From: Leucothrix pacifica
GTDB taxonomy: Bacteria > Pseudomonadota > Gammaproteobacteria > Thiotrichales > Thiotrichaceae
Assembly: GCF_003172875.1 (NCBI RefSeq)
Contig: NZ_QGKM01000069.1
Span: 1-64,000 of the forward strand
DNA: 64,000 nt
Direction of reading: 5' to 3'
The notes beneath the pieces are model-generated. The model did not search any database. It saw nothing but the letters and a program-made list of their open reading frames with translations, and was not told where the DNA came from. This document shows positions 1 to 64,000 of the stretch, one piece after another (the stretch's first letter is position 1; each line of letters starts with the position of its first letter). The translations under genes and the position numbers were made by a program.

Positions 1-948
1 CCCAACTGAGGATTTTAGGTTCATGCCTGATATGTCGGCTTTCAGAATTAAGTCTGCCATCATTGGTGTGTTGATGAGCACCTCTACGGCTGGGAAGCGG
101 CCTTTGCCATCTTTCTTGCGGGTTAAGCGCTGAGAGATTATGGATTTCAGATTCAGCGATAAATCCATTAACAGCTGTTCACGACGCTCTTCAGGGAAGA
201 AGTTGATAATACGGTCAATAGCTTGGTTGGTGCTGTTAGCGTGTAGCGTGGTCATACAAAGATGACCGGTTTCAGCATAGGCAATTGCATATTCCATGGA
301 TTCACGATCACGAATCTCACCCAGGAGAATCACGTCAGGCGCCTGACGTAGGGTATTCTTCATGGCGATTTCGTAGTTTTCGGTATCCAGACCAACCTCA
401 CGCTGAGTGATCAGGCAGTTTTTGTGATCGTGAGTAAATTCAATCGGATCTTCAATGGTGATGATGTGGCCATAGGTTGCCTCATTACGCAGATCAATCA
501 TCGATGCTAGTGTTGTGGATTTACCTGAACCTGTCGCACCAACCATAATCACTAAGCCACGGGTGGTCATGGAAATATCCTTAAGCACCGGTGGCATATG
601 TAGAGATTTCAGACTTGGGATATCACTGGGAATATGTCGCAGCACCATCCCGGAGCAACCACGCTGTGTAAAGGCGTTGACACGGAAGCGATCAGAGCCG
701 GGTAGGGAGATAGAAAAGTTTCCTTCCAAATGCTCTTCGAAGTTACGCATTTGTTTGTCGTTCATAATAGAACGAACCAACATACGAGACTGGTCTTCGG
801 TGAGTGGCTGGTTGGATAATGGTTTCATCTGGCCATTCACTTTTACGCTCGGAGAGGCCCCCGCTGTTACGAAGAGATCAGATCCCTTTTGCTTAAGCAC
901 ACTACGAAGTAGGTTGTGCACATAAGCCATAGCACTTTCTTTATCCAT
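1..948 (-). CDS. pilU: PilU-type twitching motility ATPase, 3' end beyond the window
   Basis: Hexameric secretion-type ATPase that assists PilT in retracting type IV pili from the inner-membrane base. The readable part is 316 residues, starting MDKESAMAYVHN; the frame stays open to the window edge, so the C-terminus is missing. A P-loop GATGSGKS lies near residues 137-144, followed by the Walker B and His-box region (LLGEIRD, then ETGHLCMTTLHAN). It sits 52 bases downstream of pilT on the same strand, the usual pilT-pilU order. The N-terminus and the residues around the P-loop differ from the upstream PilT, which supports PilU rather than a second PilT. Seen: motifs and context. The retraction role is taken from the family. 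Confidence 0.93.
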   Translation of the reverse strand, partial: MDKESAMAYVHNLLRSVLKQKGSDLFVTAGASPSVKVNGQMKPLSNQPLTEDQSRMLVRSIMNDKQMRNFEEHLEGNFSISLPGSDRFRVNAFTQRGCSGMVLRHIPSDIPSLKSLHMPPVLKDISMTTRGLVIMVGATGSGKSTTLASMIDLRNEATYGHIITIEDPIEFTHDHKNCLITQREVGLDTENYEIAMKNTLRQAPDVILLGEIRDRESMEYAIAYAETGHLCMTTLHANSTNQAIDRIINFFPEERREQLLMDLSLNLKSIISQRLTRKKDGKGRFPAVEVLINTPMMADLILKADISGMNLKSSVG

Positions 949-1000
949 ATTCTTGCCCCTTGAGGGTATTTATTCTTGTTGTTCGCTGATGTTTGAGTGA

Positions 1001-2038
1001 TTAAGCAATAGAAGCGGCGCTGTCTGCTTTAGAAGCGGCAACCTCGCGTGAGATCAAACCCTGTGACATCAGTTTTTGTAATGACTGATCCAGCGTCTGC
1101 ATACCTTCCCCGGAACTGGTTTGCAGGGTGGACTTCATTTGTGCGATCTTGTTTTCACGGATCATCGAGCGAATCGCACGAGTACCAATCAGGATTTCAT
1201 GGGCTGCCACACGTCCGCCGCCAGTCTTCTTCAAAAGCGTTTGTGAAATGATTGCCTGCAATGATTCTGAAATCATCGAGCGAACCATGTCTTTTTCAGC
1301 CGCCGGGAATACATCAACAATACGGTCAATGGTCTTGGGTGCGCTGGTGGTGTGTAGTGTGCCGAATACCAAGTGGCCGGTTTCTGCTGCAGTCAGCGCA
1401 AGGCGAATAGTTTCCAGATCACGCAATTCTCCAACCAGGATGGTATCGGGATCTTCACGAAGCGCGGAGCGCAGAGAGGCCTCAAAACTTTTTGTGTCGC
1501 GATGCACTTCTCGCTGATTCACCAGACATTTTTTACTCTCGTGAACAAATTCAATCGGATCTTCAAGCGTCAGAATATGCCCGTAATCATTCTTGTTCTT
1601 ATAATCAATCATGGCAGCAAGGGTGGTTGATTTTCCAGAACCCGTAGGGCCGGTAACCAGTACCAAACCGCGCGGTTTATCAGTAATCTTTTTAAAAATC
1701 GCCGGTGCGTTCAGGTCTTCCAGGCTGAGTATCTTGCTGGGAATGGTTCGAAATACCGCTGCTGCACCACGGTTTTGGTTGAAGGCATTCACACGAAAGC
1801 GAGCGACACCGGGGATTTCGAAAGAAAAGTCAGTCTCCCACTTTTCCTCAAAGTCCTTGCGTTGTTTGTCATTCATGATGTCATACACCATGCTATGAAC
1901 ATCTTTGTGCTCCAGCGATGGTAGGTTGACGCGACGCATGTCACCATCCACACGAATAATCGGTGGCTGCCCTGCGGAAATATGCAGGTCAGAGGCGTTA
2001 TTCTTTACCGAAAAGGCCAGCAGTTGTGTAATATCCAT
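1001..2038 (-). CDS. pilT: Type IV pilus retraction ATPase PilT
   Basis: Cytoplasmic ATPase that powers pilus retraction, twitching motility and DNA uptake. I place the start at the ATG at 2036-2038 (MDITQLLAFSVKNNASDLHI), giving 345 residues, the normal PilT length. The open frame continues upstream to 2176, but that extension overlaps the divergent yggS gene and has no PilT similarity. GPTGSGKS lies at about residues 130-137, ILVGELRD supplies Walker B, and ETGHLVFGTLHT is the His box. The C-terminal AIRSMIREN segment is a PilT retraction motif variant. First gene of a pilT-pilU pair; a 47-base gap separates it from the divergent yggS. Confidence 0.96.
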   Translation of the reverse strand: MDITQLLAFSVKNNASDLHISAGQPPIIRVDGDMRRVNLPSLEHKDVHSMVYDIMNDKQRKDFEEKWETDFSFEIPGVARFRVNAFNQNRGAAAVFRTIPSKILSLEDLNAPAIFKKITDKPRGLVLVTGPTGSGKSTTLAAMIDYKNKNDYGHILTLEDPIEFVHESKKCLVNQREVHRDTKSFEASLRSALREDPDTILVGELRDLETIRLALTAAETGHLVFGTLHTTSAPKTIDRIVDVFPAAEKDMVRSMISESLQAIISQTLLKKTGGGRVAAHEILIGTRAIRSMIRENKIAQMKSTLQTSSGEGMQTLDQSLQKLMSQGLISREVAASKADSAASIA

Positions 2039-2085
2039 GATTAGATTTTTATTATTATTTAAATACAAAATTGACCGTATCATAA

Positions 2086-2775
2086 ATGTCCAAAATTCAG
2101 CATAACCTTCAGACAATTGGCACGGAGATCGCCGGAGATTGTCAACGCTTTGGCCGAGACGCAGCCAGCGTGACATTGTTGGCTGTCAGCAAGCGCCATC
2201 CAGCCAGCGCAATTCGTGAGGCCTATGACTGTGATCAACGAGCCTTTGGTGAAAACTATGTTCAGGAAATGCTGGAAAAAGCTGAGCAGCTGGGAGCGCT
2301 GGATATAGCGTGGCATTTTATCGGTCCACTACAGTCTAATAAAACCAAAGACGTTGCCAAGGTAGCAAGCTGGGTACACACCGTGGACCGTTTGAAAATA
2401 GCACGACGACTCAGCGAACAGCGCCCACAAACGTTAGCGCCACTGAATGTTTGCTTGCAAGTAAACGTCAATAACGAAACCAGTAAATCCGGGGTGAGTC
2501 TGGATGAACTTGGTGAGCTGCTTGAGTCTGTCTCTGACCTACCCAATATAACAGTACGGGGCTTGATGGCGATACCAGAGGCGACCAACGATACTACACG
2601 ACAACGGCAAAACTTCCGCCTGCTGGCAGGCGCTATGGCTCGTCTCAACGCGACGGGTTATCAGTTGGACACCTTATCGATGGGGATGAGTGGCGATATG
2701 GATGCTGCGATTGCAGAGGGGGCAACCATTGTGAGAATTGGTACGGCCATTTTTGGCGAGCGCCCCACCGCGTAA
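2086..2775 (+). CDS. yggS: YggS/PLPBP-family pyridoxal phosphate homeostasis protein
   Basis: Single-domain alanine-racemase-fold PLP protein of 229 residues that buffers pyridoxal phosphate in the cytosol and affects amino acid pools; it has no known catalytic activity. The PLP lysine is K36 in LLAVSKRHP, and the C-terminal phosphate-binding segment reads TIVRIGTAIFGER. SMGMSGDMDAAIAEG is the second family signature. No clear Shine-Dalgarno precedes the ATG at 2086, and the start is only 47 bases from the divergent pilT start, so the leader is short. The neighbours proC and yggT complete a classical gammaproteobacterial trio. Confidence 0.95.
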   Translation: MSKIQHNLQTIGTEIAGDCQRFGRDAASVTLLAVSKRHPASAIREAYDCDQRAFGENYVQEMLEKAEQLGALDIAWHFIGPLQSNKTKDVAKVASWVHTVDRLKIARRLSEQRPQTLAPLNVCLQVNVNNETSKSGVSLDELGELLESVSDLPNITVRGLMAIPEATNDTTRQRQNFRLLAGAMARLNATGYQLDTLSMGMSGDMDAAIAEGATIVRIGTAIFGERPTA

Positions 2776-2802
2776 TCTTAAGATATTTAGTTAAGGGATA
2801 TC

Positions 2803-3648
2803 ATGACGACAGAAAACAGAACAAACATTACCTTTATCGGTGCTGGCAATATGGCGCGTAGCTTAATTGCGGGTCTGATTGACGACGGAGCTTCGGTTGA
2901 TATTACCGTTGCTGATCCGAGTGAAGAGCAGTTAGATATCATTCGTGGCCAGTGGCCAGCTTGTATCACCACGACTGATAATGCGCAGGCAGTCAGCCAG
3001 GCTGATTTGGTCGTACTGGCCGTGAAACCACAAATCATGCAGATGGTTTGTGAAGCGTTAGCGTCAGACATTCAGGAGCGTAAACCGCTGATTATGTCTA
3101 TCGCTGCGGGCGTCAGCGAGTCGAGTTTAAACACCTGGTTGGGTGGACTGCTACCGATAGTGCGTTGCATGCCGAATACACCGGCACTTGTCCAATCCGG
3201 TATGAGTGGCTTATATGCCAACACTCGGGTTGACGAGGAGCAACGCAGCTTAGCTGAGAGTGTGATGCGTGCTGTCGGTATGGTGTTATGGTTTGATGAT
3301 GAAGACATGCTGCATGCGGTGACGGCAGTATCTGGCTCAGGTCCGGCTTATTTCTTCTTAGTAATGGAAGCCATGCAACGTTCAGCCGAAGGTTTCGGTC
3401 TGAGTGAGGAAGAGGCAAGATTGCTGGTGGTGCAAACGGCATTCGGCGCTGCTAAATTAGCGCTGGAGAGTAACGATTCCTCTGCTGAACTCCGGAAAAA
3501 AGTCACTTCAAAGGGTGGCACAACGGAGGCTGCGATTAATCAGCTTCAGGCGTCAGGATTAGAGAATACGTTTGATCTGGCATTGAAAGCAGCGGCACAG
3601 CGCTCAATAGTACTCAGTGGCAACAAGCCCGCAATCGAAAAATCATAA
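2803..3648 (+). CDS. proC: Pyrroline-5-carboxylate reductase
   Basis: Last step of proline synthesis: NAD(P)H-dependent reduction of pyrroline-5-carboxylate, in the cytosol. 281 residues. The Rossmann motif FIGAGNMARS starts at about residue 11, and the ProC signature region includes AVSGSGPAYFF and the C-terminal VTSKGGTTEAAI (substrate and dimer site). An AAGGGA Shine-Dalgarno stands before the ATG. It follows yggS by 27 bases and precedes the yggT gene by 12, so the three are likely one transcript ending at the hairpin at 4261-4298. Confidence 0.96.
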   Translation: MTTENRTNITFIGAGNMARSLIAGLIDDGASVDITVADPSEEQLDIIRGQWPACITTTDNAQAVSQADLVVLAVKPQIMQMVCEALASDIQERKPLIMSIAAGVSESSLNTWLGGLLPIVRCMPNTPALVQSGMSGLYANTRVDEEQRSLAESVMRAVGMVLWFDDEDMLHAVTAVSGSGPAYFFLVMEAMQRSAEGFGLSEEEARLLVVQTAFGAAKLALESNDSSAELRKKVTSKGGTTEAAINQLQASGLENTFDLALKAAAQRSIVLSGNKPAIEKS

Positions 3649-3660
3649 GGATAATTTACT

Positions 3661-4218
3661 ATGTCGGTCATTCAACAAATCGGATTATTTTTGGTAGAGA
3701 CGCTGCTGTCTCTGTATATCTCCGCAGTCGTCATCCGGTTTTTGCTGGGCTATGCGCGCGCTGATTTTTACAATCCGTTGTCACAGTTTTTGGTGAAAAT
3801 CACTAATCCTGTGCTGGTTCCGGTCAGACGTTTTGTGCCATCGATTGGTAAGCTGGATACGTCAGCGGTGGCGGTTGCATTTGTACTTATCATCATCAAA
3901 GTATTGTTGATTGCCGCTATTGTCGGTGTCAGTGCAAACATTGTGTCTCTGATTTGGTTAGCGGTCGGCGAACTGATTCGCTCAGTGATTTGGGTTTACA
4001 TTATTGCGTTAATCCTGATGGCGGTGATCAGCTGGATTGGCAGCTCGCACGGTAATCCGGTAGCACCATTGGTCAACAGTCTGGTGAGTCCGTTAGTGAC
4101 GCCGGTACGTCGTCGTATGCCACCGGTTGGTATGCTGGATTTATCGCCCATGGTCGTGATGATTGGTCTGTATATATTATTGATTATTGTGAATGGCGTA
4201 TTCCCGCGATTGTTCTAA
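3661..4218 (+). CDS. yggT: YggT-family integral membrane protein
   Basis: Inner-membrane protein of 185 residues with two tandem YggT units. Each has a hydrophobic segment followed by the family pattern NPLSQFLVKITNPVLVPVRR (about residues 38-57) and, in the second unit, GNPVAPLVNSLVSPLVTPVRR-like residues with RRMPPVGMLDLSPMV. Four membrane segments are evident. The exact role is not settled: the family is linked to osmotic or potassium stress in E. coli and to septum or nucleoid positioning in phototrophs (YlmG). Third gene of the yggS-proC-yggT set; AAGGATAA before the ATG is a good ribosome binding site. Confidence 0.9.
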   Translation: MSVIQQIGLFLVETLLSLYISAVVIRFLLGYARADFYNPLSQFLVKITNPVLVPVRRFVPSIGKLDTSAVAVAFVLIIIKVLLIAAIVGVSANIVSLIWLAVGELIRSVIWVYIIALILMAVISWIGSSHGNPVAPLVNSLVSPLVTPVRRRMPPVGMLDLSPMVVMIGLYILLIIVNGVFPRLF

Positions 4219-4260
4219 TTGATTGATTAAGCAGAGCTTCCTGATGACTTGGAAGCCAAT

Positions 4261-4298
4261 AAAAAGCCCCGTCACAGTTAAACCGGACGGGGCTTTTT
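4261..4298. terminator. Bidirectional rho-independent terminator
   Basis: A 13-base perfect inverted repeat (AAAAAGCCCCGTC at 4261-4273 and its complement at 4286-4298) with a 12-base loop. The stem carries A on one side and T on the other, so it works in both directions. It lies between the convergent yggT and rhodanese genes. Confidence 0.93.
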
Positions 4299-4346
4299 AC
4301 ATTGGAGTATGCGCAACGGCCTGAACCGAAGCCTATATCAAAACAA

Positions 4347-5057
4347 TTATGGCTTGGCTGTTGAAAGACCTAAGATTTCCCAAGTCTGCATACCGCCACG
4401 GAAGTACTTAATCTTCTCAGCAGGGTAGCCGTACTTCAGCAGTGTTTTGATACTTGCCGGAGATTGTCCACACCACATGCCATTACAGAACAGTACCAGT
4501 GTTTTAGCGCCGGAATAATCAAATACTTTGCTGGTATCACCATCTGTAATGGCTTCATCAACATCCATTGCATCCGTCTCGCCCATCAGTTTTACACCGA
4601 AGTTCTTAGCCATCACGTCAATGATGCCTTCAGTAGTCGCGCCTTTAGCAGGTACCAGACTTGTCCATGACACATTGACTGCGCCAGGGATCGTGCCTTT
4701 CGCTACCCAGTCAGGAGTACGTGAGTCACCTAAGAAGATTGAGCTATCGCCAGCACTCATCTTGGCGATGTAATCGATCACTTCCGCTTCACCGATGGTT
4801 TCAACACCTGGTGCAACAACCATAGGCTGGATACAGAATGGTGGACATGGGCGTGAGGTCTTAGCAAAGGCAGGAATCACCACTGCATCGTTGTCTTGGT
4901 TACGCTTAATCTCTACCTCTTTACCATTATGGTTGACCGTAACGCTCATTAGATCAGGTGTGATACCAACTGGCTTTCCACCGTGGCTGTCGGCATAAGC
5001 CGCTGTGCCAAGGCCTAAAGTAAGAGTCAGTGCTATTAGTGATTTTATTAGTCTCAT
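4347..5057 (-). CDS. Exported rhodanese-domain protein
   Basis: 236 residues with a signal peptide ending near AYA-DSHGG (about residue 22), so periplasmic. The C-terminal half is a rhodanese fold: LGDSRTPDWVAKGTIPGAVN (substrate-side segment, about residues 109-128), then the active-site loop LFCNGMWCGQSP with the likely persulfide cysteine, and a final YFRGGMQTW strand typical of rhodaneses. The loop has two cysteines (CNGMWC), which could form a disulfide as well as carry sulfane sulfur. A Pro-Cys rich stretch SRPCPPFCIQP precedes the domain. It lies next to an acidic exported protein and a DsrE-like protein, hinting at periplasmic sulfur handling. The substrate cannot be read from sequence. 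Confidence 0.85.
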   Translation of the reverse strand: MRLIKSLIALTLTLGLGTAAYADSHGGKPVGITPDLMSVTVNHNGKEVEIKRNQDNDAVVIPAFAKTSRPCPPFCIQPMVVAPGVETIGEAEVIDYIAKMSAGDSSIFLGDSRTPDWVAKGTIPGAVNVSWTSLVPAKGATTEGIIDVMAKNFGVKLMGETDAMDVDEAITDGDTSKVFDYSGAKTLVLFCNGMWCGQSPASIKTLLKYGYPAEKIKYFRGGMQTWEILGLSTAKP

Positions 5058-5118
5058 TGATGTCCTCCAGACATTTCATTAGAAATGGGCTAGCGCCCGG
5101 TACTACGGTTGTAATGGG

Positions 5119-5505
5119 TTAATCGCAGCTATCTTCGTTTGGCTCTTCTTCCTCATCATAATTGATTTCTTCAGAAGGCTCTTCCTCTGCTGGCTTTTCA
5201 TCGTCCATTGCAGCTTTATCGTGGCCTTCCATCTTATGGTCTTCAGAGCTTTCAGCGGTGTCAGATGGGGTGTCTTCTGTATCTTCGGGTTTATCTGATG
5301 CTTCAGGCGCTTCTTGCGCTTTCTTTGGAAGAAGCTTAGCGGCCTCATCAACTACTTCAGAAATGGCGGCTTCGGTGCTAGTCGCTGCTGCTGTGGCTTC
5401 AGTGGTTGCTTTTGTTTCAGAAGAGGCTGTGGTGGTCTCTGCGTAAGCATTGCCTGTCAGAAGCACAGTCAATGAGAACAGCAAGGTGCCAGTGAATATT
5501 TTCAT
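5119..5505 (-). CDS. Small acidic low-complexity exported protein
   Basis: 128 residues. A clear signal peptide (MKIFTGTLLFSLTVLLTGNAYA, cut after residue 22) is followed by an Ala/Thr/Glu-rich, then almost wholly Glu/Asp/Ser chain with an EDHKMEGHDK patch and a C-terminal Cys (EDSCD). No domain is recognised. The composition suggests a disordered, strongly negative periplasmic protein, possibly metal or cation binding; that is inference. It lies 61 bases upstream of the rhodanese gene on the same strand and probably shares its transcript. The reading frame is preferred over the overlapping frames because only this one has a signal peptide and a start next to a leader region. Confidence 0.7.
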   Translation of the reverse strand: MKIFTGTLLFSLTVLLTGNAYAETTTASSETKATTEATAAATSTEAAISEVVDEAAKLLPKKAQEAPEASDKPEDTEDTPSDTAESSEDHKMEGHDKAAMDDEKPAEEEPSEEINYDEEEEPNEDSCD

Positions 5506-5737
5506 GAATTGGCCTATGCAATGTTTGTAAGAGAATTAGTTTTAATTGGATTTCCTTCGCCCGTCATTATTTCCATAAATAATGAGATACCGTCAATATC
5601 ACTTTAGTGGGGGTTACCGCGTTATCAGTGAGAGTGATTGGATTTTAAAGGGGACGAAGGTAAAGTACAATTTATCTTAGCTATTTTTTGATTAATAGTT
5701 TAGATGTATATCTATAAATTCGAAAGGAGTATCTATT

Positions 5738-6202
5738 TTGAGTATAAAACATATGACTGCAGGTGTGTTTGCATTGGCGCTGGCTTTTCTGATTCACTCG
5801 ATCAGTGTCGCGGATTCACATGCTAAAGATGACTCAGACGCTGAGGAAGTCAGACACCGTTTAGTAATTCAGGTCAGCACAGATGACCCACGCACTCAAA
5901 CCATTGCCCTGAACAATGCAGTGAACCTGCAAAAGCACTATGGCATTGATAATATTGATATAGAAATCGTGGCTTATGGTCCCGGTTTGGGAATGCTGAC
6001 AGAGAAAAGTTCTGTCATGGATCGTGTAAGCAGTTTGTCTTTGCAGGAAGTAGCATTCAGTGCTTGTGGCAACACCATGCAAACTATTGAGAAAAAAACG
6101 GGTGTGGCACCTAAGCTAATCGAGGGCGTTGGCACGGTTCAGGCAGGTGTCGCACGCATTATGGAACTACAAGAGCAAGGTTATTCTTATATCCGTCCTT
6201 AA
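5738..6202 (+). CDS. Exported DsrE-like small protein
   Basis: 154 residues, probable TTG start at 5738 because the GAAAGGAG ribosome binding site at 5722-5728 is well spaced from it; the first ATG (5753) is further away. Signal peptide to about residue 29 (VADSHA). The mature part reads LVIQVSTDDPRTQTIALNNA then VDIEIVAYGPGLGML-like strands and ends EGVGTVQAGVARIMELQEQG. This is the DsrE/DsrF-like alpha/beta fold with one cysteine in FSACGNTMQ at the position where the family carries its active Cys. A sulfur carrier or persulfide-binding role is inferred from family and neighbours. Transcribed toward dtd. Confidence 0.78.
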   Translation: MSIKHMTAGVFALALAFLIHSISVADSHAKDDSDAEEVRHRLVIQVSTDDPRTQTIALNNAVNLQKHYGIDNIDIEIVAYGPGLGMLTEKSSVMDRVSSLSLQEVAFSACGNTMQTIEKKTGVAPKLIEGVGTVQAGVARIMELQEQGYSYIRP

Positions 6203-6214
6203 ACCCGTTTAATA

Positions 6215-6237
6215 CCCGAAGTGTTATGGGCTTCGGG
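6215..6237. terminator. Hairpin between convergent genes
   Basis: CCCGAAG at 6215-6221 pairs with CTTCGGG at 6231-6237 around a 9-base loop, between the convergent DsrE-like gene and dtd. No long T-run follows, so termination strength is uncertain. Confidence 0.5.
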
Positions 6238-6250
6238 CTATTTCATTGGT

Positions 6251-6691
6251 TTAGACTTCTAGCCAAAATGTCACAGGCCCATCATTGATGAGACTGACCT
6301 GCATATCAGCTCCAAACTCACCAGTTTGAACGGGCTTGACTAGCTTATGTCCTGCCTGTGCAACAAAATAGTCATACATCGATTGACCCAGTTCCGGCGG
6401 TGCGGCTGAGGCAAAGCTAGGCCGCAAACCTTTCTTTGTATTAGCGGGCAGTGTGAATTGTGACACCACTAAAAGCTCGCCCTCGATATCCAGCAGGGAA
6501 TTATTCATCTTCCCGTCATCATCTTCGAAAATCCGGTAATTGATGACTTTGTGCAGCAACTTATCGCTAAGTGCTTCGTTGTCTTTTTTTTGCACCCCAA
6601 GTAGTAACACAATGCCCTGACTGATTTTTCCTACCAACTCACCATCAATTTCAACTTGCGCTGCTTGTACGCGCTGGATTAATCCAATCAT
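6251..6691 (-). CDS. dtd: D-aminoacyl-tRNA deacylase
   Basis: Cytosolic proofreading enzyme that hydrolyses D-aminoacyl-tRNA (and mischarged glycyl-tRNA). 146 residues, the standard length. The two catalytic cross-dimer signatures are present: SQFTLPANTKKG (about residues 77-88) and the C-terminal NDGPVTFWLEV (Gly-cisPro loop). The N-terminus MIGLIQRVQAAQVEIDG is typical. It overlaps the upstream pip gene by 4 bases (ATGA), so the two are translationally coupled. Confidence 0.96.
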   Translation of the reverse strand: MIGLIQRVQAAQVEIDGELVGKISQGIVLLLGVQKKDNEALSDKLLHKVINYRIFEDDDGKMNNSLLDIEGELLVVSQFTLPANTKKGLRPSFASAAPPELGQSMYDYFVAQAGHKLVKPVQTGEFGADMQVSLINDGPVTFWLEV

Positions 6692-7638
6692 GCTAGTTTC
6701 CTCAACATGTCATTACCTGCCTTGATTAAGGCGCTGATAATACCGGGCTCCATGGCGGTGTGACCGGCAGCTTGTACCACGAAGTAATCCGCATTGGGCC
6801 ACGCCTTGTGTAAGTCATAAGCATGTTGTAACTGACAAATCATGTCATAGCGACCGTGAACGATATAGCCCGGAATATTCTTTAAAATATCCGCATTGTT
6901 GAGGATTTGGTTATCCTCCATGAAGCAGTTATTCACAAAATAATGCGATTCGATACAGGCAACACTCAGTGCCGTGTGTGGGTCAGAAAATTGCTCCAAC
7001 ATGGTCGGTGAAGGCTGTAGGCTTAGCGTTCGGCCTTCCCATGTTGACCATGCCTTCGCAGCACCCATGCGCGCGATTTCGTTATCGCCGTTCAGACGTC
7101 GATGATACGCCGTCAGCATATCACTGCGCTCTGCCATTGGAATAGGAGTGAGGTAATCTTCCCAATACTCCGGAAAGAAACGATTAGCGCCTTCCTGATA
7201 AAACCAGTTAATCTCTGCTTTTGTGCCCAGAAAAATACCCCGGACAATCAGGCCGGAGACCCGTTCAGGGTGTGCCTGTGCATAAGCCAATGCAAGTGTA
7301 GAACCCCAAGAGCCACCGCTAACTACCCAATTCTTGATATTCAGTGCTTCGCGCACTTTTTCCATGTCGGCAATCAGGTCTTGCGTGGTGTTATTACGAA
7401 TATCCGCATGAGGTGTGGAGCGACCTGCACCGCGTTGATCAAACAGAATAATGCGGTATTTTTCAGGGTCAAAAAAACGTCGTTGGTAGGCAGAGCTACC
7501 TGTGCCGGGGCCACCATGCAGATACACAACCGGAACGCCATCAATGCTCCCGCTTTCCTCTACATACAGGTCATGAATGTCATCGACCTTAAGCATGAAG
7601 TGATGATTTTCAAGAATAGCGGGATAGAGGTCTGACAT
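6688..7638 (-). CDS. pip: Proline iminopeptidase, alpha/beta hydrolase
   Basis: Cytosolic serine peptidase releasing N-terminal proline from peptides. 316 residues. The family landmarks are the oxyanion segment LHGGPGTGSS, the nucleophile elbow VSGGSWGSTLAL, FDQRGAGRSTPH, the acidic residue in VHGRYDMICQ and the histidine in AAGHTAMEPG near the C-terminus. All belong to the S33 peptidase family. It is followed by dtd with a 4-base overlap. Confidence 0.94.
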   Translation of the reverse strand: MSDLYPAILENHHFMLKVDDIHDLYVEESGSIDGVPVVYLHGGPGTGSSAYQRRFFDPEKYRIILFDQRGAGRSTPHADIRNNTTQDLIADMEKVREALNIKNWVVSGGSWGSTLALAYAQAHPERVSGLIVRGIFLGTKAEINWFYQEGANRFFPEYWEDYLTPIPMAERSDMLTAYHRRLNGDNEIARMGAAKAWSTWEGRTLSLQPSPTMLEQFSDPHTALSVACIESHYFVNNCFMEDNQILNNADILKNIPGYIVHGRYDMICQLQHAYDLHKAWPNADYFVVQAAGHTAMEPGIISALIKAGNDMLRKLA

Positions 7639-7678
7639 AAGGCTGCTCTCTGTTTAAATGACAGCCTATGATAATAGC

Positions 7679-8611
7679 TTATTTCTTCCAGATGGGTATC
7701 ACAGTTTGTGATAAGGCGGAGCTGTTTGGCGGGATTTCTGTGTCAAACAGGGTATCGCCATCGCTAACTGGCTTGTCAGTAGTACGAATGGCCGCAAAAT
7801 CATAGCGCTCACGATCCAGAAGATGTGATGGGCTGGTGTTGCCTAATGCAGTCATCATGCTGGCTAAGCGCCCCGGATAATCACGATCCCATTTGCTCAG
7901 CAAAGCTTTCATGGCCTGGCGTTGTAAATTGGGTTGAGAGCCACACAAGTTACAAGGAATAATCGGGAATTCCATCGCCTCAGAATACGCTTTGATATCC
8001 GCTTCTTTGCAGTAGGCTAGCGGACGAATCACGATGTTTTTACCATCATCTGACACTAGTTTGGGCGGCATCGTCTTCAAGCTGCCGGCATAAAACATAT
8101 TCAGCAGCAGCGTTTCCAGAATATCTTCACGGTGATGGCCGAGGGCGATTTTTGTTGCGCCCAAGTCCTGAGCCGCTTTGTATAAAATTCCCCGCCGTAA
8201 ACGCGAGCATAAAGCGCAGGTCGTTTTGCCTTCCGGAACCTTATCTATCACGATACTGTAGGTATCTTCTTCTAAAATCTTATACTCGACACCGATTTTG
8301 TCCAGATACTCCGGCAATACATGCTCTGGAAAGCCCGGTTGTTTCTGGTCCAGATTAACCGCAATCAATGAGAAGTTGATAGGGGCGACTTTTTGTAAAT
8401 ACAGCAATACATCCAACATGGTGTAGCTGTCCGCACCACCAGACAGGCACACCATTATCCGGTCGCCATCTTCAATCATGCTGAAGTCAACAGAGGCCTC
8501 GCCTGCGGCTTTGCGCAAACGTTTCTGTAACTTCACAAACTCTCCGGATGATTTATCCAGTTTGACTGTGGCGTTACTGTTTAATTCTACGGCTTGGATC
8601 TCTGCATTCAT
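7679..8611 (-). CDS. ttcA: tRNA 2-thiocytidine(32) synthetase TtcA
   Basis: ATP- and Fe-S-dependent enzyme that thiolates cytidine 32 of tRNA. 310 residues. The PP-loop is SGGADSYTM (about residues 55-63), and the cluster-binding cysteines lie in [10 protein letters not shown] and [29 protein letters not shown] is a further signature of the family. The gene stands 40 bases from pip and 12 bases downstream of the M48 protease gene, on the same strand. Confidence 0.96.
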
Positions 8612-8623
8612 GGTGTAATTCGC

Positions 8624-9820
8624 TTAATCTGGCTCGACATCCTGCGCGAGCGACTGACATATAAAACTGCGGGGCACGTCTAATTTATCCGCAATATCAT
8701 TCATGACATCACGCTCTGGCTCGGTCGTGCGACCGCTGGAGCGCGACATAGTACACAGATCTCGCAATACCTGCATCCGTTGTGGCACTGAAGCCATTTC
8801 TTTTGCGGTTTTGATGCGATCGTCCAGCGTTGCGCTCAACTGCTCAACGTTGAGGTTTTTATCAAACTCGCCTTTACCAAAGAACTCCTCAAAGGTTTTG
8901 ATTTCCTCAGCTGAAATCCCGTCACTGGCATTGGCCACGCAAATGCTGGCAGCGAATAATAAGCGGCGCATATGGATTGCGGTCTTGGTTTTTCCTTCCA
9001 GATAGCTGGGTTCCATCAGGCTCATTACGCCCTGAACCGCGACTTCCAAATCATCTTTAGAAGTATCGCCATTCGCCATCACGGACTGATCGAATAGCTC
9101 CAGTGCTTTGACACGCATCGGGCTAAACGGGTGAGTCGAGAACCAATCTTGCTTGGGTGCACCTTGTCCTGGTTCTGCGTCTACTATTTGCATTTCACTG
9201 ACTTGCTTGAGGAAGTCATCTAAGTCGAATTGGACAAAGTCACTGGTGAGACCGGAGGCAAGTTTGAACAGGGCACGAGCCACCGCATCCAGATTCTGCG
9301 CGCAATGTGCTCCGGCGCGATCCGCAGAAATCTCAGCATATCGTGACCATGCAAATAGCTCTAACGCCAAACGCGGACTTGCTGGTCGCTGACCCTTTAG
9401 CAGGTAGCCAATGGGAATGTCGTGGTGTTTATAAACATGATGCCCCAGCTCATGACCGATCACGAATTTCAGTTCGTCATCTTTAAAACCTTCCAGCAGA
9501 CTGGAGGAAAACATCACATGCAGACGACCTTCTTCAGGCTTAAAGCACATCGCGTTAAACTGTGGGCTAGGGAAAACATATAGCTCCAGCGGAATATCCA
9601 TTTCCAGTGTTTCGATACACTCATCCGCCATTTTGTGTACGCTGGGTGCCATGCCTTTGCTGAGGCTAACCGAGGTGGCCAATAAATGACGACGCAGACC
9701 GGTTGGGCCTTTCTCTTCCTGACGCGCGATCATCTCGTTGACTTTGATGACATCGCGGTGCTTTAGAAGTGTGTTATAGAGTTGTAAATCGTTCTGACAG
9801 CGTATTTCTTCTGGTTTCAT
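8624..9820 (-). CDS. M48-family metallopeptidase with TerB-like C-terminal domain
   Basis: 398 residues from the ATG at 9818-9820, chosen because AGAGGAAAT lies just upstream; an earlier in-frame ATG (9865) lacks this. Residues about 75-260 form a zinc protease domain with IGHELGHHVYKH (HELGH at 123-127) and a later YAEISADRAGAH, the third ligand region (ExxxDR). No signal peptide or membrane segment is seen, unlike HtpX-type members, so it is predicted cytosolic. The last 130 residues (RLLFAASICVANASDGIS onward) look like a TerB/DjlA-type helical domain with the acidic ASDGISAEE loop. Function is unknown; the combination suggests envelope or stress-related proteolysis, which is inference. 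Confidence 0.85.
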   Translation of the reverse strand: MKPEEIRCQNDLQLYNTLLKHRDVIKVNEMIARQEEKGPTGLRRHLLATSVSLSKGMAPSVHKMADECIETLEMDIPLELYVFPSPQFNAMCFKPEEGRLHVMFSSSLLEGFKDDELKFVIGHELGHHVYKHHDIPIGYLLKGQRPASPRLALELFAWSRYAEISADRAGAHCAQNLDAVARALFKLASGLTSDFVQFDLDDFLKQVSEMQIVDAEPGQGAPKQDWFSTHPFSPMRVKALELFDQSVMANGDTSKDDLEVAVQGVMSLMEPSYLEGKTKTAIHMRRLLFAASICVANASDGISAEEIKTFEEFFGKGEFDKNLNVEQLSATLDDRIKTAKEMASVPQRMQVLRDLCTMSRSSGRTTEPERDVMNDIADKLDVPRSFICQSLAQDVEPD

Positions 9821-9841
9821 GATTTCCTCTTTGGTGCCGGC

Positions 9842-9927
9842 CTTTGGTGTTTGCCTTGCTCGCACAAGCTGCGCTTGAAACGACTCTCGGCGGTAAACAC
9901 CAATGACCTGCTTTGGGTGTTTGCCGC
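9842..9927. repeat. Intergenic hairpin and short repeated unit
   Basis: The 226-base gap between the M48 gene and the acyltransferase holds CTTTGGTGTTTGCC (9842-9855) and a near copy CTTTGGGTGTTTGCC (9911-9925). The second copy pairs with CGGCGGTAAACACC at 9888-9901 to give a stem of about 11 bases with one G-T pair. A weaker related stretch lies at about 9993-10033. No gene is visible here. Confidence 0.45.
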
Positions 9928-10046
9928 GATGGTGTTACTTGTACAGGCTATGTTTGATTATTGTTTTTAAAGCTAAATGATACAGAGCTTCGCTGAGGTA
10001 AACTCCAAAAACCTGCCTTATGTGTTGGCTGCAATATATTTTTAAA

Positions 10047-10793
10047 TTAACGAACGGGTGGTAGCTTTGTACGTTCTTCAGTTATCCATGCTTCTACTTC
10101 GGCATTGACTTGTTCTGCGGTTTTACCGGTGACTTCGATGCGCGGACCAATGCTGACGGTAATAGTGCCGGGTGTTTTGATGAGTCCGTTACGTGGCCAG
10201 CATTCACCGGCGTTGTGTGCAACAGGTAGTACTGGATAACCACTGTGTACTGCTAACTTAGCACCGCCGAGTTTGAAACGCACTTTTTTGTCTGGACTAA
10301 CGCGCGTGCCTTCCGGAAAGATGCACACCCAGTTGCCTTCATCTAAACGTATTTTACCGTTGGTTTGGATCTGCTTCATGGCAGAGCTGCCGGCTTTACG
10401 GTCGATGGCGATGGGGCTGGATTGCTGCATACCCCAGCCAAATAAAGGCAGGTTTAGCAGTTCTTGTTTAATCACCCATGACATTGCAGGCATTTTGGCT
10501 AACAGGTACATGGTTTCCCATGTGGACTGGTGATTGGATAGCACGATGGTTGGTGTACTAAGATCCAGATTCTCTTTACCGCGCACCTGACCTTTAATGC
10601 CGCAAGTGACCCGCAACCAGAATAAATTGATATTACCCCACTGTTGCAGGAATTTATACGTCATGCGCGGTTTACCCAGCAGGCTGAGTAGGGGAGCTAT
10701 AATGCCTATGACACCTGTTACGACAAAAAAACCGGCCATAAATACTACGGAGCGAAGCCCCAGCCATAAGGTCATTAAAGGAGATCGTTTCAT
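10047..10793 (-). CDS. plsC: 1-acyl-sn-glycerol-3-phosphate acyltransferase
   Basis: Inner-membrane lysophosphatidic acid acyltransferase of phospholipid synthesis. 248 residues with an N-terminal hydrophobic segment (about 11-35). The catalytic block reads SNHQSTWET, an H-x4-E variant of the usual H-x4-D, followed by the FPEGTR motif (about residues 158-163) and the PVLPVAHNAG segment. It overlaps the rdgB stop by 4 bases (ATGA) and so is coupled to it. The exact acyl donor and acceptor cannot be told from sequence. Confidence 0.9.
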   Translation of the reverse strand: MKRSPLMTLWLGLRSVVFMAGFFVVTGVIGIIAPLLSLLGKPRMTYKFLQQWGNINLFWLRVTCGIKGQVRGKENLDLSTPTIVLSNHQSTWETMYLLAKMPAMSWVIKQELLNLPLFGWGMQQSSPIAIDRKAGSSAMKQIQTNGKIRLDEGNWVCIFPEGTRVSPDKKVRFKLGGAKLAVHSGYPVLPVAHNAGECWPRNGLIKTPGTITVSIGPRIEVTGKTAEQVNAEVEAWITEERTKLPPVR

Positions 10794-11374
10794 GATAAGC
10801 GTTCCAGTAAAGCGTTGAGTGCCTGTCCACGGTGGCTGATTTTGTTTTTCTCAGCAGAATCCATTTCTGCAGCGGCCATATTATGCGTTGGTACAAAGAA
10901 TAAAGGGTCATAACCGAAGCCTTCGCTGCCGGTTAATTGCTCCAGAATGCGACCTTCCCAAGCACCTTCAGCAATAATAGGCGATGGGTCATCCGCGTGC
11001 TGCATCATCACGATACAGCAGCGGAAACGTGCCGTGCGCTTAGCTTCCGGAACGCCTTCCAGTGCTTTGAGTAGTTTCTCATTACATGCTGCAGCCCCTG
11101 CGCCGATGCCAGCGTAGCGAGCCGAGTAAATGCCCGGCTGGCCTTGCAGTGCATCCACTTCGATGCCTGAATCATCCGCAATCGCAGGTAATCCGGTAAT
11201 CTTAGCCGCATTACGCGCTTTTAAAATGGCATTCTCAACAAAAGTCAGGCCAGTTTCATCAGCATCCGGCACATCAAATTCTGACTGCGGGCGAACATCC
11301 ATGCCAACGCTTGATAGCAGTTGCATAAATTCCCGAACTTTTCCGGCATTGCCGCTGGCGAGTACCACTTTCAT
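10790..11374 (-). CDS. rdgB: XTP/dITP diphosphatase (RdgB/HAM1)
   Basis: Removes ITP, dITP and XTP from the nucleotide pool, in the cytosol. 194 residues. The substrate-binding N-terminus VLASGNAGKVREFMQLL, the catalytic ADDSGIEVDAL and PGIYSARYAG, then EGFGYDPLFFVP and the final KNKISHRGQA are all family signatures. It lies 20 bases downstream of rph, the common rph-rdgB pairing, and leads into the plsC-type gene. Confidence 0.96.
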   Translation of the reverse strand: MKVVLASGNAGKVREFMQLLSSVGMDVRPQSEFDVPDADETGLTFVENAILKARNAAKITGLPAIADDSGIEVDALQGQPGIYSARYAGIGAGAAACNEKLLKALEGVPEAKRTARFRCCIVMMQHADDPSPIIAEGAWEGRILEQLTGSEGFGYDPLFFVPTHNMAAAEMDSAEKNKISHRGQALNALLERLS

Positions 11375-11394
11375 TGCTAAACCCTTGTTAAACG

Positions 11395-12114
11395 TTAGTC
11401 TAAATTTAATACAGCTGATTGGGCGGCGATTAACTCACGAATGCCTTTTTCAGCCAAATCCAACATGCTGTTCATTTCGGTGCGTGTAAAGGCGTGTCCT
11501 TCTGCCGTGCCCTGAACTTCGATGAAATGATCACCGGAATTCATCACCACATTCATATCCGTCTCGGCATTAGAATCTTCCGGATAATCCAGATCCAATA
11601 CTGGTTCACCATTATAAATACCGACTGACACAGACGCCAACTGACCGTGAATAGGATTACGCTTGAGGCCACGCTTTTTCATCAGCTTCTGAACCGCATC
11701 GTACATCGCTACATAAGCACCGGTAATTGACGCTGTGCGTGTGCCACCATCTGCCTGAATCACATCGCAATCGATCATGATTTGGCGCTCACCTAAGGCT
11801 TCCATGTCTACTACTGCACGAAGTGAGCGACCGATCAGACGTTGGATTTCCTGTGTGCGGCCTGATTGCTTACCACCAGAGGCTTCACGGCGCATGCGTG
11901 AATGCGTAGAGCGAGGCAGCATGCCGTATTCTGCGGTCACCCAGCCTTTGCCTTTGCCGCGCATCCAGCCCGGAACATTCTCCTCGATGCTGGCGGTGCA
12001 GATTACTTTGGTGTTGCCGAACTCGACCAGAACCGAGCCCTCGGCGTGGCAAGTGAAATCTCGTGTGAAAGTAACCTGACGCATTTCGTCATTGGCGCGA
12101 CCGCTGGGTCTCAT
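11395..12114 (-). CDS. rph: Ribonuclease PH
   Basis: Phosphorolytic 3'-5' exoribonuclease that trims tRNA 3' ends. 239 residues, full length. [20 protein letters not shown] is the typical N-terminus, with [20 protein letters not shown] carrying the phosphate-site arginines and [15 protein letters not shown] the second core strand. It is the first gene of the rph-rdgB-plsC set and marks the left border of the accessory region beginning at about 12.2 kb. Confidence 0.96.
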
Positions 12115-12309
12115 AGGTGAATCCTTGTGTGAAATTTTGATGGGGGAATTATACGGGGTTGAGTGGGGTGTGGGGGATTAATTTTGCATATTCGCTGAAT
12201 CTTACAGCTACAAGTTAGTACATATTACTCGAAACTATCCAATGAAGTTTCCATCTAAAAACAGTATTATCAAAGTATGAAATCTCAAACTAACTTAGTG
12301 TAGCTAAAG

Positions 12310-13458
12310 ATGGCCACAGCATATGCCAACGTCAATCACGATATTCTTAATTGGGCACGTCAACGGGCTCAGTTAAGTGCGGCTGTGCTTGCAAAAAAAT
12401 TACAAGTCACGGAAGCGAAAATTCGTGATTGGGAGTCTGGGGACTTGTCCCCCACTTTTAATCAAGCTAAGAAGTTTGCTAAGCAAACAAGAATCCCATT
12501 TGGTTATCTATTTCTTGCGGCTCCTCCACGCGAGCAATCTTTACCATTACCGGATTTGAGAACGGTTGATAATGAGCATAGAGGGCAGGCGAGTGCTGAG
12601 CTTAGAGATATTATTAATATTGCTCAGCAGCGGCAAGAATGGTTTTTAGAATACGCTAAAGATAATGGTTTTGATGAGTTACCTTTTGCGGGTAAATATA
12701 CGATTCAATCTTCCGTTGAGGAAATTGTGGGCGATATGCGTTCTGTCCTAGGGCTTCCCGCTCATCCAAGCCGCGGAAGTTGGCAAGATTATTTTCGTGA
12801 TTTAGTAAATGGCTTGGAGGCTGTAGGCATCTTAGTCATGCGTCAATCTAACTTAGGCCACCATACACGTACTTTCTCTGTGAGTGAGTTTAGAGGATTC
12901 GTGCTATTTGATACTACCGCTCCAGTTATTTTTATTAATCAGGCGGATGCTCCAAGTGCAAGGCTTTTTACATTGATCCATGAGGCATCTCACATATGGA
13001 TTGGCGAAAGTGGCATTTCTGATGCAAGTCCAGCGACGCAGTATAAGCAAGAGGTGTTATGCAATGCCGTTGCAGCTGAATTTCTGGTGCCACAAGAAGA
13101 GTTCGAAGAGTACTGGGTTGAGCATGAAGATTGGCAGCAGAATATCCCTACCTTAAAGTCTCACTTTCATGTCAGTCGTTGGGTTATTGCTCGACGCGCC
13201 CAGTCTTTAGGAAAAATTTCTCTAAATCAGTATCGGCGTTATATTGCTGTGCTTAAGGCTGAATATCAGCAGCGAGAAACAGGTGGTAGTGATGGCCCTT
13301 CTTACTATCGATATAAACCTGGGCAAATTAGCAAGCGCTTCGCCAGATCTATTATTAGTGAAGCAATGAGTGGTCGTGTTTTATATCGTGATGCAGGCAG
13401 ATTGCTGGGTGTTAAACCCGGAAATATAACTAAGCTTGCGAAGGAACTTGGCCTGTAA
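12310..13458 (+). CDS. XRE-family regulator with ImmA/IrrE metallopeptidase domain
   Basis: 382 residues. Residues 10-60 form an HTH (ILNWARQRAQLSAAVLAKKL then VTEAKIRDWESGDLSPTF). Residues about 150-290 are a COG2856/ImmA-type zinc peptidase with LIHEASHIWIGE (HEASH at 224-228) and a downstream glutamate in CNAVAAEFLVPQEEF. Proteins of this plan act as antitoxin-like or SOS/phage regulators that cleave a repressor or neutralise a partner. The stop codon overlaps the ATG of the next gene by one base (TAATG), so the two are coupled, with the peptidase-regulator as the probable antitoxin. Weak Shine-Dalgarno. Gene role is inferred from architecture and pairing. Confidence 0.85.
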   Translation: MATAYANVNHDILNWARQRAQLSAAVLAKKLQVTEAKIRDWESGDLSPTFNQAKKFAKQTRIPFGYLFLAAPPREQSLPLPDLRTVDNEHRGQASAELRDIINIAQQRQEWFLEYAKDNGFDELPFAGKYTIQSSVEEIVGDMRSVLGLPAHPSRGSWQDYFRDLVNGLEAVGILVMRQSNLGHHTRTFSVSEFRGFVLFDTTAPVIFINQADAPSARLFTLIHEASHIWIGESGISDASPATQYKQEVLCNAVAAEFLVPQEEFEEYWVEHEDWQQNIPTLKSHFHVSRWVIARRAQSLGKISLNQYRRYIAVLKAEYQQRETGGSDGPSYYRYKPGQISKRFARSIISEAMSGRVLYRDAGRLLGVKPGNITKLAKELGL

Positions 13459-13895
13459 TGTATCTTTTGGATGCGAATACCTACATACAGGCTAAGAATA
13501 GTTATTACAACATGGCATTTTGCCCCGCATATTGGGATTGGTTAGATCAACAAGCTGAGTTACGTCAAGTAGGTAGCATTTCTGAAGTATATGACGAGTT
13601 AGTCTGCGGCTCGGATGAGCTTGCAGAATGGGTTAAGGGGAGAAGAGATCATTTTATACCAACAGTTTCTGATGATATACAAGGTGCAATGGGAGATGTA
13701 GCGAACTATGTTATGTCATTACCAAGTAAGACTCAGTCCAATATCGACATCTTTTTGGCGAAGGCCGATCCGTGGCTTATTGCGTCTGCAGTCGTGGAAG
13801 GCCACATTTTGGTTACTCATGAAGTCTGGCAAGACCCAAATAGTAAGAAGGTTAAAATCCCAATATTTGTGATCATTTCGGAGTCAGGTATATAA
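13458..13895 (+). CDS. DUF4411-family PIN-like protein, probable toxin
   Basis: 145 residues beginning YLLDANTYIQAKNSYYNMAF, the DUF4411 signature, a PIN-like nuclease relative. Acidic residues expected for metal binding are visible: D5 in LLDANTY, E41 in ISEVYDEL, and D112 in KADPWLIASA. The C-terminus LVTHEVWQDPNSKKVKIP is also typical. It is coupled to the upstream XRE-ImmA/IrrE gene by a one-base overlap. An RNase toxin role is inferred from fold and pairing; no activity is proven by the sequence. Confidence 0.82.
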   Translation: MYLLDANTYIQAKNSYYNMAFCPAYWDWLDQQAELRQVGSISEVYDELVCGSDELAEWVKGRRDHFIPTVSDDIQGAMGDVANYVMSLPSKTQSNIDIFLAKADPWLIASAVVEGHILVTHEVWQDPNSKKVKIPIFVIISESGI

Positions 13896-13949
13896 ACACC
13901 TTTGAGCTTTTGTCGGAGTTGGGAGCTAATTTCAGAATTGAATAATTGT

Positions 13950-15008
13950 CTAAATTATTCTCAAGGCGGGCATTTCAGCTATCTTCACAATAGGCATAAC
14001 CAGCAGCTCAGCGGCCTTTGATTCACCAATAATACCTTCACCGAGTGCCCGATAGACTAACTGCTTAAACAATAATGTGGTTTCCTTAGGATAGGCTGTA
14101 CCGGGCTCTTGCTTGCGCCAGCCTTTTTTAGAAAAGTTAATTATTAAGCTTTTTCGTACTGTTGCATTAATGATGTTTAAGTTGGCTGCGTGATGAAAAC
14201 AGCCTTGCATACTTAAGCCATACTCGTGTTTCAACAAGTAAAGCTCTTGCGGCTCTAATTTATGCCGTTTCGTTCCTAGCTGCTTAAACATACTTGAAGC
14301 AGGGAGCAAAAATGCCGAGGCAAAACGATTACACGCACTTTCCTCTTCTAAGCTATCAGAAAGGCGGTCATGTAAAAGTAAGTGCCCAAGCTCATGCGCA
14401 AGCGTAAAACGCTGACGATCCCCCGGCCAATTAGCAGAGACAACTATCACAGGTTTGCCTGAAATCGAGGTTTGTAAACCATCAAACTTTGCATCTTCAT
14501 CAACAGCGGTGACGATTACCAAAATACCGTTCAACTCAAGCGTATCAATCAGGTCAGTAATTGGGTTTAGTCCAAGCTGCCACTCCTGACGAATCAAATC
14601 TGCGATGCCATCAATCTCTTCTAATGTGTTTACTTGTGCTGGTAGCGAATCGGGTGCAGCAAAATCTGGCACAGGAAAGTTAGGCCATAGGTTGCTTAAC
14701 TCTTCCCAACGCTCAGCCTGATCTAATACATCCGCTTCTATGCGCTTAAGTACGCCTTTCGGAGTGTTTGCACGTTTACGGTATTCAACAGCCGAAAGCT
14801 TTACTTTTGATGGACGAAAGAAGTACTCACTGCGTACCTGCAATGCTTTTGATAATTTAATTAAAACGCCTGAGCTAGGCATGCTGATGTCATGCTCATA
14901 CTTTTTGATCATATTGGCACTAACGCCAGCTGCTTCGCCTAAAGCTTTCATTGATAGACCAGATGCTGCACGAGCACGTATTAGTCGCTCTCCAATCATA
15001 TCGAACAC
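13950..15008 (-). CDS. Second XRE-ImmA/IrrE regulator, divergent from hsdM
   Basis: 352 residues. Residues 6-60 are an XRE HTH (LIRARAASGLSMKALGEAAG, VSANMIKKYEHDISMPSS). The middle holds the peptidase motif LAHELGHLLLHD (HELGH at about 204-208) with the ligand glutamate in EEESACNRFASAFLLP. This is the HTH-plus-DUF955 plan of IrrE and phage ImmA-like proteins. It diverges from the type I restriction operon; the region between the two carries a large inverted repeat at 15014-15061 that may be its operator. A controller role for the restriction genes is inferred from this arrangement. It is not closely similar to the first such protein outside the motifs. Confidence 0.85.
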   Translation of the reverse strand: MFDMIGERLIRARAASGLSMKALGEAAGVSANMIKKYEHDISMPSSGVLIKLSKALQVRSEYFFRPSKVKLSAVEYRKRANTPKGVLKRIEADVLDQAERWEELSNLWPNFPVPDFAAPDSLPAQVNTLEEIDGIADLIRQEWQLGLNPITDLIDTLELNGILVIVTAVDEDAKFDGLQTSISGKPVIVVSANWPGDRQRFTLAHELGHLLLHDRLSDSLEEESACNRFASAFLLPASSMFKQLGTKRHKLEPQELYLLKHEYGLSMQGCFHHAANLNIINATVRKSLIINFSKKGWRKQEPGTAYPKETTLLFKQLVYRALGEGIIGESKAAELLVMPIVKIAEMPALRII

Positions 15009-15013
15009 TCCTG

Positions 15014-15061
15014 AAAATGGTTTATAAATTTATTTTTATGGTAATTATTGTAAACCGTTTT
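15014..15061. promoter_or_regulatory. Inverted repeat between the regulator and hsdM, probable operator
   Basis: AAAATGGTTTATAA (15014-15027) and TTGTAAACCGTTTT (15048-15061) are complementary at 12 of 14 positions, spaced by 20 AT-rich bases. The left arm begins only 6 bases upstream of the divergent regulator's start codon. Two-arm spacing of about three helical turns fits a dimeric XRE repressor. Confidence 0.55.
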
Positions 15062-15162
15062 TGATTACAAGTCGTGTACGTTTTTTTGACTCAGACAAAG
15101 CAAATACCCCCGCAATCGTTTATTATGCCCACACCCAACGAACGCACCTTTCAAGGATAAGA

Positions 15163-17265
15163 ATGAATACCCAAGACCTAAAAAAACTAGAAAATGATCT
15201 ATGGGCAGCCGCTGATAGCCTGCGTGCTAACTCTGGCTTAAAAGCATCAGAATACGCTGCGCCTATCCTAGGGCTTATCTTTCTACGTTTCGTTGACAAC
15301 AAATACAGCCAGTTTGAAGCTGAAATCAATGAGGAATACGAGCGCAACAAAGGCGGGAGAAACGAAAAATCGCTGAAAAGTATCGCTGTTGAAAAGTGCC
15401 GCTTTTACCTGCCCGATTCAGCACGCTACCAAACATTACTTGATCTCAGTGATTCAGATGACATCGCGCTGCACATCAAACACGCCATGCAAGCGGTTGA
15501 AGACGGGATTGATGATGAGCAGTTTAAAGACGTGCTCCCTAAAGACGAGTATGCAGGTCTAAGCGGTGACAAAACCGAAGAAATTAAAAAGACACTCAAC
15601 GAACTACTGCGTATTTTTAAAGACATACCCGTCGATGCAGGCGGTGATGTGTTTGGTAAAATCTACGAATACTTCCTCGGTAAATTTGCCCTTGCCGAAG
15701 GTCAGGGTGGTGGTGAGTTCTTTACCCCTGAGTCTGTGGTTAAATTTATGGTCGCCATGATCGAGCCGAGCAGTGGGACGATTTACGACCCTGCCTGTGG
15801 TTCAGGCGGTATGTTCGTGCAATCCGCTCATTTTATTGACCAACACCGCAGTCATGGCGAAGCGCGAGAATTTACGGTTTGTGGTCAGGAAAAAACACCG
15901 CAAACCGCCAAACTTGCCCGTATGAACTTGTTCTTGAATGATCTGAAAGGTGAGATCAGCACACTGAATAGTTACTACGAAAACCCGTTTGATAGCGTTG
16001 GGCAGTTTGACTACGTGATGGCAAATCCACCGTTTAATGTCGATGACGTTAACCTCACCAAAGTCAAAGACCAGCCGCGTTTTAATACCTACGGCATCCC
16101 GCAGAAAAAGACCAAAACCAAGAAAGCGGATGAAGGCAAAGAAACGGTTCCCAATGCCAATTACCTTTGGATTAACCTGTTCGCCACCTCACTAAAATCA
16201 AATGGTCGTGCGGGCTTGGTGATGGCTAACTCTGCCAGTGATGCGCGTCACTCAGAAGCAGAGATACGCCAAAAGCTGATCGAAGAAAACCTTATCTACA
16301 GCATGGTGACGCTACCGTCGAATATGTTTTATACCGTGACCTTGCCCGCAACCTTATGGTTTTTTGATAAGGCCAAAACGGATGAAAACATCCTGTTTAT
16401 TGATGCGCGTAATGTCTTTACCCAGATTGACCGTGCACACCGAGAGTTTAGCGATGATCAAGTGCGTAACTTAGCCTTAATCGGCAAACTGCACCGAGAC
16501 GATCGCGAAGAATTTACCAGCACGGTGAGCGACTACTTCAAGCAAGGTATCGACTTACTCAAAGCACAGCAGCGAAAGTTGGCCTCATTGCGCTGTCAGA
16601 TAAAAGCAGCTTTGCCAGAAACCATACAAAAAACCTTGTGTGAGGAAATTAATACGATCGCAAGTGGCTTCAAAACATTGTGGCTGGCGCAGCAAGCGTA
16701 CCTACAGCAATCGCTAGACAAGGACTTATCAACCGATGATCTCAATACGAAACAGCACGCATGGTTAGCTCAGTGCGAGCCGTATTTAGAGACGTTAAAG
16801 CAAGGTTTGAAACAGCTGGATACGTCACTTCGCAAGCACGAAAAAGACTTACAAACCGCGCATGAGATCGAACAGGCGAACGAAGACAAACCCAAGCGTT
16901 TTTCACTGGATAAAGCCAATAAGCAACTGCGCAAAGATGCCGAAGCGCTGCATGAGGTATTAAAGCAATGTCGTTTGCCATTCACACACATTCGCTGGTT
17001 GCAGGATCGTTTCCCTGATGCGAAATATGAGGACGTGACCGGCTTGTGTAAATTAGCGAGTCTGGAAGATGTGAAAGAACAAGACTACTCACTTAATGCG
17101 GGGCGTTATGTGGGCGTGGTGATTGAGGAGGATGGTAAGACGGAAGAGGAGTTTTTGGCTGATTTGCAGGAGATGAATGCACGTTTGAATGAGTTAAACA
17201 CCTTGGCTGGCAAACTGAGCAAGTCTATTGGTCAAAATGTCCTATCATTAGTGGATGCTCAATGA
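15163..17265 (+). CDS. hsdM: Type I restriction-modification methyltransferase subunit
   Basis: 700 residues from the ATG at 15163, which follows AAGGATAAGA; an in-frame TTG at 15061 lies inside the operator and is unlikely. HsdM_N helical region (MNTQDLKKLENDLWAAADSL) is followed by the N6-adenine methylase domain with DPACGSGGMF (about residue 208, SAM binding) and the catalytic NPPF (about 288). Residues about 460-680 are a charged helical, partly coiled-coil extension (KHEKDLQTAHEIEQANEDK), making the protein some 150-200 residues longer than short HsdM forms. Overlaps hsdS by 4 bases. Confidence 0.95.
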   Translation: MNTQDLKKLENDLWAAADSLRANSGLKASEYAAPILGLIFLRFVDNKYSQFEAEINEEYERNKGGRNEKSLKSIAVEKCRFYLPDSARYQTLLDLSDSDDIALHIKHAMQAVEDGIDDEQFKDVLPKDEYAGLSGDKTEEIKKTLNELLRIFKDIPVDAGGDVFGKIYEYFLGKFALAEGQGGGEFFTPESVVKFMVAMIEPSSGTIYDPACGSGGMFVQSAHFIDQHRSHGEAREFTVCGQEKTPQTAKLARMNLFLNDLKGEISTLNSYYENPFDSVGQFDYVMANPPFNVDDVNLTKVKDQPRFNTYGIPQKKTKTKKADEGKETVPNANYLWINLFATSLKSNGRAGLVMANSASDARHSEAEIRQKLIEENLIYSMVTLPSNMFYTVTLPATLWFFDKAKTDENILFIDARNVFTQIDRAHREFSDDQVRNLALIGKLHRDDREEFTSTVSDYFKQGIDLLKAQQRKLASLRCQIKAALPETIQKTLCEEINTIASGFKTLWLAQQAYLQQSLDKDLSTDDLNTKQHAWLAQCEPYLETLKQGLKQLDTSLRKHEKDLQTAHEIEQANEDKPKRFSLDKANKQLRKDAEALHEVLKQCRLPFTHIRWLQDRFPDAKYEDVTGLCKLASLEDVKEQDYSLNAGRYVGVVIEEDGKTEEEFLADLQEMNARLNELNTLAGKLSKSIGQNVLSLVDAQ

Positions 17266-18476
17266 AAACAATAAATATCTCTGAACTGATAGACAGTGGT
17301 GAAGCAAGTATTCAAACAGGCCCTTTTGGAACACAGTTAAAAGCGAAAGACTATGTTGAGTCAGGAACACCAGTCATCAATGTTAAAAATGTAGGGTTTG
17401 GAACGATTAGGCATGCAGGGTTGGAGTATGTTAATGACAAAATGAGGGAAAAACTCTCTGCTCATATTTTGCAGAAAGGGGATATTGTATTTGGTAGAAA
17501 AGGCGCAGTTGAACGGCATGCTTTAATTTATGATCATGGGGATGGCTGGATTCAGGGCTCGGATTGTCTAAGACTCAGAATAAACAGCAATCGCGTCAAT
17601 AATCGTTTCGTTTCTTATTACTTAAGAACCCAAGCTCATCAAGATTGGATGCAGGCTTTATGCTCTTTTGGGGCAACGATGGCTTCTTTAAATCAGGGAA
17701 TTGTCAAACGTATTAGCCTTCCGCTACCTTCGACTCAAACACAAGATAAAGTCGCTGCTATCTTAACCTCTTACGATGACCTAATCGAAACCAACAACCA
17801 ACGCATCCAGCTATTAGAAAAAATGGCGGAGGAAATTTACAAAGAATGGTTTGTTCGTTTGCGGTTTCCGGGTCACGAAACAGTGAAAGTGGTGAAGGGT
17901 GTACCATCTGGATGGAGTACTAGTACTATTAAGTCTCTTATTTCTAGAAAGCCAACTCCTAAAAAATATAAAGAAAAGGAGGTTTTAGGTGAAGGAAGAG
18001 TTCCTGTTTTGGATCAATCGACAAAAGACACCTTGGGTTTTCATAATGGTGATGTAGATTTTAAAGCTACGAATGATGACCCCATAATCGTATTTGGTGA
18101 TCATTCATGCAAAATGCTTCTGATGGAAAGTGACTTTTCACTGGCTGAAAACATGATTCCATTTACTCCAAAGACTAAGGATGTTCTTGCTCACTATTTG
18201 TTCTATACAGTCAAAGGTTTAGCAAAAACAACTGAGTATAAGAGGCACTGGGGAGATTTGGTTATTAAGGAGGTGTTTGTCGCGCCGCGAAATTTACAAA
18301 TAGAGTTTGGTGATTTAGTTAAAACAAATTTAAAAGAAATAAATTTGTTAAAAGAAGTTAATCAAAACCTATCAGACACCCGCGATAAATTACTCCCCAG
18401 ACTTATTTCAGGTAAACTATCCGTAGAAAATTTAGACATCAATTTTCCGCCTAGTATGGAAGATGCTTTAGCATAA
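17262..18476 (+). CDS. hsdS: Type I restriction-modification specificity subunit
   Basis: 404 residues with two target-recognition domains, each followed by a conserved helical spacer. The central spacer reads LPLPSTQTQDKVAAILTSYD then IQLLEKMAEEIYKEWFVRLR, and the C-terminal one reads NLSDTRDKLLPRLISGKLS. The N-terminal domain carries SIQTGPFGTQLKAKDY. The subunit reads the two half-sites of the DNA target; the target sequence cannot be deduced. Codon use is more AT-rich in both recognition domains than in hsdM, as is usual for exchanged specificity modules. Start ATG overlaps hsdM stop (ATGA). Confidence 0.94.
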   Translation: MKTINISELIDSGEASIQTGPFGTQLKAKDYVESGTPVINVKNVGFGTIRHAGLEYVNDKMREKLSAHILQKGDIVFGRKGAVERHALIYDHGDGWIQGSDCLRLRINSNRVNNRFVSYYLRTQAHQDWMQALCSFGATMASLNQGIVKRISLPLPSTQTQDKVAAILTSYDDLIETNNQRIQLLEKMAEEIYKEWFVRLRFPGHETVKVVKGVPSGWSTSTIKSLISRKPTPKKYKEKEVLGEGRVPVLDQSTKDTLGFHNGDVDFKATNDDPIIVFGDHSCKMLLMESDFSLAENMIPFTPKTKDVLAHYLFYTVKGLAKTTEYKRHWGDLVIKEVFVAPRNLQIEFGDLVKTNLKEINLLKEVNQNLSDTRDKLLPRLISGKLSVENLDINFPPSMEDALA

Positions 18477-18486
18477 AGGATAAGCT

Positions 18487-21400
18487 ATGCCTGCACCGAT
18501 CAGTGAAGACGATATAGAACGCGCCTTATTAGCCAAGTTATTGGCGGATTACAATATTGAGCAGTTAAACTGTTTCACGGCAAATTCGGATGATCTTAAT
18601 GACGGTTCAGGTCGAGCAAAAAAGACCGATGTGCTATTGGTTCAGCAGCTAAGAGCGGCACTCCCCGCCCTGAATCAACACATTCCAGAAGATCAACGCC
18701 GTGATGTTATTGATCGGGCGATTGATAAGCTGATGGCTCCCGCAGAAGGCTCGCCGATTGACATTAACCGTCAAATGGACGGCTGGATGCGCGATGGTAT
18801 CCCAGACTTAAGTTTTAATAATGCACAGAACAAAACTGAGTCCTGTTCGGTGTATTTGATCGACTTCAAACAGCCTGCAAATAATTCGTTTTTGGCGGTA
18901 TCGCAGCTTTGGATTAAAAGTCAGGGCGCACAGGCAAAAGCAAATTATCGTCGTCCTGATGTGATTTTGTACGTCAACGGCTTGCCGCTGGTGTTTATCG
19001 AGTTGAAAAACTCGAATGTGAAGCTGAAAACCGCTTATTCGGTTAATTTGGCGGAGTATAAAAATGACATCCCGCAGCTATTCTATTTCAATGCTTTTTG
19101 CATCTTATCCAATGCGCTGAATACCAAGGTCGGGGCGTATGCGTCTGATTGGGATTACTTCTTTGATTGGTTACGTGTCAGTAGTGAAAAAGAAAAGATA
19201 GACCGTAAGAAGATAGAGTCGGCTGGCACGAGTTTGGAGTATGCGATTGAGGGTTTGCTAGAGCCTAGCAAGTTGTTGGATTACGTTGAAAACTTCATTG
19301 TTTATCAAAATGAATCCACCAAGATCATTGCGCAAAGCCATCAACTCCTCGGTGTTAATCGTGCCTTCGATCGCTTTAAAAACCGTGATGATTATCCCGA
19401 AGATGAGCGTAGTAAGCTCGGTGTCTTTTGGCACACACAAGGTTCGGGAAAGAGTTATTCGATGGTTTTCTATATGCGGAAAATCAATCGTAAGTTACAG
19501 GGTAACTACCGCTTCCTTGTGGTGACGGATCGTAAAGATTTGGATACGCAGATTTATAAAAACTTTTTAGCGACTGCAACCATCAACGCCAAAGATGCCG
19601 TAATGCCGAAAAATGGTGAGCAGCTGAAGGAGTTTCTGACTCAAAATAAGCGGATTGTCTTCACGCTTATTCATAAGTTTCATAGCCCTAAGGGTAAGAC
19701 GTTCCCAACATTGAGCGAAGCGGATGATTGGGTGGTGATGGTCGATGAAGCACATCGCACGCAGTACAAAAGCTTAGCAGAGAATATGCGCAAAGCCTTG
19801 CCCAATGCCAATTACATCGCGTTTACAGGAACGCCCTTATTGGGAAAGCAGCGTAAGACGCATAAGTGGTTTGGTGACTATGTGTCGGAATATAGTTTTC
19901 AGCAGGCGATGGATGATGGCGCGACTTTGCCGCTGTTTTATCAGAAGCGCGTACCATCTGTATTGATTGAAAACGATGACTTGGATGAGGAGTTTTTAGA
20001 ATTATTAGAAGATGATGATCTCACGACGGCACAGCGGGAAAAACTCGAAAAGAAATACGCCACAGAGCTGAGTGTGATTAAAGGCGATGACCGCCTTGAG
20101 GTGATTGCCAAAGACCTTGTATACCACTTTCCACGGCGCGGCTACCGTGGCAAGGCGATGATGATTTGCGTGGATAAGTTCACCGCCGTCAAGATGTACA
20201 ACAAGGTGCAGTACCACTGGAAAGAAGCGAAGAAGGATTTACAAAAGCGCATTAAGCGAACGTCTGATGAGTTAGAAAAACGTCGTTTGGATCATATTCT
20301 CAGTTACATGAAAGGCGTGGATATGGCCGTGGTGGTCAGCCATGATGCTAACGACGTTGAGCGTTTTCAAAAGAAAGATTTAGACATCAAGCCGCACGCC
20401 AAGCGAATGGAATCAACTGATGCTAACGGTTGGGATATCGAAGATCAGTTTAAAGCGCCAGAGCATGAGCTTCAGTTGGTGTTTGTGTGTGCGATGTGGC
20501 TGACGGGCTTTGATGCGCCGTCTGTTTCAACCTTGTACCTCGACAAACCGATGAAAGATCATACGCTGATGCAGGCAATCGCCCGTGCAAATCGTGTGTC
20601 TTCGTACATGGTAAAAGGCGTGACAGGTAAATTGGTTGAGAAGAAGAATGGTGAGGTAATTGACTATTACAATGTCTTCCGCAATATGAAGAAGGCGTTG
20701 CGTGATTATGGGGTGGGTGATGATGGTGAGGAGTCACCGATCCAGGATAAGTCTCGGTTGTTTGTGTTACTTGAGGAGGCGATTGAAGCGACGCACAGTT
20801 ATTGTTTGGCGCATGATATTGATCTGAGTTTGGTACTAAGTGAACACGCTGAAACGGCCTTTAAAAAGGTGGCGTTGTTTCAGGAGTTTGCTAATAATTT
20901 GCTTGGGGCTGGTGACCATTATCGAGCCTTTTATGTCTTTCAAAATACGGTTGCCGCTTTATATGAGGCTTGCCGTCCAGAGATAAACGAGTCCAATTAC
21001 TACGCGTTGCGTCAACAGGTTGCGGTTATCCAGTACTTGCGAAAAATCATATCGGATACGGTTGAAGAGGTGGATGTCGAGAAATACGAGCCAGCGATAG
21101 AGGACTTGTTGGATGATAGTATTGTTGTTGATGACGATGCTAAAGAGAAGATGGCAGCTGAAAAAGCGGGACTTTATACACATAGCATCATTAAAAGTGG
21201 TAATAAAATTAGCTTACAAAACATTGATTTTGAAAAGCTAAAAGATGAGATCAAAAAGGCTGAGTATAAGAATATTGAAATCAGTGACCTGAGAGCATTT
21301 TTGGAACGAAAATTAGCACAGATGCTAAAGGAAAACTCGGAGAGAAAAGGGTTTGCTGATCGTCTGAGAGCAATTATTGATCGCTATAATAGTGGTGCTA

Positions 21401-21792
21401 CCTCTACTGATGATTATATGGATGAACTGCTTAGTATGGGTAAGGAGTTGAGTGTAGAGGAAGAGCGCCATATCCGTCTTGGGCTAACGGAAGATGAGCT
21501 AGAGTTATTTGACTTGCTCATGAAAGATAAGCTGACTAAGGCAGAGGAAGAAGAGGTCAAGCTTGCGGCTAAGAGTTTGATACCAAGTCTCAAAGAAGCT
21601 GCGCCAAAAGTGTTATTGGATCGTTGGTATCAAGATCGTCAAAATACTGAGCGAGTCCGAAACAGAATTTCAGATTGCCTGAACGAAAGTTTGCCGCAGA
21701 GCTATGATACTGAGGTGTTTCGCCAGAAATGTGATGCGACACTCAATTTAGTGACTGACTTGGCTAAGCAGGGGCGTAAGTGGGCTGCTTAA
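18487..21792 (+). CDS. hsdR: Type I restriction endonuclease/translocase subunit
   Basis: 1101 residues, normal for HsdR. The N-terminal nuclease domain shows DVILYVNGLPLVFIELKN (PD-ExK, about residues 158-175). The SF2 motor has HTQGSGKSYSMV (Walker A, about 314-325), VDEAHRTQYK (DEAH box, about 418), and FTGTPLL, with LTGFDAPSVSTLY and QAIARANRV in RecA domain 2. The long helical tail binds the methylase complex. Stop codon overlaps that of the convergent fic gene: the four bases TTAA at 21789-21792 supply both stops. All three subunits are intact, so the system looks functional. Confidence 0.95.
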   Translation: MPAPISEDDIERALLAKLLADYNIEQLNCFTANSDDLNDGSGRAKKTDVLLVQQLRAALPALNQHIPEDQRRDVIDRAIDKLMAPAEGSPIDINRQMDGWMRDGIPDLSFNNAQNKTESCSVYLIDFKQPANNSFLAVSQLWIKSQGAQAKANYRRPDVILYVNGLPLVFIELKNSNVKLKTAYSVNLAEYKNDIPQLFYFNAFCILSNALNTKVGAYASDWDYFFDWLRVSSEKEKIDRKKIESAGTSLEYAIEGLLEPSKLLDYVENFIVYQNESTKIIAQSHQLLGVNRAFDRFKNRDDYPEDERSKLGVFWHTQGSGKSYSMVFYMRKINRKLQGNYRFLVVTDRKDLDTQIYKNFLATATINAKDAVMPKNGEQLKEFLTQNKRIVFTLIHKFHSPKGKTFPTLSEADDWVVMVDEAHRTQYKSLAENMRKALPNANYIAFTGTPLLGKQRKTHKWFGDYVSEYSFQQAMDDGATLPLFYQKRVPSVLIENDDLDEEFLELLEDDDLTTAQREKLEKKYATELSVIKGDDRLEVIAKDLVYHFPRRGYRGKAMMICVDKFTAVKMYNKVQYHWKEAKKDLQKRIKRTSDELEKRRLDHILSYMKGVDMAVVVSHDANDVERFQKKDLDIKPHAKRMESTDANGWDIEDQFKAPEHELQLVFVCAMWLTGFDAPSVSTLYLDKPMKDHTLMQAIARANRVSSYMVKGVTGKLVEKKNGEVIDYYNVFRNMKKALRDYGVGDDGEESPIQDKSRLFVLLEEAIEATHSYCLAHDIDLSLVLSEHAETAFKKVALFQEFANNLLGAGDHYRAFYVFQNTVAALYEACRPEINESNYYALRQQVAVIQYLRKIISDTVEEVDVEKYEPAIEDLLDDSIVVDDDAKEKMAAEKAGLYTHSIIKSGNKISLQNIDFEKLKDEIKKAEYKNIEISDLRAFLERKLAQMLKENSERKGFADRLRAIIDRYNSGATSTDDYMDELLSMGKELSVEEERHIRLGLTEDELELFDLLMKDKLTKAEEEEVKLAAKSLIPSLKEAAPKVLLDRWYQDRQNTERVRNRISDCLNESLPQSYDTEVFRQKCDATLNLVTDLAKQGRKWAA

Positions 21793-22787
21793 TCTGGTGT
21801 AGTCATTTTCAATTTAATCTCATCCAAACTAAACCGAGCCGCTTTAAGCCCTAAAATCTCCTTAATCCGGTCGACCTGAGCAATTGAGTATAGGTAGTAG
21901 CCTTTGTCGGTTTGGTCAGCAACCTCCAGCAAGCCCTTATCCGTCCAGTGTCTCAGCGTTGATACTGACTGGCTGCTCAGTTTGGCCAGCTGGCCAATTT
22001 TCAGAAGGTTATCCCGATTAGCCACTTGCGGTGCATCTTCACCTTTGGCAGCTTTCAAAAAGATATTCAGAGACTTATCCACAGTTCCGGCAATCAGCTT
22101 GTCAAAGTCTGTACGACTACCGCCCAGTTGAGCTTGTTCCAAAGTGCGAATATAACGTTCTCGCTGTCGTTTACTAATAATGGCGGGAGGGTAACCATTT
22201 TGCATCAGAATCAAATTCATCAGTAAGCGTGCGGTACGCCCGTTTCCATCAGCAAAAGGGTGAATGGTGACCAGTTCATAGTGTGCCCACGTTGCCAGTT
22301 CGACGGGGTGGATTTTGCTGGACTGTGCGTTTAGCGTCGTAACAAATTCACCAACTAAACGTGGCACTTTGACATGGTTTGGCAGCACGACTAAAGAGCC
22401 GGATATGCGTACGGGAAAGCTGCGGTACACTCCGGCATTGTCATTATCAATGCTTTGCAGAATGATACGATGAATATTGAGAATGTGAGACTCGGTTAGT
22501 TCTGTAGTCGGCATATCCACAAGGCTGTGAACGTAATCAAGCGCTTTGGCGTGGTTATGCGCTTCGACGTGTTCGTGCAAGCTTTTTCCACGAACCGTAA
22601 GGCCTTTTTCAACCACAAGTGCCGTTTCCTTGCGCGTGAGTGTATTGCCCTCAATAGCATTGGAGGTGTATGTCAGCTCCACACGAAACCAGTCATCCAG
22701 ATTGGTGACTAGTCCTGGGGGGAGTGGTCGGTAGCCGTCCAGTTCCTGTTTTCTTTGTGTTAGTGATTTGTACATTGCTAAAACCAT
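21789..22787 (-). CDS. Fic-domain protein with MerR-like C-terminal HTH
   Basis: 332 residues. The Fic core carries a full HPFADGNGRTAR motif (residues 176-187), so AMP transfer to a target protein is expected. An inhibitory segment SNAIEGN (42-48) precedes the core, matching the class II self-inhibited type. Residues about 258-332 resemble a MerR winged helix (LLKIGQLAKLSSQSVSTLRH, then DEIKLKM), so it may bind its own promoter. Stop codon is shared with hsdR in opposite orientation. The start is taken at the ATG at 22785-22787; an internal ATG (22775) is also possible since neither has a strong ribosome binding site. The target is unknown. Confidence 0.88.
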   Translation of the reverse strand: MVLAMYKSLTQRKQELDGYRPLPPGLVTNLDDWFRVELTYTSNAIEGNTLTRKETALVVEKGLTVRGKSLHEHVEAHNHAKALDYVHSLVDMPTTELTESHILNIHRIILQSIDNDNAGVYRSFPVRISGSLVVLPNHVKVPRLVGEFVTTLNAQSSKIHPVELATWAHYELVTIHPFADGNGRTARLLMNLILMQNGYPPAIISKRQRERYIRTLEQAQLGGSRTDFDKLIAGTVDKSLNIFLKAAKGEDAPQVANRDNLLKIGQLAKLSSQSVSTLRHWTDKGLLEVADQTDKGYYLYSIAQVDRIKEILGLKAARFSLDEIKLKMTTPD

Positions 22788-22927
22788 AAAGTGTAAGGTT
22801 ATAGTTTATGTTGTTTATATGGTGGTATCAAATTGTCTGTGGTTGAGGTATCTATGGTTCTAAGTCCGTTTGACTCGATAGTATGGGTAGTCGTTGGGTG
22901 ATTAAGTCCATGATAGAAGTCAACACC

Positions 22928-22954
22928 GATTTATGTGCTACACTGATTTATGTG
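22928..22954 (+). promoter_or_regulatory. Extended -10 promoter inside direct repeats
   Basis: GATTTATGTG occurs at 22928-22937 and 22945-22954, seventeen bases apart. Between them TGCTACACT forms an extended -10 (TACACT at 22939-22944). It is 30-40 bases upstream of the antitoxin-like start, so the repeats could be the autoregulatory operator of the RHH protein. Confidence 0.45.
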
Positions 22955-22974
22955 TTTAATTAGGGTCGAGCATC

Positions 22975-23325
22975 ATGAAACCAGCTACTGTTAACTTTAC
23001 CGCCTCCATAGAGCGTGATTTGTTGCGCCGTGTAAAAGTGATTGCCGCGAAGCACGATACCTCGGTTAATGCCTTATTCAACAGTGAGTTGCGGTACTTA
23101 GTCGAAACCTTCGAGGCAGCGGAATATCAAGGCATCAATAACTATCAGGCCTTGCTGAATTTCTCTTTGGGCAAAGCTGATGACACCGAAACCATGGAGG
23201 TTTTGGGAGTCGAGAGTGAGGAAGATTTGTTTTTGCTTATGGCAAAAGCGCATTTACCGATGCCACGGTTATCGCCTGAACGTACGGCTAAAATGGTTGA
23301 TGATCTTAATGATTTATTAAACTGA
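22975..23325 (+). CDS. Ribbon-helix-helix-like antitoxin candidate
   Basis: 116 residues. The N-terminus MKPATVNFTASIERDLLRRV then KVIAAKHDTSVNALFNSELR resembles an RHH DNA-binding dimer unit (beta strand plus two helices, residues 4-45). The remainder is acidic and helical (EVLGVESEEDLFLLMAKAHL), as expected for a toxin-binding tail. It stands 9 bases before the PIN-like gene and has the typical antitoxin-first order. Family assignment rests on pattern, not on a strong signature. Confidence 0.68.
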   Translation: MKPATVNFTASIERDLLRRVKVIAAKHDTSVNALFNSELRYLVETFEAAEYQGINNYQALLNFSLGKADDTETMEVLGVESEEDLFLLMAKAHLPMPRLSPERTAKMVDDLNDLLN

Positions 23326-23334
23326 GGCTGGTGC

Positions 23335-23844
23335 ATGAATGTCATTTTAATTGCGGATGCAGGGCCGCTGATCACATTGGCCTATGCTGACTCACTGGAT
23401 ATTCTGTTTAAGCCGGGCTGGTCGGTGCAGTTGGTTGATATGGTTGTGCATGAAGTTACCCGAAACGATACGCCCACAAGCCAGAAAATTTCCAGATGGA
23501 TTCAAGATAACCACATCGACATTAAAGAATCAGAAACCTACAGACGTTACTCGGCGGCTTTGGAAGCTGGTGAAGCTCCCCGTAAGGCAAATCTGGGAGA
23601 ACTAGCGATTCAGGAGGTGATGCAGCAGTTTGTACTGAGGCAGCCGCCGGAGGTGGGTGTTTTCCTGTTTGAAGATCATAAAATTGCACGAACTAGCTTT
23701 GTATTACCAGAGAGTTGTAGGAAGATTAGCACACGTGCTTTTCTTGATTTTCTGGAGCAGCACGAATGGATTGAATCCGCCCATTCTATTGAACGAAAAG
23801 CGATCTTAGCGGCTCGTGCTTTTTCTCAACTCAGACATCCTTAG
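23335..23844 (+). CDS. PIN-like putative RNase toxin
   Basis: 169 residues. NVILIADAGPLITLAYADSL opens like a PIN domain (first aspartate at D8), VVHEVTRNDTP supplies the next acidic residue (E40), and FLFEDHKIART the C-terminal aspartate (about D110). VapC-type ribonuclease toxin activity is therefore likely but not certain, as the second half (FLDFLEQHEWIESAHSIERK) is divergent. It follows the RHH-like gene by 9 bases and precedes the SGNH esterase by 12, so the three may be co-transcribed. Confidence 0.7.
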   Translation: MNVILIADAGPLITLAYADSLDILFKPGWSVQLVDMVVHEVTRNDTPTSQKISRWIQDNHIDIKESETYRRYSAALEAGEAPRKANLGELAIQEVMQQFVLRQPPEVGVFLFEDHKIARTSFVLPESCRKISTRAFLDFLEQHEWIESAHSIERKAILAARAFSQLRHP

Positions 23845-23856
23845 CAGGTAAAAACA

Positions 23857-24486
23857 ATGTACAGAATAATGTGCTTCGGCGACTCAAACACGTGGGGCTT
23901 CAAGCCAGAAGATTACTCACGCTACGACAGCAACACACGCTGGCCTTGTGTCATGCGCAGCGCTTTGGGTGAAGGCTTCGAGCTGGTGGAAGAGGGCATG
24001 AATGGCCGCACCACGGTGTGGGATGATCCGGTCGATGGTCTCATGAGTGGTTTGTCTTACTTAAAGCCTTGTCTGCTGTCGCACAAGCCACTGGATTTGG
24101 TATTGATCATGCTGGGAACGAATGATCTGAAGGATCGTTTTAACGTCAGCGCTCCGGAAATCGCAAAGTCAGCAGGGCGGTTAGTGACGCTTATTCAGCA
24201 AAGCGATTGTGGCCCACAAGGGTCAGCTCCTCAAGTGGTATTGATTGCGCCTCCGCCAGTGGTTGAAGGGCCGGATGGCTGGGGGCTTCGTCAGCTCGGG
24301 CTGGCAAAGTCACAACAGTTCGCAGCCAGTTTTGCTGAGGTTGCTTCAGAGTTGGGTTGTCAGTTTGTGGATGCAGGCAGTTTTATCGAGACGAGTCCGG
24401 TTGATGGCGTGCATTTTAGTGCGCAGTCACATCAGGTTTTTGGGGCGGCGATAGCAAAAGTTGTGGCTGAGCTAGCAAAGTCTTAA
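23857..24486 (+). CDS. SGNH-type acyl esterase or acyltransferase
   Basis: 209 residues, no signal peptide, so cytosolic. CFGDSNTWGF (Ser block I, residue about 9), GRTTVWDDP, IMLGTNDLKDR (block III) and DGVHFSAQSHQ (block V Asp-His) mark the SGNH hydrolase superfamily, closest in style to the mycobacterial MsAcT acyltransferase/esterase group. The natural substrate is unknown. It is 12 bases after the PIN gene. Its position at the end of the island may be fortuitous. Confidence 0.85.
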   Translation: MYRIMCFGDSNTWGFKPEDYSRYDSNTRWPCVMRSALGEGFELVEEGMNGRTTVWDDPVDGLMSGLSYLKPCLLSHKPLDLVLIMLGTNDLKDRFNVSAPEIAKSAGRLVTLIQQSDCGPQGSAPQVVLIAPPPVVEGPDGWGLRQLGLAKSQQFAASFAEVASELGCQFVDAGSFIETSPVDGVHFSAQSHQVFGAAIAKVVAELAKS

Positions 24487-24608
24487 ATGTACAGGGATTG
24501 ATTACCTCAATCAGGTTTTAGTGTTTATATTGATCATATAGGCCTATCATTGAGTGAAGTTGGTAAACAAGCTGACTCCGTCATTACTCATAAATACAAG
24601 TATATTCT

Positions 24609-25181
24609 ATGACTGATCATGTAAATCCCTATGAAGCACCCAAAGCTGATTTAAAGTCCGATTTAGAGGTATCAGCCGAACAGGCTTATTTTTTCACGGC
24701 GTCACCGGTGAAATTGGTAGTCATGTCGCTGTGCACGTTCGGTTTTTATGAGCTGTACTGGTTTTATAAAAACTGGGTGATCATAAAGCACCGGGCAGCT
24801 AGTAACATCATGCCGGTCTGGCGTGCAGTGTTTGCGCCTTTTTGGGGATTTGCAGCGTTTGATGAGGTCAATAAAGCGGCAGTAGAGCATGGTGTGCCGA
24901 CGTCATTGTCAGCGGGTTGGCTAGGCTTGGCCTATCTGCTGTTGTCTATTACGTCGAACGGCCCTGATCCGTACTGGCTGCTGTCCATTTTTAGTTTTGC
25001 TCCTATGCTTGGCTTCAATGCCTTAGCAATCGAAGTGAATCAGAAGGTAGAGCCGGAATTCAGGCGCAACAGTGACTTCACGCCTTGGAATGTGTTGGCA
25101 ATTGTCGTCGGTGGTAGTTTGCTGGTTCTGACGCTTATCGGCACGTTCTTTGTTGATGTATTGGACGATATTCCATTCTAG
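24609..25181 (+). CDS. Membrane protein with NPYEAP N-terminus, function unknown
   Basis: 190 residues. The N-terminus TDHVNPYEAPKADLKSD has the NPY-x-AP pattern shared by many small proteobacterial membrane proteins. Residues about 34-60 (FTASPVKLVVMSLCTFGFYE, then LYWFYKNW) and three further hydrophobic stretches (about 97-117, 123-141, 160-185) suggest four membrane helices. I do not recognise a function. It stands alone: 122 bases separate it from the SGNH gene, and a long hairpin follows it at 25191-25240. Confidence 0.7.
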   Translation: MTDHVNPYEAPKADLKSDLEVSAEQAYFFTASPVKLVVMSLCTFGFYELYWFYKNWVIIKHRAASNIMPVWRAVFAPFWGFAAFDEVNKAAVEHGVPTSLSAGWLGLAYLLLSITSNGPDPYWLLSIFSFAPMLGFNALAIEVNQKVEPEFRRNSDFTPWNVLAIVVGGSLLVLTLIGTFFVDVLDDIPF

Positions 25182-25190
25182 GCCTGGCAA

Positions 25191-25240
25191 ATTCATCAGT
25201 GGGTGGGCCGGAATTAAACTCGCGCCACCCACTAATGAAT
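25191..25240. terminator. Long hairpin between convergent genes
   Basis: ATTCATCAGTGGGTGG (25191-25206) is complementary to 25225-25240 at 15 of 16 positions, with an 18-base loop. It separates the convergent membrane-protein and ybbP genes and should terminate both, although no pure T-run follows. Confidence 0.75.
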
Positions 25241-25254
25241 CATTTCTAACAATG

Positions 25255-27720
25255 TTATTCAGCATGCTCCTGAAACAGCACCGCTGGCGCAACATTGAGT
25301 AGAGGACGAAGGTTTAAATATCCTGCGATTCCGACCAATACAGCGCCCGCCACAGTGCCAATCAAGATCAACATCAGGTTGATACTAGGCTCCAGATCAA
25401 ATAACGCATAGGCGGCAATATTGCTGGCGAGTACGGCAAATAATCCGGCTAAAAACCCTGACACGGCACCCACCACTACAAATTCGGTGAGAATGCTCTG
25501 ACGCAATTGCTTACGGCTGGCGCCAATGGTTTTGAGGATTGCCAGTTCTTTGCGTCGTTCCGCTTTTTGTGATTGCAAAGCTGCGAACAAAACCACGATA
25601 CCGGCGATCAGCGTGAAGGCAAAAATGGCCTGTACCGCGAAGGCGGCTTTACCGATCAGGTCTTTAATCTGCGTCATAATGGCGCTGATATTAATGGCGC
25701 TCACACTGGGGTGTTGTTTGATGAGATCAGGGACTAAGCTGCGGTTCTCCGGTGGCGCATAAATACTGGTAATCCAGGTTTGCGGAAGGTTTTCCATAGA
25801 GCCGGGTGCGCCCAGAACAAAGAAGTTGGGTGTGAGGTTGTCCCAGTTTACACGCCGTACACTGGTAATCGTTTGTGTAAATTGCACACCACCAATATCA
25901 AAGGTCATGGTGTCGCCGAGTACCAGCGAGAAGCGTTCCATGACGCCTTCTTCAACGGAGAAGCCTTGATTATCTTCCGGCTTGAACCATTCGCCTTCCA
26001 GCAGGATATTCGCTTCAGGAAATGCTTCAACCGATGACAGGTTGAATTCACGCTGGAGTAGTCGACGTGCCCGAGGTGACTCGAAGTCATCGATGACCAC
26101 AGGCTTATCATTCATCGCCACTAATCGCCCGCGAATCATGGGGTAGAGGTCAGGATCGATTTTGTTTTCGTTGAGGTAAGCTCTGAGTTTGCTGACCTCA
26201 TCGGGTTGGATATTGATCAGGAAGTTATTGGGTGCATCGTCCGGAATGCTGTTTTGCCAGCGATCCAGCAGGTCACCCCGTAGGGCAGTCAGTAGTAATA
26301 AGCTAAATAGACCTATTCCAAACACTACCACCAAAAGCACCAAACGATTGCCAGCACTACTCAGGGCGCGTGCGGAGTATTTGCGATTACGGCTGAGCTT
26401 TTTCAGTTGTGACAGGAGGAGTGTTGAAACGGCCCAAAACACCAAGATGGCACCGAGTGTTCCCAGAAATAGGAAGGCACTGAGTTTTAGGTCTTGGGTT
26501 TGCATCCACATCAGCGCAAAAATTCCCGACATAATGGTCAGGAGTAATAGCTTCCAGCGATTGCTGCGTGGTTGCGGTTGGTTCTGGAAAATCTGCACGG
26601 GCGCGGTATTCACCAGCTGTAGTAGTTGAGGTGAAGAGAAGCTGAAAACCATAATCCATGCGGTTAACAGACCAGTGATTAGAGGTACTAAACTTGGTGC
26701 AGGTAAGTCAGTGCCGATGACGTCGCGCAGCATGTAGGCAATACCGTTTTGGATGAAGTATCCTAATATCGCCCCCAGAATCGCTGCAGCGGTTGATGTC
26801 AAAAGTAATTGGCTAAGGTAGCGAACCAGAATGCGCCTGCGCGACGCCCCCATGGTTTTTAGTACTGCAACCGAGTGTGTCTCGTGACGGCTAAAGCTGT
26901 AGCTGGTTAGTGCAATGGCTGCGCCTGCTAAAATCACACTTAGTAGGGCAGCGGTGTTTAAGAAACGCTGTGCCCGTTGTAGCGCAGTGCCGACAGACGG
27001 TAAGCCATCATCCAGTGTTTCTAAGCGTTCTCCGGTTTTTAATTGAGGCTTTAACCAATCAGTCATGTTTTTTACTTGAGCATCAGTTCCGGAGAACAGG
27101 TAGCTAAAGCGCGCACGACTTCCCGGTGTCAGCAGCCCAGTTGCCGGAAGGTCGGCTAATGGCATCAACACTTCAGGGGAGAACTGAAAAACATTAGCCC
27201 CTTGATTGGGTGATTTTACCAGTACTTTGTTGAGGTTAAACAAGCTACGCCCAATGCGGACTTCGGTATTCGGTGGGATTTCCAAACTGCTGAATAAAGT
27301 GGGTGCAGCCCAGACCTGACCTGACTTTAAATTGCTAAGGCTGTCGACTTCGCTGCGCCCGTCTAGCAGTGAGCTGGTCTCAACATTGCCTCGTAAAGGG
27401 AAAGTGTCGCTTACCGCTTTAACGTCTGATAGTTGCAGGCTGTCGCCGACGGATACCACGCTGCGAAAGCTAATGATTTCAGCTTGTTGCAGGCCAAGTT
27501 GTTTAGCCTGTGAAAGGTAGTCTTCACTTAAGGGGCGTGATGAACGCACGATTAGATCTGCACCGAGTAATTTGGTGGCTTGCTGCGTCATTGAACGTTC
27601 GGTGCGGTCAGTAAAGAAATTGACCGACGTTACCGCTGTGACTGAAACTAATAGCGCCAGAAACAGCAATCGCATTTCATCAATACGCCAAGCCTGCCGC
27701 CAGATTTTTAACAAATTCAT
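25255..27720 (-). CDS. ybbP: FtsX-like ABC permease (YbbP family)
   Basis: 821 residues, inner membrane. Two FtsX-type permease units are visible: about residues 258-375 (LLSVILAGAAIALTSYSFSR, then VAVLKTMGASRRRILVRYL) and 690-815 (FAVQAIFAFTLIAGIVVLFA, then LAILKTIGASRKQLRQSIL), with periplasmic MacB-type regions between the outer helices. Its gene overlaps ybbA by 4 bases. The E. coli homologue belongs to the YbbA-YbbP complex of unsettled substrate, thought to act in envelope lipid or lysophospholipid handling; tesA opposite fits that setting. All ten or so helices appear intact. Confidence 0.93.
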   Translation of the reverse strand: MNLLKIWRQAWRIDEMRLLFLALLVSVTAVTSVNFFTDRTERSMTQQATKLLGADLIVRSSRPLSEDYLSQAKQLGLQQAEIISFRSVVSVGDSLQLSDVKAVSDTFPLRGNVETSSLLDGRSEVDSLSNLKSGQVWAAPTLFSSLEIPPNTEVRIGRSLFNLNKVLVKSPNQGANVFQFSPEVLMPLADLPATGLLTPGSRARFSYLFSGTDAQVKNMTDWLKPQLKTGERLETLDDGLPSVGTALQRAQRFLNTAALLSVILAGAAIALTSYSFSRHETHSVAVLKTMGASRRRILVRYLSQLLLTSTAAAILGAILGYFIQNGIAYMLRDVIGTDLPAPSLVPLITGLLTAWIMVFSFSSPQLLQLVNTAPVQIFQNQPQPRSNRWKLLLLTIMSGIFALMWMQTQDLKLSAFLFLGTLGAILVFWAVSTLLLSQLKKLSRNRKYSARALSSAGNRLVLLVVVFGIGLFSLLLLTALRGDLLDRWQNSIPDDAPNNFLINIQPDEVSKLRAYLNENKIDPDLYPMIRGRLVAMNDKPVVIDDFESPRARRLLQREFNLSSVEAFPEANILLEGEWFKPEDNQGFSVEEGVMERFSLVLGDTMTFDIGGVQFTQTITSVRRVNWDNLTPNFFVLGAPGSMENLPQTWITSIYAPPENRSLVPDLIKQHPSVSAINISAIMTQIKDLIGKAAFAVQAIFAFTLIAGIVVLFAALQSQKAERRKELAILKTIGASRKQLRQSILTEFVVVGAVSGFLAGLFAVLASNIAAYALFDLEPSINLMLILIGTVAGAVLVGIAGYLNLRPLLNVAPAVLFQEHAE

Positions 27721-28412
27721 GCCTCAGTCACCAGTTGCCCGTCAACGATACGGTAATGAATCTGGCATTGATCTGCCAAAGCATCATCATGCGTTACCAG
27801 TACCAAGGTGCTGTTGTTGTCTTTTTGCAACTTAAACAGCAGTTGCTCGATATCTGTACTGGTTGCCTGATCCAGATTACCCGTTGGCTCATCAGCAAAT
27901 AGCACTTTGGGCTTATTCACAAACGCTCGCGCTAGTGCGACGCGTTGTTGTTCCCCACCGGATAATTGTGTTGGCAAGTGTGTGGCACGATTGCTCAGTC
28001 CGACTTGTTCCAATGCTTCCAGTGCGGCTTTGTGCGGATCACTCACGGATTGCTCCAGCTCTAAGGGAAGAAGAATATTTTCCAAGGCGCTGAGGTTGTT
28101 CATCAGATGGAATGATTGGAATACGAACCCCACCTGACCGAGGCGCAGAGCAGCACGTTGGTCTTCATCTAAGTCGACCATCGATTGTCCCAGTAGCTTC
28201 ACATCACCGGTGCTGGCAGTATCTAAACCGGCTAACAAGCCGAGCAGGGTGGTCTTACCAGAGCCTGATGCACCAGTTATCGCGACGGAGCTGCCTTGTG
28301 GAATCTGTAGCGTGATATCATGAAGGATTGATAATGATTGATTGTTTTTAAGTTGGATCTTTTTACCAAGCGCCGTTGTCTCAAGGGCGTAATTAATCGT
28401 GTTATCTACCAT
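27717..28412 (-). CDS. ybbA: ABC transporter ATPase YbbA
   Basis: 231 residues. Walker A GASGSGKTTLL (about residues 45-55), Q-loop FVFQSFHLM, signature LSGGEQQRVALARAF and Walker B VLFADEPTGNLD are complete. Belongs to the LolD/MacB-type ATPases. It is followed by ybbP with a 4-base overlap and is divergent from tesA, an order conserved from E. coli. Only 16 bases separate its start from the tesA start codon, so the two promoters must overlap the coding regions. Confidence 0.95.
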   Translation of the reverse strand: MVDNTINYALETTALGKKIQLKNNQSLSILHDITLQIPQGSSVAITGASGSGKTTLLGLLAGLDTASTGDVKLLGQSMVDLDEDQRAALRLGQVGFVFQSFHLMNNLSALENILLPLELEQSVSDPHKAALEALEQVGLSNRATHLPTQLSGGEQQRVALARAFVNKPKVLFADEPTGNLDQATSTDIEQLLFKLQKDNNSTLVLVTHDDALADQCQIHYRIVDGQLVTEA

Positions 28413-28428
28413 CGGATTAGGACTTTTT

Positions 28429-29151
28429 ATGAGAATAATGCAAGCAGTATACGCTTACCTTTCTATCGTTGCAGTGGCTCTATTATTAAATTCTGGTGAG
28501 GTTTACGCAGAGCAAACTAAAGTGGAATCAGGAGCTGAAAAACCAACCGTATTGGTGTGGGGTGATAGCCTCAGTGCAGCCTACGGGATTCCTGTCGAGA
28601 AGGGCTGGGTAAGCTTATTACAGGCTAAATATAAGGATCAGGTTGATGTGGTTAATGGCAGCATTAGCGGGGAAACCACGCAGGGTGGATTGAGTCGCTT
28701 ACCTGATGCGCTTGAACTGCATAAGCCCCGGTTATTAGTGTTGGAATTGGGTGCTAACGACGGTCTGCGAGGGCTAAAGCCTGATGTAATGAAAGAAAAT
28801 TTGCAGGCTATGATTGATCTGGCTAAGGAGGCGTCGGCTCAGGTTGCCTTGATTGGAATCCGGATTCCGTTGAACTATGGCTTTGTTTATACACAGAAGT
28901 TTGAGCAGGTGTATGTGGATATCGCTGAAGCGAATGATTTGCCATTCTTGCCGTTTTTATTGGAAGGCGTCGCTTTGGATTTTGATTTGATGCAGGCGGA
29001 TGGTTTGCATCCAACGGCAGAGGCACAGCCAAAGGTGTTTGAGCATGTTTTAACTGTACTGGAGCCGGTAATGGCAGACTTGGTCGACGAAGAGTCAGAG
29101 AAAGAAGAAGCAGTTACGCTTGTTCCGGCAGGCGCTGCTGCAGAAGGTTAG
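28429..29151 (+). CDS. tesA: Arylesterase / lysophospholipase TesA, exported
   Basis: 240 residues from the ATG at 28429, preceded by GGATTAGGA; an in-frame GTG at 28399 would overlap ybbA more and shift the signal peptide inward. The signal peptide ends near VYAEQ. Catalytic blocks are [12 protein letters not shown] (Ser), [11 protein letters not shown] (block III) and [10 protein letters not shown] (Asp-His). Periplasmic multifunctional thioesterase, protease I, lysophospholipase L1. The last 40 residues are an acidic, Ala-rich tail not needed by the fold. The 3' end overlaps the convergent lipB by 38 bases. Confidence 0.93.
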
Positions 29152-29743
29152 TCAGCTGATCAGCGATCTCATTGAGTGTTTTGTTAATACCGAGGTCGCT
29201 GCATTGAACGATTTCCAGTCCCTTATAGCCGCAAGGGTTAATGCGGTTAAATGGGCTGAGGTCCATATCGATATTCAAACTTAAGCCGTGTGTGGTGCAG
29301 CCGCGCGACACACGTAGGCCCAGAGCCGCAATTTTCTTGCCGTCTACATAAACACCGGGTGCGTCTGGGTCACTATTTGCTTTGATATCATAGTCTGCCA
29401 GCAGATCGACGATGGTGTCTTCGATAAAGGTGACCAGCTTACGGATGCCTAATTTACGTCGGTGTAGGTTTAGCAGCAGGTAAATGACTAGCTGACCGGG
29501 GCCGTGATAGGTGACTTGGCCTCCCCGGTCAATATTCACCACAGGGATATTACCGGCATTCAGAATATGTTCCGGCTTTCCGTTGGTACCCAAGGTAAAC
29601 ACAGGGGGATGTTCAAGCACCCAAATTTCATCAGGTGTTTCGGCTTCACGGCTGCGGGTGAACTCCTGCATGGCTTGCCACGTGGTTTCGTAGTCACTTA
29701 AGCCAAGCTGCCGAACAATAATTTGACTGTTTATAGCGCCCAC
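29114..29743 (-). CDS. lipB: Octanoyltransferase LipB
   Basis: Moves octanoyl groups from acyl carrier protein to lipoyl domains in the cytosol, first step of lipoate synthesis. 209 residues. [36 protein letters not shown] (catalytic lysine) and [10 protein letters not shown] (catalytic cysteine) are all present. Start codon overlaps the ybeD stop by 13 bases. The last 12 codons overlap tesA on the opposite strand. lipA is not in the window. Confidence 0.95.
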
Positions 29744-30000
29744 AAAACATGTTCGTTATCAAAAAGATCCTGATAGATCTTGTCCAAATGCGGCTTGCTT
29801 TCTGCATAGACAGTCACGCTCAGACTCGTATAAGTTCCGTTCTTACTTTCACGCGCAACAATGCGGGTGACGTCAAATTTCGGGTCATGACGGTGACCAA
29901 TTTCAACCACGTTTTGATGAAAGTCGGAATCAGTTTTTCCCATTGCTTTGATCATAAAATCGCATGGGAAATCGATTAATGATTCTTGTTCTTCGCTCAT
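29731..30000 (-). CDS. ybeD: YbeD/DUF493 family regulatory protein
   Basis: 89 residues, close to the 87 of the E. coli protein. [20 protein letters not shown] at the start and [20 protein letters not shown] in the middle are the family hallmarks (ACT-like alpha/beta fold). Cytosolic; biochemical role not settled, but it is always between dacA and lipB in gammaproteobacteria, as here. It starts 3 bases after the dacA stop and overlaps lipB by 13 bases. Confidence 0.92.
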
Positions 30001-30003
30001 ATA

Positions 30004-31146
30004 TTACTCCACAAATAACTTTTTGATACTGTCAGTAATATTGGTCCAGGTACCACCAGTATCAACACTGTCCATGGCAACCAGTGGTTTTTGTAGCACA
30101 ACACGATCCACATCTTTAATAATCGCCATACCGACAACGTCTCCACGCTTCACCGGTGCATCGATGGATTTATTAATTTCCATTAAGCCTTTGAGTTGGG
30201 CGTAGTGTCCTTTGGGGATTGTAACGTAGAAATCTTCAAGTATACCGGTAGGGACTGTCGGTGAATTTCCTTTCCACACTCGTGCCTCGGTCAGCACAGA
30301 GTTTTTATCGTAGAGTTTATGTGTTTCGTAGAAGCGGAAACCGTATTCCAGTAGTTGTTGACTGTAGTTGCTGCGCTTTTTGTCAGACTCGGTGCCCAGT
30401 ACCACAGAAATCAGGCGCATGGTGCCGCGTTGTGCCGAAGCGAGCAGGCAATAGCCAGCACTCTCTGTATGACCGGTTTTAACCCCATCGACAGTCTCGT
30501 CGTGCCATAACAATTTATTGCGATTGTACTGTTTGATTCCGTTGTAGCTGTATTCTTTCTCAGCGTACAGCTTGTAGTGTTCAGGGTACTCGGTGATGAC
30601 TGCGCGGGTTAGGGTGACGATATCACGTGCGCTCATGTAATGACGAGGGTTTGGCCAACCAGTCACATTGACAAAATTAGTATTGGTCATGCCTAGACGT
30701 ACAGCTTCTTCATTCATCTTTCGAACAAAGTTTTCTTCGCTACCTGAGGTGTGCTCTGCGAGTGCAATGGCTGAATCATTGCCAGACTGAACAATCAGGC
30801 CGCTAATCATTCTTTCCAGGGGGACTTTTTTACCCGCCTCAAGGAACATGCGGGAGCCTTCCATTTTCCAGGCTTTTTCACTGACCAGCACGCGATCTTC
30901 GATACTGATGTTGCCTTTTTCCAGCTCTTGGTACAGCACATAAGCTGTCATCAGTTTGGTAATACTGGCAGGTTCTATTCGTTTATCCGGGTCTTTCGCT
31001 GCGAGCTCGGTGCCACTTAAAAAGTCGACAAGTAAATACTGTGCAGCGTCAAGCTTGGGTAGCTCCGGCACATTACTGGCGGCATGAGACGTGGGTAGCA
31101 GGCCTAAGAATAGGCAAAAAATTAACGGAATTATTCGGACAAACAT
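30004..31146 (-). CDS. dacA: D-alanyl-D-alanine carboxypeptidase (PBP5/6 type)
   Basis: 380 residues with a signal peptide ending near SHAASN. The penicillin-binding motifs are SITKLM (SxxK, about residue 62-67), SGNDSAIA (SxN) and DGVKTGHTESAG (KTG). After the peptidase domain lies the PBP5_C beta domain (GDVVGMAIIKDVDR). The C-terminal TWTNITDSIKKLFVE is the amphipathic membrane anchor. Trims pentapeptide stems in the periplasm. Downstream are ybeD and lipB, forming the usual block. Confidence 0.96.
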   Translation of the reverse strand: MFVRIIPLIFCLFLGLLPTSHAASNVPELPKLDAAQYLLVDFLSGTELAAKDPDKRIEPASITKLMTAYVLYQELEKGNISIEDRVLVSEKAWKMEGSRMFLEAGKKVPLERMISGLIVQSGNDSAIALAEHTSGSEENFVRKMNEEAVRLGMTNTNFVNVTGWPNPRHYMSARDIVTLTRAVITEYPEHYKLYAEKEYSYNGIKQYNRNKLLWHDETVDGVKTGHTESAGYCLLASAQRGTMRLISVVLGTESDKKRSNYSQQLLEYGFRFYETHKLYDKNSVLTEARVWKGNSPTVPTGILEDFYVTIPKGHYAQLKGLMEINKSIDAPVKRGDVVGMAIIKDVDRVVLQKPLVAMDSVDTGGTWTNITDSIKKLFVE

Positions 31147-31282
31147 ACTTGTTTAGGGCCTCGACGATCGGGTTAAGGTTAGCTCCTGCTATATTTTTTA
31201 CGCAGATGTTTTTAATTATAAACTGCGTGTCCAAACCTTACAGCCTATGAACCCTTATTTCCAGCGTTTTCGAGGTCTATAA

Positions 31283-31324
31283 GGCCTGTGCGCAGTGACT
31301 ATTTTTGCATCATGCTCACAGGCC
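31283..31324. terminator. Inverted repeat downstream of the SPOR lipoprotein gene
   Basis: GGCCTGTG (31283-31290) and CACAGGCC (31317-31324) form a perfect 8-base stem around a 26-base loop, between the dacA start and the SPOR lipoprotein stop (31339). No strong T-run follows, so this is a weak terminator candidate. The rest of the 192-base gap shows nothing else clear. Confidence 0.4.
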
Positions 31325-31338
31325 GCCCAGCTGTCAAA

Positions 31339-31851
31339 TTAACTTTCGACAACCTTAAATTGTGACAGGCCATCGCTGACCAGACTGTCTTTTACTTTGT
31401 CGATCTGCTCTTGTCGTTTAAATGGGCCAAGGCGAACCATGTGTAGGCTCTTGCCTGTTTTAGTGGCACGAGATTCCATGGTTGCGTTTGGTAGGCCGAT
31501 TGATGAGAGTCTGACAAACATATCCATCGCCTGCTCAGAGTCAGGGTAGGTACCGACAACCACATAATAGTTTTTGTTACTGCTTAATGCTTGTTGCTGC
31601 TGTTGTCGTTGTTGGGTTGCTTGTTGGATTTGCTGAGTTCGCTGAACGTCGGCAGGGAGTGCCAGACTAGGCGGAACCACTAAATCAGCGGTTTCACCGT
31701 CAGAGTAAGAGTCATCACTTTGGCTACCCAGTTTCGTGACACTTTGGATGGACTGACTGACTTGACTAAGTGGGTTGATATCTGCGATTTGGCTACAACC
31801 AGTAAGTACACCAACTGCCAGACACAGTGTGAGAGTGTTTCGAATTATCAT
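31339..31851 (-). CDS. SPOR-domain lipoprotein in the rlpA position
   Basis: 170 residues. Lipobox LTGC at residues 16-19 (signal peptide II). A disordered middle with TADLVVPPSLALP and a Gln-rich run leads to a SPOR domain (NYYVVVGTYPDSEQAMDMF onward, about residues 95-168), which binds denuded peptidoglycan. It sits between rodA and dacA, where rlpA usually is, yet the double-psi-barrel lytic domain of RlpA is absent. It may be a reduced RlpA or a replacement. An outer-membrane, septal or wall-binding role is inferred. Confidence 0.8.
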   Translation of the reverse strand: MIIRNTLTLCLAVGVLTGCSQIADINPLSQVSQSIQSVTKLGSQSDDSYSDGETADLVVPPSLALPADVQRTQQIQQATQQRQQQQQALSSNKNYYVVVGTYPDSEQAMDMFVRLSSIGLPNATMESRATKTGKSLHMVRLGPFKRQEQIDKVKDSLVSDGLSQFKVVES

Positions 31852-31975
31852 TATTATTTTCCCCTGATCTCAGGATTTATTATTATCATTATGACGCCAA
31901 GCCCAGGCGACTACTTTTTATACTAGCATAAGTCTATTAGAGGTTTCGAGCTTCTGGATTATCGGGGTTTTGGTC

Positions 31976-33091
31976 TTATGAATCGTCATAGCCTATTTTA
32001 CGCTTCTTTAGCCCCATTAATAAGCCAAATGCGGCCATTAATGTAACCATCGATGTACCACCGTAACTGATGAGCGGTAGGGGAACGCCGACAACCGGAA
32101 GTATGCCACTCACCATTCCCGTGTTAACGAGTAGGTAGATGAATAAGGTCATACTTAGACTGCCACCCAGTAAGCGAGAGAAGGTGTCTCCGCCACAGCT
32201 TGCAAGATAGAGTCCTCGCCAAATAATAAAGATGTAGATGCCAAGGAGTATCAGGTTACCCAGTAATCCAAACTCTTCACCAAAAATAGCAAAGATAAAG
32301 TCAGTATGGCGCTCCGGAAGAAAGTCTAAACGAGATTGGTCCCCATTAAGCCAACCTTTGCCGTAGACACCACCTGTGCCAATAGCAATGGTTGATTGTG
32401 TGATCTGGTAGCCTGTACCTAGCTTGTCACTGCCAGGGTCTAGTAATGTCATGACGCGCTGACGTTGGTAATCTTCCATCCCAAAAAAGAACAGTAGCGG
32501 GGCCGCAGCAGCGAGTGCAATAAATATGGTGATTAACCATTTCCATGCGATTCCTGCAAAGTAGATCACAAAGAAGCCCGCACTACCCACCAGTAGAGCG
32601 GTTCCTAAATCAGGTTGCTTGGCAATCAGTAGCATCGGCACCAGCACCAGACAGGCCGCAATTAGGTTGTGCCTGAATTTAGTGGGCAGTGTTTTGTTGG
32701 AGAAATAACTGGCTACCATCATCGGCACAGCTAGTTTCATCACTTCAGAGGGCTGAAAGCGGAACGCACCGATTTCTAACCAGCGTTGCGCACCACCTCC
32801 CATTGAGCCTTGAAAAATAACCAGGATTAGCAGGATGATTCCACCGCAATATACCCAGAGCGACCACTGACTCAGAATATGACTGGGAAATTGAGCTGCG
32901 ATCAGCATGACAATTGAGGCAATGGCCAGATGGATGAAGTGTCGCTCCATCATCGCCGCATTTTCACCGCTTGCACTGTGCAGCGTGATGCCCCCGAGTG
33001 TCAGCAATATAACTAGTGCAATTAGTAGCACCAAGTCTATTTTTGAGACAATCGCCCAAGCGGGTCTTAATATGCCGAGTGAATTGTCCAT
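31976..33091 (-). CDS. rodA: Rod-shape peptidoglycan glycosyltransferase RodA
   Basis: SEDS-family polymerase that builds glycan strands of the cylindrical wall with PBP2. 371 residues, about ten membrane helices (for example VLLIALVILLTLGGITLHSA). Signature pieces are the WLEIGAFRFQPSEVMKLAVP stretch, LPERHTDFIFAIFGEEFG with the catalytic aspartate region and VPLPLISYGGTSMVTLM. It starts 18 bases after the mrdA stop. Expected partner PBP2 is directly upstream. Confidence 0.96.
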   Translation of the reverse strand: MDNSLGILRPAWAIVSKIDLVLLIALVILLTLGGITLHSASGENAAMMERHFIHLAIASIVMLIAAQFPSHILSQWSLWVYCGGIILLILVIFQGSMGGGAQRWLEIGAFRFQPSEVMKLAVPMMVASYFSNKTLPTKFRHNLIAACLVLVPMLLIAKQPDLGTALLVGSAGFFVIYFAGIAWKWLITIFIALAAAAPLLFFFGMEDYQRQRVMTLLDPGSDKLGTGYQITQSTIAIGTGGVYGKGWLNGDQSRLDFLPERHTDFIFAIFGEEFGLLGNLILLGIYIFIIWRGLYLASCGGDTFSRLLGGSLSMTLFIYLLVNTGMVSGILPVVGVPLPLISYGGTSMVTLMAAFGLLMGLKKRKIGYDDS

Positions 33092-33109
33092 AGTTATGTG
33101 CGCTCCTGT

Positions 33110-35035
33110 TTAGGCATTATTATTTTTCTTATTTGGTTTTTGCCCAACCTTCTTTTCGTCGGTGTCATCTTCTTTGTTTGCTTCGATTGGCTCTTCTTTA
33201 GGAAGTAAATAAGCATCCAGCAACTTTCTGGCAAGCGGGGCTGCAACGGCACTACCACCACCGCCATTTTCAACAATCACTGAAATGGCAATGGTTGGAT
33301 TTTCCAGCGGTGCAAACGCTACAAACAGAGAGTGATCATGCAAGCGTTTAGCTAATTTAGACGCGTTGTAAGTTTTGTTTTGTGCAATACCAAATACTTG
33401 CGCCGTACCTGTTTTTCCGGCAAAACGATATTTTGCTCCCTCGCCCGAGCGTCGTGCGGTTCCCATTGGTCCATGCACGGTATTAACCATGCCTTGGATA
33501 ACGGCATCCCAATGCGCTTTGTCTGCGATGACGCTGGGAAGTGGCTGTGGGTTTACCTCTTTCTCCGGTAGATTTCTGGAGATTCTTATCGCCTTCAATA
33601 CATGTGGCATCATACGTTTGCCACGCATGGCAATGATCGCAGTGGAATGCGCCAGCTGAAGGGGAGAGGCTGTCCAGTAGCCTTGGCCAATACCAATATT
33701 TACAGTATCGCCCGGATACCAGCTGGTTTTATGACGCCGCTCTTTCCACGCAGGCGTCGGCATGAGTCCGGAGCGTTCATGAGGCAGGTCAATTCCTGTT
33801 TTACTGCCGAATCCAAATTGATTCATCGCTTTAGAGTATTTCTCTACGCCCATCCGATAAGCCAGATCATAAAAATAGACATCACAGGATTGATAAATGG
33901 CGCGGTTAAGCGAGATGTGGCCATGACCGGTTTTCTTCCAGCAACGGTAGCGATGCTTTGTGCCCGGAATTTGGAAAAAACCACGTCCAAACACAGACCG
34001 TTTTTGGGTCACGACGTCTTCGTTTAATCCAACAAGAGCAGCTGCGGGTTTAATGGTTGAGCCAGGTGGATAAGCGCCCTGAAGTGCACGGTTGAATAGT
34101 GGACGGTCGGGATTGTCCCGCAGGGCGTTATAGTTTTTATAAGAGATGCCGTTTACGAATAGGTTGGAGTCAAACATTGGTACGCTGACCATTGCCAGCA
34201 CCTCACCGTTACGTGGGTCCATTGCGACGATTGCACCACGTTGACCTTGTAACAGATTCTCAGCCTTTGTCTGAAGTTCTAAATCGATACTTAGGAATAG
34301 ATCTTCGCCCGAGATTGGTGATTCTTCTGCTAAGGTGCGTTGAGGCTCACTGTGTGCATCCATCTCGACTTTCTTAAAGCCTGCCTTGCCATGAAGTCGG
34401 GATTCGTAAAACCTCTCGATGCCGGTTTTGCCCACGTGGGTGGAGCCCTTGTATTCATTTTTGCCCAAACGCTCCAGATCACGGGTATCAATGCGTCCGA
34501 CATAACCTATTACATGCGAGGCTACCGAACCAAAGGGGTAAACGCGTTCTGTCCTGATATTGACAGCAAAGCCGGGAAATCTGAATCGGTTCACCGAGAA
34601 GATGGCAATCTCTTCTTCTGTTAATGCAGAGCGCAGTATGACTGGTTGGAAGCGTGAGTTGAGACGGAGTTGTTGCTTGAATTTATTGATGTCTTTTGGC
34701 GTGATCGAGATCATTTCCTGCAGTGTGGCAATGTCCTCGTCCATGTTCTTTGCTTTGTCGCGCGTAACTTCTAGTACATATTCAATTTTGTTGTCCGCTA
34801 AGACGATACCGTTTCTGTCGTATATCTGGCCACGAACCGGCGGTGTTGGAATGCGTTTTTGATAGTTTTCCTGAGATAACTCAGTCAGGTGCTCATGGTT
34901 AGTAATCTGAAGATAAAACAGTCGAACACCGATGACAGAGAGTAATAGTGCAACAACTAAGGCAGCAACGATAGCCCGTGAACGAAACAGTAAGTGTTCC
35001 TGTTTTTCATCTTTTAGAATTTTTTTTTCAGACAT
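33110..35035 (-). CDS. mrdA: Penicillin-binding protein 2 (elongasome transpeptidase)
   Basis: 641 residues, membrane anchored at residues about 18-40 (AIVAALVVALLLSVIGVRLF). A dimerisation domain (PPVRGQIYDRNGIVLADNK) precedes the transpeptidase domain, with SxxK in YPPGSTIKPAAA, SxN in YQSCDVYFYDLA and KTG in FAGKTGTAQVF. Cross-links lateral-wall peptidoglycan with RodA. The last 35 residues are a charged Lys/Asp/Glu tail. It heads the mrdA-rodA operon; the upstream hairpin at 35068-35100 insulates it from ppa. Confidence 0.96.
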   Translation of the reverse strand: MSEKKILKDEKQEHLLFRSRAIVAALVVALLLSVIGVRLFYLQITNHEHLTELSQENYQKRIPTPPVRGQIYDRNGIVLADNKIEYVLEVTRDKAKNMDEDIATLQEMISITPKDINKFKQQLRLNSRFQPVILRSALTEEEIAIFSVNRFRFPGFAVNIRTERVYPFGSVASHVIGYVGRIDTRDLERLGKNEYKGSTHVGKTGIERFYESRLHGKAGFKKVEMDAHSEPQRTLAEESPISGEDLFLSIDLELQTKAENLLQGQRGAIVAMDPRNGEVLAMVSVPMFDSNLFVNGISYKNYNALRDNPDRPLFNRALQGAYPPGSTIKPAAALVGLNEDVVTQKRSVFGRGFFQIPGTKHRYRCWKKTGHGHISLNRAIYQSCDVYFYDLAYRMGVEKYSKAMNQFGFGSKTGIDLPHERSGLMPTPAWKERRHKTSWYPGDTVNIGIGQGYWTASPLQLAHSTAIIAMRGKRMMPHVLKAIRISRNLPEKEVNPQPLPSVIADKAHWDAVIQGMVNTVHGPMGTARRSGEGAKYRFAGKTGTAQVFGIAQNKTYNASKLAKRLHDHSLFVAFAPLENPTIAISVIVENGGGGSAVAAPLARKLLDAYLLPKEEPIEANKEDDTDEKKVGQKPNKKNNNA

Positions 35036-35067
35036 TGCGATGCGGTATTTTTAGGATTCAGATACAA

Positions 35068-35100
35068 AAACGGACTGTACTAAATTAGCACAGTCCGTTT
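35068..35100 (-). terminator. Rho-independent terminator of ppa
   Basis: AAACGGACTGT (35068-35078) pairs perfectly with ACAGTCCGTTT (35090-35100). On the minus strand the stem is followed by a run of T, so it ends the ppa transcript before mrdA. Confidence 0.9.
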
Positions 35101-35147
35101 AGGATTGTTATTACTATTAGGCAATGCCTAACAGTACAACTTATGTC

Positions 35148-35675
35148 TTACTTGTTATAAGCGTCAACACTTTCCTGAATGGCTTTACGCGCTTCAGCCG
35201 CGTCAGCCCAATCGTCAATCTTCACCCATTTTCCTTTCTCTAGCTGCTTGTAGTGCTCGAAGAAGTGTTCGATTTGCTCAAGCAAAAGCTTTGGAAGGTC
35301 TGTGTAGTTTTCAACATCGTTATACTCGGTCGAAAGCTTACCAGCAGGAACTGCAACGATTTTTACATCACCGCCACCTTCATCAGACATGTTTAATACG
35401 CCAACAGGACGAGCTGGGATTACACAGCCGTGAACCAATGGCTCTGGTGTAACAACAAGTACGTCAATAGGATCGCCATCATCAGCAAGTGTGTGAGGAA
35501 CGAAACCGTAGTTTGCAGGGTAAAACATTGGAGCAGTCATAAAACGGTCGACCATTAGTGCGCCGCTGTCTTTGTCTACTTCGTATTTTACTGGTGAAGC
35601 ATTAGCAGGGATCTCGATAATAACATTTACGTTATTAGGGACGTCCTTGCCTACTGATAAATTATCAATATTCAT
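35148..35675 (-). CDS. ppa: Inorganic pyrophosphatase (family I)
   Basis: 175 residues, hexameric type. Hydrolyses pyrophosphate in the cytosol. [37 protein letters not shown] and [12 protein letters not shown] hold the metal and phosphate ligands (the DxDPxD-type [10 protein letters not shown]). Single gene with its own terminator at 35068-35100. Confidence 0.97.
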
Positions 35676-35779
35676 TGTGTAATCCTAGAAGGGTTGTTAC
35701 AAATTTTTGGGGCATTATAGCGGTAGAGCATGATAAATCCTATGCTTATTCAGGGAATGATGCATGATTTTGGGGCGAA

Positions 35780-35938
35780 ATGAGAAAACTAATAATCTTT
35801 ATTATAAGCTTGATTGCATTAAATCCGGACGATACTAAAACTTATTACGATTTGATTTGTTTTTATGTGACAAGGCCAGCTGTAGGCGATATCATCGCGC
35901 TGAGTATTCTGGGTTGTTATGTAGCTGCTGGATACTGA
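35780..35938 (+). CDS. Possible small two-helix membrane protein
   Basis: A 52-residue open frame in the 295-base gap between ppa and the DUF2058 gene. The ATG at 35780 follows GGGGCGAA, a fair ribosome binding site. It begins MRKLIIFIISLIALNPDD (hydrophobic, positive start) and ends with a second hydrophobic segment GDIIALSILGCYVAAGY. It resembles a small membrane protein, but nothing I can recognise; it may be chance. The stop is 32 bases from the next start. Confidence 0.35.
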   Translation: MRKLIIFIISLIALNPDDTKTYYDLICFYVTRPAVGDIIALSILGCYVAAGY

Positions 35939-35970
35939 TTGATTAATTTTAAAAAGAGTTATATCTAAAA

Positions 35971-36507
35971 ATGAGTTCCTTACGCGATCAGTTGCTCAAG
36001 GCTGGTCTGGTCACAGAAGAGCAAGTTAAAAAAGCTGAGACTAAACCAAAGCCATCGGGTAAACCGAGAAAAAATAATAAAAACAAATCAAAACCTCAAA
36101 CTGGTCAGACGCAATCAGCAGCTAAAGCAAAGAAACGAGAGTTGACCGATTTAGAGCGCTTTTATAAAGAGCGTGATAGCACTGAGAAGGCAGAGAAAGA
36201 AGAGCAGGATCGGCAGCGTAAAGAGGCCGCCAGAGTCCGTAAGCAAAATCGTGCAAAGATTGGCGCACTAATCCGCAATAATATGCAAAATGATGAAGCG
36301 GCTGAGTTGCGTTATAACTTTGTAGTAGGGAGTTCGGTGAAATACTTATTCGTGACCGAGGCCCAACAGGAACTACTTTCAGCGGGCAAACTTGCCATTG
36401 CTTTTCTGGGGGAAAAGCGTTGTCTGATTGCGCCTGAAGTAGCTGACCAGATTCTTGAGATAGAACCATCAAGAATTATCATTCGCTTTGAACCGGATTC
36501 TGAGTAG
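35971..36507 (+). CDS. yaiL: DUF2058 (YaiL-type) protein
   Basis: 178 residues. MSSLRDQLLKAGLVTEEQVK is the family N-terminus, followed by a long Lys/Gln/Arg-rich, helical basic region (about 25-110) and a folded C-terminal domain (YNFVVGSSVKYLFVTEAQQE onward). Cytosolic; nucleic-acid association is likely from charge, but the role is not known. AAAAAGAG is a fair ribosome binding site. It lies 116 bases upstream of mscL. Confidence 0.88.
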   Translation: MSSLRDQLLKAGLVTEEQVKKAETKPKPSGKPRKNNKNKSKPQTGQTQSAAKAKKRELTDLERFYKERDSTEKAEKEEQDRQRKEAARVRKQNRAKIGALIRNNMQNDEAAELRYNFVVGSSVKYLFVTEAQQELLSAGKLAIAFLGEKRCLIAPEVADQILEIEPSRIIIRFEPDSE

Positions 36508-36623
36508 TCCCAACTAAGCGTCGTTCGTAAAAAACCCAAGGACTTGTTAGATGTTTTCGTTCCATTCCGGGGTGAGGCCATTGCTCGTTCCACCAATTAT
36601 ATAAATAAAGGAAATAACTAGAA

Positions 36624-37016
36624 ATGGGAATGATCTCAGAGTTTAAAGAATTCGCAATGAAAGGTAATCTAATCGATATGGCGGCCGGTATTATTATCGG
36701 TGCGGCAATTGGTAAGGTTGTGTCATCACTGGTAGCAGATGTCATCATGCCGCCAATTGGTGTACTGATGGGCGGAGTCGACTTTACAGATCTGGCTTAC
36801 ACGATTCAGGAGGCAGCAGGTGATGTTCCGGCTGTTGTCATTAAGTATGGTGCATTTGCACAAACACTCATTGATTTCCTAATCGTTGCGTTTGCTATTT
36901 TCATCATCATCAAAATTATGAATAAAGCACAGCGTAAGAAAGAAGAAGAGCCTGAAGAAACTGGTCCATCTCAGGAAGAGCTTTTGATAGAGATTCGTGA
37001 CTTGCTGAAAAAGTAA
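36624..37016 (+). CDS. mscL: Large-conductance mechanosensitive channel
   Basis: 130 residues, pentameric inner-membrane valve that opens under osmotic down-shock. The N-terminal amphipathic [20 protein letters not shown], the pore helix [20 protein letters not shown] and the second helix [19 protein letters not shown] are all present, with a charged C-terminal bundle ([13 protein letters not shown]). AAAGGAAA precedes the start. Followed by the hairpin at 37027-37049. Confidence 0.97.
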
Positions 37017-37026
37017 ATAAAAAGGC

Positions 37027-37049
37027 ACGGGCTTCACTGTGAAGTCCGT
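37027..37049. terminator. Terminator hairpin between mscL and gmk
   Basis: ACGGGCTTCAC (37027-37037) and GTGAAGTCCGT (37039-37049) pair at 10 of 11 positions with a one-base gap that becomes a small loop of opened pairs. It is between convergent mscL and gmk, followed by a T-rich stretch. Confidence 0.65.
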
Positions 37050-37087
37050 TCTCATTATTTCTCAGTGTATGTAATGAGGCCTGAGAC

Positions 37088-37708
37088 TCAAGTCTGATTC
37101 AATAATGCACTAAAAAAAGCTGGGTTACGTAGCTGTACTTTATCCAGATTTGTTCGTTGGCTTTTAAATACACTGCGTAAATTGTCTAAAGCAATATCAA
37201 AGTCATCATTAATAATGACATGGTCATAGTCCACAAAGTGAGTGACGTCCTCTTTTGCCTGTGCCACACGACGACTAATGACCTCATCACTATCCTGATT
37301 TCGTTTCTGTAGTCGTTTCTCCAGTTCTTCTACCGAAGGGGGAAGGATAAAAATACTACGCACTGATGGTTCAAGCTGACGAATCTGTTGTGCGCCTTGC
37401 CAATCGATTTCTAAGATAACATCAACACCTGCTTCTAACCGCTGATAAATGCTGGCTCGGGATGTTCCATAATAATTGCCGAAGACATTGGCGTGCTCAA
37501 GAAACAGGCCATCTGTAATGCCAAGCTCGAACTCATCTGCCGTAACAAAATGATAGTGTTTGCCGTCCACTTCGCCTTCACGCATGTCGCGTGTGGTATG
37601 TGAAACAGAGACTTCCAGGCCTTCTACACTAGTAAGTAGTTCAGTAATTAAGCTTGTTTTACCTGCCCCTGAAGGTGCAGAGATAATATATAGGGTTCCG
37701 ATAGCCAT
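37088..37708 (-). CDS. gmk: Guanylate kinase
   Basis: Phosphorylates GMP to GDP in the cytosol. 206 residues. P-loop SAPSGAGKTSL (about residues 10-20), the GMP-binding SVSHTTRDMREGEVDG and HYHFV, then EIDWQGAQQIR and the lid region are complete. It stands alone here and is not next to rpoZ, which is 22 kb away with spoT. Confidence 0.96.
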   Translation of the reverse strand: MAIGTLYIISAPSGAGKTSLITELLTSVEGLEVSVSHTTRDMREGEVDGKHYHFVTADEFELGITDGLFLEHANVFGNYYGTSRASIYQRLEAGVDVILEIDWQGAQQIRQLEPSVRSIFILPPSVEELEKRLQKRNQDSDEVISRRVAQAKEDVTHFVDYDHVIINDDFDIALDNLRSVFKSQRTNLDKVQLRNPAFFSALLNQT

Positions 37709-37804
37709 AGGAGTTCCGGTCGATTAATCAGTATGGCGCAGAAGTATAGCGCGATGTTAGGTAAAAAACTTATCGTCTGGATTAATTTGCCCGCAGTTAT
37801 TTAC

Positions 37805-38347
37805 TTAAACGGTTTCGCTTCGCCATTCGCCATTTTTAAGCCCGTCAAATGTCCATGAACCAATACGGTAGCGAATTAATCGCAACGTAGGCATGCCTAC
37901 CGCGGCAGTCATGCGACGTACTTGTCGGTTTTTTCCTTCGCGAATGGTGAGTTCAATCCAGTGATCGGGCACTGTCTTTCTGACTCTCACTGGCGGCGTG
38001 CGATCCCAAAGCTCGGGGACAGGTTCTAACAAGCGTGCTTTTGCAGGCTTGGTTAAGCCATCTTTGAGTAACACGCCATCACGCAACTGCTGTAATGCTT
38101 GTTCATTGGGTTCGCCTTCCACTTGTACCCAGTAGCATTTAGACATTTTCTTGGCTGGGTTAGCGATTCGGTGCTGTAGCTTACCGTCATCGGTCAGCAG
38201 TATTAACCCCTCACTGTCTTTATCAAGGCGGCCGGCCGGATAGCAGCCAGGTGACTGAATATAATCCGCCAGTGTCTTGATGCCTGGTTCTGCAGTGAAT
38301 TGCGATAACACACCGTAGGGTTTATTAAATAGAATCAGCTTGGACAT
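37805..38347 (-). CDS. rluE: 23S rRNA pseudouridine(2457) synthase
   Basis: 180 residues, RsuA/RluB/E/F family without an S4 domain, as expected for RluE. LILFNKPYGVLSQFT, GRLDKDSEGLILLTDDG (catalytic aspartate), and REGKNRQVRRMTAAVGMPTL are the family motifs. Cytosolic; acts on helix 89 of 23S rRNA in E. coli. Its start is 2 bases after the stop of the SPOR protein gene upstream, so they are a pair. Confidence 0.9.
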   Translation of the reverse strand: MSKLILFNKPYGVLSQFTAEPGIKTLADYIQSPGCYPAGRLDKDSEGLILLTDDGKLQHRIANPAKKMSKCYWVQVEGEPNEQALQQLRDGVLLKDGLTKPAKARLLEPVPELWDRTPPVRVRKTVPDHWIELTIREGKNRQVRRMTAAVGMPTLRLIRYRIGSWTFDGLKNGEWRSETV

Positions 38348-38349
38348 AG

Positions 38350-38721
38350 TTACAATGAGGTTTTCAGAATGGCATCATTTAAAAAATCATATTCAGGATA
38401 GGTGTTAACAACTTTGGTTTTTGCTTTTTTCGCTTGATCACGAGTTGGGAAAGGGCCAACCTGAACCTGATAATAAGTTTGATTAGCTTGTTTGGGGTTG
38501 TTTACAAATACAAATGCCGGATAGCCCTGAAGTTGTAATGTGTTTTTCATCCCTTCAGCTTTGGTCGCATTAGTACTGGAAAAGAACTGAATGAAGTGTG
38601 TTTGCGTTGGTTTTGAGGGGGTATAAGGAGAGCTGCCAGGTTTGAGCGGTGCGCGGTAGGCTTGGAGTGCACTGGTCGCGACAATAAGTGAAAGTATTAC
38701 GAGCGTTTTACTGTAGTTCAT
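38350..38721 (-). CDS. Exported SPOR-domain protein
   Basis: 123 residues. Signal peptide to about residue 21 (VATSALQA-YRAP). The mature protein is nearly all one SPOR domain (HFIQFFSSTNATKAEGMKNT onward, with YYQVQVGPFPTRDQAKKA), so it should bind peptidoglycan in the periplasm. No lipobox, no other domain. It is 2 bases from rluE. A candidate sRNA lies upstream at 38808-38921 and ends before this gene. Confidence 0.8.
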   Translation of the reverse strand: MNYSKTLVILSLIVATSALQAYRAPLKPGSSPYTPSKPTQTHFIQFFSSTNATKAEGMKNTLQLQGYPAFVFVNNPKQANQTYYQVQVGPFPTRDQAKKAKTKVVNTYPEYDFLNDAILKTSL

Positions 38722-38807
38722 AGGGGTGTACCTCGTCTTGGCACTGTTTTAAGTGCTTGCTGTTGGGCTTCTTTGGCCCACTCTTTTTAAATAGTATTTG
38801 AAATACC

Positions 38808-38921
38808 AAAAAAGGCCGGACAATATTAGGTATATGCCCGGCCCTAAATCAGGCGCATCAGTTTTCTACTCAAGTTGACCTAGTTTGAACATCAGCGCCA
38901 ATCCCCGAGATTACATCTCGA
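38808..38921 (-). ncRNA. Candidate small RNA with terminator
   Basis: In the 457-base gap before 39179, the minus strand shows an ordered set: a promoter-like element (38927-38955), a 5' hairpin (complement of 38903-38911 with 38915-38924, one bulge), a second potential stem GGCGC/GCGCC with a 30-base loop, and a rho-independent terminator (GGCCGG/CCGGCC at 38838-38843 and 38814-38819, T-run 38808-38813). The predicted transcript is about 114 bases with no good reading frame. It does not match 6S, 4.5S, RsmY/Z or CrcZ motifs I know. It could instead be a leader of the SPOR gene with attenuation. Confidence 0.55.
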
Positions 38922-38926
38922 GGGTG

Positions 38927-38955
38927 ATAATAGTCTCATGTTAAGCTTACAGTAA
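38927..38955 (-). promoter_or_regulatory. Promoter of the candidate sRNA
   Basis: On the minus strand TTACTG (38950-38955) and TATTAT (38927-38932) are separated by 17 bases, with AT-rich DNA upstream. The -35 is weak, the -10 good; the start would be near 38920, at the foot of the 5' hairpin. Confidence 0.45.
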
Positions 38956-39178
38956 GTTAGGTATGTATTTTACTAGTAATATGGACAGAAATATTTTACG
39001 AATTAGATGCTTATGCTTATAAAACACACATGTCAGGTTTGTACAATTGCAAAGCCGTGAAGTAGTATGTCGCTCATAAACTTAGGGCTTGAGAGATATT
39101 AAAGATTTTGTTCCATGTTTGGCCGGTTTTCTATCTACCAATGCTTCGTAACGGACAGCGATAGCTGAATACATATTA

Positions 39179-40645
39179 ATGACATTAAGCAGTTACGAAC
39201 TAACAAAAGAGATTGACTATTTATTTGCTTCTCACTTTTTTTGTAATAAGCCTCAGATGAGGCGATTGTTGTCATATTTGGTTCGTCACTGTGAGGATGA
39301 TAGTGAAGTGGCGTTCGATCAAAGAGCGATTGCCATAGAGTGTCTGGGGAGGAGTGATGACTTTGACCCTGCCGAAAATCCTGTTGTCAGAATTGAGATA
39401 GGACGTCTGCGTCGTATCTTAAATCGATTCTATGAAGAGGAGGTTTCACGAAGCATCCGTATTAGCATCCCCCTTGGTCAATATCGCCCGGTCATCGAAG
39501 AACAATTTATAGATTCAGATCGGGGCTACTTACCCGAGCTTGCGGCAAACGATGCAAAGCCAGAGTGTTTATCACTTTTAGTACAGTTTGCTACGCAGGG
39601 TGAGGAAAGTGCAGCACTTTATTTGCTTCGTCACCAAATGAGAATTGGTCTGACGATAGATATCGGTAAAATACATGGTGTAAGACTACTGGTCGCATTG
39701 CCTAATGAGGAAGGTAAGGTAGGAGATTCAATTGACTTTGTAATGCGTGTTGTTGTGTCGGCGACAGGCAATGGTTTTCAGGTTAGCTCCAGTATTTTGC
39801 AAGGGGATGCAGAGCAGGTACTGTTTGAGCATAGTGAAGCCTTGGCCGTTGATTATGATCATCAGGTAATCGGCCGGCTCTTACATCATTGGGTATCTGA
39901 TTACTTTGATCCGCAAGTCGGTCAGCTCTGGTCGTTATGGCTTGAGTTAAGACGGGGGAGTGATTCAGGGGAAAATATCCCGCTGCATGCTATGTTTCAA
40001 TATCACCAGTTTCAGGCTCAGGCTAATAAGCAAAACTTTGAAAAGGCGATGTTCACAGTGGCTGATGCCGTTAAAAGACATCCTGGTGACCGACTTCTGG
40101 GCTTTGCTTTAGCGGACCTTTACTACAGAGAAATGATTCATGGTTTTGACGTTTCTCAGGAGCCACTAAGAGATGGTATTCGCCATGTGCGAGAAGCGCT
40201 TCGCTTCGATCCCGGGAATGCAAGTTTGCACACTTTACTGGCCTCTATGACATTCTTTTCTAAAGAGTACGATATCGCCAGAATGGAGCTTGAAGCGATT
40301 AAGGACTGTGATGATACTGGTTACTCGTTTTCATTTCAGCGGGCAGTGCTCCAATGTCTGATGGGGGAGTGGCAGGCTGGCATTAAGCGCATCGCTTTGA
40401 TTGTTGATCAGTTTGGGCGATTTCCGGCGATTTACCCTGCGCTGGAATACATTTACGTTTTATTGGTAAATGATCAGTCTGCAATTGATAGATGCAGGGA
40501 AAAGGTTCGGCAACATCATTGTGAATCAGTTGTTCATCAATGCCTTCATTTTATGGAGTTCTCACGCTTTAAATCAGATATTGCTATGGTAGCCGTTGAT
40601 AAAGAGGCTTTCTCAGCGCGTGTCAGACAGCACCTGGAGCAGTGA
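39179..40645 (+). CDS. HTH-TolB-N-TPR-like regulator, copy 1
   Basis: 488 residues, no signal peptide or membrane segment. The N-terminal 85 residues (QMRRLLSYLVRHCEDDSEVA, LGRSDDFDPAENPVVRIEIG, RLRRILNRFYEEE) match a module found at the front of TPR/cyclase-type proteins in many bacteria, where it looks like a winged-helix or DNA-binding unit. The middle (about 115-250) resembles the TolB-N/FlgO-like fold seen in those proteins. The rest is helical with TPR-like repeats (LGFALADLYYREMIHG, LHTLLASMTFFSKEYDIARM). The next gene is its paralog, joined by overlapping stop and start. Role as a transcription regulator is inferred. Confidence 0.75.
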   Translation: MTLSSYELTKEIDYLFASHFFCNKPQMRRLLSYLVRHCEDDSEVAFDQRAIAIECLGRSDDFDPAENPVVRIEIGRLRRILNRFYEEEVSRSIRISIPLGQYRPVIEEQFIDSDRGYLPELAANDAKPECLSLLVQFATQGEESAALYLLRHQMRIGLTIDIGKIHGVRLLVALPNEEGKVGDSIDFVMRVVVSATGNGFQVSSSILQGDAEQVLFEHSEALAVDYDHQVIGRLLHHWVSDYFDPQVGQLWSLWLELRRGSDSGENIPLHAMFQYHQFQAQANKQNFEKAMFTVADAVKRHPGDRLLGFALADLYYREMIHGFDVSQEPLRDGIRHVREALRFDPGNASLHTLLASMTFFSKEYDIARMELEAIKDCDDTGYSFSFQRAVLQCLMGEWQAGIKRIALIVDQFGRFPAIYPALEYIYVLLVNDQSAIDRCREKVRQHHCESVVHQCLHFMEFSRFKSDIAMVAVDKEAFSARVRQHLEQ

Positions 40646-42201
40646 TGGAGCTTGATGAACAGGTAGCCACTACCGAAGCCCTGATTCTGAGCAGTCACTT
40701 GTTTCGGTCAAAGCCCCAAATGCAGCGGTTACTGAAGTATTTGGTTAAGCATACTTATCTCAATGACAGTGCTGGCCTGCAGCAGCGATCTATTGCTGTT
40801 AATTGCTTGGGTCGCGATGAGTCATTTGATTCTAGCAAGGACCCCATTGTTCGCATCGAAGCCGCACGTTTACGCAAGTTGCTAGATAGTTTCTATGAGC
40901 AAGATAACTTCATTCCACCTCCATATCGAATTAGTTTGCCCAAAGGCTCATATCAGCTGAGCTTTTCCCGTAGCTTGGAAAACAAGCTTAGCAAAGGGTT
41001 GGGGCTGTTACTGGTTTGTCAGAGTCCTCTTATCGCAACCGAGAAGGCGATGCAGTTAATGCTGCGTGTCAGGCGTGATTTGTCGATTAAGCTAGCCGAC
41101 TTCAGGCACATGGATCTGACGGTGGATTTTTCGGCGGAGGGACAAGTGGCCGAACGAGGTGCAATTCATTTTTTGGCAGAGGAGCAGCATGACTATGTAT
41201 TACGGATTGAGGTGGTTGAAAACTCTAGAGATGGCGTTTATTTACTAAGTAGCGTGGCTATTCACCGTGTCACTCAGGAGATTCTCTGGAGTCAGTCCTC
41301 TGTGTTACCGGAGTCTTACCAAGTCACTGATCTGGAGTTGTTTTATAAGCGCTTGATAAGTCCGTTGATCGCAGATGCTTATGGGTTGTTGGGTAAACAT
41401 TGGTCGCAATCGTACCTAAAGAAAGGTGTTGAGTTTATACCGGATCATCAGGCTGCCTATGTTTACTATATCTCGATATGCAATGAACCAACTTTAGATG
41501 GGGCACGTCAGTATCTTGATTTCCTGGAAGGTAGGTTGGAGCGTTTCCCTGCAGATTATGTGGCTAAAGCGGGTTATATCTCACTAGGGTTCTTCGATTT
41601 TTTCCTCAACTATAATCTAATTCAGGACACTTACGAAATACGCCTCCGGCATTGTTATGAGTTAGCAAAGTATTACCCGAATGATGCTGGAGTCGCGTTG
41701 TTAACAGGGTTTTGCTATTTTCTTCTGGATGACTATGTTCAGGCGAAGCGTTATCTGGATACGGCTAAAAAATTAAACAGAGAAAATACGCTGTGGGATT
41801 TCATTGGAGGAAGTGTGCTGTACTTCATGGGAGAGACAGAGCAGGGTATCAAGCAAATCCGACAGTTGAGAAAGTATAACCCTTCACCGCCGGGTTATTA
41901 TTTTATACCCGAATTTTTTTATTATCTGGAAAGAGGCGATACTGAAAATGCCTTTATCAAAGGGTCTCGGGTGTCGGTCGCAGACAGTCTGGAACACCTA
42001 ATCAAAACGCTGACCTATTTTGAAGTCGGTGCTAAGTCTCAAGCACTGGATGAATTGAAGCGATTAGATCAAGTGGTTGATGAGACAGGAAGTTGGCCGG
42101 AGTGTAAGGTACTTGCTAACTTTCCTGAACTTGTCACTAAAATTAATCGAACACTCAAGCACCTGAGAAGACTGGAAATCAACTCAGGTACCGGTGCTTA
42201 A
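40645..42201 (+). CDS. HTH-TolB-N-TPR-like regulator, copy 2
   Basis: 518 residues from the ATG at 40645, which overlaps the previous stop by one base (TGATG); a GTG just upstream is the alternative. The N-terminal module is repeated here (QMQRLLKYLVKHTYLNDSAG, LGRDESFDSSKDPIVRIEAA, RLRKLLDSFYEQD). The middle carries DYVLRIEVVENSRDGVYLL and HRVTQEILWSQSS, typical of the TolB-N-like domain with its closing tryptophan strand. TPR-like helices follow (GVALLTGFCYFLLDDYVQAK). The two copies are only moderately alike, so the duplication is old. Function unknown. It ends 6 bases from the convergent lipoprotein gene. Confidence 0.75.
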   Translation: MELDEQVATTEALILSSHLFRSKPQMQRLLKYLVKHTYLNDSAGLQQRSIAVNCLGRDESFDSSKDPIVRIEAARLRKLLDSFYEQDNFIPPPYRISLPKGSYQLSFSRSLENKLSKGLGLLLVCQSPLIATEKAMQLMLRVRRDLSIKLADFRHMDLTVDFSAEGQVAERGAIHFLAEEQHDYVLRIEVVENSRDGVYLLSSVAIHRVTQEILWSQSSVLPESYQVTDLELFYKRLISPLIADAYGLLGKHWSQSYLKKGVEFIPDHQAAYVYYISICNEPTLDGARQYLDFLEGRLERFPADYVAKAGYISLGFFDFFLNYNLIQDTYEIRLRHCYELAKYYPNDAGVALLTGFCYFLLDDYVQAKRYLDTAKKLNRENTLWDFIGGSVLYFMGETEQGIKQIRQLRKYNPSPPGYYFIPEFFYYLERGDTENAFIKGSRVSVADSLEHLIKTLTYFEVGAKSQALDELKRLDQVVDETGSWPECKVLANFPELVTKINRTLKHLRRLEINSGTGA

Positions 42202-42207
42202 TATTGT

Positions 42208-43539
42208 CTAGATTACAAACGGATGGCGATATGTATTACACCGCACTGTCCAGCCGCGCAGCCAACGAGCTTCATTTCGCTTAGGATCTGAGTTTCTGAC
42301 TCGACGAGTGAGTACATCGATGGCAGAGTCGGCAAAGTTATTCAACGCCATCTGCCCCGGTTGGCTTGGTCTCATGTTTTCAAGAACCTGCAGTAAGCCC
42401 CAGTTTTGACCACGGTAGCCACCCTTACGATTTAAGCCTTCACCTTTAAAGTTTACATAATCGATTAAGGCGTACCAGCCACCGCGTGTGTTCGCCACAG
42501 CATTCAGGTTTTGAGCAACATGTGCCTGCAGATGTCTTGGGGTTGCTTTGACTAAACGAGGCATTGCTCGTTTTGCCCGATCGAAGATATAGCTAGCTTG
42601 TATATATCGGGTTTGGTACAGCAGGTTTTGGAGCTCTTGAACCTGAGCGCTTCGCTTGGCCCGGTTTAACTCACCTTTAGTTCTCCAGGGTGCGCCAGTA
42701 TAACGAGCTTTTTGCACCCAGACAGGCAGCCTCACGCCATTAGATTGTAGGTGGTCGAGTAACCCCGGGAAGGTATTACCATAACGATTTCGGCGTCCTG
42801 CCGGGTACCAAGTGAAATGACCAATACCCATAGATGCGAAGTTCTCACCCACGTTCCAGTGCACTAGTTTGTCTATATCACCTCCACTTTCATTTCTGAA
42901 AATCTTATCACCAATCGCTCTGATCTCACTATCAGAAAGACTGGCAATACCACTACCTTGAGTTGGTTGGCGAGGTTGCTGCATCATCTGGCGGTTTTGT
43001 TGCAGCATGGCGTACTGTTGAGCCATTTGCTGTTGCTGTTGGGCTTTTTGCTGTGCCGCGAGCTGCGCTTGCATCTGACGTTGTTGCGCGATTCTTTGTT
43101 GCTGGGCTTTTTGCTGTGCAATCTGTCGTTGTGCTGCCAGTTGATTTGCTTTGTCGCGGGCTTGTTGCTGTTGCCAAACATTGCGCGCATGAGCCTGTGC
43201 TGCTTGAGTAGCGCGCTCATTAGCTTGCTGTTGAGCTAGTTGTCTTTGTTGGTTCTGCCAATTACGGTTATAGGCTAGTCTTTTTTGTTCTTGCTGTGCC
43301 TGAAGCGCCTTTTGTTTTGCAGCCCATTGTTGTTGGTAGTAATTCTGTTGTTGAGTACGTGAATTATTTTGAACAGCTTTGCTGGAGGCTACATTTTGAG
43401 GTGTTGTGTAGTTCGAATTGCTCTGTACTTTTGCAGCAGTATTGACCTTCATTGATGATGCTTTGCGTGAGTTATTGCTGCACGCAGTCAGTCCAAAAAT
43501 TACAATAAGTGAGACGCTAATCAGGGCGGTATTATTCAT
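42208..43539 (-). CDS. Gln-rich lipoprotein with lysozyme-like C-terminal domain
   Basis: 443 residues. Lipobox LTAC (residues 17-20) gives an outer or inner membrane anchor. Residues about 30-200 are Gln/Ala-rich, repetitive and probably an extended coil. The C-terminal domain (about 205-443) has IFRNESGGDIDKLVHWNVGE followed by GIGHFTWYPAG, a pattern like the catalytic Glu and GxGH of GH24-type or transglycosylase-type lysozyme folds. Further conserved-looking parts are LPVWVQKARYTGAPW and GLNRKGGYRGQNWGLLQVLE. I infer a peptidoglycan-cleaving enzyme on a long tether; the catalytic role is unproven. It faces the HTH-TPR pair. Confidence 0.72.
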   Translation of the reverse strand: MNNTALISVSLIVIFGLTACSNNSRKASSMKVNTAAKVQSNSNYTTPQNVASSKAVQNNSRTQQQNYYQQQWAAKQKALQAQQEQKRLAYNRNWQNQQRQLAQQQANERATQAAQAHARNVWQQQQARDKANQLAAQRQIAQQKAQQQRIAQQRQMQAQLAAQQKAQQQQQMAQQYAMLQQNRQMMQQPRQPTQGSGIASLSDSEIRAIGDKIFRNESGGDIDKLVHWNVGENFASMGIGHFTWYPAGRRNRYGNTFPGLLDHLQSNGVRLPVWVQKARYTGAPWRTKGELNRAKRSAQVQELQNLLYQTRYIQASYIFDRAKRAMPRLVKATPRHLQAHVAQNLNAVANTRGGWYALIDYVNFKGEGLNRKGGYRGQNWGLLQVLENMRPSQPGQMALNNFADSAIDVLTRRVRNSDPKRNEARWLRGWTVRCNTYRHPFVI

Positions 43540-43594
43540 GTGATATTGCCGTTTTGTTGTTATTGTTATTAGCGCTGATAAACTTTCTGAAACC

Positions 43595-44203
43595 CTAAGC
43601 CCCGGACTTTTCTCCCCGTTTGAATCGCCACAACCGCTCCGTTAACAAAATAAATGTCAGGAGGGCGTAAATGAGCGGTTCTGTAGTGTCAGCTTTTACC
43701 AGCCACCAAAAGTGTACCACGCCGAATATGACTGCAGGATAAACGAGCATGTGAAGCACTTTCCAGCGCCTTCCCAGTTGTCTCATTTTGTTGCGGGTAG
43801 ACGTGATGGCAAGCGGGATAAGAAACAAAAACGCAGTCATACCAAACAAGATAAACGGGCGATCCCAGACGTCTGAATAAACACTGGATAGGTTAAATCC
43901 TTGTTCAAACCACAGATAACACAGTAGGTGTAGTGAGGCATAATAAAACGTAAACAGCCCCATCATCCGTCGCAGCTGAACCAGTTGAATCCAGTTTAAG
44001 AGTCGCCTTAGTGGGGATAGCAGTAGTGTTAACAGTAATATTCTGAGTGCCCAATCCCCGAGAGTATGAAGAATATATTCAATTGGGTTTGCCCCTAGGG
44101 TGTTTAACCATAGACCTGCGATTAGCCATATCGTAGGAGCAAGCAGTAATAGAAACAGTATTGGCTTGAGGATGTTATTAAAAGTGGTCGCCTTAAGCTG
44201 CAT
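43595..44203 (-). CDS. msrQ: MsrQ, heme b membrane subunit of the MsrPQ repair system
   Basis: 202 residues, six membrane helices. Passes electrons from the quinone or flavin pool to periplasmic MsrP. Features are WALRILLLTLLLSPLRRLL, RRMMGLFTFYYASLHLLCYL (heme histidine), LLFLIPLAITSTRNKMRQLG and WKVLHMLVYPAVIFGVVHFW. It begins 10 bases after the msrP stop. Confidence 0.94.
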   Translation of the reverse strand: MQLKATTFNNILKPILFLLLLAPTIWLIAGLWLNTLGANPIEYILHTLGDWALRILLLTLLLSPLRRLLNWIQLVQLRRMMGLFTFYYASLHLLCYLWFEQGFNLSSVYSDVWDRPFILFGMTAFLFLIPLAITSTRNKMRQLGRRWKVLHMLVYPAVIFGVVHFWWLVKADTTEPLIYALLTFILLTERLWRFKRGEKSGA

Positions 44204-44213
44204 TATAATAAGC

Positions 44214-45140
44214 TCAGAAGTATCGTTTCAGGTCCATGCCAGCGTATAGCTCAGCGACTTCCTCAGCATAACCGTTAAACATCAAGGTGTCTCGTTTCAT
44301 AAACTCACCAATCCGGCGCTCTTTACTTTGGCTCCAGCGGGGGTGGGGTACTTCGGGGTTTACATTGGAGTAAAAGCCATATTCTTCCGGACTAAATTGT
44401 TGCCAGGAATTGAACGGTTGGGTCTCGGTAAAGCTAATGCGCGCGATGCTTTTGATGCTTTTGAAGCCGTACTTCCAGGGAATCACTAAGCGAAGTGGTG
44501 CGCCATTCTGGTTCAGGAGATCCTTTCCATACAATCCGGTCGACAGGATTGTCAGTGGATGCATGGCTTCATCCATCCTAAGCCCTTCAACATATGGCCA
44601 TTCCAACATGTCGCTTCTTTGGCCACGCATCGCATCCGGATCATAGACCGTTTCAAAACGCACATACTTCGCATTACTGTTAGGTTGTACGCGTTTGATC
44701 AGGTCGGCAAGTGTGAATCCCATCCATGGAATAACCATGGACCAGCCTTCAACACAGCGTAAACGGTAGATTCGCTCTTCGATGGTGACTGGTTTTAGCA
44801 GATCTTCCAGTGCGTAGGTGCCCGGCTTGTCACATTCCCCATCAATGTCTACTGTCCACGGCGTTGTTTGCAGCTCGTGCGCGTATTCTGATGGGTCAGT
44901 CTTCTTGGTGCCGAATTCATAGAAGTTGCAATAGCTGGTGATATCTTTGAACGAGGTTGGCTTTTCGTCGGTGGAAAAAGATTTCTTAGTGGATTGGCTA
45001 AATAATGGTTGGATTGCCATGCCTGTTGTGGCGATAATTCCCAAACCAGCTGCCGTTTTCATGAACTGACGCCTGTTCTTATAGATATTGTAGTCAGTAA
45101 TGTCGTTTTCTGTAATGTCGGGCTTCTTAAAGAGTGGCAT
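44214..45140 (-). CDS. msrP: MsrP, periplasmic methionine sulfoxide reductase catalytic subunit
   Basis: 308 residues. Molybdopterin enzyme that repairs oxidised methionine in periplasmic proteins. A twin-arginine signal is seen in NRRQFMKTAAGLGIIATTGM (about residues 22-41). The cofactor cysteine lies in YRLRCVEGWSMVIPWMGF. Other signatures are GKDLLNQNGAPLRLVIPWKY and the C-terminal RWSQSKERRIGEFMKRDT. It leads msrQ and is divergent from the YkgJ-like gene. Confidence 0.96.
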   Translation of the reverse strand: MPLFKKPDITENDITDYNIYKNRRQFMKTAAGLGIIATTGMAIQPLFSQSTKKSFSTDEKPTSFKDITSYCNFYEFGTKKTDPSEYAHELQTTPWTVDIDGECDKPGTYALEDLLKPVTIEERIYRLRCVEGWSMVIPWMGFTLADLIKRVQPNSNAKYVRFETVYDPDAMRGQRSDMLEWPYVEGLRMDEAMHPLTILSTGLYGKDLLNQNGAPLRLVIPWKYGFKSIKSIARISFTETQPFNSWQQFSPEEYGFYSNVNPEVPHPRWSQSKERRIGEFMKRDTLMFNGYAEEVAELYAGMDLKRYF

Positions 45141-45269
45141 TTGTTTCTCCCGAGTATAGTAGAACCGGCGTCTGATAGTGACGTCCCCCCAGTAAGCAGA
45201 CTATACTGTGATGTTAATTTACTCAGGCTTAAGTAGTTCTGATTATTATTCTTAAACTAGAGTTATTCT

Positions 45270-45557
45270 ATGTCTTCTAAATTCGTTAGAACCATAACCT
45301 CAATCCTTCCTGTACATAAAAACCGTACAGGCAGTTGTAGTGGTTGTGGTGCTTGTTGCAAGCTGCCAGTGCGTTGCGTGTTTCTGACAACTGATAATGA
45401 TGGCTTGTTCCGTTGTTCTATTTATAAATACCGACCACCTAACTGTCGAAAGTTTCCCCGAACACCTTCGCAGCTAAAGTTGGTTGAAGGTGAATGCACC
45501 TACACATTCACCTCAATCAGTCCGGATAGGATAGGAAAAGCCATCCCGCGGGGTTAG
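45270..45557 (+). CDS. Cys-rich YkgJ-like metal-binding protein
   Basis: 95 residues. SCSGCGACCKLPVRCVF and FRCSIYKYRPPNCRKFPRTP form the CxxCxxCC...C...C pattern of the YkgJ/CxxCxxCC zinc- or iron-binding family. Cytosolic; biochemical role unknown. The last 4 bases overlap the convergent lspA stop. No clear Shine-Dalgarno is seen; AAACTAGAG is weak. Confidence 0.75.
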   Translation: MSSKFVRTITSILPVHKNRTGSCSGCGACCKLPVRCVFLTTDNDGLFRCSIYKYRPPNCRKFPRTPSQLKLVEGECTYTFTSISPDRIGKAIPRG

Positions 45558-46054
45558 TTTGTGGTGCTAGCTTCTTCTTTTTCCGGGAAGAAGCTGATCA
45601 CGACTAATAATATAGCACCTATAGTAATCGCTATATCCGCAATATTAAATATTGCAAAGTGGCCGTTATTCAGGAAAAAGAGATCAAAATTGACGTAAAA
45701 ATCAATAAAATCAGTCACTCTTCCGCTTAACAGACGATCAATGCCGTTACCAAAGGCGCCGCCGAGGACTAAAGATAAGGCGATAGCAGTCCAGCGTTCA
45801 CTGCGGTCTAGCTTCTTCAGCCAATAAAGGATATAGACACTAACGGCAAAGGAAAGCACAACGAAAAACCAGCGTTGCCACCCCCCCTGATCACCTAAGA
45901 AGCTAAAAGCGGCACCATAGTTGTAGGCTAGTGTCATGTTGAGGTGAGGTATAACAGCATTTGGCACCCCCTCCTCAAGATTGGCGACGGCCATCCATTT
46001 GCTGAGTTGATCCAGAATAACTATAACGATGGATACCCATACCCACTTAAGCAT
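45554..46054 (-). CDS. lspA: Lipoprotein signal peptidase
   Basis: 166 residues from the ATG at 46052-46054; an earlier in-frame start (46075) would overlap ileS by 29 bases. Inner-membrane aspartyl protease that cuts prolipoproteins. Four helices, with [25 protein letters not shown] and the two catalytic aspartates in [18 protein letters not shown] and [11 protein letters not shown]. Overlaps the ileS stop by 8 bases, the conserved ileS-lspA pair. It would process the lipoproteins in this window. Confidence 0.95.
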
Positions 46055-48878
46055 AATGGCGAACCTCGCCATCACCGCTTACGTTGCTGACACAACGACC
46101 GCATAACTCGGGGTGGTTGCTGTCAACGCCAACGTCGGGTTGATGGTGCCAGCAGCGCGTGCATTTATCATCGCTGGATGCTTCCGAATGAATCCATGTT
46201 GATGCCAGCTCTGCAACGGGGGTAGTTCCTTCAGGTGCGGTATCCGCTTCTATGATGGTTGCGCCTGAAGTAATCAGTACAAAGCGAAGCTCAGTGCCCA
46301 GTTTTTTGATGGTAGCTAAGGTTTCGCCACTGCTATAAACAGTAACGCTGGCATCCAACGAGGAGCCAATCAATTTTTCGCTACGCAAGGTTTCCAGCTG
46401 CTTACTGACGGCTTCGCGTACCTTAAAGATAGTCGCCCACTCATCGTTGTTGAGTAGATCATTATGACTCATGGCAAACAGTTTATCAGACCAAACACTA
46501 AACTGCGCGTAGGGTAGTGCTTTATCGTCAGCATCCTTCGGCATCTCTTTCCAGATCTCCTCCGCCGTGAACGTGAGGATTGGCGTCATCCAACGTACCA
46601 GTGCGTGAAGGATTAAATAAGCTGCGGACTGTGCTGAACGGCGAGCGGTTGAGTCTGCTTGCATGGTGTACTGGCGGTCCTTAGTGATGTCCAGGAACAA
46701 ACTACCCATTTCAATGGAACAGAAGTGGAGCATTTCCTGGTAAACCAAATGAAACTGCATGTCTGCATAGGCTTTGGTGATACGCGTCTGTACGTCATTT
46801 GCCTTGGCAACCGCCCAGCGGTCAAGTGGCAACATATCATCTGCGGCTAACAAGTCTGTCTCTGGATTGAAATCATTCAGATTTGATAGCAAGTAACGCG
46901 ATGTATTGCGGATGCGTCGGTAAGCATCAGCCGTTCGGTTAATGATTTCATTAGAAACAGTAATTTCACGGCTGTAATCAGAAGAGGATACCCACAAGCG
47001 CAGGATGTCCGCTCCAAGCTTGTTGATTACATTTTGTGGTGCAATGGTGTTACCGATCGACTTGGACATTTTCTTGCCCTTCGCATCCACCGTAAAGCCA
47101 TGTGTTAACACATTTTTGTATGGTGGTGTTTCGTTCATTGCCATCGAAGTCAATAATGATGACTGGAACCATCCACGGTGTTGGTCTGACCCTTCCAGAT
47201 ACATATCCGCGGGGAAAGATAACTCCACACGGGTGCGCAATACTGATTCATGCGTAGTGCCTGAGTCAAACCAAACATCCAGAGTGTCCATGGCTTTGAC
47301 ATAGTCATCTGCATCATCACCAATCAGTTCTTTTGCATCAACACTGTGCCAGTACTCGATGCCTTCTTTTTCCATACCCAGAGCAACCTTCTCCATAATC
47401 TCTAAGGTGTCAGGGTGAAGTTCTTGAGTGTCTTTATGTGTAAACAAAGAAATTGGCACACCCCAGAAACGCTGACGGGAAATACACCAGTCGGGACGGG
47501 TTTCGATCATATTGTAGATTCGGTCAATCCCCCAGGCAGGAATCCACTCTACTTCTTTGATCGCTTTGAGGGTTGCCTGACGCAGACCTTGCTTTTCCAT
47601 GCTGATAAACCACTGAGGCGTAGCACGGAAAATGATCGGTGTCTTATGACGCCAGCAATGTGGGTAACTGTGACGGATTTTCTGGGTATTGAGTAGTTGC
47701 CCGTTATCAGTTAACAACTCGATGATAGCTTTGTTTGCCTGATAAACATCGAGTCCTGCAAAGAGCGGCGTGTCTGGCAGGAATTTACCGTCATTTCCAA
47801 CCGGATTGTAGACCTCGATACCGTACTTTTGGCCGACGATATAGTCGTCTGTACCGTGAGCGGGTGCGGTATGAACAGCACCTGTGCCACCTTCTGTCGT
47901 CACGTGATCACCACAAATGATGGGTAATTCACGTTCATAGAAAGGGTGCTGCAGCAGAACATTCTCCAGATCTTTACCAGTACATTCTCCAACAACTTCG
48001 GTGTTCTCCAGCTCATAACGCTCAAGCGCACTTTGCTGTAAGGTAGGTTCAAGAATCAGGTAGCCACGCTCAGTCTTCACCAGATTGTAAGTGAAATCAG
48101 GGTGTACCGTGACTGCCACACTGGCAGGCAGTGTCCATGGGGTCGTTGTCCAGATTACGGCAGAGATCTCATCCGGCGTCTCGATGCCAAACGTTGCGGC
48201 TACTGCTGCGGTATCAATCACGCGATACTTAACGTCAACCGTTGGTGAGGTCTTATCTTCATACTCCACCTCAGCCTCAGCCAATGATGAGCCACAATCT
48301 AAGCACCAATTAACTGGTTTCTCTCCTTTAAGAAGATGCCCTTTTTTGATGATTTTAGCGAGAGAGCGAACGATGTTGGCTTCAGTATGAAAGTTCATCG
48401 TTAGGTATGGGTTTTCCCAGTCACCTAAAACGCCCATACGTTTGAAGTCTTCACGCTGCCCATCGATCTGGCCTTGTGCGAATTCACGGCATAGTTGGCG
48501 GAATTTTTTAGCATCAACGTTGACACCTACTTTTCCAACTTTCTGCTCCACTTTCTGTTCAATAGGTAAACCATGACAATCCCAGCCAGGAACATAGGCT
48601 GCATCAAAGCCCGCCAGGTTCTTGCTTTTGGTAATCATGTCTTTCAGGATTTTATTCACCGCATGACCAATGTGCAGGTCACCGTTAGCATAAGGAGGGC
48701 CATCGTGCAGAACGTATTTAGGGCGTCCGGCAGCATGTGCCCGCATTGCTTGGTAGAGACCATCGTCTGCCCAGCCTTTAAGCATATCGGGCTCACGCTT
48801 CGCCAGATTGCCGCGCATCGGAAAATCCGTGCTAGGTAGGTTTAGCGTCGCTTTATAGTCGATTGTATTGTCTGTCAC
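46047..48878 (-). CDS. ileS: Isoleucyl-tRNA synthetase
   Basis: 943 residues, class Ia. HIGH-type motif in [14 protein letters not shown] (about residues 63-76), the KMSKS motif in [13 protein letters not shown] (about 608), and a C-terminal zinc finger [12 protein letters not shown] plus [10 protein letters not shown]. The editing domain contains [20 protein letters not shown]. Cytosolic. Operon with lspA. No T-box or obvious leader is seen upstream. Confidence 0.97.
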
Positions 48879-49171
48879 CGTGTTTTACCTGAATGAGCTT
48901 TTTATGAACGGTGGAGAATATCAAGTTTTTCATTAAAAACCGATAGCTATTGCATCATTGGGGTAGTACGAGGCGATTTTTTTCGCAATTACTTGTTAAT
49001 GGTCGTTTTTTTTGGATAGAAGGGCTAATTGCTGTGTGTCATCAGGGGGTAGACATTGTCAGAATATAGGTAGAGAAATGGATGTCAGGACGATATTCAA
49101 ACTCATAGAGACTAGATCTTTAATAATTAACAAGACTAGTGAGAAATAATCAAAATAAAAAGGAATTTGTT

Positions 49172-49636
49172 ATGTCTATTTCGCAATATAAAAAAGCAAT
49201 GTTCATGACTACACTCATGTCAGCGACGTTTGTATTTAATGTGGCTTGCGTACGTGCTGCCAGTTCGACCAGTAACGCAAATCACGTTGAAACCATGTCA
49301 TCGCAGCCAAAGCCAATCGCTGGGAGAAATCGTCGTCGTAGTGATGTTCACCAGCCTTCTATGTCTTATCCCAGAGCAAAAACAGACTATCTGAATGTGT
49401 CGATTGGCACTAGTAAGCTTCGTATAAATGTATTGGCTAATGATAGTGGCCTGAACCTGCGGTTAAGTGGTGTGAATAATCGTTCGGCCAAAGGAGGGAG
49501 GGTGTATGTCAAAAATAATAAAATCTTATATATCCCACCAAAAGGTTACGAGGGACGCGATAGTTTTTGGTACACAGTTATCGACCGGAGTGGACGACGT
49601 CATTCAGCTAAAGTCATAGTCTGTATTTGCTCGTAA
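49172..49636 (+). CDS. Secreted single Ig-like domain protein
   Basis: 154 residues from the ATG at 49172, after AAGGAATTTGTT. Signal peptide to about residue 30 (VRAASS). A linker rich in Arg/Ser precedes one Ig-like (cadherin-like, tandem-95 style) domain at about 70-150: INVLANDSGLNLRLSGVNN, KGGRVYVKNNKILYIPPKGY and DSFWYTVIDRSGRRHSAKVI. The C-terminus VCICS holds two cysteines. The domain is a close relative of the repeats in the next gene (KGGR and FWY shared), so the two likely came from one ancestor. Function unknown; a secreted or surface subunit is inferred. Confidence 0.72.
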   Translation: MSISQYKKAMFMTTLMSATFVFNVACVRAASSTSNANHVETMSSQPKPIAGRNRRRSDVHQPSMSYPRAKTDYLNVSIGTSKLRINVLANDSGLNLRLSGVNNRSAKGGRVYVKNNKILYIPPKGYEGRDSFWYTVIDRSGRRHSAKVIVCICS

Positions 49637-49848
49637 GGATGAACGTATGAAATGAACGGTAGTGATATGGTGATGATCCGATATGCGTAGTGTAAAAAGC
49701 CGATAAGTGGAAGTAATCGATCGTCGGTCAGTTGAGATAATAGGACTATTAGTGCGTGTAACTAATAATCGTGGTCCCGACAAAGGATCGTCAGGATATT
49801 AACCAATGGTGGGTGTCTGGCTCACCAGGTTGTAATAGGAAAAACAAT

Positions 49849-51645
49849 ATGACCTCCCCAATAAGAATCAAGTCACACTCCCGCTTCAAACGTCCTCTTA
49901 TCGCATGCTCGTTGATGGTGCTTTCTGCTCAGGCCACTGCTGCTCCAACAGCGAACCCTGATGCTTACTCGGTCGCTCCCGGCCAGAGTATCACCATTAC
50001 GCCATTAGATAACGATTTAGGTAATGGGTTGTTTATCGAAGCGGTAGATCAGCCAGCTCCTTTTGGTACGGGTACAACGACTTTTACTTCTAACTCAATC
50101 ACTTACACCGCACCAGCTGGTTTTACCAGTACGGAATTCTGGTACGGTATTAAAGACGCTAACGGCGACATCACCAGTGCGCCCATCACCGTCACAGCTG
50201 CTGGTTCACTTGAGGTGCCTCAGGCATATGCTGATTCTGCAAGTACCACAAAAGGTCAGCCAGTAACTGTAGATGTTCTCGCAAATGATACCGGTACAGG
50301 TCTTTTCATCGAAGTGGTTGATCAGCCCGCACCATATGGTACCGGTTCTTCTGCCATTGTGAACAATAAAGTTGTTTACACGCCGCCTGCAGGCTTTGTT
50401 GGTACGACTAGTTTTTACTACGGTATCAAAAATGCTGATGGTCTAATTACCAGTGCTGAGCTTACGATTACCGTCTCTGAGCCAACCGTATCATCACCAT
50501 GGCCAACTGCTGGCCAGGACAGAGCAAGCACAAGTCCGGGTGAGTTCATTGTTATTGATCCATTATGGAACGATACCGGAGATGATTTACGGGTAACAGA
50601 CGTTAATGCAATAACGACTCAAGGTAGCTCAGTAAAAATCCAGAACAATAAACTAACGTATACGCCTGCTAGCTGGGCTAAGGGCGAGGATGAGTTCTGG
50701 TATGTTATCACTGACAGTCAGGGCCGTACTAATGCAGCGCGCGTTATTGTCACGGTTGCACATGCTGTTGATATCGGAGCGTGGCCTACTGCGGGGGCTG
50801 ATAATTATGATATCGTCAAAAACTCAAGCGATAATGTACTGAATATTTTCAGTAACGATACTGGTTCAGGTCTTGAGTTTGAGAAGTTATATGACTGGAC
50901 TCAAAAAGGTGGAAGAACCTACGATAATGGTGGCTCAGTAAGATATACGCCTCCTGCTGGTTTCACCGGTGTTGATGAGTTCTGGTATGCCATGAAGGAT
51001 GTTCATGGTCGTACCAACGCTGCAAAAGTTACTTTGAATGTTACAGCACCTACCAGCGGCCCAAATAATGAGCCAGATGCAGTTGAAGATGCTTTGTCTG
51101 CCTTTATCAATGGCTCTGAAATGACATTGGATATTGTTTCAAATGATACTGATCCTGATGGCGATAGCTTGACAGTGATTGATGTACAGACCGCCCGCTA
51201 CGGTTCGGTTCGTCTGACTGCAGGTGGCGTTGTTCGTTATACACCACCAAGTACGCCTCAAAGTGATGCTTTCGAATACACCATTTCCGATGGAAATGGT
51301 GGAACTGCTTCTGCGGTTGCAACGATTAGTGTGACAGACCCTGATGATGATAATGATAGTTTTCCATCCATTACGGGTGAAGCGATTACAGTATCTCCGG
51401 GTGAAACGGTCGTAATCAGAGTGCTTGAGAATGACTTTGATGCCGATGGTGACACGTTGGTATTGGATCAGGTCACCAGTGGCTCACAAGGTTCAACGAC
51501 GAAAGTTGCCGACAATAACGGTGTTCTGACGTGGGTAGAATACACTGCCTTGCCTGATGCTTCTGGCACGGATGAGTTCTACTATGGTGTCCATGATGGT
51601 CGTGGTAAGAATGGTTCTGGTAAGGTGTCAATTACCTTCCGTTAA
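49849..51645 (+). CDS. Secreted protein of six tandem Ig-like repeats
   Basis: 598 residues from the ATG at 49849, chosen for AGGAAAAACAAT; an earlier in-frame start (49771) has no signal peptide. Signal peptide to about residue 32 (ATAAPTA). Six repeats of about 90-95 residues follow, each with a ND(T/L/F) turn, a Y-T-P-P-A-G-type turn and a D-E-F-W-Y-like strand. Repeats 1-4 lack a calcium loop; 5 and 6 have NDTDPDGDSL and NDFDADGDTL loops, the usual DxDGD type. No anchor, protease or enzyme domain is seen. Adhesin, matrix or filament role is inferred; no secretion tail recognised. Ends at a strong terminator. Confidence 0.78.
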   Translation: MTSPIRIKSHSRFKRPLIACSLMVLSAQATAAPTANPDAYSVAPGQSITITPLDNDLGNGLFIEAVDQPAPFGTGTTTFTSNSITYTAPAGFTSTEFWYGIKDANGDITSAPITVTAAGSLEVPQAYADSASTTKGQPVTVDVLANDTGTGLFIEVVDQPAPYGTGSSAIVNNKVVYTPPAGFVGTTSFYYGIKNADGLITSAELTITVSEPTVSSPWPTAGQDRASTSPGEFIVIDPLWNDTGDDLRVTDVNAITTQGSSVKIQNNKLTYTPASWAKGEDEFWYVITDSQGRTNAARVIVTVAHAVDIGAWPTAGADNYDIVKNSSDNVLNIFSNDTGSGLEFEKLYDWTQKGGRTYDNGGSVRYTPPAGFTGVDEFWYAMKDVHGRTNAAKVTLNVTAPTSGPNNEPDAVEDALSAFINGSEMTLDIVSNDTDPDGDSLTVIDVQTARYGSVRLTAGGVVRYTPPSTPQSDAFEYTISDGNGGTASAVATISVTDPDDDNDSFPSITGEAITVSPGETVVIRVLENDFDADGDTLVLDQVTSGSQGSTTKVADNNGVLTWVEYTALPDASGTDEFYYGVHDGRGKNGSGKVSITFR

Positions 51646-51668
51646 TCACTCGAATCATTGCTAAGCAG

Positions 51669-51715
51669 AAGGCCGCCAAGCTATCCGGATTCATTCGGGT
51701 AGAGGCGGCCTTTTT
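51669..51715 (+). terminator. Rho-independent terminator of the Ig-repeat gene
   Basis: AAGGCCGCC (51669-51677) pairs with GGCGGCCTT (51704-51712) followed by more T. An inner stem CTATCC.../GGGTAG strengthens it. Confidence 0.93.
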
Positions 51716-51799
51716 GCGTGCTACGAATTAATCTAACTATGTTATTATTTGCCAGATACATAAGGCTTGTTCGAAGGTTAATTTGGGGAATGAATGTAA

Positions 51800-52375
51800 A
51801 TGAGTGGATCAGTAAGAAAAAAACGTAAACGTAGCTGGTTGCGATTGTTCACTGAATTATTAGTTATTGTCGGTATTGTCTTTGCCGCTCGCTTCTGGAT
51901 GCAGCGAGACTTGCCATCGGGGCAAGCGCCTAATTTCCAGGCGGTACTGATGGACGGCAAGGTTGTGAATCTTGAGGATTACAGGGGAGAACCGGTATTG
52001 CTGCACTTCTGGGCCAGCTGGTGCAAATTCTGCAAAATGACTGAAGGGTCTATTACGGGCGTACAGAAGGATTGGAATGTATTGAGTGTTGCATTTAAGT
52101 CCGGAGATAAAAAAGAAGTCGCTGAATACATAAAAGAAAGAGACCTCGACTCATGGAATGTCATTCCTGACAGCGACGGACGACTGGCTGAGTTGTTTGG
52201 TGTGCAGGCTGTACCGGCAAGTTACATCATCGATGGTAAAGGGGCGATCCGTGTCAAAGAGGTTGGTTTGACAACGGGGTGGGGGTTGAGAGTCAGACTC
52301 TGGTATGCAAAAAACGTGTCTAGTTTGTCGGCTCTGGTTGGTTTGAAATCTGCTGAAGCTGCTTCCGGTGGTTAA
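51800..52375 (+). CDS. Membrane-anchored thioredoxin-like protein (ScsD/TlpA type)
   Basis: 191 residues. A single N-terminal membrane helix (about 14-30, after a Lys/Arg-rich start) anchors a periplasmic thioredoxin domain. WASWCKFCKMTEG contains the CxxC redox pair (CKFC, about residues 75-78), and the cis-proline loop is GVQAVPASYIIDG. Reduced-disulfide exchange in the periplasm is expected; the partner is unknown. It is upstream of birA and partly overlaps the longest birA frame. Confidence 0.87.
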   Translation: MSGSVRKKRKRSWLRLFTELLVIVGIVFAARFWMQRDLPSGQAPNFQAVLMDGKVVNLEDYRGEPVLLHFWASWCKFCKMTEGSITGVQKDWNVLSVAFKSGDKKEVAEYIKERDLDSWNVIPDSDGRLAELFGVQAVPASYIIDGKGAIRVKEVGLTTGWGLRVRLWYAKNVSSLSALVGLKSAEAASGG

Positions 52376-52397
52376 TACGCTCAAAGACTTCACATCT

Positions 52398-53156
52398 ATG
52401 CACTACAAACTAAATGCAAACAGATTAAGTCAAGGTTGCCAGCAACCTTGGGCGGATATTCGTGTATTCGATACGGTTGACTCCACGAGTAACTGGGTAA
52501 AGTCTCAGCAACAGTCTCCGTTGGTCTGTTTGGCGGATCAACAAACAGCCGGACGTGGTCGTCATGGCCAGCTGTGGGATTCAAGCAGTGATGAGAATAT
52601 TTATCTCTCATTTGGTTGGGAATTTGACGAGCCGCCTGCACATCTTGGCTTGTTGGGTTTGTGGATTGGGGTAGTGGTTGCTGAGGTGCTTGAAAAGCAG
52701 GGTATGCAAGGGCACGGGGTAAAGTGGCCAAATGATATTTATTGGCAGCAACAGAAAATGGGTGGCATCCTCATTGAGGCAAGTAATTTGTCCTCCCGTT
52801 TGGTTGTTGGAATTGGCTTAAACGTCAATATGGCTGAGGCATCTGATATTGATCAGCCCTGGACAAGCGTGAGTGAGGCAATGGGTCGGTCTGTTGACCG
52901 TGAACAGTTGCTGATTGCTTTGTTAGATGCGCTTTTTACATCAATGGTGGAGTTCCCACATGTGGCTGTCAAAGAATTTAAGCATCGTTGGAATCTTTGG
53001 GATATCGTCCGTGGTCAACAGGTCACATTTTTTGAGGGTGATGAGCAAGTCAGCGGTATACCGTCAGGTATTGATGACTCAGGTCATTTATTGGTGAAGC
53101 TGGAAAGTGGAGCGATCAACGCATTTAACACCAGTATACGAAAGGTGCGTTGGTGA
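52398..53156 (+). CDS. birA: Biotin-[acetyl-CoA-carboxylase] ligase
   Basis: About 252 residues from the ATG at 52398; a GTG at 52368 is also possible and neither has a clear ribosome binding site. Attaches biotin to the carboxyl carrier protein. FDTVDSTSNWVK, ADQQTAGRGRHGQLWDS (biotin-loop GRGRHG), KWPNDIYWQQQKMGGILIE and GIGLNVNM are the catalytic signatures. The N-terminal repressor HTH of E. coli BirA is missing, so it should not regulate transcription. Overlaps coaX by one base (TGATG). Confidence 0.94.
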   Translation: MHYKLNANRLSQGCQQPWADIRVFDTVDSTSNWVKSQQQSPLVCLADQQTAGRGRHGQLWDSSSDENIYLSFGWEFDEPPAHLGLLGLWIGVVVAEVLEKQGMQGHGVKWPNDIYWQQQKMGGILIEASNLSSRLVVGIGLNVNMAEASDIDQPWTSVSEAMGRSVDREQLLIALLDALFTSMVEFPHVAVKEFKHRWNLWDIVRGQQVTFFEGDEQVSGIPSGIDDSGHLLVKLESGAINAFNTSIRKVRW

Positions 53157-53911
53157 TGGAGCTAGTAGTCGATATGGGTAATAGTCGTCTGAAAGCGGCA
53201 GTATATTCCGACAGCGAATTATCCGATTTTAAATCAATCCCCTACAACAATGAGCCTGCTATAGAGTGCTTAAAAAAACAGTTGTTGGCTTTCCCTGATC
53301 TCACAAAACTGATATTGGTGTCTGTGCTGGGGCAAGGCTTCGAAAGCAGCGTCAGAGGCTATTGTGAGCAGCAAGGTATCAACTTAATTTGGGCAGCCTC
53401 ATCTGAGAATGCTCAAGGTGTTCAAAATAACTATGCTAAGCCGTTAAGTTTAGGTAGTGATCGATTTGTCGCTTTGGTCGGAGCTAAAAAGCTTTTTCCG
53501 AATCAGTATTGTATTGTTGTCGACTGTGGTACCGCAGTAACAGTTGATGCTTTAACATCGGATGGTGTATTTTGCGGTGGGGTTATTATTCCCGGATTGC
53601 AATTATGGGGTGATAGCCTGACCAGTAGGGCAAAGCAGTTGGATGCGCATGAGCTGGATCGGCCTTCAGTGCTTGCAAAAGATACGGCACAGGCAATTGG
53701 TAGCGGTAGTTTGTATGGTTTGGTAGGTGCAGTTGAAGGCTTATGTCAAAGAATTGAGTCTCAACTCAGGACTACTTATGGTGGTGATATTAGTGTTGTC
53801 AGATTGCTATGTGGCGGCGACGCGCACGTCATAGCTAAGCATTCAAGGCTTACTTTTGAGTTAGAGCCACACCTTGTTTTGCTGGGTTTAACGGAATTTT
53901 CTGGAACATAA
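53156..53911 (+). CDS. coaX: Type III pantothenate kinase
   Basis: 251 residues from the ATG at 53156 (upstream GTG and TTG codons lie inside birA). First step of coenzyme A synthesis, in the cytosol. MELVVDMGNSRLKAAVY (phosphate loop), LGSDRFVALVGAKK, VVDCGTAVTVDAL and GGVIIPGLQLWGDSL are typical of CoaX. CoaX commonly follows birA, as here. Start overlaps the birA stop; its own stop overlaps the next start. Confidence 0.94.
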   Translation: MELVVDMGNSRLKAAVYSDSELSDFKSIPYNNEPAIECLKKQLLAFPDLTKLILVSVLGQGFESSVRGYCEQQGINLIWAASSENAQGVQNNYAKPLSLGSDRFVALVGAKKLFPNQYCIVVDCGTAVTVDALTSDGVFCGGVIIPGLQLWGDSLTSRAKQLDAHELDRPSVLAKDTAQAIGSGSLYGLVGAVEGLCQRIESQLRTTYGGDISVVRLLCGGDAHVIAKHSRLTFELEPHLVLLGLTEFSGT

Positions 53912-54570
53912 TGCGTATTTTGATCATTGCACTGATTACTTTGAATATACTCTACTTTGTGGGTGTGTATTTATTTAGTGTGGCTTTTGATCGTCCGCCG
54001 CCATTGAAAGAACCTGGTATTCCGACGATTAAACTTCTCAGTATGAATGCCTCTGGTGGTGCCGGAAGTCCTTCTGCTAATCAATCAGCCATTTGTTTTA
54101 CGGTTGGTCCCTACAGCGTTGAAAAGACCGCACGCTTAGTGGCGAATAGAATCGCAGATGAAGGTTTTGCTGTTAAAATCTCACGCCAGCAGACTGACAG
54201 AATACAGAAATACTTAGTTTTCTTGCCACAGCTTGCCAGTCGTGAAGCGGCTGAGCAGGTAGTTGCTGATATCAAACAGAACCAGATACAGCAAAAGCAG
54301 ATTAAGCAGTACGAGATTATTGACTCCGGGCCGTATAAAAATGCTATCGCATTAGGCACATTTGATGATCTTGACCGGGCTCGCCGCCATGCTGAGTATG
54401 TGCGCTTCTTAGGATATGATGCACGCTATACTGAGCAAAGGCAGAGAGCTTATGTGTACTGGATTGGGTATGACGAGCCGTTTGGTGAATCCATACCCGT
54501 AGAGGCATGGAGTAAGCAAGTAGATCCAAAAGTCAGTGTGCAGAAACTTCCCGAAGCCTGCGAGTTTTAA
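53911..54570 (+). CDS. SPOR-domain membrane protein
   Basis: 219 residues. N-terminal membrane helix (RILIIALITLNILYFVGVYL) and a periplasmic SPOR-like region: AICFTVGPYSVEKTARLVAN (about 66-85), then DSGPYKNAIALGTFDDLDRA for a second half. It starts on the last base of the coaX stop (TAATG). Such genes often follow birA-coaX in gammaproteobacteria and bind peptidoglycan at the division site. Function is inferred from the domain. Confidence 0.78.
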   Translation: MRILIIALITLNILYFVGVYLFSVAFDRPPPLKEPGIPTIKLLSMNASGGAGSPSANQSAICFTVGPYSVEKTARLVANRIADEGFAVKISRQQTDRIQKYLVFLPQLASREAAEQVVADIKQNQIQQKQIKQYEIIDSGPYKNAIALGTFDDLDRARRHAEYVRFLGYDARYTEQRQRAYVYWIGYDEPFGESIPVEAWSKQVDPKVSVQKLPEACEF

Positions 54571-54572
54571 GT

Positions 54573-54944
54573 ATGAAATCCCTTCTATTGGTTGCGCATG
54601 GTAGCCGTCTGGTATCGTCAAATGATGCCATCAAGCAATTAACCTCTAAGCTCAGGAGTCGGCTGAATACGTCGGGTTTTGACGGAGTTGAATATGCGTT
54701 TCTTGAGCTTACGGAGCCGTCCATACCTGATGGTATCTCATCATTGGTTAAAGAGGGTGCTACTGAAGTCGTGATATTGCCGTACTTTCTGGCGCCCGGT
54801 ACACACGTGGTCGACGATGTTCCGGAGTTGATAGCGCAGGCTGAAAAAGATTATCCGAATGTTCAGTTCAGAGTAATGACTCACTTGGGGGCGGTAGATG
54901 GAATAATTGATTTGATTCTGAGTACTGCGGATGCTACAGCCTGA
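54573..54944 (+). CDS. CbiX/SirB-type chelatase-like protein
   Basis: 123 residues, a single CbiX domain. LLVAHGSRLVSSNDAI holds the metal-ligand histidine, and VVILPYFLAPGTHVVDDVPE the second (GTHVVDD). Members insert cobalt, nickel or iron into sirohydrochlorin-type rings. Short length fits the small homodimeric CbiX type. The substrate and metal cannot be read here. It is 2 bases after the SPOR gene. The 6S RNA lies downstream, antisense. Confidence 0.82.
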   Translation: MKSLLLVAHGSRLVSSNDAIKQLTSKLRSRLNTSGFDGVEYAFLELTEPSIPDGISSLVKEGATEVVILPYFLAPGTHVVDDVPELIAQAEKDYPNVQFRVMTHLGAVDGIIDLILSTADATA

Positions 54945-54971
54945 AATTGTCATGCTGTAGGATTTAACAAT

Positions 54972-55160
54972 AAGGATGAAAACCAAACCGCCGTTGTAGA
55001 CATTGACCTTGAACCAGCGGTTCAAGTGGGAACCACGAGAAAGGTATTAGGCGTACCGACAAGCGGTCATGCACACAGCCTTTCCACGCCTGTTCCCGGG
55101 TAAAGTAATTAGGCTCAAGGGATACCCGAATACTGACAAACAGCCCAGTAATCATCCGTT
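54972..55160 (-). ncRNA. ssrS: 6S RNA
   Basis: The minus strand of the 365-base gap between the CbiX and lexA genes reads like 6S RNA: CCCTTGAGCC near the 5' side, the GTGTGCATG stretch in the apical part, and CACTTGAACCGCTGGTTCAAGG then CAACGGCGG at the 3' side, matching the E. coli CCTGAGCC, GTGAGCATGC and CACCTTGAACCAAGGGTTCAAGG parts in the same order. Ends GGATGA (55152-55157) and TCATCC (54974-54979) pair to close the long hairpin. About 185 bases, as in E. coli. It binds the sigma-70 holoenzyme and represses transcription in stationary phase. Exact ends are estimated. Confidence 0.88.
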
Positions 55161-55165
55161 GGTAT

Positions 55166-55194
55166 AATATAGTCCAATTGATAGGGTTTGTTAA
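55166..55194 (-). promoter_or_regulatory. Sigma-70 promoter of 6S RNA
   Basis: On the minus strand TTAACA (55189-55194) and TATATT (55166-55171) are separated by 17 bases; the start falls just before the GGATGA closing stem of 6S RNA. Confidence 0.7.
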
Positions 55195-55251
55195 GTGTTG
55201 ACCGATAGAAACTAATATTTGCCTAAATCGTGTTCAGTTAATGAGAAGAGC

Positions 55252-55280
55252 TTGAAAGTTTCCATTTTGTTCGATATAAG
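55252..55280 (+). promoter_or_regulatory. Probable lexA promoter
   Basis: TTGAAA (55252-55257) and TATAAG (55275-55280), spacing 17, about 30 bases before the lexA start. I see no CTGT-N8-ACAG box in this region. Confidence 0.6.
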
Positions 55281-55309
55281 AGAGTAGGGGCAACTAAAAG
55301 GAAACAGGA

Positions 55310-55909
55310 ATGCTGACGAATAAACAAAATATGGTGCTAGGCGTGATTCGCGAGTTTATTCGCGAAAATCAACGTCAGCCAACATTAGAAGAAATTGGAT
55401 ATAAGTTAGGAATTGGTCGTAGTACGGTTCATAAGCATGTTCAGGCCTTGATCCGGGCTGGAAACTTATTTGAGTCGTCAGGTAAGTTCGCCTATGAATA
55501 TGTGGATGAAGATGATGAGTTAGGCAGTTTGCCATATCTGGGAAGAATTGCTGCGGGTAAGCCAATCGAAGCCATTATCGACCAGAAGCAGATTAATCTT
55601 GCACGCTTCTTTTGTGGTGCTGGTCGCTACGTGTTGAAGATCAGTGGTGACTCTATGATTGGTGCCGGTATCTTTGATGAAGACTATGTTGTGATCCGAA
55701 AACAAGAGACCGCCAGGCCGGGTACGATTGTAGTGGCATTGGTTGAGGGGCGAGAGGCAACACTCAAATATTATCACCCGCACTCGACAGGTGTTGTCGA
55801 GCTCAAACCTGCAAATAATCAGCTCAAAACGATGTATTACCCTGCTGATCAGGTTGAGATTCAAGGCGTCTTAATCGGTGTGTTTAGAGACTATCAGGCT
55901 GTTGCTTAG
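55310..55909 (+). CDS. lexA: LexA-type SOS repressor (S24 autopeptidase)
   Basis: 199 residues. N-terminal winged helix (TLEEIGYKLGIGRSTVHKHV), a cleavage site in LGRIAAGKPIEAI (Ala-Gly), and the serine-lysine dyad in SGDSMIGAGI and REATLKYYHP. RecA-stimulated self-cleavage would lift repression. The recognition helix differs from that of E. coli LexA, and no canonical CTGT-N8-ACAG box lies upstream, so its operator may be different. AAAGGAAACAGG is a strong ribosome binding site. A LexA paralog rather than the main SOS repressor cannot be excluded from this window. Confidence 0.88.
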   Translation: MLTNKQNMVLGVIREFIRENQRQPTLEEIGYKLGIGRSTVHKHVQALIRAGNLFESSGKFAYEYVDEDDELGSLPYLGRIAAGKPIEAIIDQKQINLARFFCGAGRYVLKISGDSMIGAGIFDEDYVVIRKQETARPGTIVVALVEGREATLKYYHPHSTGVVELKPANNQLKTMYYPADQVEIQGVLIGVFRDYQAVA

Positions 55910-56042
55910 CTATTAGGGCATTAATTTTTCTGTTAATGAATATTTAATGTCCTATTAATGTTCATATGAGATAGAACTATACACATCACCGCCCGATTTG
56001 GGCTACACTATTGCATTCGATATTACAGTTTGGGGACTGAAG

Positions 56043-57008
56043 ATGTTGTCGCGATATTTCAGTTTTACGCCTTCAGCGAAGTTAGCATCGCTGTCAATAG
56101 TCGTAGTCATCGGGCTCCTGCCTGTGGCAAATGCTAATAGCAATGTATTGTTAGATTCAACGGGTAAGCCTTTACCGAGTGACTTTGGTGCTTTACTCGA
56201 GCAGCTTGGGCAATCTTCGGATAGCAATAAGAGAAAAATTTTAGGGCTCGATCCAGCTCCTGCGGCTGTGTCTGCACCTCCCTCGGTTCAAACGTTGCCA
56301 ACACCATCTCCAAGTACAAAAGCACCTGAGGCTGCAGCTGATGAGGAGTCCGTGGTTGCCGAGGAAGAGAAGCCTGTCGAAAAGCCAAAGAACCCTGCCT
56401 TCTATAACCCAGAGTTAGCTCGCCGTCTCTACAATGCGTTGGATGTTGGTGATGCTGCACGCACTAAGTGGTTACTTAAGTCGGGTGCTGGCAATGTCTA
56501 TGTCACGGATACAAAAGATACAAGTCTGCGCTTGGCAATCAGAAAGCGCTGGGCATCGGTTGTTCGCGTACTTTTGGAACGAGACCCTGATCTTGAGCAA
56601 AAGCTGCCGGGGAATGTTAACTTGCTTCATGATGCAAGTGTACAGGGAGCGTATGATATCGCGAAAATGCTCATCGAGGCTGGCTTAGACCCTGAGGAAA
56701 AAACTGCAAAGAACTGGACTAATCTACACCTGGCTGCACGCTATGGTCATGTAGACATGGTTCGATATTATCTTTCTCTGGGCTTAGATCCGGATGCACG
56801 TAATTCAGAAGGAAATACGGCTCACTGGCTGGCTAGTCATCTAAAGCACTATCAAGTGGCAGGATATTTGTCGAGTCGCACGAATGTGACATCTCACCAA
56901 ATTTTCGATAACGGCAAGTCCAAAAGTAGTAAAAAAAGTAAGCGCAAGAAAAAGAGTATTAGTCAGGCTTTTTCACCAGCTCAACTCGAAGCGCTGAAGA
57001 ATCTATAA
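56043..57008 (+). CDS. Exported ankyrin-repeat protein
   Basis: 321 residues from the ATG at 56043. Signal peptide to about residue 31 (PVANANSN). A linker rich in Ala, Pro and Glu (about 50-110) precedes at least three ankyrin repeats (TSLRLAIRKRWASVVRVLLE, NLLHDASVQGAYDIAKMLIE, TNLHLAARYGHVDMVRYYLS). The C-terminus is a basic Lys/Ser tail (KSSKKSKRKKKSISQAF). Periplasmic protein-protein scaffold is inferred; partner unknown. The terminator at 57035-57067 follows. Confidence 0.83.
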   Translation: MLSRYFSFTPSAKLASLSIVVVIGLLPVANANSNVLLDSTGKPLPSDFGALLEQLGQSSDSNKRKILGLDPAPAAVSAPPSVQTLPTPSPSTKAPEAAADEESVVAEEEKPVEKPKNPAFYNPELARRLYNALDVGDAARTKWLLKSGAGNVYVTDTKDTSLRLAIRKRWASVVRVLLERDPDLEQKLPGNVNLLHDASVQGAYDIAKMLIEAGLDPEEKTAKNWTNLHLAARYGHVDMVRYYLSLGLDPDARNSEGNTAHWLASHLKHYQVAGYLSSRTNVTSHQIFDNGKSKSSKKSKRKKKSISQAFSPAQLEALKNL

Positions 57009-57034
57009 AGTTCTATATATAACGCATTGAATAC

Positions 57035-57067
57035 GCCGACAAAATACTTAATACGTTTTTTGTCGGC
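57035..57067. terminator. Bidirectional terminator between ankyrin gene and coaD
   Basis: GCCGACAAAA (57035-57044) pairs with TTTTGTCGGC (57058-57067), with A-run and T-run on opposite sides. Works for both convergent genes. Confidence 0.9.
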
Positions 57068-57073
57068 AATAGT

Positions 57074-57601
<528 letters not shown>

Positions 57602-59731
57602 TCAGTGTGGTCTGGTTACGGCTAGCACTAAATCCAGTTCCTGAAGTTTTTTGGCAACATTCCGTAAATGTTCAGTGTCGAGAACTTCAATAACCAGGAA
57701 AAATGTTTTTGTATCGTTATCGCCGCTTATGTGCATTTCTTCTGTGTTAATTTCCAGGTTATGCAGCGTATTGCTAACACTAGAAAGTGCACCTACCCGA
57801 TTGCTGGCTTCAATAGATAGGGCCGCAGGGTAAGTTTGATCCTGATGTTTAGACCAGGAGATTTTCAAAGGTCGTGTATCGGATTTATCAAGGTTTTTGC
57901 AATCAGCGCGGTGTATGGCTAAGCCGTGACCTTTTTCAAGTTGTGCAACAATGATGTCACCGGGGATTGGGTAACAGCATGATTGTAACTCAACCGCTAA
58001 TCCCTCCGTACCTTTAATCGGAATGGGCTGGTCGGCATCATCCTCGCTGACTTTGAGTAGGCTGTCCTCGTCGACTAGCCGCCGTGCGAGTAATTTCGCG
58101 CAATGGTCGCCTTGTGCAATGTGGCTATAAAGATCGTCAGCATCTTTGAGTTTTAACGTGCTTAGGGTGCCTTTGAGTTGATCTGGTTGTATTGTGCTGA
58201 TATCAGCATGGTATGGCATCAGTGCTTCATTAAGCAGTTTCTTTCCTAATGCAATAAACTCACCATCTTTACGATTGTTTATCCAGTGTCTGATTGCCGC
58301 TCTGGCCTTACCTGTTGCGACGAAATTTAGCCAGTTAGGTTGTGGTCGTGCATTTTCGCCTTTGTAAATACGTACGGTCGCACCGTTCTTAAGTGGTGTG
58401 CTTAGTGGAGCTCTTCGATTGTCCACGACGGCATAAGAGCAGCTATTACCCAGATCGGTATGGATCTCATAGGCAAAGTCGATAGGCGTTGAACCTCTCG
58501 GCAGGGTGCGGATATCTCCTCGTGGCGTATAGACCTGAATATCCTGAAGAAACAGATCAGATGTGATGTCCTCCATGAACTCGGAAGGGCTACCATTCGC
58601 TTTGTTAATGTCAGCAACCTGCTTGATCCAGCGATCCAAATAGGTCTTCGAAAAGTCGGTTGCTGTCATTGAGTTGGGGTAGCGGAAGTGCGACGTCACA
58701 CCGTACTGAGAGACCTGATACATCTGCTTGGTTTGTATTTCAACCTTGAGTAGTTGACGCTCGTAGGTGATTAGCTCAGTTTGAAGTGCCTGATAGCCGT
58801 ATGCCTTACGCGCTGCTATGAAGTCCTTAAACTTGCCGGTTTTAGGGCTGTAGAGTTGATGTACTGCACCAAGCGCTAGATAGCACTCAGGTGTTTTGTC
58901 GACCAATACGCGAATCTCAATACCGTCAGACTCATTGCTCAGGTATTTGTTGGACTTAAACTTTTGTGCGTCCTCATAGATACGGTATAGATTCTTCTCC
59001 CACAAAAAAACCGAACTTTCGACTTGCTGGGAGCGTAGAGCTTCAGTGATGTCGTTTAGGATTCGGTCGTAGGTGGTTCTGTTATGGCTAATGTTGGCAG
59101 CAGCAGATTTACGTAGAATTTCATATCGCCAAGGATGTAGATGCATTAAGCACAGCGTTTGAAGTTCTTTGCGAAGCATGTTTATGCCCATTTTGCGGGC
59201 AAGAGGAGCATGTATCTGTAGTGTCTCGTTAGCAATACGACGCTTTTTCTCAGCAGGCATTGAGCCAAGTGTACGCATATTATGCAGACGGTCTGCTAGC
59301 TTTATAAGTACGACCCGGTAGTCCTGAGTCATTGCGATCATCATCTTCTGGAAGCTTGCTTCAGCAGCTTCTGTGCGAGATGTGAAGTGATTGCCTGCTA
59401 GCTTAGTAACGCCATCAACGAGTTCGGCAACAACTAGCCCGAAGTGCTCCGTGATGTATTCTTTGGAATATTCAGTGTCTTCTATGACGTCGTGGAGCAG
59501 GGCAGCACATAGCGTATCAACGTCCATGTGCAAGTCCGCAAGAATGCGGGCGACTTCCAGAGGATGGTGTATATAGAGTTCGCCAGACTTCCGGCGAACA
59601 TCTGCATGGGCTTTAGCGGCAAATTCGTAAGCGCTTTGCGTGGTTTCAATATCCTCAGGCGTTTGGTATCGCTGAACGATGCGATATAAATCTGTGGATA
59701 CGAAAGCCGGAGCTGCGCTAGCCGCAGTCAT
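57602..59731 (-). CDS. spoT: SpoT-type (p)ppGpp synthetase/hydrolase
   Basis: 709 residues. HD hydrolase domain intact: YIHHPLEVARILADLHMD, LLHDVIEDTEYS and KLADRLHNMRTL carry the manganese ligands. The synthetase domain is recognisable (KFKDFIAARKAYGYQALQTE, VEIQTKQMYQVSQYGVTSHF) but differs from the usual NGYQSLHT and E-x-Q-x-R-T patterns: His is replaced by Gln in GYQALQT and the Arg-Thr by Lys-Gln. TGS (IQVYTPRGDIRTLPRGSTPI), zinc-finger-like CCYPIPGDIIV and C-terminal ACT (YPAALSIEASNRVGALSSVS) follow. Likely a hydrolase-dominant SpoT. Downstream of rpoZ, the normal neighbour. Confidence 0.92.
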   Translation of the reverse strand: MTAASAAPAFVSTDLYRIVQRYQTPEDIETTQSAYEFAAKAHADVRRKSGELYIHHPLEVARILADLHMDVDTLCAALLHDVIEDTEYSKEYITEHFGLVVAELVDGVTKLAGNHFTSRTEAAEASFQKMMIAMTQDYRVVLIKLADRLHNMRTLGSMPAEKKRRIANETLQIHAPLARKMGINMLRKELQTLCLMHLHPWRYEILRKSAAANISHNRTTYDRILNDITEALRSQQVESSVFLWEKNLYRIYEDAQKFKSNKYLSNESDGIEIRVLVDKTPECYLALGAVHQLYSPKTGKFKDFIAARKAYGYQALQTELITYERQLLKVEIQTKQMYQVSQYGVTSHFRYPNSMTATDFSKTYLDRWIKQVADINKANGSPSEFMEDITSDLFLQDIQVYTPRGDIRTLPRGSTPIDFAYEIHTDLGNSCSYAVVDNRRAPLSTPLKNGATVRIYKGENARPQPNWLNFVATGKARAAIRHWINNRKDGEFIALGKKLLNEALMPYHADISTIQPDQLKGTLSTLKLKDADDLYSHIAQGDHCAKLLARRLVDEDSLLKVSEDDADQPIPIKGTEGLAVELQSCCYPIPGDIIVAQLEKGHGLAIHRADCKNLDKSDTRPLKISWSKHQDQTYPAALSIEASNRVGALSSVSNTLHNLEINTEEMHISGDNDTKTFFLVIEVLDTEHLRNVAKKLQELDLVLAVTRPH

Positions 59732-59735
59732 GGTA

Positions 59736-59984
59736 CTAAGCTTCGATGTTGATTTCGAACGCGTCTTGATGGCTCTGCTGTTCCAGCTCAGGATTTACCT
59801 GCGATTCAGCGGCTACATCATCTGCAATTTCGCGTAGAGCAATGACGGTTGGTTTGTCATTATCCCGCTCTACTAATGGCTCTGCACCATTGGCGATTGC
59901 GCGTGCGCGTTTCGATGCCTGAAGGACGAGTGCATAGTTGCTCTCTACGTGCTTTAGACAGTCTTCGACCGTAACTCTGGCCAT
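59736..59984 (-). CDS. rpoZ: RNA polymerase omega subunit
   Basis: 82 residues from the ATG at 59982-59984; an upstream in-frame TTG is less likely. Binds the beta-prime subunit and assists assembly, and forms part of a ppGpp site. [20 protein letters not shown] and [20 protein letters not shown] are typical. The spoT start lies 4 bases downstream, the classical rpoZ-spoT order. A TATAAT sequence on the minus strand at 60021-60026 may be its -10 element, though no good -35 is visible. Confidence 0.95.
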
Positions 59985-60185
59985 ATTTAAACCCAACTAT
60001 TTTTATTGCAAGGGTTGTCAATTATAGACAGCTGTTAATTAATTGCTAGCCTAAAAATGCGCGATTGAATAAATCAAGGTATAAAATAGTGATTTACCGA
60101 AAACATTAGTTACTATGCTATCCTTCGGCGCGCCATATTGGGTCCGTGTGCCACAGAATTCTAACCTTACAGATAGGTAAAAGTG

Positions 60186-61298
60186 ATGAGTCGATACAGT
60201 CATGATGAGCAGTTTTTTCATGGAAAAGCCGAAAGTGTAGGTGTTTTGTTGGTAAATCTCGGAACACCAGATGAACCAACTACTCCGTCGGTCAGAAAAT
60301 ACCTTAAGCAGTTTTTATCTGACGGAAGGGTGGTGGAAATTCCACGCGTAATCTGGTGGTTTATCTTAAATGGCATCATTTTGCGTCGCCGTCCGGCCGC
60401 CAGTGCAAAACTTTATGCATCGGTCTGGACTGACGAGGGCTCACCATTACTCGTTCATAGTAAAAATATTCAACAATCATTGCAGCATGAAATGTCAGTT
60501 AGATTTAATGGGCCCGTTCATGTGGAACTTGCCATGCGTTATGGCAATCCATCGATTTTGGCCGGACTAAGAGCGCTGCGAGCGAAAGGTGCAAGAAGAT
60601 TATTAGTGCTGCCGCTGTATCCGCAATATTCAGCGACTACCACTGCAACAAGTTATGACGCAGTCAGTCAGGAAATGAAACGCTGGCGTTGGTTGCCGGA
60701 AATTCGTTTTATTAATCAATATCACGATAACCAACGATACATTGATGCATTAGCGCAAAGTATTGAGGCGCACTGGGCTAAACATGGCAAACAGGAAAAG
60801 CTAATGATGTCTTTTCATGGGTTGCCTAGGCGCAATCTTGAACTAGGCGACCCATACCATTGCCAATGTCATAAAACGGGGCGTCTGCTGGCAGAAAAGT
60901 TGGGCCTTAAAGAAGGGGAGTGGCTTGTCACATTCCAGTCACGATTTGGTCGGGCAGAATGGTTGAAGCCATACACAGACAAGACACTGGAAAAGTTAGC
61001 AGGAGAGGGTCTTAAGAGTATTGATGTGGTTTGTCCTGGTTTTCCGGCAGATTGTTTGGAGACGCTGGAGGAGATAGCTGTCGAAAACTGCGAGGTGTTT
61101 AAAGAGGCTGGAGGTGAGTCTTACCGTTATATTCCGGCTTTGAATAATGATCCGGAGCATGTGCAGGTGCTGGCAGATTTAATTCAGCAACATTCGCAAG
61201 GCTGGCCAGAGGTGAGTCCGGACTGGAGTGAGTTGGCAGATGAAGCACGTAACAAGCAAGCGCAGACACTGGCAAAGGCTAAAGGCGCTAAACTCTAA
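60186..61298 (+). CDS. hemH: Ferrochelatase
   Basis: 370 residues from the ATG at 60186; a GTG just before it is possible. Inserts ferrous iron into protoporphyrin IX, last step of heme synthesis, at the inner face of the membrane. GVLLVNLGTPDEPT is the N-terminal signature, MMSFHGLPRRNLELGDPYHC carries the metal-site histidine and the cysteine cluster region (HCQCHKTGRL), and VVCPGFPADCLETLEEIA ends the core with the conserved glutamate. Upstream 201 bases hold no other gene. Confidence 0.96.
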   Translation: MSRYSHDEQFFHGKAESVGVLLVNLGTPDEPTTPSVRKYLKQFLSDGRVVEIPRVIWWFILNGIILRRRPAASAKLYASVWTDEGSPLLVHSKNIQQSLQHEMSVRFNGPVHVELAMRYGNPSILAGLRALRAKGARRLLVLPLYPQYSATTTATSYDAVSQEMKRWRWLPEIRFINQYHDNQRYIDALAQSIEAHWAKHGKQEKLMMSFHGLPRRNLELGDPYHCQCHKTGRLLAEKLGLKEGEWLVTFQSRFGRAEWLKPYTDKTLEKLAGEGLKSIDVVCPGFPADCLETLEEIAVENCEVFKEAGGESYRYIPALNNDPEHVQVLADLIQQHSQGWPEVSPDWSELADEARNKQAQTLAKAKGAKL

Positions 61299-62249
61299 GT
61301 GTCGGTTGCGTCAGACAAAATAGTGAATCAGAAAGGCTTGCCATTCACCCGTGATCTACTTTACCCAAAGTATTGGTTGTCTTGGTTGGGCGTTGGAGTT
61401 GCCACTGTTTTGAGTGTGCTACCTCAGTCACTAAGGCATCGTTTGGGTGTTTCTATTGGTGAATACCTGTATAAAAACAGCCCTAAACGCCGTAAATACG
61501 CGGGAGCCAACCTTCGGCAAGTGTACCCTGAAGTTAGCGATGCGGCATTGAATGAAAAGGTTCGGCAGCATTTGCATTGGTATGGTAAGGGGTTGGTGGA
61601 TTACACCGTATTCTTTTTTGCTCCTAAGCGGCGGCTTAAAAAATTGGTCGGTATTAGCGGTGGTGACTCATTATTGAAAGCAGCTGAAAATGATAAGGCT
61701 ATCATTTTGTTGCTAACACATAGCGTTATGTTGGAATTTGCGGCGGTTGCTTTGTCGCTCGAAGACTTGCACAGTTTTGGTTCCTATAAAAAATCTAAGA
61801 ACCCGGTGTTGGATTGGATGATTGCGAGAAGTCGCTGTCGCTTTGTAGATTTTGTGGTGTCACGTGAGGATGGTTTGCGGCCTTTGGTCAAAGCGATACA
61901 GTCTAAAAAAGTGATGATCTTCTTGCCGGATGAGGATTTGGGGTTGGAGAATGGTGTATTTGCCCCGTTTTTTGGAAGGCAAAAAGCGACACTCACAACA
62001 CCGGCCCGACTTACTAAGTTGGGCAAAGCCGAGGTTTTCGCCGGTTTCGTGGCTTTTGATCAGGCTAGTAAAAGGTACAATTTACATGTGCAAAGCATGC
62101 CTGAGTCTTATCCGTGCGCCAATGCAGAAAAGGATGCCTCAGTAATGAACCAGGCATTTGAATCACTCATCGAACGCGAACCACTTCAATATATGTGGCT
62201 GATGCGTCTGTTTAAAACCACACAAGAGTCAGATCAGCCGCTCTATTAA
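61299..62249 (+). CDS. LpxL/HtrB-type lipid A acyltransferase
   Basis: 316 residues, GTG start immediately after the hemH stop (TAAGTG). Inner-membrane enzyme of the LpxL/LpxM family that adds a secondary acyl chain to lipid A precursors. The N-terminal helix YWLSWLGVGVATVLSVLPQS leads to the catalytic H-x4-E in LLLTHSVMLEFAAV and the later VMIFLPDEDLGLENGVFAPF segment. Which acyl chain (LpxL versus LpxM or LpxP) cannot be told. Translational coupling to hemH is suggested by the zero-base gap. Confidence 0.9.
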   Translation: MSVASDKIVNQKGLPFTRDLLYPKYWLSWLGVGVATVLSVLPQSLRHRLGVSIGEYLYKNSPKRRKYAGANLRQVYPEVSDAALNEKVRQHLHWYGKGLVDYTVFFFAPKRRLKKLVGISGGDSLLKAAENDKAIILLLTHSVMLEFAAVALSLEDLHSFGSYKKSKNPVLDWMIARSRCRFVDFVVSREDGLRPLVKAIQSKKVMIFLPDEDLGLENGVFAPFFGRQKATLTTPARLTKLGKAEVFAGFVAFDQASKRYNLHVQSMPESYPCANAEKDASVMNQAFESLIEREPLQYMWLMRLFKTTQESDQPLY

Positions 62250-62359
62250 TCTTACTGTCAGCCTCGTTGTTGTAAGTTGACTGCTGGGGTTGATGGGGAT
62301 ACCCTACTAGTTATATTCAAGACTTAAAATAAAAACAACAGTCAGTAGCGAGTCGGATT

Positions 62360-63247
62360 ATGTCCACGATTTTTTCAGATAAAGCCCAGAAGAACCCACT
62401 GTTCACGACGTTTCCTGTTGCGATCTTTTTGCATGGGGTATTGATTTTTGCCACAGGCTTTATGACTCCTGAGCCCAATGCAGTGAGAAAAAGTACGTTG
62501 CTGGATATCACCTTGGTGAATTCCCACTCTGACTTTGCGCCAAAGGATGCTGACTTTATTGCTGAGTCAAACCAGCAGGGCAGCGGTACGCTGGATAAAA
62601 AACAAAAGATCACCAGTCGTTCGGCCTCAGAAACACCCAATGACGAGAATGGTGATAAAACCTTCAGTAGCGAAGAGGCTGCTCCAACGGTTGTTCCGAA
62701 GCCTAAGCCTCAGGTGTTAACCACCAAAGGTAAGACCAGTAAGACGGTCAAAAAAGAGGTGCAGGAGGAAGAGGTTAAAGAGACTCGCGTTGTTAAAACA
62801 GAAGTGTCTGAAAAGGCAGAAAAGATCGCCATGCTAATGGCGGAAATGAATAAAGAAGAACAGAAATATGCCCGGCGCCCTCGTATTCACTTTGTGGATT
62901 CGATCAGTGCTAAGAGTGCAGTTGAGGCGCGTTATATTAAAGATTGGGCAAAGAAATTAGAGCGCATTGGTAATATCAACTTTCCTGATGAGGCGATTCG
63001 CTTAAGTTTGAGCGGGACATTGATCCTTAATGCAACACTTGACCGGGCGGGGCGTGTTGTTGAGATGCAGATTGATGTATCATCAGGTAGTAGGATATTG
63101 GACAAGGCTGCGCTGCGAATTGTGAAGTTAGCCGCACCGTATGAGCCATTACCGTCCGAAATCCGCAAAAAATACGATCGCCTTAACATCACTCGTTCAA
63201 TTGTATTTCATAAAGAGAATGGCAGGGCGGCTTTCTACACAAATTAA
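62360..63247 (+). CDS. TonB-like energy transducer
   Basis: 295 residues. N-terminal membrane helix (FPVAIFLHGVLIFATGFMTP, about 18-37), a long Lys/Glu/Pro-rich periplasmic linker (about 60-190) and a C-terminal TonB domain (YIKDWAKKLERIGNINFPDE, LSGTLILNATLDRAGRVVEM). Couples the proton-motive force to outer-membrane receptors, or serves a pole or pilus function as in the Pseudomonas tonB3 locus, which also lies next to yqgE. Not preceded by exbB/exbD here. 23 bases before yqgE. Confidence 0.88.
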   Translation: MSTIFSDKAQKNPLFTTFPVAIFLHGVLIFATGFMTPEPNAVRKSTLLDITLVNSHSDFAPKDADFIAESNQQGSGTLDKKQKITSRSASETPNDENGDKTFSSEEAAPTVVPKPKPQVLTTKGKTSKTVKKEVQEEEVKETRVVKTEVSEKAEKIAMLMAEMNKEEQKYARRPRIHFVDSISAKSAVEARYIKDWAKKLERIGNINFPDEAIRLSLSGTLILNATLDRAGRVVEMQIDVSSGSRILDKAALRIVKLAAPYEPLPSEIRKKYDRLNITRSIVFHKENGRAAFYTN

Positions 63248-63270
63248 CCTTGTGAGTGTCCTGACCTGAT

Positions 63271-63837
63271 ATGCAACTGACATCCTCAAATTTGCGTAAT
63301 CAACTTCTGATTGCTATGCCGGCAATGGATGACCCGAGCTTTTCTCATACCGTGACTCTGATCTGCGAGCATACCGATGAGGGCTGTTTTGGGGTAGTCA
63401 TTAATCGTCCTATTGATGTAACCGTGGGTGACTTGTTTAAACAATTGGAAATCGCTTCGGTTGAACAGTCCTTATTAGATTACTCAGCGTTAAGCGGTGG
63501 CCCGGTTCAGCCGAGCCAAGGCTTCGTCCTGCATGATACGGCACGCTCGTGGGAAGGCACACTTCAGGTTAGCGATGAGTTATCAGTCACCTCATCACGC
63601 GATATTCTTGATGATATTGCAGCAGGTGAGGGACCGGATAATTTCTTATTGGCGCTAGGTTGTGCCAGTTGGTCTCCCGGTCAGGTTGAAGATGAGCTTC
63701 GCCAGAATGCCTGGTTAACTTGCCCGGCGAATGCCCGTATTTTATTTGATACGCCCTACGACAAGCGCTGGACCAGTGCTGCGGAAATTCTTGGTGTTGA
63801 TGTTAATTTGATTAGTCCCACTGTGGGGCATGCATAA
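63271..63837 (+). CDS. yqgE: YqgE/AlgH family protein
   Basis: 188 residues. NQLLIAMPAMDDPSFSHTVT, CEHTDEGCFGVVINRP and LLALGCASWSPGQVEDELRQ are the DUF179 hallmarks. Cytosolic, role unknown; named AlgH in Pseudomonas because of an alginate link. It is 3 bases before ruvX, and the tonB-yqgE-ruvX order is that of Pseudomonas. Confidence 0.94.
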   Translation: MQLTSSNLRNQLLIAMPAMDDPSFSHTVTLICEHTDEGCFGVVINRPIDVTVGDLFKQLEIASVEQSLLDYSALSGGPVQPSQGFVLHDTARSWEGTLQVSDELSVTSSRDILDDIAAGEGPDNFLLALGCASWSPGQVEDELRQNAWLTCPANARILFDTPYDKRWTSAAEILGVDVNLISPTVGHA

Positions 63838-63840
63838 GTC

Positions 63841-64000
63841 ATGTCGACGGTCATGGTGTTTGATTTTGGTTTACAGCGAACGGGTGTTGCTGTGGGGAAT
63901 ACGATTGTAGGGACAGCGTCAGCCGTCGAGACTCTGCAAAGTATCAACAATAAACCGAATTGGGATGGTATTTCCCGTCTGATAGAGCAGTGGGCACCTT
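63841..64000 (+). CDS. ruvX: Holliday-junction resolvase-like RuvX, 5' part only
   Basis: The start and 53 codons are in the window; the frame runs off the right end. MVFDFGLQRTGVAVGNTIVG is the RuvX/YqgF N-terminal motif with the first catalytic aspartate. Known to process pre-16S rRNA 5' ends. It begins 3 bases after yqgE. pyrR/pyrB would be expected downstream by analogy but cannot be seen. Confidence 0.9.
   Translation, partial: MSTVMVFDFGLQRTGVAVGNTIVGTASAVETLQSINNKPNWDGISRLIEQWAP

Follow-up and report, generated by a model that had tools for sequence, protein, structure and literature searches.

A basic single-domain Big_9 protein encoded beside an acidic six-domain Big_9 protein in Leucothrix pacifica

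The window, a 64,000-nucleotide stretch of Leucothrix pacifica DNA (contig NZ_QGKM01000069.1), carries two adjacent genes whose products share one domain family and bear probable export signals. The short gene (49172..49636, plus strand) encodes 154 amino acids and the long gene (49849..51645, plus strand) encodes 598, and both open reading frames were confirmed. Pfam searches placed a single Big_9 domain (PF17963) at residues 67 to 150 of the short protein (E 8.8e-11, 43 bits) and six Big_9 stretches in the long protein (E 2.2e-79, 262.8 bits), both above the curated cut-off of 23.6 bits. The one-domain protein beside a six-repeat protein that a preliminary description had read from this DNA is therefore real, and by profile score all seven domains belong to the Big_9/tandem-95 proteins (PF17963, NF012211). 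Against NF012211 the long protein is a tandem-95 repeat protein (145.3 bits; curated cut-off of 90), and the short protein reached 27.2 bits, below the 90-bit cut-off, as expected for a single domain. The usual members of this group are long and acidic, whereas the short protein has a single domain, is basic, and ends in a C-x-C pair. The fold and domain are known, and the arrangement is new. In both proteins a basic stretch followed by a hydrophobic N-terminal segment is, by hydropathy and inspection, consistent with the Sec signal peptides previously proposed, and hydropathy revealed no later hydrophobic stretch of transmembrane strength. The claim that neither protein has an enzyme, anchor, or sorting domain was borne out by Pfam and profile searches, in which none was found. 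There was likewise no RTX match in either protein, and the Sec-like N termini are unlike those of type I secreted adhesins.

The short protein begins with a probable Sec signal peptide (approximately residues 1 to 29; 49172..49258, plus strand), as judged from sequence, hydropathy, and low pLDDT. Lipoprotein anchoring was considered and rejected, as C26 is not conserved in three orthologs and no lipobox precedes it. The linker that follows is predicted to be disordered and carries, at residues 48 to 56 (49313..49339, plus strand), the basic motif P-[IVL]-A-G-R-N-R-R-[RN], in which all positions but I49 and R56 are invariant among the four orthologs. The single Big_9 domain (49370..49621, plus strand), with a net charge of about +11, is predicted to be well folded (pLDDT 95 to 98); no DxDxDGD loop was found in it. 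At the C terminus, C151 and C153 form a C-x-C pair (49622..49630, plus strand), and its invariance in all four orthologs makes the VCICS tail singled out earlier a conserved feature. The AGRNRR motif, the C-x-C pair, and the strong basic charge are new features of the short protein. The orthologs (n = 4) are 41 to 53% identical, with dN of 0.21 to 0.44 and dS that is high or saturated, a degree of conservation beyond chance.

The predicted model of the short domain is an Ig/cadherin-like beta sandwich that matches cadherin, PKD, and RTX-adhesin domains with Z scores of 8 to 9.9, a resemblance of fold only; middling Z scores are common. The closest solved folds came from two RTX adhesins, FrhA and MpAFP (Z 9.9 to 9.5), in each case the domain next to the peptide-binding one. 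The D domain of gp13 of phage Milano also has the general fold of the short domain (Z 9.7), and gp13, a collar protein of the Agrobacterium phages Milano and 7-7-1, shows a weak sequence match to repeat 4 of the long protein (E 0.01). However, gp13 is a structural protein of phages and has a further wall domain, and its likeness to the short domain is one of fold only. A PDB sequence search returned weak matches only, to phage collar proteins and an RTX protein. In PHROGs the short protein had no match and the long protein one weak match, and thus no phage origin is indicated.

The six Big_9 repeats of the acidic long protein, delimited by profile, lie on the plus strand at 49942..50196 (repeat 1), 50218..50472 (repeat 2, 54% identical to repeat 1), 50503..50754 (repeat 3), 50785..51039 (repeat 4), 51064..51327 (repeat 5), and 51364..51636 (repeat 6). 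The preliminary description had the single domain and all six repeats sharing a set of motifs; sharing was observed, but KGGR occurs in repeat 4 only, Y-T-P-P in repeats 2, 4, and 5, and F-W-Y in repeats 1, 3, and 4. Direct reading agreed that DxDxDGD loops are limited to the last two repeats, as DTDPDGDS in repeat 5 (51145-51168) and DFDADGD in repeat 6 (51433-51453). The repeat 6 loop is kept in relatives, and that of repeat 5 is degraded in G004, G001, and G005. On these loop sequences, the last two domains probably bind calcium, and a calcium-stiffened end of the long protein is plausible. The mature long protein contains no cysteine, and its counterpart in G002 has five repeats, repeat 1 being missing. 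For the complete long protein, AlphaFold gave a model with a pTM of 0.26, so that only domain-level matches, and not the arrangement of the domains, are meaningful.

Searches with the short protein found full-length homologs in three other genomes only, G002 (53% identity), G004, and G006, all of the same genus, and a scan of GTDB genomes, which reaches close relatives only, returned homologs in the same three assemblies alone. In all four genomes the gene order is ileS (divergent), short gene, long gene, and thioredoxin gene, with birA next where the contig reaches; the G004 locus is split over two contigs, with the break within the repeats. The adjacency and order of the short and long genes are kept in four of the five genus genomes with the locus, the spacing between them is 209 to 217 bp in all four, and no short gene without a long gene was seen in the genomes searched. 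The fifth genome, G003, is complete (one near-complete chromosome) and retains ileS, an intact long gene, the thioredoxin gene, and birA; an intact short gene is absent. Between ileS and the long gene, on the correct strand and in the correct place, lies a remnant (L075, 9655-9800) that corresponds to about 30 C-terminal residues of the short protein, contains two stop codons, and has its aligned end 203 bp upstream of the long gene. When the remnant was tested from DNA, none of 400 dinucleotide shuffles reached its score. The presence of this stop-ridden remnant at the expected place indicates that the short gene was lost in G003. A thioredoxin tree, in which G004, which has the short gene, falls outside G003 with modest support (0.73), also fits loss. 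Because the long and thioredoxin genes were kept when the short gene was lost, neither needs it, and the short protein is, judging from these genomes, a dispensable accessory.

Homologs of the long protein (54 to 55% identity) are also present in G001 and G005, at a different locus that lacks the short gene; both assemblies are partial (56 to 64% complete), and the other genes missing from them carry no information. The paired system of the preliminary description consequently stands as adjacency in four of five genomes and falls as obligate pairing, given the G003 remnant and the lone long homologs of G001 and G005. That description had held that independent occurrence of the homologs, or a short gene lacking homologs, would argue against a pair. 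Long genes do occur without an intact short gene, and the short gene does have homologs, always accompanied by a long gene.

The mature short proteins of the four orthologs have net charges of +14, +14, +17, and +10, that of the window being +14. The locus-linked mature long proteins have net charges of -45 (G000), -50 (G002), -56 (G006), and -44 (G003), and the long proteins of G001 and G005 are at -15 and -45. The short domain is the most basic among the Big_9 domains examined; the 129 other Big_9 domains of the genus have a mean charge of -5.6 and a maximum of +4. Acidic Big_9 proteins form the majority in the genus, so charge does not mark the long protein out as the partner. An origin of the short gene from a duplicated repeat of the long gene was rejected, as in the domain tree, whose deeper nodes are weak, the short domains group together (support 0.987) and apart from the long-protein repeats.

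The intergenic stretch upstream of the long gene (49637..49772, plus strand) contains an ACGGT block and a GATAAT block and is a probable promoter of the long gene. It is conserved in all seven genomes, whether or not an intact short gene is there. It is followed by the 5' leader of the long gene (49773..49848, plus strand), which folds into two predicted hairpins in all five ileS-locus genomes. Hairpin 2 ends 15 to 21 nucleotides upstream of the start codon in each of the five, and its stem is kept via base pairs that differ between species (compensatory changes), as seen in single-sequence folds with z scores of -1.3 to -2.5 each. RNAalifold, run on an automatic alignment, recovered only hairpin 1, because the letters of hairpin 2 differ too much to align. 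No known RNA family matched the leader in an Rfam search of the region, and the GGAT-GTCA motif of hairpin 1 was missing from other Big_9 genes, bar one chance-like partial match. The ompA gene is known for an mRNA-stabilizing leader, and by analogy the two-hairpin leader is possibly of this kind. Downstream of the long gene, an intrinsic terminator (AAGGCCGCC...GGCGGCCTTTTT; 51669..51715, plus strand), consisting of a hairpin and then a T run, separates it from the thioredoxin gene; hairpins followed by T runs occur at the same place in all five genus genomes with the locus. With its own upstream region, leader, and terminator, the long gene looks like its own transcription unit.

The downstream gene (51800..52375, plus strand) encodes a TlpA/ResA-like membrane-anchored thioredoxin, which is a family-wide neighbor of Big_9 proteins. 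Orthologs of 40 to 61% identity were found in genera g3, g4, g5, and g6, each located 8 to 315 bp downstream of a Big_9 protein gene on the same strand, with further neighbors that differ from those in Leucothrix. Adjacency of Big_9 and thioredoxin genes thus extends over five genera (g1, g3, g4, g5, and g6), and the family-wide pairing is that of Big_9 protein and thioredoxin and does not involve the short gene. Thiothrix-like genomes (g2) have the thioredoxin without a Big_9 neighbor. In g3 to g6, those Big_9 partners that were scanned and retain their N-terminal part consist of an OmpA domain and then one to nine Big_9 domains (the partner in G020 is cut at a contig end), and the partners outside g1 carry cysteines in a Big_9 domain. 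These OmpA-Big_9 proteins share with the Leucothrix long protein the Big_9 repeats and the position and strand relative to the orthologous thioredoxin; however, they contain cysteines and, in those that include the region, an OmpA domain, and the Leucothrix protein has neither. In G003, no cysteine is left in either protein, so the thioredoxin there cannot serve their cysteines.

Some further features accompany these loci. Divergent from the OmpA-Big_9 gene of the thioredoxin loci in other genera (L135-L143, L152) is, where the contig reaches, a gene for a conserved small hydrophobic protein ending AARRDxxxGG. The g2 genomes have a second, paralogous module in which a Big_9 protein precedes a secreted TlpA-like protein that has a pair of cysteines close to the C terminus, for example CVSGFC or CTGNLC (L138, L140, L142, L144, L146, L148, L149, L150). 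The one Big_9 protein of this module that was scanned, in L144, has TSP3 repeats and an IPTL-CTERM tail.

The genome to which the window belongs contains 68 Big_9 domain matches, and their spread over many contigs marks the domain as a building block used throughout the lineage. Proteins that carry it include galactose-oxidase/GlxA-like copper oxidases, copper amine oxidases, a CotH kinase protein, a GDSL lipase, and OmpA proteins. In L082, L083, L084, L087, L088, and L092, Big_9 domains, often as triplets, are fused to copper oxidases, the CotH kinase protein, and the GDSL lipase; judged by domain content, the Big_9-fused copper oxidases are a lineage-wide exported set with Ig tails. An OmpA protein of 1553 amino acids with approximately eleven Big_9 repeats is encoded in L079 (3734-8395), and its G003 counterpart, with approximately ten, in L098 (5345-9778). 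In the domain tree, repeats 5 and 6 of the long protein group with the repeats of these two OmpA proteins. Another Big_9 gene (L080, 4257-5318, and the upstream frame) is apparently split by a TAA codon into frames of 965 and 353 amino acids and is either a pseudogene or two genes. Several Big_9 paralogs of the genus have C-terminal sorting-like tails. The genome also encodes GspD, the secretin of a T2SS, and a rhombosortase, so that the two proteins could leave by type II secretion, a route taken by Sec-dependent surface proteins.

Two published systems resemble parts of this locus. The Rap proteins (RapA2, RapD) of Rhizobium leguminosarum are secreted cadherin-like lectins that bind acidic exopolysaccharide, and RapD multimerizes with calcium (PMC9298526). 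The likeness lies in their being small, secreted, unanchored proteins with one or two cadherin-like domains. However, Rap proteins leave the cell by type I secretion and depend on calcium, whereas the Leucothrix proteins have Sec signals and the short protein has a domain without DxDxDGD and a C-x-C pair. BapP of Pseudoalteromonas tunicata, a marine biofilm bacterium, is a large calcium-dependent adhesin with a Sec signal and Big_9 repeats (PMC12153261). It differs in having a beta-propeller, Calx-beta repeats, and an adjoining putative T1SS; neither such domains nor such a system were found here.

To our knowledge, many bacteria display Big_9 repeat proteins on their surface, and little is known of how free, unanchored ones are held or cross-linked. 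We propose, with a probability of roughly 0.35, that the two proteins belong to one Ig-domain surface system in which the long protein would be an acidic rod of the matrix or envelope and the short protein a cationic, disulfide-forming accessory. As an unanchored string of six domains exported, we infer, beyond the cell, the long protein could, on the analogy of the Rap proteins and of Big_9 adhesins such as BapP, be a multivalent spacer or a lectin-like component of the envelope or extracellular matrix. The short protein may dock by charge on acidic partners, either the long rod or acidic polysaccharide, and may be fixed there, or dimerized, via disulfides of its C-x-C pair. The adjacent membrane thioredoxin may maintain these cysteines in the proper state; against this, a terminator parts its gene from the long gene, and G003 keeps the thioredoxin without them. 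Together, a basic one-domain companion with an invariant C-x-C pair and a thioredoxin linked to Big_9 proteins across genera would offer a specific hypothesis about the part that redox and charge play in these matrices.

Nearly as likely as this acidic rod with a basic accessory is that the short protein acts alone, as an exported cationic Ig domain that would bind DNA, lipopolysaccharide, or acidic polysaccharide from algae or from the cell itself, its adjacency to the long gene reflecting family clustering. Its dispensability in G003, the separate expression signals of the long gene, the standing of the short domains as a clade apart from the long repeats, and the strong basic charge with a flexible basic arm all accord with such a role, whereas the constant company of the long gene in the genomes searched and the 209- to 217-bp spacing kept in four of them speak for a connection. 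The same conserved order and spacing would suit an obligate two-subunit polymer or cap, in which many short subunits or one long one would build a surface structure, and C-x-C pairs could link the subunits, as the collar of phage Milano is built of disulfide-linked rings (PMC10491603). Such a structure is nevertheless improbable, since in G003 the long gene is intact beside the short-gene remnant and two partial genomes carry a long homolog alone. The polymerizing or capping logic put forward in the preliminary description found no backing either in the searched features, as sorting, pilin, and donor-strand features are absent, or in descent, as no recent repeat duplication lies behind the short domain.

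The site of action bears on a less probable alternative, namely, that both proteins are envelope components that remain in the periplasm, where the Big_9 repeats would form a stalk and meet the thioredoxin; the OmpA-Big_9 proteins at the thioredoxin locus of other genera may be of this kind. Both proteins have Sec signals only, and no signal of a known type for export across the outer membrane; the thioredoxin, with a membrane segment at its N terminus, would lie on the periplasmic side; and the homologous locus proteins carry peptidoglycan-binding OmpA domains. In contrast, the sorting-like tails of Big_9 paralogs, the rhombosortase, and the T2SS point outward. The decay of the short gene in G003 could also mean that it is an evolutionary by-product, a detached and functionless repeat en route to decay, but invariant motifs, dN far below the saturated dS, and an unusual charge are kept in four divergent genomes, and we regard this account as very improbable. 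The proposal of an acidic rod with a cationic accessory can be carried further, to a fiber whose state is set by redox: basic clips would sit along the acidic rod and be locked by the C-x-C disulfide under the control of the thioredoxin family. We consider this extension a long shot; if it were true, a filamentous marine bacterium would have a cell-surface matrix whose stiffness varies with redox state.

Beyond these genes, the window also contains, as its only Rfam match, a 6S RNA at 54976-55154 on the minus strand (RF00013, 90.8 bits).
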